Positions 1-42,811 of a DNA stretch of 42,811 bases are shown one piece after another. Every line of letters begins with the position of its first letter. The stretch's first letter is position 1. This stretch comes from Patescibacteria group bacterium (GTDB lineage: Bacteria; Patescibacteriota; Gracilibacteria; Absconditabacterales; Absconditicoccaceae), in the NCBI GenBank assembly GCA_022705745.1, contig JAKJDW010000008.1:1-42811 (forward strand), written 5' to 3'. Under the pieces are notes generated by a model. It searched no databases, had not been told where the DNA came from, and saw nothing but the letters and a program-made list of their open reading frames with translations. Made by a program: the position numbers and the translations under genes.

Positions 1-1
1 A

Positions 2-628
2 AGGTTAGAAGAAAAATGTCAGATCAAATTAGATGCAACAACGGTATACAGAATATTAAAAAGGAATAATGTAAGATATCACAGAGAATATGAGAAACCA
101 AAGAAAGTATATAAGTTGTATAGCTTACAAATACCAGGAGAAGAACTGCAAGTAGATGTATGGTTTCCATTTGGCTATCATAGAAAGTTTGTAATTTATA
201 GTGCAATAGATGACTGTACAAGGATGACATATTCAAAAGCATATGAGCATGCAAATATAGAAAATAGTAAAGATTTCGTGGAAGAGCTTATAAGAAGATT
301 TCCATATGATATCCAAAGGATTAGAACAGATCAATGAAGAGAGTTTAGTAAAAGTATCACAGAGTTTTTACAAGGAAGACATGTAGAACATGTAAAAAAC
401 GAACCATATCATCCTGAACATAATGGTAAGATAGAGAGATATCATCTCACAGAAAAAGAGTGAGAAGTAAACTTCCGACCGTATTTAATTAGCATAGAAG
501 AGGCAAATTATATGCTCAGTCAACGATTAGGCTACTATAATACTCAAAGAAAGCATACCTGAATGTGAATGAATGGGAAAACACCTCGAGAAAAATATCA
601 AGAAAATAAGTATAAAAAACGAACTTAA
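2..628 (+). CDS. DDE (IS481/IS3-like) transposase, 3' part
   Basis: C-terminal 208 codons of an integrase-core (rve, RNase H-fold) transposase; the 5' part lies outside the window. The frame is open from base 2 and ends at TAA 626-628. Catalytic-core motifs are visible: the first Asp in LQVDVWF (D at 155-157), the second in RTDQGREF, and the Glu in YHPEHNGKIERYH. The end, GMNGKTPREKY, is typical of IS481/IS3 C-termini. TGA is read as Gly, for example in TDQGREF where Gly is conserved. The family cuts and joins DNA ends to move an insertion sequence. No terminal inverted repeat could be identified downstream, so IS boundaries are unknown. The core looks intact, so it may be active; the missing N-terminus prevents a firm statement. 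Confidence 0.85.
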
Positions 629-683
629 CTCTGCAATAGCACAAATATTTGACTTTTTTATCATTTTACATTCAAATTAAAAA

Positions 684-1673
684 ATGAAAAAAAACACCTT
701 TATTTTCTTTAGTTTGTATTTCTTTGTACTTCAGCCAGTTTTTGCGTGACTTTTACGATGAGATTATAAGTTTTTTTGTTTGGCTGGGATAAATATCTTT
801 ATTGTTTTAATAATTTGATATTTTATCAAAAATCAAGATAATGCACAAAAAGATATTAGAAACAGAGAAGATGCTTTAGGTTTTTCTGAAAAGATTCATT
901 ATATACAAAAACCGCAAAACAGGAAGTTTGTACACCATTTTTGGTTTTTTATTATAGCTGTTTTATGTGGATTTATTATTTGGTTTTGGATGCCAAATAT
1001 GGATATTTTATTACAAATATTTCTTGTAACATTATTTTCTTTTTTTGTTTTTATTATATTTGGCTTATTATTTAAATTTAGATCATTTAGAGTATGGGAA
1101 TCTAAGTTGTATTTTGTAGTGTTATTTTTGTCTTTCTTGTGATATGTTTTAGGATATTTCAATATAGATATTATTTATAATTTAAATAAACCAATAAACT
1201 CAAGCTTATCTGGAGATGTGTTTATATCTTGATATGATGTAAATTCTTTTGTTCCTGTAGATGCTGATTTGAGTGAAAGTGAAATAAGTTCTGGTGCTAT
1301 TGAAGTAGGGGAGTCTTCAAATATAGATCTGGCACAAAATGCAAGTTTTGCTGATGCTATAAAGCATTTATTGGACCAAAATTCTGTCGTTTTATTAACA
1401 AATCAAAATGTAAAATTTAATTATATTTCATATAATCATGTGGATTATCCTTATTATAGGACAGCTTATTGATTGGGGATGATAGGTAAAAATCTAAATC
1501 CATCTAAATCATTACTTTGTGAAACTTATGTTGTGATGCAATGACTAGTAGAAAAATGGAATATTCCTTCTTATTCTGATATTAAACAAGCATATTGGAA
1601 TTATGCAAAAAATAATAATAAGCTTCCATCTTGTTCGTATTGAAAATTTCTTACTTTAGCAGACTTAAAGTAG
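684..1673 (+). CDS. Polytopic membrane protein of unknown function, start of secretion-like block
   Basis: 329 aa with TGA = Gly (conventional reading breaks it). Starts at ATG 684 with a signal-like N-terminus (Lys-Lys, hydrophobic stretch, QPVFA). Further hydrophobic segments lie at about residues 30-50, 85-105, 110-130 and 145-165. A soluble C-terminal half of about 150 residues ends in GKFLTLADLK. No family is recognised. It precedes two large VirB6-like proteins and a lytic transglycosylase on the same strand, separated by a 300-bp repeat region, so a role in the same envelope machine is plausible but only inferred. No Shine-Dalgarno is seen upstream, only A-rich sequence. Confidence 0.7.
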
Positions 1674-1870
1674 TTTATAAAGTTCATAAAGTTCGTAAAG
1701 TTCATAAAGTTTGAAAGTTTATAAAGTTTGTAAAGTTCATAAAGTTTGTAAAGTTCATAAAGTTTGTAAAGTATTAATAACTTTATAACTTGCAACTTTT
1801 AACTTTATAAACTATTTATTTGTAACTTTATAACTTGCAACTTTACAAACTTTCAACTATATTATATATC
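1674..1870 (+). repeat. AT-rich tandem repeat with inverted counterpart
   Basis: A run of degenerate 9-18 bp units of the type AAGTTYRTAAAGTT (alternating TTCATAAAG, TTTGTAAAG and TTCGTAAAG) covers about 1674-1770. It is followed by inverted-sense units such as AACTTTATAAACT and AACTTGCAACTTTTAACTTT. The two arms could fold into a long imperfect hairpin. No coding function is seen. Related short units occur after the genes ending at 7422, 10464 and 21337, and near 29100-29250 and 37380, so this is a dispersed intergenic repeat of this genome. Confidence 0.8.
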
Positions 1871-1985
1871 TTTTTTGCTTTTTTGGTTTGTTTTATTGAG
1901 CTAATATTACCAATATTTTGAATATATTTTTTTAAATATTATAATTATGTATGAATTATTTAGCAAACTAATACATAAATTATAA

Positions 1986-4565
1986 ATGAAAAATACACTT
2001 AAATTTATTGGTAATATATTCAAAAAAAAGATGATGAAAAGGCTTTTGTGAATTATTATTCTACTTGGAGTTTCAGGTATGTTTTTGGCAAATAACAAGG
2101 TTGTTGCTGATCCACAAATTGAAGCGAGTAAAACTACTAACAAAACAGAAGAAGATAAATTTAAAAATATGTCTGAGGTAAATGAGGTATTTACATATAT
2201 TTCCAATGCCGTATATGCACTTTTATGGCCAGTTTTATTTATTACTTGAACTGCCTTAGATAACAGATTGGTGTATTGATCTTTTCTACATTTAGATGCT
2301 AGTTTATGGGCTTTATGGAATATAATGAAAAATTTTGCAAATTTTGCTTTATGATTTTTAGTACTTTTTGCAATAGTTAGAAATATTTTTACTTGACCTT
2401 TTGGGGGAAAAACCTGAGAAAAACGATGACCAATTTCTATCATAAAAAAGACCCTAATTGCAGGAGTGTTAATTCAAGCAAGTTGGTTTCTTGTTGCTGC
2501 AGTTGTTGATTTATCAACAATACTCACTTATTCTATCTGATGATTACCTATTACTGTGTCACAAAATAATCCTCAACAAAAGGATCAACCAATTCTTTGA
2601 GTAAAAGCAGTTATAAACACAAAATGACCGGGATGAAACAATAAAATGAGCTTACAATACTATAATACTTATTGAGATGTAAATATATCTCCATGTTACA
2701 CTACTAATAAAATTTATGGTTTAACTTGAACATATATTGTTTGAAGGAAACAAATTCGGGTGAATGCTGAACAAAAATTTATCTCTAGTTATTGTACTTT
2801 ATGATGATGGCCATATCATTATAAAGAAAATGAAGATTATTTAAACTTTTCTGCGAGTAATGAGGAATATACTATCGGGTTACAAGAATATTTTGAACAA
2901 TCACCTCATGATCCTGGGCATTATCTTTGACTGCTTGATGAGTGTAAAATTATACCTGTAGATTCTAGCAAGCTAAGTGAATCTTGTACATGATATTGAT
3001 TCTTGACAAAAGATGATGCTTTTTTTAAAAATGCTTCTGAAAATAATAAGATAAAATATACATTGACGAATATTTTAGAAAAATCTAAATGATTTGTAGG
3101 ACCTTTTATTACAATATACAGTTCTTTATTGAATTTTTCAGATTTAGCAGAGCCAGCTTCGTGAAGTAGTATTGTTTGAGATTTTTTAGATTTAATTATA
3201 AAATTATTTTTTGCTTTTGTATTGTTTATTCCTTTGTTGGTTTTGGCTATTGTTTTAGTGATTAGAATTTGATTACTTCGACTTATAATTGCGGCTTCTC
3301 CTGTATTGGTACTGCTGGCTGTATTCAAACAGGAATTGAATATAAAATGAGGTGGAGAAGGAATTATGGCTTATTTTGGTTGAGCACAGATTGTGAAACT
3401 CGTTTTTGCACCAGTATTTATAGTTTTTGCGATTAGTATGTCTATGATATTTTTGTCTGCACTAAATAATAGAGTTGATAAACACTCTTGATTAAGCAAT
3501 GAACAATTTGAAAAGCTGTTAATAACAAAAAATGAAAATAATTTCTCTTTCTTATGATTGATGGAAATTGAATTAGATATGGAAAGAATTAATAAGTGAA
3601 TGGATATGTTGTCGTGGTTTATCACCATGTTTTTTGCAACATGAATTATGCGATTTTTCCTATTTTTTGCGATTAAGATGACAAAAATATGAGATAAAAT
3701 ATGAAAATGATTTCAAGAGAGTACTCAAAATTTGGTGAAAAATCTTCCTATTATTCCTATTGGTTGATCAGGTGTTGGAATCAAGGCGGCTAAAGAGTGA
3801 TTGGATAAATTATGATCAGTGGTTCCTGATAGACTGAATAGACAACAAACAGATCATCTTAAGAAAAGATTCCCTTGGTTGTATCCTGGAGTTGCAGATG
3901 CGAGTAGGGGCTTTGATAAAATAAGGAAACCTGAATTAGAACAAATTTTGGCTGATATAAGAAGTATATGAATAAATGAAACATTTGAAAAACATAAACC
4001 AACCCTTAGTTCAGCAGAAATCGCTACAAAAGACTGATTGTTGAGAGCCTACAATGATTATGTTCTAAAGAATATGGATAAGATTGAAACCATTGTTGCT
4101 AAACCTGAGGAGACTATAAGCAGTGATGGTATTGCTACATATAATGTTGAAAATCTATTGATTGATACTGTAGAAGAATATTTAAATTCAGATAAATGAA
4201 AAGACTTGGCCGAAAAAGCTATTTGAAAAAATATTATAACATATGACGGTGTTAGAGTTGTGGTAAATATATGAAATGTTTTAGAGCCTAAATATAAATT
4301 ATTAACGGAACAAGAGTATGATAAAAAATATTTATTTGATGTTACAGATTCCAACGGTAATTTTGTTGAAGAAAAATTAAGACAGATAATAGAAGACCAA
4401 ATTAAAGACGACAAACAACCAGATGAGATGAATGAAAGTGATCGGAATAAAAAAAGACAAGATAGAATAAATACGGATCTTGAAGCACATAAAAAATATG
4501 CAAAAGAAAGATTGGAATCAAGTCCTAAAAAGAAAGAGCCAAATGAGCCTGTGGGACAAAAATAA
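1986..4565 (+). CDS. Large polytopic membrane protein, VirB6/TrbL-like candidate
   Basis: 859 aa with TGA = Gly. Signal-like start (basic residues, then GIIILLGVSGMFLA), then hydrophobic blocks at about residues 75-135, 150-185, 395-450, 460-480 and 540-565, and a hydrophilic charged C-terminus (about 640-859, K/E/D-rich, ending SSPKKKEPNEPVGQK). The first membrane block, including FLHLDASLWALWNIMKNFAN and AGVLIQASWFL, recurs almost unchanged in the next gene. A helix-rich multi-pass core plus a large variable cytoplasmic tail resembles VirB6/TrbL inner-membrane channel components of type IV secretion. That assignment is inferred from layout and from the adjacent VirB1-like transglycosylase, not from a recognised signature. 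ATG 1986 was chosen because it gives a signal-like N-terminus; Met codons at 2028 and 2031 are alternatives. Confidence 0.75.
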
Positions 4566-4594
4566 AATGAGTAATTTAATTTAATATATTTATA

Positions 4595-6421
4595 ATGAAA
4601 TTGGTCAAAAAATTGATAGCACAAATGTTTACTAAAAAGAGCATTAAGATATGGTCGGTGTTTTTTATTTTTGTATTTTTATTTATTTCACAAACTTATG
4701 CTAGCAATGAAACGCTAGATACTACTGTAGAATATATGAAGATAATTATGGATCTATTATCGCGAGTATGGATAATATTAGCAAATTTAGCTGGTGCTTT
4801 AATGACAAATAATATTTTATATTGATCGTTCTTACATTTGGATGCTAGTTTGTGGGCATTATGGAATATAATGAAGAACTTTGCAAATTTTGCTTTATGA
4901 TTTTTTGTATTGTTTGCAATAGTTAGAAATATTGTTTCTGGTCCTTTTGGCAAAGATGCGGGAGAGCGGAAACCAATAAAGGTAATCCAAAAAACCTTAG
5001 TCGCAGGTGTTTTAATTCAAGCAAGTTGGTTTTTGATGTGAGCTGTAGTTGATGTATCTACCATTATGACTTCCGCTATTTGAGCATTCCCTTCTCAGTT
5101 TATAGCATGAAATTCAGAGTTTCAGTGAGCAACACTAAATGCAACTAAATTAATATCTAAAAATAATAAAATTGTAATTAATCCTAAGGAAAAAGATATA
5201 GTGAGGTTTGAAACAAATGCAGGTGCACTACAGACGGAAGAGGATACTAAATCAATGTTAGACACTATTTTACCTAGTCATAATTCTGTTTCTGGCCCTT
5301 TAATGTTTTTGTGAATTTCTGTTTTTTGATTTAATGATTATGAAGCATTTTGAACAGCAGGTGATCCTAATAGTGCTATTACGGATTGGTGAGATTTATT
5401 CTTATCAATATGACTGTCGGGAGCGATATTAGTTTTTTTTACGGTTATGATGTTTTTTATTTTTTTATTCAATTTGTTTAGATTAATTATGTTGTGGATT
5501 ATTATTCCACTCTTACCTATAATAATTTTATTAAAAGTGTTTAAATTAGCTGATAAGTTATGAGGATCATGAAAGGGATTAGACTTATGAAAACTTATGG
5601 ATATAAAAACAATATTGAAACTTATATTCAAACCAGTTCTTTTAGTATGAGCTTTAAGTTTGATTTTAGTGGTTTTGGTGCTTATTAAAAATATTATAGC
5701 ATGAAATAAAACTCATAGTATAACATTTGAAGATCAGTGAAATATACAAATTATAAGTCAAAAAGAATGAAGCTCTGAATTATATACTTCTACGATGAAG
5801 TCTGATTGAATATTTGATTTTAGTATGACTGGAGTAAAAGATACATTTGCTGATATTATTGTTTATTTGTTTGGGTTGTTTTTGATATTTTTATTGGTGA
5901 AATTTTCTTTAAAATTGGATACATGAATATCATTTATAGATAATGCTTTAAATAAAACTTTTGAATCTCTTGAAAATACTTTAAAAACATTGCCGATTGT
6001 TCCAGTATGATGATGAGCAGTTTGAATTTCTGCTATTCAAGAGGCCTTTAGCTCTGGTAATGTGAGTGGCATGATGACAAGAGCGGTATGAATAGATATT
6101 GCAAAACAAACAGATGCAATTAATAGGATATTGGGATTAGAAGGTTCATTTGACAGTTTACATGATGGTATGAGTAGAGATGATTTTATTAGTAGAGCAG
6201 CAGAGGTAGCAATAACATTTAATTATAATGAAAGCGATTTAAGGCTCAATAAACAGCTTGACGCTAGAATTAAGAGCTGGAATGATCATAACAAGCACAA
6301 GGGTAACATAATAGGTTTAGATGATATATTGAAAGCTGCCAGTTGAGATGGAACGAGAGAAGAGTCAGGTCAGTCAGGAGATGGTTCATCATCAGGTTGA
6401 GATTCAGAATCTCCACAATAA
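4595..6421 (+). CDS. Polytopic membrane protein, paralogue of preceding gene (VirB6/TrbL-like candidate)
   Basis: 608 aa with TGA = Gly; starts 29 nt after the previous stop, so likely co-transcribed. N-terminal signal-like helix (about residues 19-36, ending SQTYA). The conserved block FLHLDASLWALWNIMKNFAN, FALGFFVLFAIVRN and AGVLIQASWFL occupies about residues 77-160, as in the upstream gene. Then come further transmembrane helices (about 270-315, 350-370 and 415-440) and a Gly-rich hydrophobic stretch (PIVPVGGGAVG). A hydrophilic C-terminus ends in a Ser/Gly-rich tail. The middle and tail differ strongly from the paralogue, so the pair probably occupies equivalent positions with different partners. 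Channel-type role in a secretion or DNA-transfer apparatus is inferred. A terminator hairpin follows at 6497. Confidence 0.75.
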
Positions 6422-6496
6422 CCCCCCAATAAGATGGGAGATAGTACTAATTAACTGAATGCTTATCTCGTATTAAATTAAGCTAAAGCTGTAAGG

Positions 6497-6520
6497 AATG
6501 GTTTTATTAAACCGTTTTTT
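6497..6520 (+). terminator. Rho-independent terminator after the VirB6-like pair
   Basis: Stem AATGGTTT / AAACCGTT (one G-U pair), loop TATT, directly followed by a T run. It lies 75 nt downstream of the stop at 6421 and separates the membrane pair from the transglycosylase gene. Confidence 0.7.
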
Positions 6521-6609
6521 ACTATAAAATATTTTTTCTTGCATATAAAAAAAGTATCTGTATAATAAATAATGTTAATTGTTGTTTTTTATATATAAAT
6601 ATTTTTATT

Positions 6610-7422
6610 ATGAAAAAAGTATTTTTGTGACTATTGGCTTTCCTTTTTGTTGGGTCTGTATTTGCCTATACTCCTACTGCCAATGATGTTTCTAATTTAA
6701 ATAATCTAAAATTTCAACTTAGTTGATTGATAGAAAATAATAATATTAATTTACGAGATTTTTATAATCAATTAAGAATATTACAAGAAGACTATTCCAA
6801 AGATGCTAGACTAAACTATATGCTTGGAAATCTAAAAGATCATCTATATCACAATTTTTTCGCACAAAAAACACATGCAAAAATTACTTCTCAATCTGGC
6901 AAACAAGAATTTTTAGATCAATATTTGAGTGGTATCTCTGATGATATTCAAAACTCATTACATAACTGTACTGGTTGGTACAACACTTTGGATGATATTA
7001 GTTTTGCATACGATTTTCCTACGGCTTTGACTATAGCTACTTGGTACAGAGAATCTACTTGTGCTTATCATTTACCAAGTAATAAAAATGGACCATTCCA
7101 AATTATATCCAGAGATTATTGAACATGAGAAATTACTCAAAATAAATTTATAGAAACTGTTGTAGATTTTATCGAATTTACAAAAAGCAAATTTAGTAGA
7201 CATTCGTGATTGACCGGTAAGTTAAATTATACGGATTTTGATCTTGCTTGAATAAATAATTTTGCTGGTCTTTATAATGGATGAAAAAAACAATGAAATA
7301 TTATTGTACCAAATGTTCCAAAATATCTGTATGATTGATATGGAGATGCATTTTCTTGAGCTAAAAAGTATGGTATTTTCCCACAATTTTTAAAAGTATT
7401 AGAGCGAGAGTTAAGTCAGTAG
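6610..7422 (+). CDS. Exported lytic transglycosylase-like protein (VirB1-like)
   Basis: 270 aa with TGA = Gly. N-terminal signal peptide (MKKVFLGLLAFLFVGSVFA). The middle carries a lysozyme/SLT-like core: FPTALTIATWYRESTC with the candidate catalytic Glu at residue 148, followed by NGPFQII, matching the family pattern of a Glu before a Ser and a downstream G-x-x-Q-I. The C-terminal part, with GLYNGGKK and VPKYLYDGYGDAF, resembles the end of transglycosylase domains. Such enzymes cut peptidoglycan glycan strands outside the membrane. In type IV secretion loci the VirB1 homologue opens the wall for assembly, which fits the two polytopic proteins upstream. The family call rests on short motifs; a plain cell-wall hydrolase is the alternative. 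Confidence 0.7.
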
Positions 7423-7533
7423 TAAGTTCATAAGGGAAGAAAGCTTTCAACTTTTTTGTTTTTCAATTGTAAATTGATTTTGTATCAATAAACTGATTAA
7501 TTGATAAATTTTTTTAATCAAAACTAGAAAAAT

Positions 7534-10464
7534 ATGTCAAAACAAAAAAAAATAGATATGACTCAATATTCCAATGAAATGGTTTTTCAATGAGTGAGTA
7601 CCCATAATCTAAAGAAAATTGATCTTATTTTACCAAAAAATAAAGTTATTGTAGTCACTGGAGTCTCTGGAAGTGGAAAATCCTCTTTTGCTTTTGACAC
7701 GGTTTACAAAGAATGACAATTTCGCTATATAGAGTCTTTGTCTAGTTATTTAAGACAGTTTTTTAATTTATGAACAAGGCCAGAAATAGAACATTGTAGT
7801 GGACTTTCTCCAGCCATAGCTATTGAGCAAAATAAAAAAGCTTGAAATAGTAGGAGTACGGTTGGGACTTTGACAGAAATTGATGATTATATGAGATTGC
7901 TTTTTGCTAAATTGGGAGATTCGTATTGTTACTCTTGTGGCAAAGAAATTAAACCGAGTTCAGTAGAAGCAATTATGAATGAAATCAAAAAAGATTATAC
8001 GAATAAGAGAATTTTTTTATTAAAAGAAGTTTGAGAAATCAAAGCCATGGATCTTTTGTTTAAATTTGTCAAAAAAAATAGAAATAAAGTAGAGAAGTGA
8101 GTCGGATTTACTAGGTATTTACTGATTTGAGAAAATAAGGATCCAGTAGAATATTTTTATTTAGAAGATCCAAATGTACCAAAAGATTATTTCCCTTTGA
8201 GGGTATATGGAATATATGACCGTATTACAGTAGAATCAAGTAAGATTGATAGATTAAAAGAAGATGTGATCAAGATTTTATGAGAAACTGAAAAGTTTGG
8301 ACTGTATATAGATGATGTGGGAAATAAAAAATCGGGAAATAATAAAACACTCCCTCTTATACAACGATTTACTGATAAAATGTATTGTCCTGATTGTAAT
8401 GTAACATATCCAGAATTTACGACTCAGCATTTTTCTCCCAATAGACAGGAATGAGCTTGTTCAGAGTGTCATGGAATAGGAGAGATTTTGCAAGTTGATT
8501 TAGATAAGGTGATAGATCAGTATAGTTCGTACTCCAGTGCTATTTTGCCTTGGAGAGATAGCACTTTTTGACAAATTGTATTAGGGAAGTTGGCCGAGAA
8601 ATATTCCATAGATACAGATAAACTACGAAAAGATTTGCCGGAGCGATTTCAGCATGTAGTAATATATTGAGATGAAGAAGTGATCAGAGTTCAAACTTGA
8701 TGAAAGTATTCTAGTGTTAAATATCAATGAATTGAAAGTATTTTAAAAGAGCAGTATGTCAAAGGCTTACTGACCGTTGATTTCCAAGCAATGCTAAATA
8801 TGAGGTCTTGTCCTAGCTGTAATTGAAAAAAACTTAGAATAGAAAGTTTGAATGTTTTTATAAGTTTATGAAAAAATAAATATAATATTGCAGATTTACA
8901 GAAGTTTACTTTAGATCATTTACTAGAATTTTTTCAAGAATATATCAGTAAAAGTAAAAAATCCAATTTATTAGTAGATAGAATCACACAACCATTGATA
9001 GATAGACTACAGACAATCCAAGATTTATGATTGTGATATATTGATTTGAGCAGGACAATAGATACTTTGTCTGGCTGAGAAATCCAAAGACTTAGACTAG
9101 CTAAACAACTTGGGAATAAGCTTACTTGAATTACCTATGTTTTGGATGAACCAACGATTTGATTAAGTCAAAGAGAAATAGACAAGACAATCAAGGCTAT
9201 CAGGAATTTACAGCTTATGGGGAATACTGTCATTGTAGTAGAACACAATGAAAGTTTTATAAAGGCAGCCGATCAAGTAGTGGAAATATGACCATGAGCA
9301 TGAGATTTTTGATGAAATATTATGTTTAATGGTACTTATGAAGATTTTTTGAAATCAGATACTTTGACGGCGAAATATCTTACTTGAAAACTGAAAGTAA
9401 AAGCTAATTTTAATCATCGTAAATGAGATAAGTTTATTTCTATAAAAAAAGCTAGCAAACATAATTTAAAAAATATAGATGTAAAAATTAGACTTGGTTG
9501 ATTTACTGTTATTACATGAGCAAGTTGAGCTTGAAAAACTACATTAATGTATTCAACACTTTATAGATTTTTAAATGAAAAACAAAAATTTATCCAAAGT
9601 TTTATTAGACTACAACTTTTAAAAAAATGAATGAGTTGGGAAGAGATAATTTCAGCCCCGATTATTCAAAAAGAGCTTTATGATCATTACAAAAATTTAG
9701 CTTTACAGGAATTCTATCAAGATTTGGCTGTAGACACAATTATTGGTCATCAGGAAATTAAAAACACAATATATGTAGATCAAAGTAATATATGAAAAAC
9801 TCCTCGTTCTTGTCCAGCTACTTTTATAGGTACTTTTGATAAAATTAGAACTATTTTTGCTTGAACTACCCAAGCAAAGTATCTTGGTTTTTCTTCATCA
9901 TATTTTAGTTTTAATTCTGAAAAATGAGCATGTCCAGCTTGTAATGGATATGGCTATAAAAAAGTGGAATTACAATTTTTACCAGATACTTATGTACCTT
10001 GCGATCTATGTAAATGAGATAGATACAAGTCAGAAATTTTAGAAATTAAGCGAAAGTGAAAAAATATTGCAGAAATTTTGAATATGTATGTTTCCGATGC
10101 TTTAGAATTATTTTCGGAAATAGATATTATTCGTGAAGAATTACAGCTTATGTGTGATATATGATTATGATATTTAAGAATGTGACAAGCTGCTCATACT
10201 TTATCGGGATGAGAAAGTCAAAGATTAAAATTAGTAAAGCATTTACTAAAAAGCTACACGGGTCATACAGTATATTTTTTAGATGAGCCAACAGTTGGAT
10301 TACATCCACAAGATATAGAAAAATTATTAAAAGTTTTGGAAAAGTTTTTGGAAGCTTGAGACACTATACTTATGATAGAACACGATAAAAACATTGTTCA
10401 ATTTGCAGATGATATCATTGAATTAGATGATGGAAAGGTAGTTGAGAGCCCACTAAGTTCTTAA
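7534..10464 (+). CDS. uvrA: Excinuclease ABC subunit A (UvrA)
   Basis: 976 aa with TGA = Gly, close to the usual ~940. DNA-damage recognition ATPase of nucleotide excision repair, loading UvrB. Two ABC modules: Walker A GVSGSGKS at about residues 43-50 and GASGAGKT at 662-669; signatures LSGGEIQR (about 512) and LSGGESQR (about 890); Walker B VLDEPTIGL (about 536) and [11 protein letters not shown] (about 915). Cys pairs CYSCGKE with CPDC, CPSC, and CPAC with CDLC mark the zinc modules. [12 protein letters not shown] and [13 protein letters not shown] are diagnostic of UvrA. All three glycines in the second Walker A are TGA codons, the strongest local evidence for UGA = Gly. No uvrB or uvrC in the window. 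The start codon has only A-rich sequence upstream. Confidence 0.97.
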
Positions 10465-10482
10465 AGTTAGAAAGTTCATCAA

Positions 10483-10653
10483 GCCTGCCCCACCCCCGCC
10501 CTGCAGCCCCGCAATACTGCGGGGCGGGGCAGGGCGGGATTCATCAAGTTTGTACATATTAAATAAGTGTAGGAGAGCTTATTCTTGTTGTATATCCCCG
10601 CTATTGCGGGGGTAGACCTCGCTATTGCGGGGTAAACCCCGCTATTGCGGGGT
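10483..10653. repeat. GC-rich palindromic repeats in an AT-rich genome
   Basis: Two kinds of hairpin follow uvrA. One long near-perfect palindrome spans 10495-10538: left arm CCCGCCCTGC then GCCCCGCA, loop ATAC, right arm TGCGGGGC then GCAGGGCGGG. Three tandem 16-bp palindromes of the form CCCCGCTATTGCGGGG lie at 10596-10611, 10617-10632 (CCTC variant) and 10637-10652, with a 20-21 bp period. They are flanked by the AAGTTCATCAAG-type repeat. GC content is far above the surroundings, which suggests inserted mini-elements. A weak strand-independent terminator function for uvrA is also possible. Confidence 0.8.
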
Positions 10654-10749
10654 AAATCCCACTTGTTCATTCAGGCAAACCAGGACATAATAATCGCTCG
10701 GTATTACGATAAAAATGTTCTTTTGTAATAATGGCTGGGGCGAGCTTTT

Positions 10750-12069
10750 TTACTTTTTCAAATAAAGCTCTGGGTTATAGTCTCATTTTAATAGATTTAT
10801 ATTTTTACTGTCTTTAACAAATTCTTCTTGTAAGTTAATGTTTTCATACATTAGCCTAAATTTATTTTCATTTATTAATATTTCTTTATACTTACCTTCT
10901 TGTTTTTGTATGTCATAAATATTTGTAATTGCAGACAAAGTATTTCACCATAAATTTTCGTTTCCATTTACTCATTCTTTTAGATACTCTTTGAAAAATT
11001 CATTAGCTAAATTTATTTTTTCGCTTCATTTGGGAACGACAAAAACTCGTCATTTCACAGGGTATGATGTAATGGTATTATTAAAATTGGATATTTCAAA
11101 TGAGTTTTTATTATTTGTAAAATATTTTTCTAAAATATCTAAATCGGATAAAAATCAAAACTTTATATCTCAAAAATTATAAGACATTAGGCATATAGCA
11201 GGAAATGTTTTACAATTTTCATTTTTTTTGCTTATGCTTTCATATAGTAGTTTAAGTTTGGCAAAATTGTAACTATAATCCAAGGATAATTTTTCTACAT
11301 CTAACATATTTTTCAATTCTGCAACATTGTGGTTTTCTTTTATTTGTTCCAGGTTTAAAAATAAAATATCAAAATAATTTACAAAAGGTTCTTCTCATCT
11401 TTCTAAAAATCTTATATCATTTTTTCCTATTCCCCAAAGTATTGGCATAGAATGTACTTTGTTTTGCACCCATATAGCACTAAATGTCAGCAAGCTTTCT
11501 CGATTGTTTCAAATATTTATTCCATTTTTTCTAAGTGTTATAGCAGGATCTATAGAATATGGAATTATTGTATTATCATTGATTCATAAAAGATTGTTGA
11601 AAATGCTATGAAAATATACTTTTGGATTTTCATTTATACTAATGATTTCCAATTCCATTCCCTTTATCCGATTTGTTGGCAATAAGTAAACGATATCTAT
11701 TTTTAGACCTGATAAAATGTCTTTTCTATATTTTGAAATAGATTCAATATATTCAAAATTTATTTTAATTTCTTTATTGTTCAACTCTTGTACAATTTTA
11801 TCAAATCCAGCATTTCAAAAAAAACTAGGCAATATTATCGTTAAATCTCAAGTTTTTGCTAAATTTTTTTGGATTTCAGGTTGTGTTATTTCATTTGGAT
11901 CGCTTAATAAGTTTTGGTATTCTTGTAAAATCTCTTGTTCTTTTTGATTTTCTTCCAACATTTTTTTTGTGTTTTTAAACTTTATATCTCTAAAACTGTA
12001 TAGGGCCAGGGAACTTATTACGATAGAAATAAGTCATAAAATTAGAATTTTTTGGAAATCTTTACTCAT
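10750..12069 (-). CDS. Membrane-anchored extracellular solute-binding-like protein
   Basis: 439 aa with TGA = Gly. One N-terminal transmembrane segment (ILGLISIVISSLALYSF region, residues about 8-25), a coiled-coil-like Glu/Gln-rich linker (about 30-60), then a globular domain starting DLTIILPSFFGNAGFDKIVQ. This start, SIDPAITLRKNG near the middle and KINLANEFFKEYLKEG near the C-terminus resemble the lobes of type 1 ABC substrate-binding proteins. No lipobox Cys is seen, so it would be held by its N-terminal helix. No permease or ATPase genes adjoin, so a transport role is only inferred. Starts at ATG 12067-12069, with no Shine-Dalgarno. Confidence 0.6.
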
Positions 12070-12414
12070 TATAATACAGGAAAATAAAAGTTTTATGTAC
12101 AGCATGTATCTTATTAACAAATTTTGCTTGTATTTCAAGCTGTATCTATTTAGTTAATATAATAATATGAGTTTACAAAATCAAGTTTGGATTGTGGTTA
12201 ATTTAAGTAGCTATAGTTTTGTTAACTGTTGAAACTTTTATTTTGCAATTGGGTTTGAAATTACTATAATTGTAATAGGGTTTGAAAATATAGAAATTTA
12301 GTCACTTAGAAAAAGGTTTAGAAGTCAACTTATTCTATATTTTGTTTGATCTTTTTTCTAAGTTTCTAGTTTCTATAATCAAATTTCACATTTATTATTT
12401 TAATACTAGAAATT
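12070..12414. other. Intergenic region with hairpin and -10-like sites upstream of pnp
   Basis: 345 bp without a convincing gene. A possible 44-codon ORF on plus (12167-12301, containing one TGA) follows TATAAT at 12158-12163, but it has no recognisable features and is not called. An inverted repeat, ACTTAGAAAAAGG (12304-12316) and CTTTTTTCTAAGT (12351-12363), could form an 11-12 bp stem with a 34-nt loop. A TATAAT hexamer (12374-12379) lies 36 nt before the pnp start and is the likely -10 element; no good -35 is seen. Confidence 0.5.
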
Positions 12415-14553
12415 ATGGCAGTTACAAAAAAACAATTTCAAACGGTAGATTTTACTACTGAGCTTTCTGGTAGACAAATTTCTTTTGAAACTTGAAAGTT
12501 AGCTATGCAAGCTGATAGTTCAATAAGACTTCAGTATTGAAACAATGTGTTGCTGTTTACTACTTGTATGGATAAAGATCCAAAAGAAGGGACAGATTTT
12601 CTTCCTTTAATGATTGATTACAGAGAAAGTTATTCTGCAGCAGGTAGAATAGCATGAGCTTTATACAAAAGAAGGGAATGAAGAGCATCAGAAGTGGCTA
12701 CACTTTATGCTAGGATGTCTGATAGAGCTTTAAGACCGATGTTTCCTAAAGGTATGATAAACAGCATTGTTATTTCAGTTACTCCTTTGGCATTAGATCA
12801 TACGATGGATATGGATGTTCCAAACATCATTTGATCCTCAGTATCTATTATGGCAGCAGGAATACCATTTGATTGACCTGTAGGAGCAGTACAAATTTGA
12901 TACAAAGATGGACAGTTTTTAGTGAATCCAACTAGAGAGGAGCTTGACGCAGGGATATTAAATCTATTACTAGCTGGTAAAAAATGATCAATCAATATGA
13001 TAGAATGTGGAGCCAATGAAGTTCCAGAAGATGTATTGAAACAAGCATTTGTTTTATGACAAAAAGAGATAGATAAGTCTTGTGATATTCAATTAGAGTT
13101 CTTGAACAAACTAAATATCCAAAAACAAGAAGTTACATTCAATAAACCATGAGAAGAAGTAATATCTTTTATTTCAGATTTTATGACTCAAGATAAATTA
13201 GATTCATTAACATGAAATACAAAAGTTCCATTCAATACATTATTCTCTCAGTATGAAAAAGAGGTTTTGGACTTGGTTAAAGAAAAAATAGAAGATCCAG
13301 AAAACGAAGAATTTACGGAAAGTAAGGTGAAAATGTGATTTTTTGAAGTGATAAAAGATTTTATTAGGAATCGTACTATAGATACATGAATTAGGCTTGA
13401 TGATAGAGATATGTACACTATTAGGCCTCTATTTTGTGAAGTGGATAATTTGCCACAGGTTCATTGAGTTGGTCTTTTTTGGAGGTGAGATACACAGGTT
13501 TTGACTACTACTACTTTATGATGACCAAAAGACTATCTTGTTTATGATGATATGGAAAATGACAATGTTCAACAAAGATATTTCCATCATTACAATTTCC
13601 CACCATTTTCTGTGTGAGAAGCTAATATTATTAGATTTGTATGAAGAAGGGAAATAGGACACGGTAAATTAGCAGAAAAAGCGTTGATGCCTATGCTTCC
13701 ATCTCAAGAAGATTTTCCCTATAGTATTAGGACTGTTTCAGAATGTATGTCATCTGGATGATCAACATCTATGGGTTCTGTTTGTGGATCAACTTTATCT
13801 TTAATGGATGCAGGAGTTCCCTTGAAAAAGCCTGTTGCAGGAATTGCTATGTGATTGATGACAAAAAATACTGATGGAGACAATATTACAAAATATATTA
13901 TTTTGAATGATTTACAATGAACAGAAGATTTTACTGGAGATATGGATTTCAAAGTAGCTGGTACTAGAGATTGAGTTACAGCAATTCAATTAGATACAAA
14001 ACTTAAATGACTTACTATGGAGATTGTTCATGAAACAATTTCTAGAGCTATACAATGATACAATGAAATTATGGATGTTATGTTGGAAGCTATGCCGACT
14101 CATAGAGCTCAAGTAAAAGAATCAGCTCCAAAAATTAGAGTATTCCAAATAAATCCAGATAAAGTAAAAGAGGTAATTGGAAAATGATGAGATGTAATCA
14201 ATCAAATTATTGAAGACTGTTGAGGTATTACGATTGATTTTGAGGATGATGGGACATGTTTTTTGACACATCCAGATCAAGCTATGATCGAAAAGGCTGA
14301 AAAAATTATTCGTGAGATAGCTACAGACTTAGAAGTATGACAATCTTTTGAAGCAAATATTTCTAGAATAGAGGATTATGGGGTATTTGTTGATTTACCA
14401 AAAGGTAAAAAATGACTTTGTCATATTTCTGATTTAGGGCAAAGGTTTGAAGGATGATTGGAAAAGCATTTCAAAATATGACAAACTATGAATGTAATAA
14501 TCAAGGAAATTGATAATATGTGAAGGATAAAAGTTAAAAGAAAGTTGGGATAA
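12415..14553 (+). CDS. pnp: Polyribonucleotide nucleotidyltransferase (PNPase)
   Basis: 712 aa with TGA = Gly, a usual length. Phosphorolytic 3'-5' exoribonuclease of mRNA decay. First RNase PH domain includes [16 protein letters not shown] and ALRPMFP; the second includes [42 protein letters not shown] and the [16 protein letters not shown] stretch, where catalytic Asp residues lie in this family. C-terminal KH domain has VIGKGGDVINQI and the S1 domain has [17 protein letters not shown]. The KH GKGG is encoded with two TGA codons. Candidate -10 TATAAT at 12374-12379; a strong hairpin terminator follows at 14576. No rpsO gene precedes it, unlike many bacteria. Confidence 0.97.
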
Positions 14554-14575
14554 TTATAAGTTATTTATTATACGC

Positions 14576-14606
14576 AAAAAGGGAGGTCAAAATACCTTCC
14601 TTTTTT
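14576..14606 (+). terminator. Rho-independent terminator of pnp
   Basis: Stem AAAAAGGGAGGT / ACCTTCCTTTTT (one G-U pair) with loop CAAAAT, followed by T-rich sequence, 22 nt after the pnp stop. The A/T symmetry would let it work for the minus-strand genes as well. Confidence 0.85.
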
Positions 14607-14769
14607 ATTTGTTTTGTATTCTTTTTAACAAGGGTTGTGACGGTTTGTCACAAGTAGGTTTACTATATTCCCCCCTTGTCTTGATAATTTCGATCGGTAT
14701 CATTTTCCTTGTTCCAAGATACCTTAATCCTAATATAGGATCATAGGTAAAAATTAATATTTCTTCCAT
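14605..14769 (-). CDS. Possible small protein (54 aa), uncertain
   Basis: Open from ATG 14767-14769 to TAA 14605-14607 on minus, 45 nt downstream of the DUF84 gene. It encodes MEEILIFTYDPILGLRYLG at the start and is basic at the C-terminus (LLKRIQNK). It has no TGA codon, no family match that I recognise, and it ends inside the pnp terminator. It may be translated with the upstream NTPase gene, or it may be chance open sequence. Confidence 0.3.
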   Translation of the reverse strand: MEEILIFTYDPILGLRYLGTRKMIPIEIIKTRGEYSKPTCDKPSQPLLKRIQNK

Positions 14770-14814
14770 AATTTTTTTAATTTTTTTGTTAATACTAGGT
14801 TTATATATATTTTT

Positions 14815-15351
14815 TTATTTAAAAAACTTATTAAAGAATGGTGCTATAGCAGTTTGTGTACTATTTTTGAATGAATCTGCTCTAGCAATCATATCATCTG
14901 ATAGCTCTCCAAAAGTCCCATTATTACTTCTAATTTCATTTTTATTCGCTAATTCATTAATTAACTCACTTAAATCTCTTTTATTCTCATATAATTCATA
15001 CTGTATTTTGCTAGGGATTTCTATCATTTGAGAGAAGCCATAATGTCAAACTCAATCCGTGTTTTCTATATATGTCACTCAAAGTAAAAAATATTTTTCT
15101 CAAATTTTACTAACTCATCATTCCAATCATATATAGAAATCAGCATTTTTTATTTCATTTCTCAAACTCTTTACCCTGTTTTTTGCTCATAACATTATTT
15201 CTTCCAAACTCAGTGGCGTATCTGAAACATTTGATGCTGTTTTTCTGGCTTCATACTTTATATGTTTTCATTGAAAATATGGGCAGTCTTGAAATGCCAA
15301 TTCTACTGCTTCTAATTTTGGTTTTCTAAGAGATCAAATAGCTACCAGCAT
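14815..15351 (-). CDS. DUF84 / YjjX-like non-canonical purine NTPase
   Basis: 178 aa with TGA = Gly, the usual length (about 170). Family members hydrolyse inosine/xanthosine triphosphate to keep damaged purines out of nucleic acids. The start MLVAIGSLRKPKLEAVELAF corresponds to the family's N-terminal substrate loop (GSxNxxKxxAV). LEEIMLGAKNRV, the acidic/glycine block ADFYIGLEGGV, GHYGFSQMIEIPSKI, and the final NGTFGELSDDMIAR all follow the DUF84 order. ATG 15349-15351 was chosen because it puts the conserved start directly at the N-terminus, although the frame is open further upstream. A GC-richer, potentially folded leader lies just upstream (15377-15445). Confidence 0.8.
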
Positions 15352-15376
15352 AAGTTGAAAATTTATCAATTTAAAA

Positions 15377-15445
15377 GCCCATCTATTCCGTAGTCCTACC
15401 CGTAACTTCGCAATATTTCATCATGACGGAACTTGCGTGTGGGAT
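15377..15445 (-). other. Possible structured 5' leader upstream of the DUF84 gene
   Basis: On minus, nested complementary segments can be drawn: ATCCCA (15440-15445 side) with TGGGC (15377-15381 side), and TTCCGT (15426-15431) with ACGGAA (15385-15390), enclosing a GC-richer core containing GTTACGGGTAGGACT. The stretch is GC-richer than adjacent intergenic DNA. A TATAAT element lies upstream near 15470 on this strand. It resembles no riboswitch class I can name; it may be a structured leader or a remnant. Confidence 0.3.
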
Positions 15446-15503
15446 TTTTGAAGTTAATATTATTGATTATACTACACATCACCATGAAACTACCTTAAAG
15501 GTA

Positions 15504-15914
15504 TTATGTGATTAAATCAAGTTGATTATTTATTATGATAGGTTGCATTAGTTTTATTTCTTGTACATATCTTATTTCATTCTCACTTGGAATATCATTT
15601 AATAAAAATATTTTTTTGTTCCTATGACAAGCGACTCACATTTCTATTAATGTTGCTCATCCAATATATCATTTAACTCCTTTCTTATCAAGATTACAAA
15701 CTAGTATAGCATCGCTTTCTTTTATATTATTATAATGATTTAACATTCATTTTCTAGCTAGTTCTGGATTTATTCACCAATCATTAATTTGTCAGTCCAA
15801 AAAAGAATTTGTATCAGCAGGTATTATTACTTCATGTCATAATTTTTTAAGTTTTTTTTCCAGTTTTAACATTTCGTTTGCAAAGGCTAAACTCCCACAT
15901 ATAGTAATCTTCAT
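15504..15914 (-). CDS. Nucleoside 2-deoxyribosyltransferase-like protein
   Basis: 136 aa with TGA = Gly. The start MKITICGSLAFANEM forms a Rossmann-like first strand with CGS. KKLKKLGHEVIIPADTN follows, then ESDAILVCNLDKKGVKGYIG with GGATLIEMGVACHRNKKIF, the region that holds the Glu nucleophile and substrate loop in the deoxyribosyltransferase-like fold. The end, LNDIPSENEIRYVQEIKLM, matches small family members common in archaea and CPR bacteria. A nucleotide-salvage or modified-nucleotide role is likely but substrate is unknown. It lies between pheS (65 nt upstream) and the DUF84 NTPase, so both small enzymes may handle nucleotides. Confidence 0.7.
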
Positions 15915-15979
15915 ATCATTCAATCAAAATTTAAAACTATTTTTTTGTTTTTTGGTTAATGCTAAGTATATATTTTTTG

Positions 15980-16996
<1,017 letters not shown>

Positions 16997-17189
16997 GATC
17001 TGTTGTTAAACAAAAATAAATATTATTATATGTACATAAAACATATTCATACAGTAAAAAAACATAATCTTTTCCTTCCATTTTGCAATAGTGAATTTAT
17101 ATTTTTGATTTTTCCCCATTTATTCCATATAACTTATTGGTTATTTTTAGATTTTGTCAAATCAAACTAAAGTACAAAACGTTTTTTCT

Positions 17190-17218
17190 TTGCAATATTT
17201 TTAGTTTGCTACTATAAT
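17190..17218 (+). promoter_or_regulatory. Sigma-70-type promoter of the FtsE-like gene
   Basis: TTGCAA (17190-17195), 17-bp spacer, TATAAT (17213-17218), 35 nt before the ATG at 17254. This is the best-spaced promoter in the window, in the divergent region between pheS and the ABC ATPase gene. Confidence 0.65.
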
Positions 17219-17253
17219 TGAGTATAATTATATTTATTCATAATAAACTCATT

Positions 17254-17925
17254 ATGGACAAACAAACTCATAATTTATTGATAAATGTTGATAATCTAAC
17301 TCGAGGATTTGGAGATACACCGGAACTTTTGTTTGATAGGTTCAAGTTTTCTTTGTACAAATGAGATTTTACGGTATTAATGTGAAGATCTGGAAAAGGG
17401 AAAACAACCTTTTCTAAGTTTTTAACATGAAAACTAAAAGCTCCAAGAAAATCAATTTATTATAAAATGTCAGATCTTGCGTCCTTTTCAGATAAAGAAA
17501 TTCAGGCTTATAGAAGAGAGCTTGGATTAATTTTCCAAGATTCTAAATTGTTAAAATCTTTAAGTGTCAGAGATAATATTATCTATCCTTTGAAGATATA
17601 TTGAATAGGGGAGGCTACAATAGAAGCTAAATATGCTAGAGTTAGAAGAGAATTAGATTTAGTAAATATAGAAGATAGAGAGATTGCTAGGCTTAGTTGA
17701 TGAGAAAGACAGCTGGCAAATATGGCAAGAGCAATTATTCATGATCCGGAATTTATTATAGCAGATGAGCCGACGGGAAATTTAGATTGGGAGAACACTC
17801 AAAAAGTGGCAGATATCCTGATTAAATTCCATAGAGAATGAAAAACAATACTTTTGCTTACGCATGATATCCATTTATTAAATTATATTAAAAATTCGGT
17901 TAACATTAATTTATTTAAACTTTAA
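17254..17925 (+). CDS. ABC transporter ATP-binding protein, FtsE-like
   Basis: 223 aa with TGA = Gly. Single ABC domain: Walker A MGRSGKGKTT (about residues 47-56), Q-loop LIFQDSKLLKSLSVRDNI, signature LSGGERQLANMARAI, Walker B FIIADEPTGNLD, switch His LLTHD. The FQD-LL and ADEPTGNLD strings are characteristic of the FtsE/LolD branch, which couples ATP hydrolysis to envelope processes. No FtsX-like permease gene follows, so the partner is elsewhere or the role differs. The signature continues ERQLANMARA rather than the usual QQRVAIARA, a mild divergence. The next gene begins 15 nt downstream and is probably co-transcribed. Confidence 0.85.
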
Positions 17926-17939
17926 TAAAAAATATAGAC

Positions 17940-18401
17940 ATGAACAAAAAGGATTTATTAACAGAGCAAATAATTGATGAAATATCTGATATGGATATCG
18001 CTGGATACTTAAAAGAAGAAATTGAAAAAATTTTGTGATATTTTCATTATTACAAATTGAAAAATATTCATAAAAATATAGATTTTCTAAAAGATTATTT
18101 ATCTTTTTTGGATCAAAAAAATTATAAACAAATGGGTTTGTTGCAATGTGATTGAGATATGGAAATAGAAGTTACAGGGCATGATTTATATTATTACATA
18201 TCTCAAAAATGATTAGATTTTGTTTGAGAAAAAAAGATTAAACAAAAAATATGGCAAAATGATTATAGTTTAAATTCTATAATGTTGGGAATTAAGTGAT
18301 TTTTACTGCTAACTATGGATGAGTTTTGTAATGCTAGTCCTGTAAGATTATCTATTAGCAAGCTGGTATGGGATAAGGAAACAGCGACAAATAAAACCTA
18401 A
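17940..18401 (+). CDS. Hypothetical protein (153 aa)
   Basis: 153 aa with TGA = Gly; starts 14 nt after the FtsE-like gene, so likely same transcript. Hydrophilic, acidic N-terminus (LTEQIIDEISDMDIAGYLKEE), then Lys/Tyr-rich helical sequence and a more hydrophobic stretch near LNSIMLGIKGFLLLTMDEF. No membrane helix is certain and no family is recognised. Context suggests a partner or neighbour of the ABC ATPase, which is only inference. Confidence 0.65.
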
Positions 18402-18479
18402 TATACAATAATTAAGGCAATAATACAGTGTTTCTATGAAGATGATTTTTTATTGTCTTTTTTTATTGTTTTTTTTGTG

Positions 18480-18507
18480 TTGCTTTATTGTAAATAATAT
18501 GTATAAT
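18480..18507 (+). promoter_or_regulatory. Promoter of the 86-aa gene
   Basis: TTGCTT (18480-18485), 16-bp spacer, TATAAT (18502-18507), 27 nt before ATG 18535. The preceding 80 bp is T-rich without a clear hairpin. Confidence 0.55.
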
Positions 18508-18534
18508 ATTTTTTTATTTTAAATTTTAGAAACC

Positions 18535-18795
18535 ATGGCTTGAAGAAATTCTAATAGATTTGGAGAACAAACATTTAAAAATTTGGTTTGTTTGGCAGAC
18601 AATAGGATCCAACATGAATCAGTAAGGCGTTCTTTATCTTTAAAACAAACAGTAGAACTAATAGAGGTTCTTTTAGATGAGGAAATAAGCCCAAATGCTT
18701 CTATTTCAGAGTTATCACAATATGCACAAAGAGCATTAGATACATTGGAGTACTGTAAAAAAGATATTGCAAAAGTTCGTGGCCAATACAAATAA
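18535..18795 (+). CDS. Small hypothetical protein (86 aa)
   Basis: 86 aa; one TGA (codon 3, Gly). Starts MAGRNSNRFGEQTFKNL, then an amphipathic, Leu/Glu-rich helical region (LKQTVELIEVLLDEE) and SISELSQYAQRALDTLEYC, ending in a basic tail KVRGQYK. It looks like a small all-helical cytoplasmic protein. It has its own promoter-like sequence and is monocistronic, facing a convergent Nif3-like gene. No family recognised. Confidence 0.65.
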
Positions 18796-18889
18796 TTTAT
18801 TTTTGATAAGGCTAATATTTATATTTTGATGGATTTTTTTTGGTATTCAAAAATTTTTGTCGTTTTTTTGTTTGTTCAAGTTTTTTATT

Positions 18890-19801
18890 TTATATTCGTC
18901 GTTTGCTCATAGGAAGTAGTATAACATTTTTTTTTAAAACATTCTCTACATATTTTTTCATCTGTAAAGGCATTACTAGATATTCGGATGCGGCATGTGA
19001 TACTCCAATTAGTGAGAGAGTGGTTGTTTTTTCAAATTCTTTTACCTCTTGTAATTTTATTCTTCAACGATCTGTGTCTACATGATTGAATATTTCTCAT
19101 GATATATAACAATCCACACCCAGTTCTTCTGCTTCTTTCATATATGCTACATTGTCTCCACTTCATGGTACAATGCCGATTTTAGTTATTTCTTTTTTGT
19201 TTATTCATCCTATATCGCAATAAGGTATTCTAAATATTTTTTCACATTTCTTTATAAGTTCTTGTGTGGAAATTGGTGCTACCTCACAAATTTTTCATGC
19301 AAATCCATTTGCAAATGGGAAAAATTCTTTTATCATTTTACCTCATAATGCCTCTATTATCGCTACTCCTGTTCCTATTGTATTGTTTGTGTCCATTGGT
19401 GCATGACAAGTGTATATAGAAAGCTGTTTATCTTTTATTTTTTCTAATATTTCTGGTTTTATTGGTTGAAAAAATGTTCATACATTTCATTTTGGATCTC
19501 ATGATGACATAAAAATAGGATGATGAAGAAAAAGTAGGTCACCAGTTTGCGATTTTTTTATAAAATTTTCAAGTACTTCTTTTGAAGGGAATACTGACAA
19601 AAATATTGTTTTAACTTCTTCTCATCCCCTTATCATTAATCCATTGAATTTTGTGCAAAAATCTTTTTCAAAAAAGTTTTTTCGATCGAATCCTATGGAA
19701 TCGTATACCATAGGAACAAAATTTTTCATGGAAGGGTCCTCATATAAAGCATTTACCTGAAAAAATTTATCGAGTGTTTTTGTGATTTCTTTTAGTTTCA
19801 T
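18890..19801 (-). CDS. Nif3-like (GTP cyclohydrolase 1 type 2 / DUF34) family protein
   Basis: 303 aa with TGA = Gly. Metal-binding motifs of the Nif3/YbgI/DUF34 family appear in order: DLLFLHHPIF (His pair near the middle), YTCHAPMDTN, IGIVPGSGDNVAYMKEAEEL, VDCYISGEIFNH and LIGVSHAASEYLVM, where the late His and Glu complete the dinuclear site. These proteins form hexameric toroids. Despite the GTP cyclohydrolase annotation, their main role is unresolved, with metal chaperone or metal-dependent hydrolase suggested. ATG 19799-19801 gives a clean N-terminus. It stands alone on minus between convergent and divergent plus genes. Confidence 0.85.
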
Positions 19802-20008
19802 GATTTTTTGGGGTGAATTGTATAAAATATCTTTACACTAAGAGATAGGGATAATTTATTTTAAATCAATCTATTATTATATAAAGCATTACTCCTTCTT
19901 TTTTGGAATTAAAATTGCTGGCGTATTCTTTCTGGGCTTATTCTAATGAATTGAAATTGAGGTCTTTTTTGTATTGAAAACATGAGTTATAATATTACAT
20001 ATAAAATT

Positions 20009-21337
20009 ATGTATTTTATTTTACAAAAGACTTGGATGCTTTTGATTTGAGATTTACATATAAATTCGCGTATCAAAGATAAAATTATAAATGAATTGAA
20101 AAGTTATATTTCTAGTAGCTCAGAAAAAAACATTATTTTCTTAGGAGATTATGTTTATCATTTTTCTTATGATAGGTGAGCATTGCTGTCTCTTTATACT
20201 TTGTTTTTGGAGCTGTATTCTCAATGAAAAAATGTTTATATACTTTCTGGGAATCATGATTGGCTTGGAAGCACTTTTGTATTTGAAGAGGCTAAAATGA
20301 CCTATGAGATGATTACAAAAAATATTTTCTCGGATCAAAAATGATGAAAAATAGAGTTTGTTACAAGTCCTAAAGTAGAAAATATAGAGTGAGAAGATGT
20401 TTTGTTTTTACCTTATTATTTAAATACCCAAAAGCTTGAGCCGTTATTTGGTAATGTTTGAGTTGAGTATACTGAAATAGAAAATACCATAAAATCTTTG
20501 CTACAATCTAAGAAAAAAAACGAACAAATTAGTGCACATATAAACCAAGTTTTGTTGGATTACATAAAAAAATATCCCAAACTTACTGTTATACATCATT
20601 ATTATATAGAATGAGTTAATTTTCCGTGACAAAGAGCTAGGTTTTATTTCAACGATATTGCATTGTCTCATTTGTTTTGCGATTTAGAAAATATAAAAAT
20701 GATTTCTTCACATTTGCATCAAGGTTTTGTTTATAAAAATTATTTGTGTACTGGGAGTGTTCGAAACACTTCTCCATTGGAAGTAAATCATGTTAAAACA
20801 TTATTTCAATATTCTCACAATTCTATCAAATGAAAAATGATTTTTATCAGTCCTTATTTTTTGATAGATAGCTCAAGTCTTGGGGTAAGGAATAATGAAT
20901 TATTGTTTTCAGTAGACTGAGAGAGTGGTTGAGAAATGAAACAATTGGATGAAATATCTTTAGATCAGTTTATTCTTGACACGATAGAGCAAAATAAAAA
21001 AAACTATTTTTGATCAGAGCATTGGAAGGTAGAATTTGATTCGGAATTTCATTTAAATAAAAAAGATATTTCCGTTTTTTTGAAAGTAGATGATGTAGAT
21101 TATGATAAAATTTTTGAATACATGGACGAAAATTTATACAAAAAATTAAAAGACTTTAAATTAAAAAAACATGTAGTAGTTTCCAAGGACTTATCTAACA
21201 AATTGGATATAGAATGAAAAAACTTGTCTCAATGATTTTCTGATCGAAAAAATTTGTTAAAAGATTATTTAAAAGCAAAGTATCCAGAAGATAATGAAAA
21301 ATATTTAGATTTTTTGAGAAAAGAGAAGATTCTGTAA
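20009..21337 (+). CDS. Calcineurin-like phosphoesterase, SbcD/Mre11-like
   Basis: 442 aa from ATG 20009 with TGA = Gly. Metallophosphoesterase motifs appear in order: IGDLHI (Asp-x-His), FLGDYVYHF (Gly-Asp), LSGNHDW (Asn-His-Asp), TVIHHYYIEG and SSHLHQGF in the His-x-His position. The later half contains CTGSVRNT, like the tail of Mre11/SbcD-type nucleases. It could act on DNA ends or nucleotides; no SbcC gene is nearby. Start choice is uncertain: ATG 19982 is in frame, but a TATAAT (19988-19993) overlaps that extension, favouring 20009. The C-terminal 130 residues are Lys/Asp-rich and unassigned. Confidence 0.75.
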
Positions 21338-21405
21338 AGTTTGTAAAGTTCATAAAGTATTAATTAACTTGCAACTTTATAAACTTGTAACTTTTAACTA
21401 AACAA
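21338..21405. repeat. Copy of the AAGTTYRTAAAGTT-type dispersed repeat
   Basis: Starts directly after the phosphoesterase stop: AGTTTGTAAAGTTCATAAAG, then inverted-sense AACTTGCAACTTTATAAACT and TTGTAACTTTTAACT. The arms can pair into a hairpin, so it may serve as a terminator. Same family as 1674-1870. Confidence 0.7.
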
Positions 21406-21485
21406 AGGAATGTCAAGCCGTATTTTTTGACAAAATAATGTATTTTGGGTATAATTTATTTGTAATTTATTTTGTTTATAAAAAT

Positions 21486-22469
21486 ATGGTAGTAAATAGC
21501 GAAATTATTTCTCATAAAAGACATGGGTTTGATGGAGAAAAGTATATAGAAATGCAAAAAAATCAAATATTAGACAGATTGGCAAATTTTTCTGGAAAAC
21601 TTTATTTGGAGGTTTGATGAAAATTTTTAAGAGATCCACATGCATCTAGAGTATTACCTTGATTTTTAATAGACAGTAAACAGACAATTTTTTATGATTT
21701 AAGAGATAAAATAGAAGTATTGTATTGTGTAAATGCAGAAGATATTATTTCCAACAAAAAGTTTGCTGATCAAAATTTAGACTTTTCGGAATATGTGTTT
21801 CATAATTTGACAGTTATAGAAAGGATATTGTGAGTAAAACCAATTATAGTTATTAATAAAATAGACATAGCAAATATGTTTGATTTAGTTTTAGATTTTG
21901 AGCGTAGATTTCAAAAAAAACAATATAGAGTTTTTGAAAGATATAAAATATCATCTTATCCTTACAATGTGAAAGAGATTTTGAGCGACAACGGATTTGG
22001 TTTAGATGATCATATCCCTACCGATAAAAATTTAGTTTTGGTTACTTGAGCAGGGCATAATAGTTGAAAATTGTCCACATGTCTATGACAAATTTATTTG
22101 GATAATGAGATAGATATTAAATCTGGTTATGCAAAATTTGAACTTTTCCCGTTAAAAAATAAAGGATTGGAACATCCTGTAAATTTAGCTTACGAATTGG
22201 CAGTAAAAGATTCTTGAAATAAGCTTGTTTTGGATACTTTTCATAAAGAAGAGTACTGACAAAATTCTGTAGTAAATCAAAAAGATTTAGATAATTTTGA
22301 AGCTACGATGGATATTATCAGAAACATAGCAAATCATAAAAATTATATGATAAAATATAAATCACCTACAGACATGGTAATCAATACCACATCTTTTTGT
22401 ATAATAGATGAAGAAAGTGTAAAAAAGGCTTCTTTGGAAGAAATTGAAAGAAGACAATCAGCAGAATAA
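21486..22469 (+). CDS. DUF1846 family protein, shorter than usual
   Basis: 327 aa with TGA = Gly. Starts [20 protein letters not shown], with [22 protein letters not shown] (quoted discontinuously from about residues 40-60), then INKIDI and VLVTGAGHNSGK, all typical of DUF1846 (UPF0371). Family members are usually about 490-500 aa, so roughly the C-terminal third is absent. The ORF ends cleanly with a terminator downstream, so this may be a natural short form rather than a recent truncation. Biochemical function is not established. No operon partners. Confidence 0.75.
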
Positions 22470-22497
22470 AACAATAAATATAGAGTTTGTACAAATG

Positions 22498-22523
22498 AAA
22501 ACTGGTTTATTAAACTAGTTTTT
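22498..22523 (+). terminator. Terminator of the DUF1846 gene
   Basis: Stem AAAACTGGTTT / AAACTAGTTTT (one G-U pair), loop ATT(A/T), followed by T-rich sequence, 28 nt after the stop. Confidence 0.75.
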
Positions 22524-22605
22524 ATTGAAAAAGGCGAAATATTTTGTAATTCTTTTAAATTTGTACTTTATAGTGAAAGACAACAATTATTTTTTGGTAG
22601 TATTT

Positions 22606-23028
22606 TTATTTTAACTCAATATTGGGTCATCCACACTTGGGGCAATAACGATAATTATGTGGATATTCCATATTACATTCTTTACATTTTATGGTAAGTT
22701 TTTTCCCACAATAAATACAACATTTATGTTCTTTAGCATTTATTGTACCACAATTTATACATATAGTAGAATTGCTAACACAGGCTTCTCTCCAAGGCAT
22801 TTTGTCTTTTTTATATCATATCGGTTTAATAATATGATAGAGTGGTATTCAAATTATAGGAGTAAAAAAAGTTATCAATACTATAGAGCTAATTTGTAAT
22901 AAAAGGCTGTTTGTCCTCGCGGAAATATCTTTTGCTACCCAAATAATACTTATAATTCGTAAGAATACAAATAAGGCTACGATCGCTGTATAAAGGTTTT
23001 CTAGTCATCAAAGTTGTAGAATGTCCAT
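22606..23028 (-). CDS. Zinc-ribbon membrane protein
   Basis: 140 aa with TGA = Gly. Two hydrophobic helices (about residues 12-32 and 42-65) are followed by a short linker and four CxxC-type knuckles: CINCG, CIYCG, CKEC and CPKCG, forming a double zinc ribbon at the C-terminus. Function unknown; such ribbons usually mediate protein or nucleic-acid contacts on the cytoplasmic face. It starts 21 nt after the RelA/SpoT stop on the same strand, so the two genes are probably co-transcribed. Confidence 0.8.
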
Positions 23029-23049
23029 TTTAGTAATTTATGATATAAA

Positions 23050-25257
23050 TTATATTATTTCTCTTTTTATTAAGCTTAGTTTATGTCAATACTTTTTTAT
23101 TTGTTCACGAACCATTCAAATTTGTCATGGGGTTTTTAGTGTCCGAGTCAGATTTATTATTTTGGTTTTGTCGTCCTTATCGTCTTTTATAGAAAAACTA
23201 TTTACTTCAATTTGTAATTTTGTAAATATTTCCAATAACTTGATAAAGTCCAAATTTTTGTCCATTTTCAAAGTAGATATAACTGTATAAATATTTTTGT
23301 TTTCTTCATTTCGATGTGCTTCCAATAATTTGTTTGGAGAAATGGTTTTGAGTGCTCTACAATTTAAATTGTGTACTTTGATCCCATCTTTCCCAGTTTT
23401 CGCTATTATTTTTTGAGGGAAAATTGGTCTACATTCAGGGCATAAATAGTAATTTATTAGTTTATCATCATCTATTATTATATTTTTGATGCTAATGTTT
23501 TCGGTTTTTGGTGGAGTTTTACTACTTTTATTTTGGTAAAACTCTTTGTATTCTTTTGGATAAGCCTTTTTTATAATTTCGTTGTACAGTAGTCTGTTTT
23601 CTGTAGCATCGATCAGCTTTTTTTCTAAATCTTTTTTCTCAAAAACTTGGTTTATTTTGCTATTTTTTGCAACAAGATTTGGTAGACCAAGTTCTTTTAA
23701 TTTACTATTTAATATTTTAATCGATTTATCTAAAATCTCTTCTTGTTGGGTGTTTTTTATAAATTTAAGTAATTTGGTTTTGGCACTCGGAGTTTTTAAA
23801 ATGGAACTTCGATGTTTGTTTGCAGTATATTGATACCTAAATGTATTTATTTTGACGATATCTCATGTGTTGGGAATATGTGTAATAGGAACAATTTCTC
23901 CGTTTACTATTGCATTTTTAAATTTTAAACCAATTTCCGTATGTATATAAAATGCAAAATCCAATACTGTGCTTCATTTAGGTAATTCAATTATATCTCA
24001 TTTTGGTGTGTAGAGCAAGGTTTCTTTACTCAAAAGCTCAATATCTAGCTTGTTTTTAAATTGATCTTTTTCGTCACTTTCGGTGTATGCATTTACTAAT
24101 TCTTGTAATTTCCTTACCCATTCTGCTTGTTTTTGACTAACCCTGCTTGGTCATTTTGATTCACTGTATGCATAATGAGCAGCAACTCAATATTCAGCTA
24201 CATCATCCATATCTTTTGTTCTTATTTGTATTTCGATAGGAAACTTAAACATTCCAAGTATTGTAGTATGAATGCTCCTATATCCATTAAATTTTGGGAC
24301 AGCAATATAATCTTTTATTTTTTTTATTAAAGGGGTATAGTGTTTGTGGATTATTCACAGTATTACATAACAATCTGAAATGTCTTTGGCAATGATTCTA
24401 AATGCTAATAAGTCCATGACAGATGAAATATCCGTTGTCTGATATCTATATTCCATTTTTTCTCGGATCCTATATGGACTTTTTGTTCTTCATTTTACAT
24501 CGAATTCGCTAATTCATTCTTTTAGTAGGAGTTTTGTGATATTAAATATTCCTTTTTTTATATATTTATCGGAACCAGAGTATCATTTTTTTAGGTGTCA
24601 AATTATCCTTTCAAATTCTTCTGGATATAGTATTTTGAAACAGGCATTTTCCAATGCTACTTGATATTGATATAGCCCCAATCTTTTTGCAATTGGAACA
24701 TAAATTTTCATGGTTTCCAATGCTATTTTTTCTCTTTTATTAGCTTCTGGGTGGTAATGTAAAGTCTGTAAGTTGTGGATACGATCTGCAAGTTTGACAA
24801 AAATAACTCTTAAATCTTTACCCATAGCTAAAAATGTTTTTTTTATGGTTTCTAAATCTCTGTCTTCTCACTTATATCTTACTTTTGAAACTTTTACTAA
24901 TCATTGGCATAATTGGGCAACTTCAGATCAAAACTCTTTTTGTATTTCTTCTTGAGTAATCATTGTATCTTCTATCACATCGTGCAAGATACATGTTTGG
25001 ATAGATTCCAGATCTGGTTTTAATTGCATCAATATTATTGTTGATTTCAAAGGATGAACAATATATGGTTCCCCAGATAATCTAGATTGTCATTCATGTG
25101 CTTTTTTGGCTAAATGATATGCTTTTAATATTCATTCTTTGGAATTTTCGGGTAAATATTTTTGTGCTTTTGTAATAATTTCTTGTACCAAAATATCTAG
25201 ATTTTCAGTTGAATCTATTTGATAATCTAAAAAACTATCTAATTGATTTATATCCAT
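23050..25257 (-). CDS. Bifunctional (p)ppGpp synthetase/hydrolase, RelA/SpoT
   Basis: 735 aa with TGA = Gly, full long-RSH length. Controls the stringent-response alarmone. N-terminal HD hydrolase domain: YIVHPLKSTIIL, CILHDVIEDT and VKLADRIHNLQTL. Synthetase domain: VMDLLAFRII, PKFNGYRSIHTT, FPIEIQIRT and AEYGVAAHYAYSE. TGS domain: LYTPKGDIIELPKGSTVLDF. Near the end CPECRPIFPQKIIAK with NLNCRAL (zinc-finger-like) and an ACT domain (IINLTRTLKTPGQIGMVREQ). The hydrolase HD is intact, so both activities are plausible. A complete long RSH is notable in a reduced CPR genome. ATG 25255-25257 is the first Met and matches the family start. Confidence 0.95.
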
Positions 25258-25785
25258 TTATAATCGTAAACTAAAACTTGCCAACAAAATGTGTCCAAAA
25301 TAAGTTTAATACAAAACTTATTGCAATATTTGTATAATAAAAATACTATTATTTTCAAACCAAAGTTTATACAATCGCTGGCAGGAAAAATAATTTATAA
25401 ATGAAAAAATAGATAGTATCTTGGAGTAGAATTTTTTTTACTCTACTTGTTTTGTGTGTTTTTATGATATGGTGAGATTGAATAATCAAAGTAAAACTAG
25501 TTTATTATATATATTTTTTTACATATTTTATTTTTATATTTTGGTTTTTTAGTTCAATCGTGTTATGGGTTAAATGTAGTTGGTTTACATAAAGAGTAAG
25601 AGTTTTTTGTAATTAAAAAACATCTATTTTAGCCTAAAAGGGGCGATGTATGTTTATTTTTTTAAAAAAAATATAGAAAAATATATTATGAATCTTGTTA
25701 CAATAAATTTATGGATAGTTTTCACTTATAACTGTTGTGGCTTGTGTTACAAAAATTTATTCCTAAAAAATTTATAAAATAGTAA
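25258..25785. other. Intergenic region with a doubtful small membrane ORF and a hairpin
   Basis: 528 bp between divergent genes. On plus, ATG 25464 to TAA 25590-25592 encodes 42 residues (two TGA codons) dominated by VYYIYFFTYFIFIFWFF, a membrane-helix-like string. The frame extends upstream to a TAG at 25410 just after ATGAAAAAA (25401-25409), so this may be a decayed small membrane gene. An inverted repeat ACATC ... GATGT (about 25620-25653) encloses TTTTAG/CCTAAAA and is followed by a T-rich tract, like a terminator. Nothing else coding was found. Confidence 0.4.
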
Positions 25786-25899
25786 ATGTTTTTTTTTAAA
25801 AAAGCTAGTAGCATTAATTTGCTTGCAATTGTCAATAAAAAAACTATACTTTTGGTGCTAATTGCTTTGTTGTATATTTTAATATTATATTTTTATTAA
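25786..25899 (+). CDS. Possible small single-pass membrane peptide (37 aa)
   Basis: ATG 25786 to TAA 25897-25899, seven bases before the next gene. Encodes MFFFKKASSINLLAIVNKK then a hydrophobic C-terminal helix (ILLVLIALLYILILYFY). It is a plausible leader membrane peptide of the paralogue pair, with TATAAA nearby upstream. AT-rich DNA yields such strings by chance, so confidence is low. Confidence 0.35.
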   Translation: MFFFKKASSINLLAIVNKKTILLVLIALLYILILYFY

Positions 25900-25906
25900 A
25901 AGAGAT

Positions 25907-26734
25907 ATGAACAATCAAAATCTTATAGATCTTGCAAAACAAAAATTACTTGACAAGAGGATATCCAATGGTTTTACCTTGTTTTTAAATGAAAACCAAT
26001 TCCCTCGTAGACAGACTGAAATAGCAGAAATAATAGGAAGAAGTTTAATTAAACAACTAATACCTTATAATTCTAGCTATTGTTTGACTAGAAAACAAAC
26101 CCAACAACTTGCTTTAGTGCTGTGATTTGATTTACAAAAAGATATGAGAATATTTTTACAACAACATGGGTTAAATGATAGTGTTGATATTTTAAGGTCT
26201 TCTAGAAAAGGAAAAACTGGTTGACAAGTTATAGCAGAAGGACTAATAAATCAATTTCATATAAATCTTGTGTTAAATAATAGTAGGCCAGGACATAAAT
26301 TAACCGTATCTCGTATATTGGATTTTATAGACGGATTGTGATTTAATCTGTATGAAGATATTAAAAATAAAGTTGAACAAGAAAAATCTACATATACTTC
26401 TGTTTTGATGAGTATGTTTCCTGGTGGTGGTAGTGTTTTAGAAACATTTAAAAAACGCTACTGAGAAACCTCGGAATATAGTTTTTTGAGAAAACAGATA
26501 ATTTTGGAACTTATCAAAGATATAAAATTCAGATGAATAACTTTAGATATATTTATAAGCAGAAGTAGAGAGATACTTCAATCTACTGCTGAAGGAGACT
26601 TATGACTTTCAAATATGAATCTTTATAAAAGGCTTCATTGGATATTGGGATATCCAATATCATCTGGATTGTCTTTAAAAGTAAAAAAAGAATTTGCAGA
26701 AATTTGGAAATATCATAGTTACCCTTATGTGTAA
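25907..26734 (+). CDS. Hypothetical protein, first of a tandem paralogous pair
   Basis: 275 aa with TGA = Gly. No known family recognised. Mostly helical and basic. FPRRQTEIAEIIGRSLIKQL and LTVSRILDFIDGLGFNL resemble helix-turn-helix segments, hinting at nucleic-acid binding. Other conserved strings are GFDLQKDMRIFLQQHGLNDS, VDILRSS, TYTSVLMSMFPGGGSVL and, at the end, NLYKRLHWILGYPISSGLSL with SYPYV. The following gene is a full-length paralogue; a 97-nt segment (26334-26430) is identical in both. A weak AAAGAG precedes the ATG. Regulator or small accessory-element protein is only a guess. Confidence 0.7.
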
Positions 26735-26855
26735 TTATTGTGTTTTTAAATTGATTTTGTCCCCTAAAGTAACTGTGTGTAATGTAGTTATTTAAAAAAA
26801 AGCTAATATTTATGTTCTATGCTTCAAAGGAAGTTTATTATTAATAAGAAAAAAA

Positions 26856-27692
26856 ATGAACAATAAAAATACCATAGATACTATAAAGCAGAGATTACTT
26901 GATAATGGGATATCTGATGCTTTTGCTCTTTTTTTTACTGAGAAAAAATATCCTCGTAGAAAGTATAGTACAACTCAAATAATAGGGAGAGATTTAGCAA
27001 AACAACTACTATGATGTAAACTTTCTCATACCATTTTAACAACAAAAGAAACTCAACAAATTGCTTCAATATTATGATTTGATTTACAAAAAGATATTAG
27101 ACTACTTTTGCAACAACATGGATTAAATGATAGTGTTGATATCCTGAGATCCTCTAAAATAGGAAGTTGCTGATGACAAGAAATAGCAGGAGGACTGATA
27201 AATCAATTTCACATAAATCTTTTATTAAATGATGGTAAATCTAAATCGAGACGCAAATTGACTGTATCTCGTATATTGGAGTTTATAGAGTGATTGTGAT
27301 TTAATCTGTATGAAGATATTAAAAATAAAGTTGAACAAGAAAAATCTACATATACTTCTGTTTTGATGAGTATGTTTCCTGGTGGTGGCAGTGTTTTGAA
27401 AATATTAAAGAAACACTCGTGAGAAACTTCAGAGTATAATTTTTTAAAAAAGCAAGTAATTTTGGAACTTATCAAAGATATAAAATCAAGATGAATACCT
27501 TTGAGTATATTTATGAGCAGGGGAAGGATAAAACTCCAATCTACTGCTGAAGGAGATTTATGACTTTCAAATATGAATCTTTATAAAAGGCTTCATTGGA
27601 TATTGGGATATCCAATATCATCCGGATTGTCTTTAAAGGTAAAAAAAGATTTTGCAAATGTTTGGAAAAATTATAGCTATCCTTATGTGTAA
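26856..27692 (+). CDS. Hypothetical protein, second of a tandem paralogous pair
   Basis: 278 aa with TGA = Gly; paralogue of the gene at 25907 along its whole length. Shared strings include QHGLNDSVDILRSS, LINQFHINL, LTVSRILEFIEGLGFNLYED and the same C-terminus ending SYPYV. Divergence is concentrated in the first 100 residues and at the SRRKLTV linker. The exact 97-nt identity and near-identical 3' ends, including 14 nt past the stop, point to recent duplication or gene conversion. After the stop, the same frame continues into a degenerate coding remnant. Confidence 0.7.
27292..27388 (+). repeat. 97-bp exact repeat shared by the paralogue pair
   Basis: Identical base for base to 26334-26430. 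It starts at GATTGTGATTTAATCTG and ends at CCTGGTGGTGG, coding the FNLYEDIKNKVEQEKS and MSMFPGG region. Flanks differ at many positions, including silent ones, so conversion of this block is likely. Confidence 0.85.
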
Positions 27693-28082
27693 TTATTGTG
27701 TTTCAAGGTTGAGAAAGTTTTATTAAGAAAATATCAACAACAAGATAATAGCCATGATCTAATTATCCCAGAGTGAATAGAAGTATTTAGGTGAGATAAA
27801 ATTCCTATAGGCATTAGAACTGTTTCAGATGATATTCTTAAAAAAAAGTTTTTATTTATGGAGATTCTGGTAGAACATTTAGAATAATTAAATAGGAATT
27901 GGAGTTTTATCGCAAACACATCATTTCCTAGGGGACATCCAGACATTTGTCGTGAGAAAAGAATGAGGCTGAGACTAGCAAACAAACTTAATTTAAAAAA
28001 TTGAGATAATTGTCATGTGAAATTTTTGTCTGTATATGATAAAAATTTTGTATGAAAAGTCTACTGTGAACCTTGTTATTAA
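27693..28082 (+). pseudogene. Degenerate coding remnant in frame with the upstream stop
   Basis: In the same frame as the gene ending at 27692, codons run open for about 64 triplets (LIIPEGIEVFRGDKIPIGIR, LKKKFLFMEILVEHLE) to TAA 27885-27887, then again for 64 triplets (NWSFIANTSFPRGHPDICRE, LANKLNLKNGDNCHVKFL) to TAA 28080-28082. No ATG starts the first part and TGA codons behave as Gly, so it looks like real coding sequence now interrupted. The LANKL-LKDGD-type string faintly recalls nucleotide-binding RNA/flavin-kinase barrels, but I do not assign it. The junction with duplicated sequence is near 27704, suggesting the duplication truncated an older gene. Confidence 0.45.
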
Positions 28083-28186
28083 AAAGAGATTTATTCTTAA
28101 GTGTATTATTGTATAAAAATGTTTGATATTTTATATTTAGTCAAATTATTTTATATAACCATTTGGTAGAACATATGTTCCCTGAA

Positions 28187-28229
28187 TAAAAAAATGTACC
28201 TCTAGAATTAAAACTAGAAGTACATTTTT
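28187..28229. terminator. Strong bidirectional terminator hairpin
   Basis: AAAAATGTAC-C-TCTAG, loop AATTAAAA, CTAGA-A-GTACATTTTT: about 15 paired bases with one mismatch and A/T flanks on both sides. It can end the plus-strand paralogue region and the minus-strand DsbA-like gene (stop at 28244). Confidence 0.85.
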
Positions 28230-28243
28230 GTTATTATGTTTTT

Positions 28244-29059
28244 TTAGTTATTTTTTAGTTTTTCAATTTCTTCAACAAATTTTTCTACCGGATATGCTCA
28301 TGGTATTACAACAAACCTTCAAGTTTCTCTATCTATGATAACATTACCTGGAGTACCACTAATACCAAACAAGCTTGCTCATTCATTTCTTTGATTATTA
28401 ACTTCTTGATTATATTTACCTGAGTCAACACATTTTGAAAGAGAATTTTTATTAACACCAAGTGTTCAAGCAATATCTATTATTGTTTCTATATCCAATC
28501 ATGCATCTGTGGCAAATAGTTGTTTTATAAATTTGTGCCTAACATTTCTTTTTAATTCTCCAACACACTCTATAGCTTCTCATAATTTTATGGCTTGACT
28601 GCTGGACACAAAACTTCTAAAAATTGAATTAACTTCACTTGGATATTTTTCAATTACATTGTCAATAACTCATTGGACAGATTGTCTCCTACAGTATCCA
28701 CATCCAAAATTAGAATATTCCAAAATAGTAAATCTAGCTGACTCTTTTCAATTATCAACACCATTGGCTGTTATCTCTTCTAATTTTTGTATTACATCTT
28801 CCGGAGATAAAATGTTTTCATTTAAATTATTGTTTTCGGCATCCATGTTTATTTGAGATAATGCTTGGTCTATGGCCATGGTTTGTTGAGAAATATATTT
28901 TGAAGAAGAATAAAGTTGTTCAACTTTTTTCATATTATTGATTCAACCAACCTTTAGAGTTTCTAGTGCTCGAGCATCTTTTTTGAATAAGTTTGCTATG
29001 TTTAATATTAAAATTAGTCATAACAAAATAATTATTCAAATGTTGTAATTTTTTGACAT
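28244..29059 (-). CDS. Membrane-anchored DsbA-like thiol oxidoreductase
   Basis: 271 aa with TGA = Gly. N-terminal membrane helix (about residues 4-22), then the module FKKDARALETLKVGG, NMKKVEQLY and QQTMAIDQALSQ shared with the next two minus genes. From about residue 110 a thioredoxin-fold domain: LEYSNFGCGYCRRQ with active site C120-G-Y-C123, an inserted helical domain, GISGTPGNVIIDRE with the cis-Pro, and EKFVEEIEKLKNN at the end. Faces outside the membrane, where it would form or shuffle disulfides in exported proteins. No DsbB/VKOR partner is in the window. It is the first gene upstream of the shared terminator. Confidence 0.88.
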
Positions 29060-29091
29060 GTTTGTCTAATTTTTAAGAGAGTAAATATTAT

Positions 29092-29250
29092 ATCAGTTCA
29101 TAAAGTTCATCAAGTTCATAAAGTTGGATAGGTGGGGGTTTTGCTTCCAACCACAACCCCATCTACCCCCATCTACCCGATAAATCGGGGGCTACAGCTT
29201 CCCCCAAGGGAAGAATGTTTATTTGTGGCTTGTAACTTTTAACTTGTAGC
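29092..29250. repeat. Mixed AT-rich and GC-rich intergenic repeats
   Basis: AGTTCATAAAGTTCATCAAG units (29094-29125) belong to the dispersed AT-rich repeat, and the inverted-sense TTGTAACTTTTAACTTGTAG closes the block (29230-29250). Between them is GC-rich DNA with the palindromes CCCGATAAATCGGG (29176-29189) and CTTCCCCCAAGGGAAG (29198-29213) and repeated CATCTACCC. CCCGATAAATCGGG differs by one base from the hairpin in the tRNA-derived repeats at 37050. Confidence 0.7.
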
Positions 29251-29253
29251 TAA

Positions 29254-29577
29254 CTATTCTAGCTCAATATCAACTATGTTTTCTTCTACATCTTCTTCCA
29301 ATGCTCATTCTTCTCATGCTATCATTTCGTATAACTCTTCTTCGCTAAGATTTCATAACATATCCATTTGAGATAATGCTTGGTCTATGGCTATGGTTTG
29401 TTGAGAGATGTACTCATCAGAATTATAAAGTTGTTCAATTTTTTTCATATTATCGGCTCAACCAACCTTTAGAGTTTCTAGTGCTCGAGCATCTTTTTTG
29501 AATAATGATAATATCTGCAATATTAACATTATTCATAGCAAAATAATAAGAATTAAATAATTATTTTTTCTTTCCAT
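29254..29577 (-). CDS. Short membrane protein sharing the DsbA-like protein's juxtamembrane module
   Basis: 107 aa with TGA = Gly. One N-terminal membrane helix (LILIILLGIMLILQILSLF), then FKKDARALETLKVGGADNMK, EQLYNSDEYISQQTIAIDQA, ending in a very acidic tail (GEEGALEEDVEENIVDIELE). The module is nearly identical to the one in the DsbA-like protein, down to a 48-nt exact DNA match (29458-29505 with 28943-28990). It lacks any enzyme domain, so it may be a binding or assembly partner. Function unknown. Confidence 0.75.
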
Positions 29578-29605
29578 TCTTTAATTTTAAATAATAAAAT
29601 AGTTT

Positions 29606-30031
29606 TTATTGTTGTCATGCTAAGTATTGATCTATGGCAGAAGTTTGTTGATCTTTGTATAAGTTAGAATTGTAAAGTTGTTCTACTTTTTTCATATTGT
29701 CAGCTCAACCAACTTTTAATTCTTCTAGCTTTAATGCAGGATCTTTTCTAAAGAAAAAGAATAGTGCAAAAAGCAAGTTTAAGATAACTAATATACATAC
29801 GATGATTTTTGTAAATTTTTCACAATTGGTGGAACAGCAACAAGTATGAACAGGATTTGTTTTTTTGGTTTCTACTGTTACTGAAGGTTTAACTACTTTT
29901 TTTGTAGAGGTCTTTGTTATTGCTTTTTTAACTATAGGTTTTTTGATAGAAATAGCTTTTGTGGCAGAGGCCTTTGCTACTGTCTTTTTGGCTATAGATT
30001 TTTTAGTAGAAACTTTTTTTTTAACAGGCAT
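29606..30031 (-). CDS. Membrane protein with histone H1-like basic tail and shared juxtamembrane module
   Basis: 141 aa with TGA = Gly. Residues 1-55 are a Lys/Ala/Thr/Val-rich tail (repeated KKxxAKK, KKxxxKK) like histone H1 or Vaa-type DNA-binding tails. Then a Cys cluster HTCCCSTNCEKF, one membrane helix (IIVCILVILNLLFALFFFF), and the external module RKDPALKLEELKVGGADNMK, EQLYNSNLYKDQQTSAIDQY. Basic tail in the cytoplasm and module outside is predicted by positive-inside logic. It could tether DNA or acidic partners to the membrane; the Cys cluster could bind metal. Both are inferences. Confidence 0.75.
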
Positions 30032-30240
30032 TATTGAATATAAAAAAATATAAAAAAGTTAATGATAACAAATTACTTGTATCAAATTAAAACTTTAAAG
30101 CAATAGTATTTTCTTGTATTTGCACATTTGAATTTGACAAATAAAATAGACAATATGAAATTAGTTTATTTATAAAAAAATATGTTTGTGTTAAAGGATA
30201 ATTAAAAATTTTAATAAATTTTGATTTTTGAGATTGAAAA

Positions 30241-31581
30241 TTATTTTGAAAGTAGATTTTTTAAGGATTTATTTTCTTGTTTTGTGAACTTACTTAAGTA
30301 TCAGCTTAAAATTCCGAAACTTATAAAAAATAAATAATTGACCATGCTGTCTTCAAAAACATGTAAGAATAGGCCAATTACTAAAAGGACACTTCGTCAA
30401 ATATAGAATCTATTTCGATGTAAATAAACTAACTCATTACTAATCTCTCATGGCTTTGTTTTTTCTTTTGGATCTGGTTTTATGTTTTTAATTCATTTGA
30501 ATACTAAAAGCATTTGTAGTATTACGATACACCAAAAGATAAATCAGACAGTTCAGATATCTAGCATTAGTTGCATAAAATAATTTTCTGGTAGCATGCT
30601 TCCATTGTGATGTATTGCTGGTCCAGAGCTTCCAAGTCAGTATCAGAGAGGATTATCTATAATTTCCTTGATATAAGAAACCTTTGCATTGACATGATTT
30701 ATGGTGGATTCCTTCTTTAGAAAACTTATCCCTATGAGTCATAAAATAAATACTCAAAAAATTCAAATAGCAATTTTTTTGTTTTTCTTGATCCGATCTT
30801 TTGCAAGTAAAATTATTATTAAAGCAACTCATATTATCGCCGATCTAGAAAGTGTCATAGCAATTGCCAGCACTCGTAATACAACATAAAGAATATCTAG
30901 ATTTCAAATCGGGTTTTGAAAAACTTTTTTTATTTTTTTGATTCAGCTTCATCGTCGTAGTAATATTAGTGGGAAAAATGCTGTGAGAAAATAAGCATAA
31001 TTATTTGGTCCAGAAAAAATTCATTGTCGTCTGGTTGTTCATTCGTATCCAGTTAAATAATATAATGGGGGATTAGTTCAAAAATAAAAATCATCAAATT
31101 TTCAATATCCCAAACTCATAAATAATTCAGGTCTACCCATTTTTACCGACTGTCGTAAGAACCCGAAAAATACAATTCACAATAAAAATCGCTGAAACCA
31201 ATACATGTCTTTTAGTTTGAAATTTTTGACACATGAAAATCAGATAAAACTTGCTGTGAGAAATATGAATAAATAATAGAATCCATATTTAATTCAAATC
31301 ATAATATTTCATAAAGATTTTCAGTGCAAAAATGATATGAGTACAGAAAAAACTATTAAAACAATGAATCGTATTCGAATGTTTTTTCGTTTTGGTAAGT
31401 ATTCTTTTATTTGTTTTATATTTGTTAAAAGTACAAATAAGAAAAACCATATTCGTAGAATGTCTCTAGAAATTGATATTATGTTTTGATACCATCATCA
31501 CAAAATCCCATATCATAAAATTGTAACAATTATGTGATATAATGCTATAAGTACAAAAAATGTTTTCACAAACTTTGACAT
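30241..31581 (-). CDS. O-antigen ligase/polymerase-like membrane protein (Wzy_C type)
   Basis: 446 aa with TGA = Gly. About ten to twelve hydrophobic helices. A large central external loop (about residues 150-230) holds YYLTGYEGTTRRQGIFSGPN, followed by NNYAYFLTAFFPLI, then TLSRSAIIGVAL, and a second loop with NPLGYGLGSSGPAIHHNGS and PENYFMQLMLDIG. The SGPNNYAY, LSRSAIIG and NPLGxGxGS order matches the O-antigen ligase/Wzy superfamily, which joins polysaccharide chains at the outer face of the membrane. It lies next to GT2 and pyruvyl-transferase-like genes, supporting a role in surface glycan assembly. The ORF continues to TAA 30241-30243; a TGA at about 30404 would falsely truncate it. Confidence 0.75.
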
Positions 31582-31646
31582 CAAATGGCTTGAAAAAAGA
31601 TAAAGTTTAGATAGTATATAACATATATTTTTTAAATGAAAAAACA

Positions 31647-32582
31647 ATGACAAATAAATTAACGGTAGTTATACCCACTAGACCAAATATTCAAAATATT
31701 CATTGAATATTTTGATCTTTGGATGTCCAAACTTTCCAAAATTTCAACGTTATTTTGATGATAGATAAAGTTCTTACAAAAGAGGAGTTTGAAGATTTGA
31801 AAATTCAATCATTAAAATGATTAAAAAACATTTCAAATAAAATCCACTTTGTTTCCAATATAAATACTGATTTTATTCCACAACAATGAGTAAGCTATGT
31901 GAGAAATTATTGAATAAAGTTAGCTGATACGGAATTTCTAAATTTGTTTGATGATGATGAGTTGTTTGACTCTGATTACCTTCAAAAAACTTTTGATATT
32001 CGACATGAACATAAAAATCATATACAAAAAGATTTTGTACTAACTCCTACTTTGATGTTTAGAAAAACTTGAAATATTCAGAGTTTGTGATTTGACTACT
32101 ATAATTTTCGAACTTCTAGACCTCATGCTTTTCAATTCAAAAAAGATCAAAAAATAGGGCAAATACAAATGTATTCTGGGAATTCTCTTTTTGGACCCAC
32201 AAAAATATTTCAAGAAATTTTGTTTGATGAAAAGTTGGATTTTGTGTACGAAGATTTAGAGTTTACTTATAGAATTCATAAAGCATGATATCCTATTTTT
32301 GTATCAAGTGAATTATTATTGTACCATATGGAAAGGGATAAAAATATTCTTGAACATGCCTGGGTTTGAAGCACATATGCGGCATATAGAAAAGCAAAAC
32401 ATAGGATGATTTTTATCAAAAAAAATTGAACAAAATCAGAAAAAATTAACTTTTACTTATTGTGATTTCGAGCACAACCTTTATGGTTAAGTTTGAAAGT
32501 TTTGCTTTATGCAAGACGAGATGAAAAATTTAAAATAATTTGGTCAATTATTAAATGAACTTTAGATGGTATGAAAGCTTAA
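31647..32582 (+). CDS. Glycosyltransferase family 2-like protein
   Basis: 311 aa with TGA = Gly. GT-A fold features: start MTNKLTVVIPTRPN, then FNVILMIDK, a metal-binding acidic motif FLNLFDDDELF (about residues 97-107) in the DxD position, and later LDFVYEDLEFTYRIHKAGYP, the ED-x-E-x-R-x-G acceptor-side motif common in GT2. Transfers sugars from activated donors in the cytoplasm; the exact substrate cannot be read. A small ORF at ATG 31636 is closed by TAA after eight codons, so ATG 31647 is the start. Its stop overlaps the convergent pyruvyl-transferase-like stop by 3 nt. Confidence 0.8.
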
Positions 32583-33577
32583 TCTATTAAATTTTTGATT
32601 ACATCTTGCATTTTAAGTATCTTTTTTTGGTAAGGATAAACTTTAGTTTTTGTGCCTACAAAACTGCTTATCAAAAACAAATGCAGTCTTGTGCTTATTA
32701 CAAGTTCTGCTTTTGCTAACTTTTTTATAAAATTATCAAAAGCGTTTTCCCAATCTAATACTTCAAAACTACTATTGTGCTTTTTATGTTTTTCTTTGAT
32801 TTGTTTATAATATTGTATGTCATTGTATTGGCTGTTTTTTCATTTAGCAACTGGTACATACAATATTTTGTATCAATTTGATAAAAAATCTTTTATATCA
32901 TTACTAATATTTTCTAAAAATCTTTCTCAATTTTTATTTACATTTATGATAATATATTTTTGTTTTTTATGATTTGCATTTTTGATAATATTCCAATCAT
33001 AAGCGAAAAAACTTGTATCCATAAAAAATTCAGTATTTTCAAATCAATACTTTTTTAATCCATATACACTATCTAGATCTCTAGCGTAAATATAGTTTGT
33101 TTTTTTTAGTAAAAAAGAAAAAAGCTTTTTATTGTACCATTTTTTTGGTACTTGTATCCCACCCATTAAATATATGTTTTTGTGTTTTTTGAGGCAGGGG
33201 AATATGGATACCAACCAATATCGATAATTATTTGGAAGTTCTTCTGTGAGAATTTCACCTCCTCAGACTATAACACTATCCATTTCTTTATATTTTTTTA
33301 TTGTTTTTCTTCCTCAATCTTTTATGAATTTTCGAAAAGATCTAAATCATTTTGGTATTTCTCTTAAAAATCCAATTTCATCTATATTTATAAATTGTTT
33401 GAAAAAAGATTTTAGCCAAGAAATATTGTAGGCGGAAATGTAAATCTCTTTTCATTGTTTTTGTAAAAGTTTTATAGTACCGAGGAGTATTAGTTCATCT
33501 CACATGTTTTTATGTGATCGATTTCCTATTATCAAAACTTTTTTACCTTCAATTTTTAATTGTTTATTTAATTCCAT
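32579..33577 (-). CDS. Polysaccharide pyruvyl transferase-like protein
   Basis: 332 aa with TGA = Gly. Starts MELNKQLKIEGKKVLIIGNR, with GNRSHKNMGDELILLG (GN-x-x-DE motif), then DSVIVGGGEILTEE, VYARDLDSVYGLKKYG-like IYARDLDS, FFMDTSFFAYD, and VISTRLHLFLIS near the end. This order is characteristic of the CsaB/WcaK pyruvyl transferase family, which adds ketal pyruvate to cell-surface polysaccharides. Gene order with a ligase-like and a GT2 gene supports a surface glycan locus. Stop overlaps the convergent GT2 stop at 32579-32582. Confidence 0.8.
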
Positions 33578-33595
33578 TTTTTTAACGAATATAAA

Positions 33596-33623
33596 AAATC
33601 GCTACAACAGTGTATAGCGATTT
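33596..33623. terminator. Hairpin between the pyruvyl-transferase-like and large hypothetical genes
   Basis: Stem AAATCGCTA / TAGCGATTT (9 bp), loop CAACAGTGTA. On minus it lies just downstream of the gene ending at 33656 and can act as its terminator. Confidence 0.6.
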
Positions 33624-33655
33624 ATATCATAAAAGCAAATTTTATATTTTATTAG

Positions 33656-35965
33656 TTAGGAAACTTTTCATTCATTATTCCATCGTTCATTTAAGTATTT
33701 TACATATGACTCTTTATTCTTTCATAATGTTGAAGAAATGTTTTCAAGTGTGTTTTTATAAAAATTTGAGTTTATTACCTTAGTTTCTGGATTCCATATC
33801 TCATATCGTTTTGCATTATCAAACTCTATATCTCATAATAAAGTTATATGGAAAGGGTCTGGAGACTTTGCTATTTTTCATTTAAAGTTGTTTTTTATAA
33901 AATCAGTTAACTGAGCTGTTTTAAACATTTCTTCATAACTTTGGAATTGTATATGGTTTCAAGCATTATTTTTCAATCCATTTATGGTTTTTGTTGTTAG
34001 ATTAATTTCTGGATGTTTTAACATTTCCTCTAATATATAATTTCTGTTATCATCTTTAAGTTTTACTAATCAATTTTTCATCCATTCTATCGTTTTGTGA
34101 TTTCCAAAGTTGTTTGGATCATAATCTTTTGTCATTTCATATCGAGCCTGAGCACTTACCGGTTCAAGTCACTCAATAGCTAATTGGGTATTTACAGGAG
34201 ACTCCGCGGTATTCTTGAAGTGTTCAGCCATTTTTGGGGAATCTAAAAGTGTTTTTGTGGGATCACTTCAAGCTTCCATTTCTAATGATTTTATGGAGTT
34301 GATTCATAATAAAGATAATCAGTCACTGAGTAAAGATTCATCTTTTTTTATTTTATCCATAGATTTTATTAATCTTTCTTGTTCTTTGTCACTTAGATTG
34401 GTTTGTTTAACATAATTTTCATAATTATTATAATTTAATTTTAATTTATTATATTTTTCCTCTATAATTCATAAATCTAATAAAGTCTTTATTGGAATTC
34501 ATCATATTGTTTCCATTGCCGCAATAGGTGGTTTTATATATCTTTGATATTCAGCATTATTTTTTACGCCCAATCACTCTTCAATTTTTTCTGGGTCTTT
34601 GCCAAAAACTGTCTTTGTCCAATCAATTACTTTAGGGATATTGAATAATGCTAAAAGTCATCCTCAATATAATGCAACATCTCACCGTTTTCATGGAGTT
34701 CATTTTTTAGCAAATAAACTTTGTATAAATTTAAATCCAAGTACAACTCATCAAATTATCGCTCCAATTTTACCAGCTTTAGCCCATGCCTCTTTTTTTT
34801 CTGGATTTTCTCATCTATACACAAGATCTGAAAACATATTTCATATTTGGTCAAACGCTCAAAATCAAGCTTTGGAACAATATCTATTGTTCCTTGTAAT
34901 TTGAGCATTTCGATATTCTGGAGATACTGATTCTTTTTTAGGATTGTCAATTTTTTGTTTTTTAGTAGTTATTTCTTTGTAAAGTCATGGATTTATTGAT
35001 TGTATTTCTTGGAAATCTTTTTTATGTTTTTCATAAAATTTGTCTTGTTCTGGATGTTCTATATCTCCAGACCAAACTCAAATTAAATATTCTTGAAATC
35101 ACTCTAAATCTTTGTTGAGAAGCTTTGCCAAAGTGGCATCTTTTAACATTTTGTTATATTCTACATTATAAGATGCTGCTATGTCCTGGAATAATACTTC
35201 TTTTTTAACATCTTTTATAGAATCCAACATAGCTGGAATTTCTGCAGTATTTTTTCATGTTGAAACCATTTGACGAACTTTTTCTAATTGTTCTTTGTGT
35301 CACTTCATTGTATCTACATAATCTGCAAAATAATCCATATTGGTAGTATAAGTATATCTGTTTAATTCTCTTTTTATGCTTTTTAACGAGGATATATCAT
35401 CTTTTATTACTTTTTCGAATCTGTGTTTACTATGTTTATTCTCTGAGGTTTTGGGTGCTCTTGGTCGTTTTTTATTTGCATCAAATCGATTTAATAAATT
35501 GTCAACTTCTGATTTTAACAATTCTGGATTATCTCTTATATCGTCAATTTTTGTTAATTGTTCTACATCTTTATCTAATTTTTGTATTTGTTCGTTTATC
35601 ACTCATTCTTGAGTTTTTTTTAGTTTATTCTGGGTGTCCATTTCATTAAAAAATTCGGTTAATAGAAGATCTGACTCTAGGCTTACTTCTTCCTTTTTTT
35701 GTTGTTCTTTCAAATAATCTTGAAAAATTGTTTTATCTACATAAAATTTTTTAATAAACTCGTTATTATCTGATATTTGACTAGAGTTTATGTCTCTTTG
35801 TTCAAAAATATAATTTTTTCATTGTTGTTTTATTTTTACTCTATCATTTACTAGATCATCAAAAAATCTGTTATCAAAATAATCTTTTAACTGATCTTTA
35901 TTTATCCCTGTTTCATTGCTATTACCAGGAAGCTTTTCTATCTTTATGTTTTCAAAACCACTCAT
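33656..35965 (-). CDS. Large hydrophilic hypothetical protein with a Gly-rich hydrophobic patch (769 aa)
   Basis: 769 aa with TGA = Gly. Residues 1-330 are charged and helical, with coiled-coil character (EQIQKLDKDVEQLTKIDDI, LKSIKRELNRYTYTT). About residues 385-430 hold KAGKIGAIIGGVVLGFKFI and, after GKRGDVALYG, GGLLALFNIPKVID, likely one or two membrane-associated helices. The remainder is again hydrophilic (SDKEQERLIKSMDKIKKDES). The end matches no known domain I recognise. No signal peptide. The 196-aa hypothetical upstream on the same strand, 138 nt away, may be a partner. Many TGA glycines fall in the hydrophobic patch. It may be a lineage-specific structural protein. Confidence 0.7.
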
Positions 35966-36038
35966 TTTGCATTTTGTAGAATAGTTAAAACTTACAATTT
36001 TTTATACTCTATTATAACTATATTTTTTTTTTTGTTAA

Positions 36039-36078
36039 AAAAATGCCAAATAATTAATACAATTGGCTTGGCATTTTT
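36039..36078. terminator. Terminator hairpin after the 196-aa hypothetical (minus)
   Basis: Stem AAAAATGCCAA / TTGGCATTTTT (11 bp perfect), loop of 18 nt, with A/T runs on both sides. On minus it follows the gene ending at 36104. Confidence 0.75.
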
Positions 36079-36103
36079 GTAATATAGTATATAGTATGTT
36101 GTT

Positions 36104-36694
36104 TTATTTTAATTTTTTTTCAATTTCCTTTTTTACCTTATCTTTTCATGGACCACTTAAAGTTTCCTTACTAATTCAAAATTCTCACATTATCAGAGCT
36201 AATAGGTTTAGTAAAACATCTTTATTAATTGGCACATTATCGTGGTATTTTTTGGATAATTTTTTTATATAAGCTATGTATTCTACCATACTGTTTCCAG
36301 ATTTATCGTTGAGTAATTCTGTAAAATATATATTTAATCAAAATTTATTTATCTCATTTAAAAAAAATGGAGCGAAAAATCAAATTACCACGATATTATT
36401 TATAGATTTCCTTAGATAGATAGTTTGTGTCCTAGTATCTACAACCTTGAAAAATGTATCGTATATAGCTGAAATTAGTTCTTCGTTTTTTATATTTTTT
36501 AATAGAAATGACAAAAATTTAGCAATATTGTTGTTTGTTGCTTTTGTTTTTTTGATCTCATCTTGTACTTGTTTTGCTTTTGCAGAATCTCATTGTACGC
36601 GTTTTATATCCTGTTCAGTCACTTTACTGATATCTTGTCTGACAGATTCTCAAGTGTCTATTCATTCTCATGGACTGAATATTTCGTTTATCAT
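36104..36694 (-). CDS. Hypothetical protein with possible membrane helix (196 aa)
   Basis: 196 aa with TGA = Gly. N-terminus MINEIFSPGEGIDTGESVRQ, then a Lys/Gln-rich helical region (AKAKQVQDEIKKTKATNN), KFLSFLLKNIKNEEL, and a hydrophobic patch SINNIVVIGFFAPFFL near the middle. The C-terminal part is helical with a Lys-rich end. No family is recognised. It precedes the 769-aa hypothetical on minus, with a terminator between them, so they are separately terminated neighbours. Confidence 0.6.
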
Positions 36695-36740
36695 ATTGGA
36701 AGTTTATGGGATAAAGGTAGTATTGGTTGCTAGTCACTGT

Positions 36741-36815
36741 AGTCAATAGTCGTTAGACATTAGTCGCTAGTCATTAGACATTAGCTAACGACTATTGACT
36801 AACGACTAGCGACTA
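36741..36815. repeat. Interleaved inverted repeats
   Basis: AGTCAATAGTCGTTAG (36741-36756) is the exact reverse complement of 36785-36800, and TAGTCGCTAGTC (36761-36772) of 36804-36815. The arms interleave, so only one stem can form at a time, or a pseudoknot. The spacer repeats TAG-ACATTAG. This lies upstream of the tRNA cluster and is not a simple terminator. Confidence 0.75.
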
Positions 36816-36913
36816 TAAACTATCTATCTTTTATGTTTTTATACTTGAATTTCAATCAAATTTATTTATACAAATATCACCACAAAAATTTGAGGCTTAT
36901 TTTTTTTGTATAA

Positions 36914-37003
36914 GGAGAGGTGGATGAGTGGTCGAAGTCAACTCACTGCTAACGAGTCAGCCGAGAAATTGGCTCGCGGGTTCAAATCCCGCCCTCTCCG
37001 CCA
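36914..37003 (+). tRNA. tRNA-Ser (anticodon GCU)
   Basis: Acceptor GGAGAGG pairs with CCTCTCC, discriminator G, and CCA is encoded at 37001-37003. Anticodon GCT at 36948-36950 in the loop CTGCTAA; the last anticodon-stem pair is an A-C mismatch. A long variable arm (AGCC ... GGCT) marks it as class II. T arm GCGGG-TTCAAAT-CCCGC. It reads AGC/AGU serine codons. Confidence 0.92.
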
Positions 37004-37016
37004 TCAAAATTAAAAT

Positions 37017-37082
37017 GGCTTTGTAGCTCAGCTGATTGAAGCGGAGCGTCCCGATCAATCGGGAAGGTCGGCGGTTCAAGTT
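37017..37082 (+). pseudogene. tRNA-derived fragment with hairpin in place of anticodon arm
   Basis: Begins GGCTTTGTAGCTCAGCTG, identical to the tRNA at 37106, but the anticodon arm is replaced by the palindrome CCCGATCAATCGGG (37050-37063), followed by AAGGTCGGCGGTTCAAG of the T arm. The 3' acceptor strand is missing and reads TTTGTAAAATC instead. It cannot fold as a normal tRNA. Confidence 0.8.
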
Positions 37083-37105
37083 TGTAAAATCAATTAAAAA
37101 TTCAT

Positions 37106-37179
37106 GGCTTTGTAGCTCAGCTGGTTAGAGCGCGTCTCTCATAAGGACGAGGTCGGCGGTTCAAGTCTGCCCAAAGCCA
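37106..37179 (+). tRNA. tRNA-CAU (elongator Met or Ile2)
   Basis: Acceptor GGCTTTG / CAAAGCC with discriminator A; CCA is not encoded. D arm GCTC ... GAGC. Anticodon loop CTCATAA with CAT at 37140-37142. T arm GGCGG-TTCAAGT-CTGCC with one G-U pair. The G1-C72 pair and stem sequence are not those of initiator tRNA, so it is elongator Met or lysidine-modified Ile; sequence alone does not decide. It is the intact parent of the repeats that follow. Confidence 0.9.
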
Positions 37180-37354
37180 AATTGTTTATCTATATGGGGG
37201 TTAGAGCGTCCCGATCAATCGGGAAGGTCGACAGTTCAAGTTTTACCCCGTCGAACGGGGCTGCCCAAAGCCAAATTGTTTATCTATATGGGGGTTAGAG
37301 CGTCCCGATCAATCGGGAAGGTCGGCGGTTCAAGTTTTACCCCGTAGAGCGGGG
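37167..37354 (+). repeat. Two 94-bp tandem tRNA-derived repeats carrying two hairpins each
   Basis: Units 37167-37260 and 37261-37354 share the order: 3' acceptor strand CTGCCCAAAGCC, spacer AAATTGTTTATCTATATGGG, D-arm remnant GGTTAGAGC, palindrome CCCGATCAATCGGG (37210-37223, 37304-37317), AAGGTC plus T-arm GTTCAAGT, then a second palindrome CCCCGTCGAACGGGG (37246-37260) or CCCCGTAGAGCGGGG (37340-37354). The second hairpin interrupts the T arm. Remnant of a tRNA array invaded by palindromes, followed by a dispersed AT-rich repeat fragment. Confidence 0.8.
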
Positions 37355-37452
37355 CAGTTTAAAGCTAAGTTAGTACAAAGTTGAAAGTTACAAACCCGAT
37401 TAACTAGCGTCATTCGTAAAAAAATATTTTAGATTATTTAGTAAGCTTAATT

Positions 37453-37626
37453 ATGGCAAAAAAAAAAGGAGGAAGAATTATTGTAGCTATGCAGTGTTCT
37501 GTGTGTAAGAAAGTGAACTACTACACAAGCATAAATAAAGCGATTATGCCAAAATTGGAACAAAAAAAGTATTGTAAACAATGTAAAGCACATACATTAC
37601 ACACATCTAGGGAGAAACTCAAATAG
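37453..37626 (+). CDS. rpmG: Ribosomal protein bL33
   Basis: 57 aa, usual length. MAKKKGGRIIVAMQCSVC, TSINKAIMPKLEQKKYCKQC and the C-terminal HTSREKLK are typical. Two CxxC pairs (CSVC, CKQC) make this the zinc-binding form of the large-subunit protein near the E site. It lies downstream of tRNA genes and 41 nt before rpsP, so both ribosomal genes may share a transcript. No TGA is present, so this gene reads normally under both codes. Confidence 0.96.
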   Translation: MAKKKGGRIIVAMQCSVCKKVNYYTSINKAIMPKLEQKKYCKQCKAHTLHTSREKLK

Positions 37627-37667
37627 TCTCTAAAGCTAGTATTTTAATTGTATAAAATTTAAACTAA

Positions 37668-38228
37668 ATGTTAAAGATAAGATTGGCTAGACATGGTAGA
37701 AAAAAGTTACCGTTTTATCGTATAGTTCTTACAGAACATACAAAACCAGCTAAAGCTTGATATAAGTTAGTTCTGGGATGGTTTAATCCTTTGTCTCATA
37801 CAATGAGAGCAGATGTTTCTGCGATAAAGGAGTGGATTTCTAAATGAGCTCAACCTACAGAAAGGGTTGCTAAATTACTTTTTGCAGACACAAAAGATGA
37901 TTTTTTCAAAAAATACTTTATAGAAAGAGAAAGTACAAAAGGAAAAGAGATAGAAGCTAAGAAAAAAGCAGAGGCTGAAGCAAAAGCTCAAGAGTTAAGA
38001 GAAAAGCAGGAAGCTGCTAAAGCTGTTGTGGAAGAAAAGAAATCTGAAGAGGTTCAAGAGGAGGAGAAGTCTGAAGAGGTTCAGGAAGAAAAGAAATCTG
38101 AAGAGGTTCAAGAGGAGGAGAAGTCTGAAGAGATTCAAGAAGAGGAGAAATCTGAAGAGGTAAAAGATTGAGAGGGTGTTGAAGAAAAAGTTGGAGAAAC
38201 ACTTTCAAAATCGGAATTGTCAGAATAA
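37668..38228 (+). CDS. rpsP: Ribosomal protein bS16 with long acidic repeat tail
   Basis: 186 aa; usual bS16 is about 80-90. Residues 1-90 are the canonical domain: MLKIRLARHGRKKLPFYRIV, LVLGWFNPLSHT and RVAKLLFADTKDDFFKKY. After about residue 95 a Lys/Glu/Ala helix begins, then about five copies of the 9-codon unit KSEEVQEEE (27-nt repeats, about 38038-38163), ending VGETLSKSELSE. The S16 fold contacts 16S rRNA. The tail would hang off the ribosome. Repeat units differ by silent and Glu/Lys changes. TGA at W-like positions (KAGYK, SKGAQ) reads Gly. Confidence 0.95.
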
Positions 38229-38259
38229 GTGAGTTTTTTAATTTTTAATTTTAGTTTTG

Positions 38260-38685
38260 ATGAATGTAGGTGCTAATTCAAATTCTGTTCAAGATTTAAT
38301 ATTGATCATTTTGGCTGTTGTTATTATTATAATTGCGGTATGATGTATATATGCTTTTATTCGTGCTATTTTTTTATTTATTTTTTCTCAATGAAAAGAA
38401 GATAAAATTAAAAAGGCTTGGAATAGTATTAGATATATGATTATGGGAATATTTTTATCAGTATTTTTGTTATTTATGTTCCCATTAATATTTAAACGAG
38501 TAGGATTGGATAATCATGAAGAATATACTGCGAAAAATATTTTTAACCAAGCATGAACAATAATAAATAAAACTTTTCAATTGAAAGATATTGTAAGAGA
38601 AAGTCAAAAAAAGAATCAATATGATGGTAACCTTTATTACGAAGATAATTTTTCAGAGAGATATGTAGAGGATTATAGCTTATAA
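38260..38685 (+). CDS. Small two-helix membrane protein, VirB2/TrbC pilin-like candidate
   Basis: 141 aa with TGA = Gly. First helix VQDLILIILAVVIIIIAVG (about residues 10-30), a further hydrophobic stretch to about 45, a short basic hairpin QGKEDKIKKAWNSIRY, and a second helix MIMGIFLSVFLLFMFPLIF. Two membrane helices separated by a K-rich loop with AWNSI resembles VirB2/TrbC pilins and the small pilin-like proteins found in CPR type IV loci. The C-terminal 60 residues are hydrophilic. The call rests on topology, not a signature, and is supported indirectly by VirB6- and VirB1-like genes at 1986-7422. Confidence 0.6.
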
Positions 38686-38755
38686 TTTTTTTCATTGAAA
38701 AACTTTCTATGAAAGTTAAAGTAAGAATGTAAATTTATATTTTTATTAAAATATT

Positions 38756-39346
38756 ATGGCAAAAGACTTGATATCATCTAAAAAGTTGATGAAATTACTT
38801 CATAAATTTAATAGGTATAATAAACATGAAAAGGTTTTTGTATGATACTTATTTATATTGTTGTTTTTGTTATTGTTTTTCCCTATTTTAAAAGTTACTT
38901 CTTTAAGATGAACTGGTGGATATGGTATATGGATACGAAAACCAGAAATGTTTAAAACGATGTTGATAGTATTGGTGTCAATGCTTATTTTATTATGATG
39001 GAATTTAAGTTTTAAGTTTAAAAATTTGTTTTTATCATATTTCGGAGCTAGAGAAAATGATTCCTTAATTAATTTCTTATTCTTATTTATAATTACAACA
39101 TCTTTTTTTGCCATAACTGATACTATCCATGTTTCTTCTTGAGTTACTTCCAGAGTAATAGTATCTGGTGCTGGAAAATTTATACAAATACGATTATTGA
39201 TATGATTGATATTTAGTCTTATATCTGTAGTAAAAATGGCACAAGAGACAGGTAAAAAAACCAAAATTATCAATATGGTAGATGATGAACACAAAAAGAC
39301 TGAACTCATCAAAGATGATATCAAAAAATGATTGTTTGATAGATAA
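38756..39346 (+). CDS. Multi-pass membrane protein of unknown function (196 aa)
   Basis: 196 aa with TGA = Gly. Basic N-terminus (SSKKLMKLLHKFNRYNKHEK), then hydrophobic helices at about residues 29-45, 70-85, 105-120 and 140-157, ending in a charged tail (KKTELIKDDIKKGLFDR). No family recognised. It follows the pilin-like gene by 70 nt on the same strand and is terminated by a hairpin, so both may form one unit linked to secretion or surface structures, which is inferred. Confidence 0.65.
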
Positions 39347-39367
39347 TGTTCAAAATATTTTTATCAT

Positions 39368-39405
39368 AAAAAAGCTATCTGGGCAAGTGTTTAGATAGCT
39401 TTTTT
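39368..39405. terminator. Bidirectional terminator; overlaps the AlkD-like stop
   Basis: Stem AAAAAAGCTATCT / AGATAGCTTTTTT (13 bp perfect), loop of 12 nt. It ends the plus gene at 39346 and contains the stop and last codons of the convergent minus gene (39391-39405), so both transcripts share it. Confidence 0.85.
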
Positions 39406-40101
39406 TATTGATAAAAAATGTTTTCTTTTATTTGTATCAAATTTTTCAATAGCATATCTAAGAGTAGTTCTTTGCATCTTGGATGCGTTTTCTTCTATAA
39501 ATTCTATCAAAATATCTTCATCTTTTTTGCCGATCTCTCTAAGCATCCGTCAAACCGCCTTATGAATTAAATCGTGTTTGTGATCTAAAAGTAGTTTAGA
39601 AATTTTTATAGTATCTGCAAAGTCTCAGTTTTTTATAAAAGTATAAGTACTAACGATAGCAATCCTTTGTATTCGCATATTGCTATTTTCTGCAAATTTA
39701 TATAAAATATCTCTATCTCTCGTTAGCAAAAAATTTCATATAATTTTGGGACATGATAAATCTACTAAATCTCGATTATTTATGTGTTTGATATTATCTA
39801 TATAGAAGCGAAAAATTTCATCTTTCCTTGTAATATTTGATTTTTCATATTTTTGGACTAGAAATAATAGTCAAGTCATACGAAATTCGTGATATTTGTT
39901 TTTTAGTAGTTTTTGAATATCTTCTAAATCTATATTTGCCCAATATTTTTTTACTAAATTTCTTTGTTGTGGAACAGTAATTCATAAAAAAACATCTCAC
40001 TCTCCATATTCTCATTTTCAAGTTTTGAAAAATCATTGTAGGATTTTAGCCTTATCTGGATTTTTTAGTTTTAGAAGTTCGTTTTCAATGTGTTTGTACA
40101 T
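39391..40101 (-). CDS. DNA alkylation repair protein, AlkD-like
   Basis: 236 aa with TGA = Gly, the usual length. HEAT-like repeats typical of AlkD: FFKTGKGEYGEGDVFLGIT followed by VPQQRN near the N-terminus, INNRDLVDLSCPKIIG, RIQRIAIVSTYTFIKNG, HDLIHKAVGRMLREIGKKDE and MQRTTLRYAIEKF. AlkD glycosylases excise alkylated bases such as 3-methyladenine; the family also includes non-catalytic members. Its Asp/Trp catalytic residues could not be aligned here by eye, so activity is not claimed. ATG 40099-40101 gives a family-like start (MYKHIENELLKLKNPDKAK). Possibly works with uvrA as alkylation repair in this genome. Confidence 0.85.
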
Positions 40102-40161
40102 AGCATTATGTATAGTTAAATAATTTTTTTATACAGAAATATTTGTTTTTTACAATTAAAT

Positions 40162-40187
40162 AAAGCTGGATAAAAATCCAGCCTTTC
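40162..40187 (-). terminator. Terminator of the 88-aa membrane protein gene
   Basis: On minus: GGCTGGAT, loop of T residues, ATCCAGCTTTATTT. Stem of 7-8 GC-containing pairs followed by T-rich sequence, directly after the stop at 40189. Confidence 0.75.
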
Positions 40188-40188
40188 T

Positions 40189-40455
40189 CTATATTGCATC
40201 TCTTTTGTGCATTAACTTTTCAATTTTCTCTTCATTTATTAAGTAGGCCCACAATATCACGAGTTCTACTAAGTATAGGCTTTTATACCATTTGGGAAGA
40301 AAAAAGGTGTATACCATTGAAAAGATTACATGAGAAAAATCTATTGTAAATAAAATAACCTCTATTTTCCTATTATAGTTGAATTTAAGACTCAATAATG
40401 ATAGAAAAATATACAATATTGTCGCAATAATAAGGGTGTAAACTTCTTTTTCCAT
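40189..40455 (-). CDS. Small membrane protein (88 aa)
   Basis: 88 aa without internal TGA. Three hydrophobic segments: LIIATILYIFLSLLSL (about residues 8-23), VILFTIDFSHVIFSMVYTFF (about 33-52) and LYLVELVILWAYLI (about 60-73), with a basic tail (EEKIEKLMHKRDAI). No family recognised. Ends with a good terminator. Its start is the first Met after A/T-rich DNA and is reasonable but not proven. Confidence 0.65.
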   Translation of the reverse strand: MEKEVYTLIIATILYIFLSLLSLKFNYNRKIEVILFTIDFSHVIFSMVYTFFLPKWYKSLYLVELVILWAYLINEEKIEKLMHKRDAI

Positions 40456-40597
40456 AATTATAAATTTTAATTGTTATTTTATTTTTGTTTTAAGCAGTAG
40501 AAGGAAACCTTGCTTAATATCAAGCCTTTTGTTGTGTTGTAAAGTTACATTTATTTGTTTAATGGGTTTGTTTTGACAAATATTTTTAGGATTCAGT

Positions 40598-40627
40598 TTG
40601 ATTTTTTTACTAGCTTTTGTATATAAT
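40598..40627 (+). promoter_or_regulatory. Promoter of sufC
   Basis: TTGATT (40598-40603), 18-bp spacer, TATAAT (40622-40627), 27 nt before the first ATG of sufC. A better -35 (TTGACA, 40573-40578) lies upstream but has no -10 at proper spacing. Confidence 0.55.
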
Positions 40628-40654
40628 AAAATATTGTATTTTATATAAGAAAAA

Positions 40655-41377
40655 ATGATGCTTGAAATAAATGATTTATCTGTAAGTGTTGAAGAAAAAA
40701 AGATATTAAAAAATATAAATCTTAAATTTGAGCTGTGAAAGAACTACTGTATTCTGGGTAAAAATTGAAGTGGAAAATCTACTTTGGCTCTGACGATTAT
40801 GTGACATCCAAACTATAAAGTAGATACTTGAAGTGTGAATATTGAGGGTTTAGATGTTTTGGAAATGTCGCCTGATAAAAGGGCAAAACTTTGAATATTC
40901 CTAGCTTTTCAACAAATTCCAGAAATAGAAGGAGTAAAGCTTTTTGAGTTTTTAAGAAATATTTACAATACTCATACTTGAGAGAATACCACGTTTTTGA
41001 AATTTAAAGACATTATCATTCCGTTAATTCAAGAGGTATGATTGGATAAAGAATTTTTACGAAGGGATTTGAATGTTGGTTTTAGTTGATGAGAAAAGAG
41101 AAAAATTGAAATATTACAAATTAAATTACTCAAACCAAAATATATTTTTTTGGATGAAATAGATAGTTGATTGGATGTTGATGCTTTCAAATCTATTACC
41201 AAGATGATAGGGGAGTTGAATAATCAAGAAAATTGTTTTGTATTTATTACTCATCATTTTGAGATAATTCAAAACATAGATATAGATGAGGTGATAATAT
41301 TGAATAATTGAGAGATCAAAGATAGATGAGATAAGAAACTAATAGAAAAGATAAAAAAAGAATGATTTGAAAAATAA
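40655..41377 (+). CDS. sufC: Fe-S cluster assembly ATPase SufC
   Basis: 240 aa with TGA = Gly. ABC-type ATPase of the SUF system that drives SufBD during Fe-S cluster assembly. Walker A GKNGSGKSTL, FLAFQQIPEIEGVKLFEFLR (Q-loop and SufC-specific PEIEGV), signature FSGGEKRKIEILQ, Walker B KYIFLDEIDSGLDVDAFK, switch H-loop FITHHF. The DEIDSGLDVDA string is diagnostic of SufC. Followed after 28 nt by a Nudix gene, then sufB, so a suf operon. sufD, sufS and sufU are not in view. Two in-frame Met codons (40655, 40658) leave the start uncertain by one codon. Confidence 0.95.
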
Positions 41378-41405
41378 GTATTCTTTTAGATTTTATATTG
41401 TATAT

Positions 41406-41921
41406 ATGATGGATAAGGGATTAATAACTATAGTTGATGAAAATGATAACATATTATGATACAAAAAAAGATGAACTTTGGAACATTGAAAAGATATTTA
41501 TAGAATATCTGGATTGTGGTTGGAAAATTCTCGTTGAGAAGTACTTATAGCTCAAAGAGCTTATTCCAAAAAAAATCAATGATGAAAACGATGACCAGCT
41601 GCTGCCTGAACTGTAGAAAAATGAGAAACCTATGAAAGCAACATATTAAAAGAGTCACAAGAAGAAATTTGATTAGAACTCAAGGATTATGAAATTGGAG
41701 TAAAAGAATTTGTGCATGCAAAAGAAAATAATAATAGAAAGTATTTTTGTCAACGATTTATAGCCAAAAGTGATAAAAAAGTAGAAGAACTTGAAATACA
41801 AAAAGAAGAAGTAGAAAAAATTATGCGAATTAGCAAACAAGATTTAATAAATTGGATTGAGCAAAAACCAGAAGATTTTGTGGTGGGTGCTATACATTAT
41901 ATTGATTTATTTTGTTGTTAA
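41406..41921 (+). CDS. Nudix hydrolase (MutT/IPP-isomerase-like)
   Basis: 171 aa with TGA = Gly. Nudix box GTVEKGETYESNILKESQEEIGL: Gly, five residues, Glu, seven residues, then the RExxEExG core with Lys in place of the usual Arg, spanning about residues 75-97. Before it, GLWLENSRGEVLIAQRAYSK and GGKRGPAAAGTVE form the N-terminal strand of the fold. Family members hydrolyse nucleoside diphosphates linked to another moiety; the IPP-isomerase-like look (LIAQRAYSKKNQGGKRG) is only a resemblance. The TGA codons give the critical Gly of the box. It sits between sufC and sufB. Confidence 0.9.
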
Positions 41922-42014
41922 ACTACTTAATAATTAAAATGATATTTTATGCATATGAATTGGATTTACTGTTTACAATCTACAAATCATTTTTTAACTT
42001 TCAATATATAAATT

Positions 42015-42811
42015 GTGAACTTAAGACAGACTTTGGAAACACCAAATAATATAAAATATGATGTTTATCTAACATGACTGACAGAAGATACTGTGAGAAA
42101 AATTTCTGCTGATCAAAAAGAACCTGAATGGATGTTGGAACTCAGATTAAAATCATTGGAAATATACAATAATATGCCAATGCCAAAGCGGTGACCGGAT
42201 TTGAGTGAATTAATGCCTCTTATTGAGGGCTCACAACACGAGATAGCCCCCCTTGAAAAGGGGCTAAAACACGAGATGACCCCCCTTATTAAGGGGCTAG
42301 AACACGAGATAGCCCCCCTTAATAAGGGGGGAAGGGGGGATGAAATAAACCATTTACCATACAATAAAAAAAATATACAAAAAGCTAAAGCACTAAGAAA
42401 AAATATGACGAAAGCTGAAAAAAAACTTTGGTATGAATATCTCAAAAATCTTAATGTTAGAGTTTTAAGACAAAGACCGATTGATGAGTATATTGTAGAT
42501 TTTTATATAGCTTCAAAAAAACTAGTTATTGAAATAGATTGAGATACCCATTGGACAGATAAAGAAATTAAATATGATCAAAAAAGAACTCAAAAATTAG
42601 AATCATATTGATTAAAAGTTATGAGGTTTACAAATACTGAAATATTCCAAAATTTTGATGCGGTATGTAGTATAATAGAAAATGTTCAAATCCCCCCTAC
42701 CCCCCTTGAAAAGGGGGGCTTGGAGAGAGTCCCTACTTCTCTCACTGAAAAGGGGGGCTTGGAGTGAGTCCCCACTTCTCTCACTGAAAAGGGGGGCTTG
42801 GAGTGAGTCCC
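42015..42811 (+). CDS. sufB: SufB N-terminus fused in frame to an inserted DUF559 nuclease, 3' end outside window
   Basis: GTG start at 42015 (an in-frame TAA lies just upstream at 42009). Residues 1-65 are SufB: GLTEDTVRKISADQKEPEWM, LRLKSLEIYNNMPMPKRGPD, LSEL, like the start of Bacillus SufB (EEP-x-WMLDFRLKSLEHFYNMPMP). There SufB would continue FDEITYY, but instead come 33-nt repeats (HEIAPLEKGLK-type), then a DUF559 domain: LRKNMTKAEKKLWYEYLKNL, VRVLRQRPIDEYIVDFYIAS, KKLVIEIDGDTHWTD, and SYGLKVMRFTNTEI, with the family's acidic residues (E in AEKKLW, DF, EIDGD) intact. Then 39-nt repeats. No stop to the window edge. DUF559 proteins are restriction/Vsr-like fold. SufB binds SufC and the nascent Fe-S cluster. 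Confidence 0.8.
42212..42340 (+). repeat. Left-flank 33-nt in-frame palindromic repeats of the DUF559 insert
   Basis: Three to four units of CACGAGATAGCCCCCCTTGA followed by AAAGGGGCTAAAA (33 nt). Each holds a CCCCCTT-NNNN-AAGGGG palindrome, and the last extends to GGGGGGAAGGGGGGATG. Period is a multiple of three, coding 11-residue units (HEIAPLEKGLK, HEMTPLIKGLE, HEIAPLNKGGR). GC content is far above the flanking suf sequence. Confidence 0.85.
42691..42811 (+). repeat. Right-flank 39-nt in-frame repeats of the DUF559 insert
   Basis: At least three units with period 39 (starts at 42708, 42747, 42786): GAAAAGGGGGGCTTGGAGTG followed by AGTCCCCACTTCTCTCACT. The array begins at 42691 with a CCCCCCTACCCCCCTTG stretch that can pair with the G runs. 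Units encode GVPTSLTEKGGLE in frame; the TGA inside (coding Gly) would be a stop under the standard code. Array runs off the window edge. Confidence 0.85.

Follow-up and report, generated by a model that had tools for sequence, protein, structure and literature searches.

Three tandem membrane proteins with a common juxtamembrane module as candidate subunits of a ScsC-like disulfide isomerase complex in Absconditabacterales

The window analyzed here, a stretch of 42,811 nucleotides, belongs to a 1.06-Mb genome (G000; 66 contigs, 94% complete) of the order Absconditabacterales/SR1, which is represented by 49 genomes of one family. TGA encodes glycine in this genome, and use of code 25 has been described for the SR1 bacterium Aalborg_AAW-1 (PMC4463531). 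With open reading frames called under NCBI table 25 (TGA = Gly), three genes in a row on the minus strand, termed D, M and N, lie at the positions that a sequence-only reading of the window had assigned to them (Table 1); under table 11, in-frame TGA codons interrupt D 11 times, M five times and N twice. That reading had also described a module common to the three proteins, a thioredoxin/DsbA domain with CGYC in one of them, a Cys cluster on the tail of another, and an exact 48-nt identity between two of the genes, all of which are borne out by the open reading frames, alignments and domain matches presented below. N and M are separated by 28 bp, and M and D by 194 bp. The larger gap holds a G+C-rich insert (29130-29215) with short inverted repeats (CCCCCGATTTATCGGG); the same gap measures 15-30 bp in relatives. 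Convergent to the three genes are two tandem paralogous plus-strand ORFs (25907-26734 and 26856-27692; ~276 aa, MNN-N-ID--K--LL).

Table 1. Positions in the window of genes N, M and D and of their features
Feature	Positions	Strand	Basis
Gene N (P0003, 141 aa): Lys-rich cytoplasmic tail, PxVxVETKK, Cys cluster, one TM helix, extracytoplasmic module, without catalytic domain	29606..30031	-	
Gene M (P0002, 107 aa): TM helix, module, acidic tail	29254..29577	-	
Gene D (P0001, 271 aa): TM helix, module, linker, DsbA-like thioredoxin domain	28244..29059	-	
TM helix and module of N	29609..29824	-	module model E 2e-39
TM helix and module of M	29362..29577	-	module model E 9e-40
TM helix and module of D	28847..29059	-	module model E 4e-39; AF2 helices 5-36, 40-51, 53-79
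VETKK within PxVxVETKK, the conserved motif of the cytoplasmic tail (N)	29861..29875	-	motif comparison among N proteins
CCCSTNC cluster of N, cytoplasmic and next to the TM helix	29822..29842	-	sequence
Catalytic CGYC of D, residues 120-123	28691..28702	-	Cys pair invariant in alignment
Stretch of 48 nt in D, matched exactly in M	28943..28990	-	
Stretch of 48 nt in M, matched exactly in D	29458..29505	-	
Terminator-like hairpin with T run, immediately past D and closing the N-M-D unit	28185..28235	-	-20.5 kcal/mol, z -7.1

The module common to N, M and D spans ~45 residues. In an alignment of 71-73 columns, M is 72% and N 51% identical to D. Run on the entire 1.06-Mb genome, the module model returned these three copies at ~1e-39 each and no further convincing one; given these scores, the lack of another copy in the genome and the recurrence of the same tandem in relatives, the resemblance is not due to chance. 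Module residues G38, G39, N42 and Y50 are as invariant as the CxxC motif in an alignment of 21 D proteins, and the TM helix is kept across D, N and M. The first module helix is significantly amphipathic (p 0.003) and the second is not (p 0.17), and for the latter reason we do not claim a coiled coil.

D matches the Pfam families Thioredoxin_4 (48.9 bits) and DSBA (30.6 bits), both over cut-off, and combines the CGYC motif with a Thr-cisPro loop (GTPG, residues 235-238); the Cys pair and GTP are invariant in 21 proteins. In its AF2 model (mean pLDDT 89.5), Gly-Gly separates the TM helix from two more helices, which a linker of lower confidence joins to a confidently modeled DsbA-like domain; the helices of Table 1 make up a helical N-terminal extension. 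For M by itself the prediction is of low confidence (pLDDT 67). Searching solved structures with residues 82-271 of D only, and hence without the module, gave Wolbachia alpha-DsbA2, PmScsC from Proteus, CcScsC from Caulobacter and BcfH among the top matches, with Z scores of 19-21 to the ScsC and alpha-DsbA2 proteins; the catalytic fold also matches the monomeric oxidases BdbD and alpha-DsbA1. The oligomeric state and isomerase activity of alpha-DsbA2, PmScsC and CcScsC stem from a helical extension at the N-terminus, and ScsC is kept reduced by ScsB (PMC6450060, PMC8900818). D resembles these proteins in its catalytic domain, in a helical extension of ~50 residues and in the CGYC motif, which is that of DsbC and PmScsC. 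Unlike the soluble ScsC and alpha-DsbA2 proteins, D is membrane-anchored, its extension is a GG-centered module of distinct sequence that it shares with two non-catalytic sister proteins, and its system includes a cytoplasmic Cys tail. Because of the membrane anchor and the different, shared module, D is not itself a ScsC but would work like one. In some relatives the DsbA-like domain appears circularly permuted, with the FG-SGTPGN..GAYP part ahead of the EYSDLxCPFC part (L048:8227-9180 in G024, L185:2880-3830 in G032, L186:3196-4104 in G015 and L181:3952-4923 in G440); one cut point is common to the three genus g15 genomes, and another is used in G440. In a tree of the thioredoxin domain, the D proteins at L052 and L180 (G030 and G439) do not group with the rest of the order's D proteins, possibly owing to transfer or a long branch.

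The cytoplasmic tail of N is Lys-rich and carries an H-T-C-C-C-S-T-N-C cluster ahead of the TM helix. N proteins of relatives likewise have a basic tail, mostly with PxVxVETKK, followed by the Cys cluster, TM helix and module; VET[KR][KS] is found in most of them, and the Cys cluster is conserved together with PxVxVETKK. The G000 genome has one other DNA match only to the VETKK motif. The tail had been called histone-like in the sequence-only reading: its Lys-rich character in G000 stands, but the histone feature is not conserved, and kinship with histone H1/HC2 was rejected (best match 15.9 bits against a cut-off of 40, with a short tail in most relatives). Cytoplasmic tails with at least three Cys occur in 31 of the 169 single-pass ORFs of the loci and are nearly confined to the N/D family, with only a handful of spurious-looking ORFs outside it. 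With G015 as the sole exception, such a cluster sits on one chain per system, either N or D. In G024 and G032, it is D that has the Cys tail, and N is without the cluster. Genus g4 mostly lacks N, and its G004, G022, G437, G438, G440 and G441 combine Cys tail, TM helix, module and DsbA domain in a single chain; in its G030 and G439, the tail is on an N encoded separately. These single-chain versions, together with the rule of one Cys tail per system, link N to D.

Which proteins could set the redox state of D? DsbB and VKOR gave no match in the 94% complete G000 genome or in most N-M-D genomes, which encode a CcdA-like protein instead. In G000 this protein (C12:2902-4065, E 1e-169) has a signal peptide, a CxxC domain (CTHC) and a membrane domain resembling CcdA, its cysteines lying in NPC and LLPC, as in the DsbD/ScsB/CcdA importers. 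It differs from those in matching DsbD-type families below their cut-offs (NCBIfam DsbD 4e-7), in having no C-terminal thioredoxin domain and in being encoded on another contig than N-M-D. Directly upstream of it lies a small secreted or lipoprotein-like gene without a Pfam match (L223:2234-2857, contig 12 of G000), similar to genes that also precede the CcdA-like gene in G014 and G003. Among module-bearing genomes, the CcdA-like protein occurs in 27 of 28 with a Cys tail versus 1 of 10 without (Fisher 6e-7), and by genus in 7/8 versus 0/9 (p 4e-4); these p-values ignore phylogeny, the CcdA label needing three changes on the D tree, which has no strongly supported branches against a single origin of that label. 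The exceptions are G007, with a Cys tail and no CcdA-like protein, and G014, with a CcdA-like protein and only two Cys. Presence of an N gene is weakly associated with the CcdA-like protein (p 0.045). DsbB or VKOR was found in 7 of the 10 module-DsbA genomes without the CcdA-like protein versus 5 of the 28 with it (p 0.005), and five module-bearing genomes have CcdA-like protein and DsbB together.

D could, alternatively, be a membrane-tethered DsbA-type oxidase that makes disulfides, as in the DsbA/DsbB and DsbA/VKOR pathways, with N and M as accessory scaffolds for substrates or at the Sec exit. Its DsbA/Thioredoxin_4 domain would suit this role, and tail-less module-DsbA proteins do occur mostly in genomes with DsbB or VKOR. 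We nevertheless consider it quite unlikely for the N-M-D genes, in view of the CcdA-like protein in place of DsbB and VKOR in G000 and most N-M-D genomes, the nonrespiring, fermentative lifestyle reported for SR1, and a CGYC motif as in DsbC and PmScsC. Because the likely partner is a CcdA/DsbD-like importer of reductant, a complex built on D is likelier to be reductive or isomerizing than to be a DsbA oxidase.

The same set of proteins might also form a metal-handling, Scs-like membrane complex, in which the Cys tails bind a soft metal and surface thiols are protected under metal stress. The tails are metallothionein-like, and ScsC has been reported to bind Cu(I). In G027, a second module-Dsb gene is directly followed by a CcdA-like gene and a Zn/Cd-type heavy-metal P-type ATPase gene (L050:7815-13466), the only case of a module-Dsb gene directly adjoining a CcdA-like gene; in Gracilibacteria WB-IL-23, a module-DsbA gene clusters with those for a probable multicopper oxidase whose cytoplasmic tail is Cys-rich and, judged from sequence, a likely cation-efflux transporter (L098:1776-7926). 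This metal context is nonetheless restricted to two other loci, and the conserved N-M-D locus adjoins polysaccharide genes rather than metal genes, which leaves the metal role improbable in our estimate. As to these other loci, the WB-IL-23 cluster also includes a rhodanese-like protein and a second DsbA-like protein, the G027 region resembles a mobile Scs-like metal island, and the second module-Dsb genes of G027 (L050:7815-13466) and G007 (L039:5464-9555) lie beside phage-type genes (portal, terminase-like).

Beyond the locus in which it was first noticed, the module proved to be conserved, occurring in 38 of the 49 genomes of the order (23 of the 26 of high quality), usually as N-(M)-D in tandem, closely spaced and in preserved synteny. 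A Wzy-like neighbor is common to 13 loci, and the vicinity also holds glycosyltransferase and pyruvyl transferase genes. The intact module had no match in 379 other Patescibacteria sampled (order-level model, E 1e-4), and a search of viral contigs returned one distant DsbA only. Other families of the class have a divergent form (E-Y-x-K-V-GG-K-E-N-Y; alignment A5) ahead of a DsbA domain; the two are nearly always encoded by a single gene, and several of these proteins have a cytoplasmic Cys tail. The proteins of families f14 and f164 are like the N-M-D proteins in combining TM helix, KVGGKENYDL module and DsbA domain, some of them Cys-tailed; they differ in being encoded by one gene in the loci examined (except for the module-only 117-aa protein of L201) and in a second module half without YxSxxYKxQQ. 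Within the order, G012 adds a single chain of basic tail, module and DsbA domain to those of genus g4. Because the other Gracilibacteria families have the module almost only as the N-terminus of single-chain DsbA proteins, N and M would represent split-off subunits, and the most parsimonious origin would be a one-chain ancestor of module and DsbA domain, in some cases Cys-tailed, that was later split by duplication and partial loss.

One may ask whether N and M instead use the module to bind another target, such as an envelope polymer, the S-layer or a predation apparatus, with D merely having the same anchor and no joint complex being formed. The module is transferable, as it carries a different Trx-like domain in L050 of G027, and the Wzy-like, glycosyltransferase and pyruvyl transferase neighbors would fit an envelope target. 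In the loci examined, however, the module is nearly always found in Dsb-type proteins or in genes adjoining them, and the single-chain versions and single Cys tail tie N to D; we regard such separate anchoring as decidedly improbable.

The history of M differs from that of N. M and D have no longer substring in common than the 48-nt segment, and the longest that N shares is 14 nt with D and 12 nt with M. Residues that are identical in G000 use the same codon in 45 of 49 cases between M and D (TM helix 9/11, module 36/38), versus 21 of 35 between N and D. In the module tree, M pairs with D of its own genome (G000, 100/100; G432, 94/97; G003, 83/88) or, in genus g14, groups with D of the genus (96/90), and most N proteins stand apart from both. 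The recent duplication proposed in the sequence-only reading thus applies to M and D, N sharing too little with either; by these comparisons the M-D duplication is probably recent, gene conversion being compatible with the same codon identity, and N is old. Because the tree joins M to the D of its own genome or of its genus, M would have been copied from D more than once, or homogenized with it. The acidic tail noted for M is present in G000 and specific to it; relatives have Q/P/T-rich tails, and in 12 genomes M consists of TM helix and module only. That M, and perhaps N, are drifting leftovers of partial D duplications would agree with this grouping, with the 48-nt identity and with their absence from many relatives, but is highly improbable with dN/dS of 0.15 for the M and 0.14 for the N modules of relatives, close to the 0.11 of D and thus not indicative of decaying fragments, with invariant GG and N in the module, and with an N that is kept along with its conserved VETKK and Cys cluster.

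We propose that N, M and D belong as subunits to one membrane-anchored, ScsC-like disulfide isomerase complex, probably hetero-oligomeric, that is fed by the CcdA-like protein, and assign this reading a probability of about 0.5. The sequence-only reading had suggested one complex with a redox enzyme. Operon order, the complementary placement of Cys tails and the single-chain versions favor that part, and a reductive or isomerizing activity is likelier than DsbA-type oxidation. Following the positive-inside rule, each chain would cross the membrane once with its N-terminus inside. On the outer side, the module, a helix, a Gly-Gly break and two helices, would hold the chains together, thereby fixing the DsbA-like domain of D, with its flexible linker, to an oligomeric base, the counterpart of the N-terminal helices of the trimeric ScsC and alpha-DsbA2 isomerases. 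D, with CGYC and TcisP, would shuffle or reduce wrong disulfides of surface proteins and would be kept reduced by the DsbD/ScsB-like protein with its CxxC and CcdA-like membrane domains (contig C12). N would give the complex its single cytoplasmic Cys cluster and VETKK as a docking motif, both possibly serving the electron-delivery side or a metal, and M would have been re-made from D in several lineages, or homogenized with it. Oligomerization through the module, the reductive or isomerase direction, and the roles of the Cys tail and VETKK are what we infer from these comparisons. By analogy, the N-M-D proteins would function like the ScsB/ScsC or DsbD/DsbC couple, a putative ScsB/DsbD-like reductant being encoded in the same genome. 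We further speculate that the non-catalytic subunits form a dedicated membrane base of the isomerase and that one of them, through its cytoplasmic Cys tail, hands electrons or metal on to the CcdA-like importer, the whole acting as one transmembrane electron relay, a tentative extension that is rather unlikely.

What would be the relevance of such a complex? In the literature searched, no paper on disulfide enzymes of Absconditabacteria/SR1 was found, and the DsbA-like isomerases described in PMC6450060 and PMC8900818 are homo-oligomers or monomers. One chain split into catalytic, scaffold and cytoplasmic-tail subunits would amount to a natural dissection of the role of oligomerization in disulfide isomerases. 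For the Absconditabacteria, a lineage of tiny, host-dependent bacteria, the proposed complex would offer a testable view of how fermentative cells, mostly without DsbB or VKOR, may care for the disulfides of their surface proteins.
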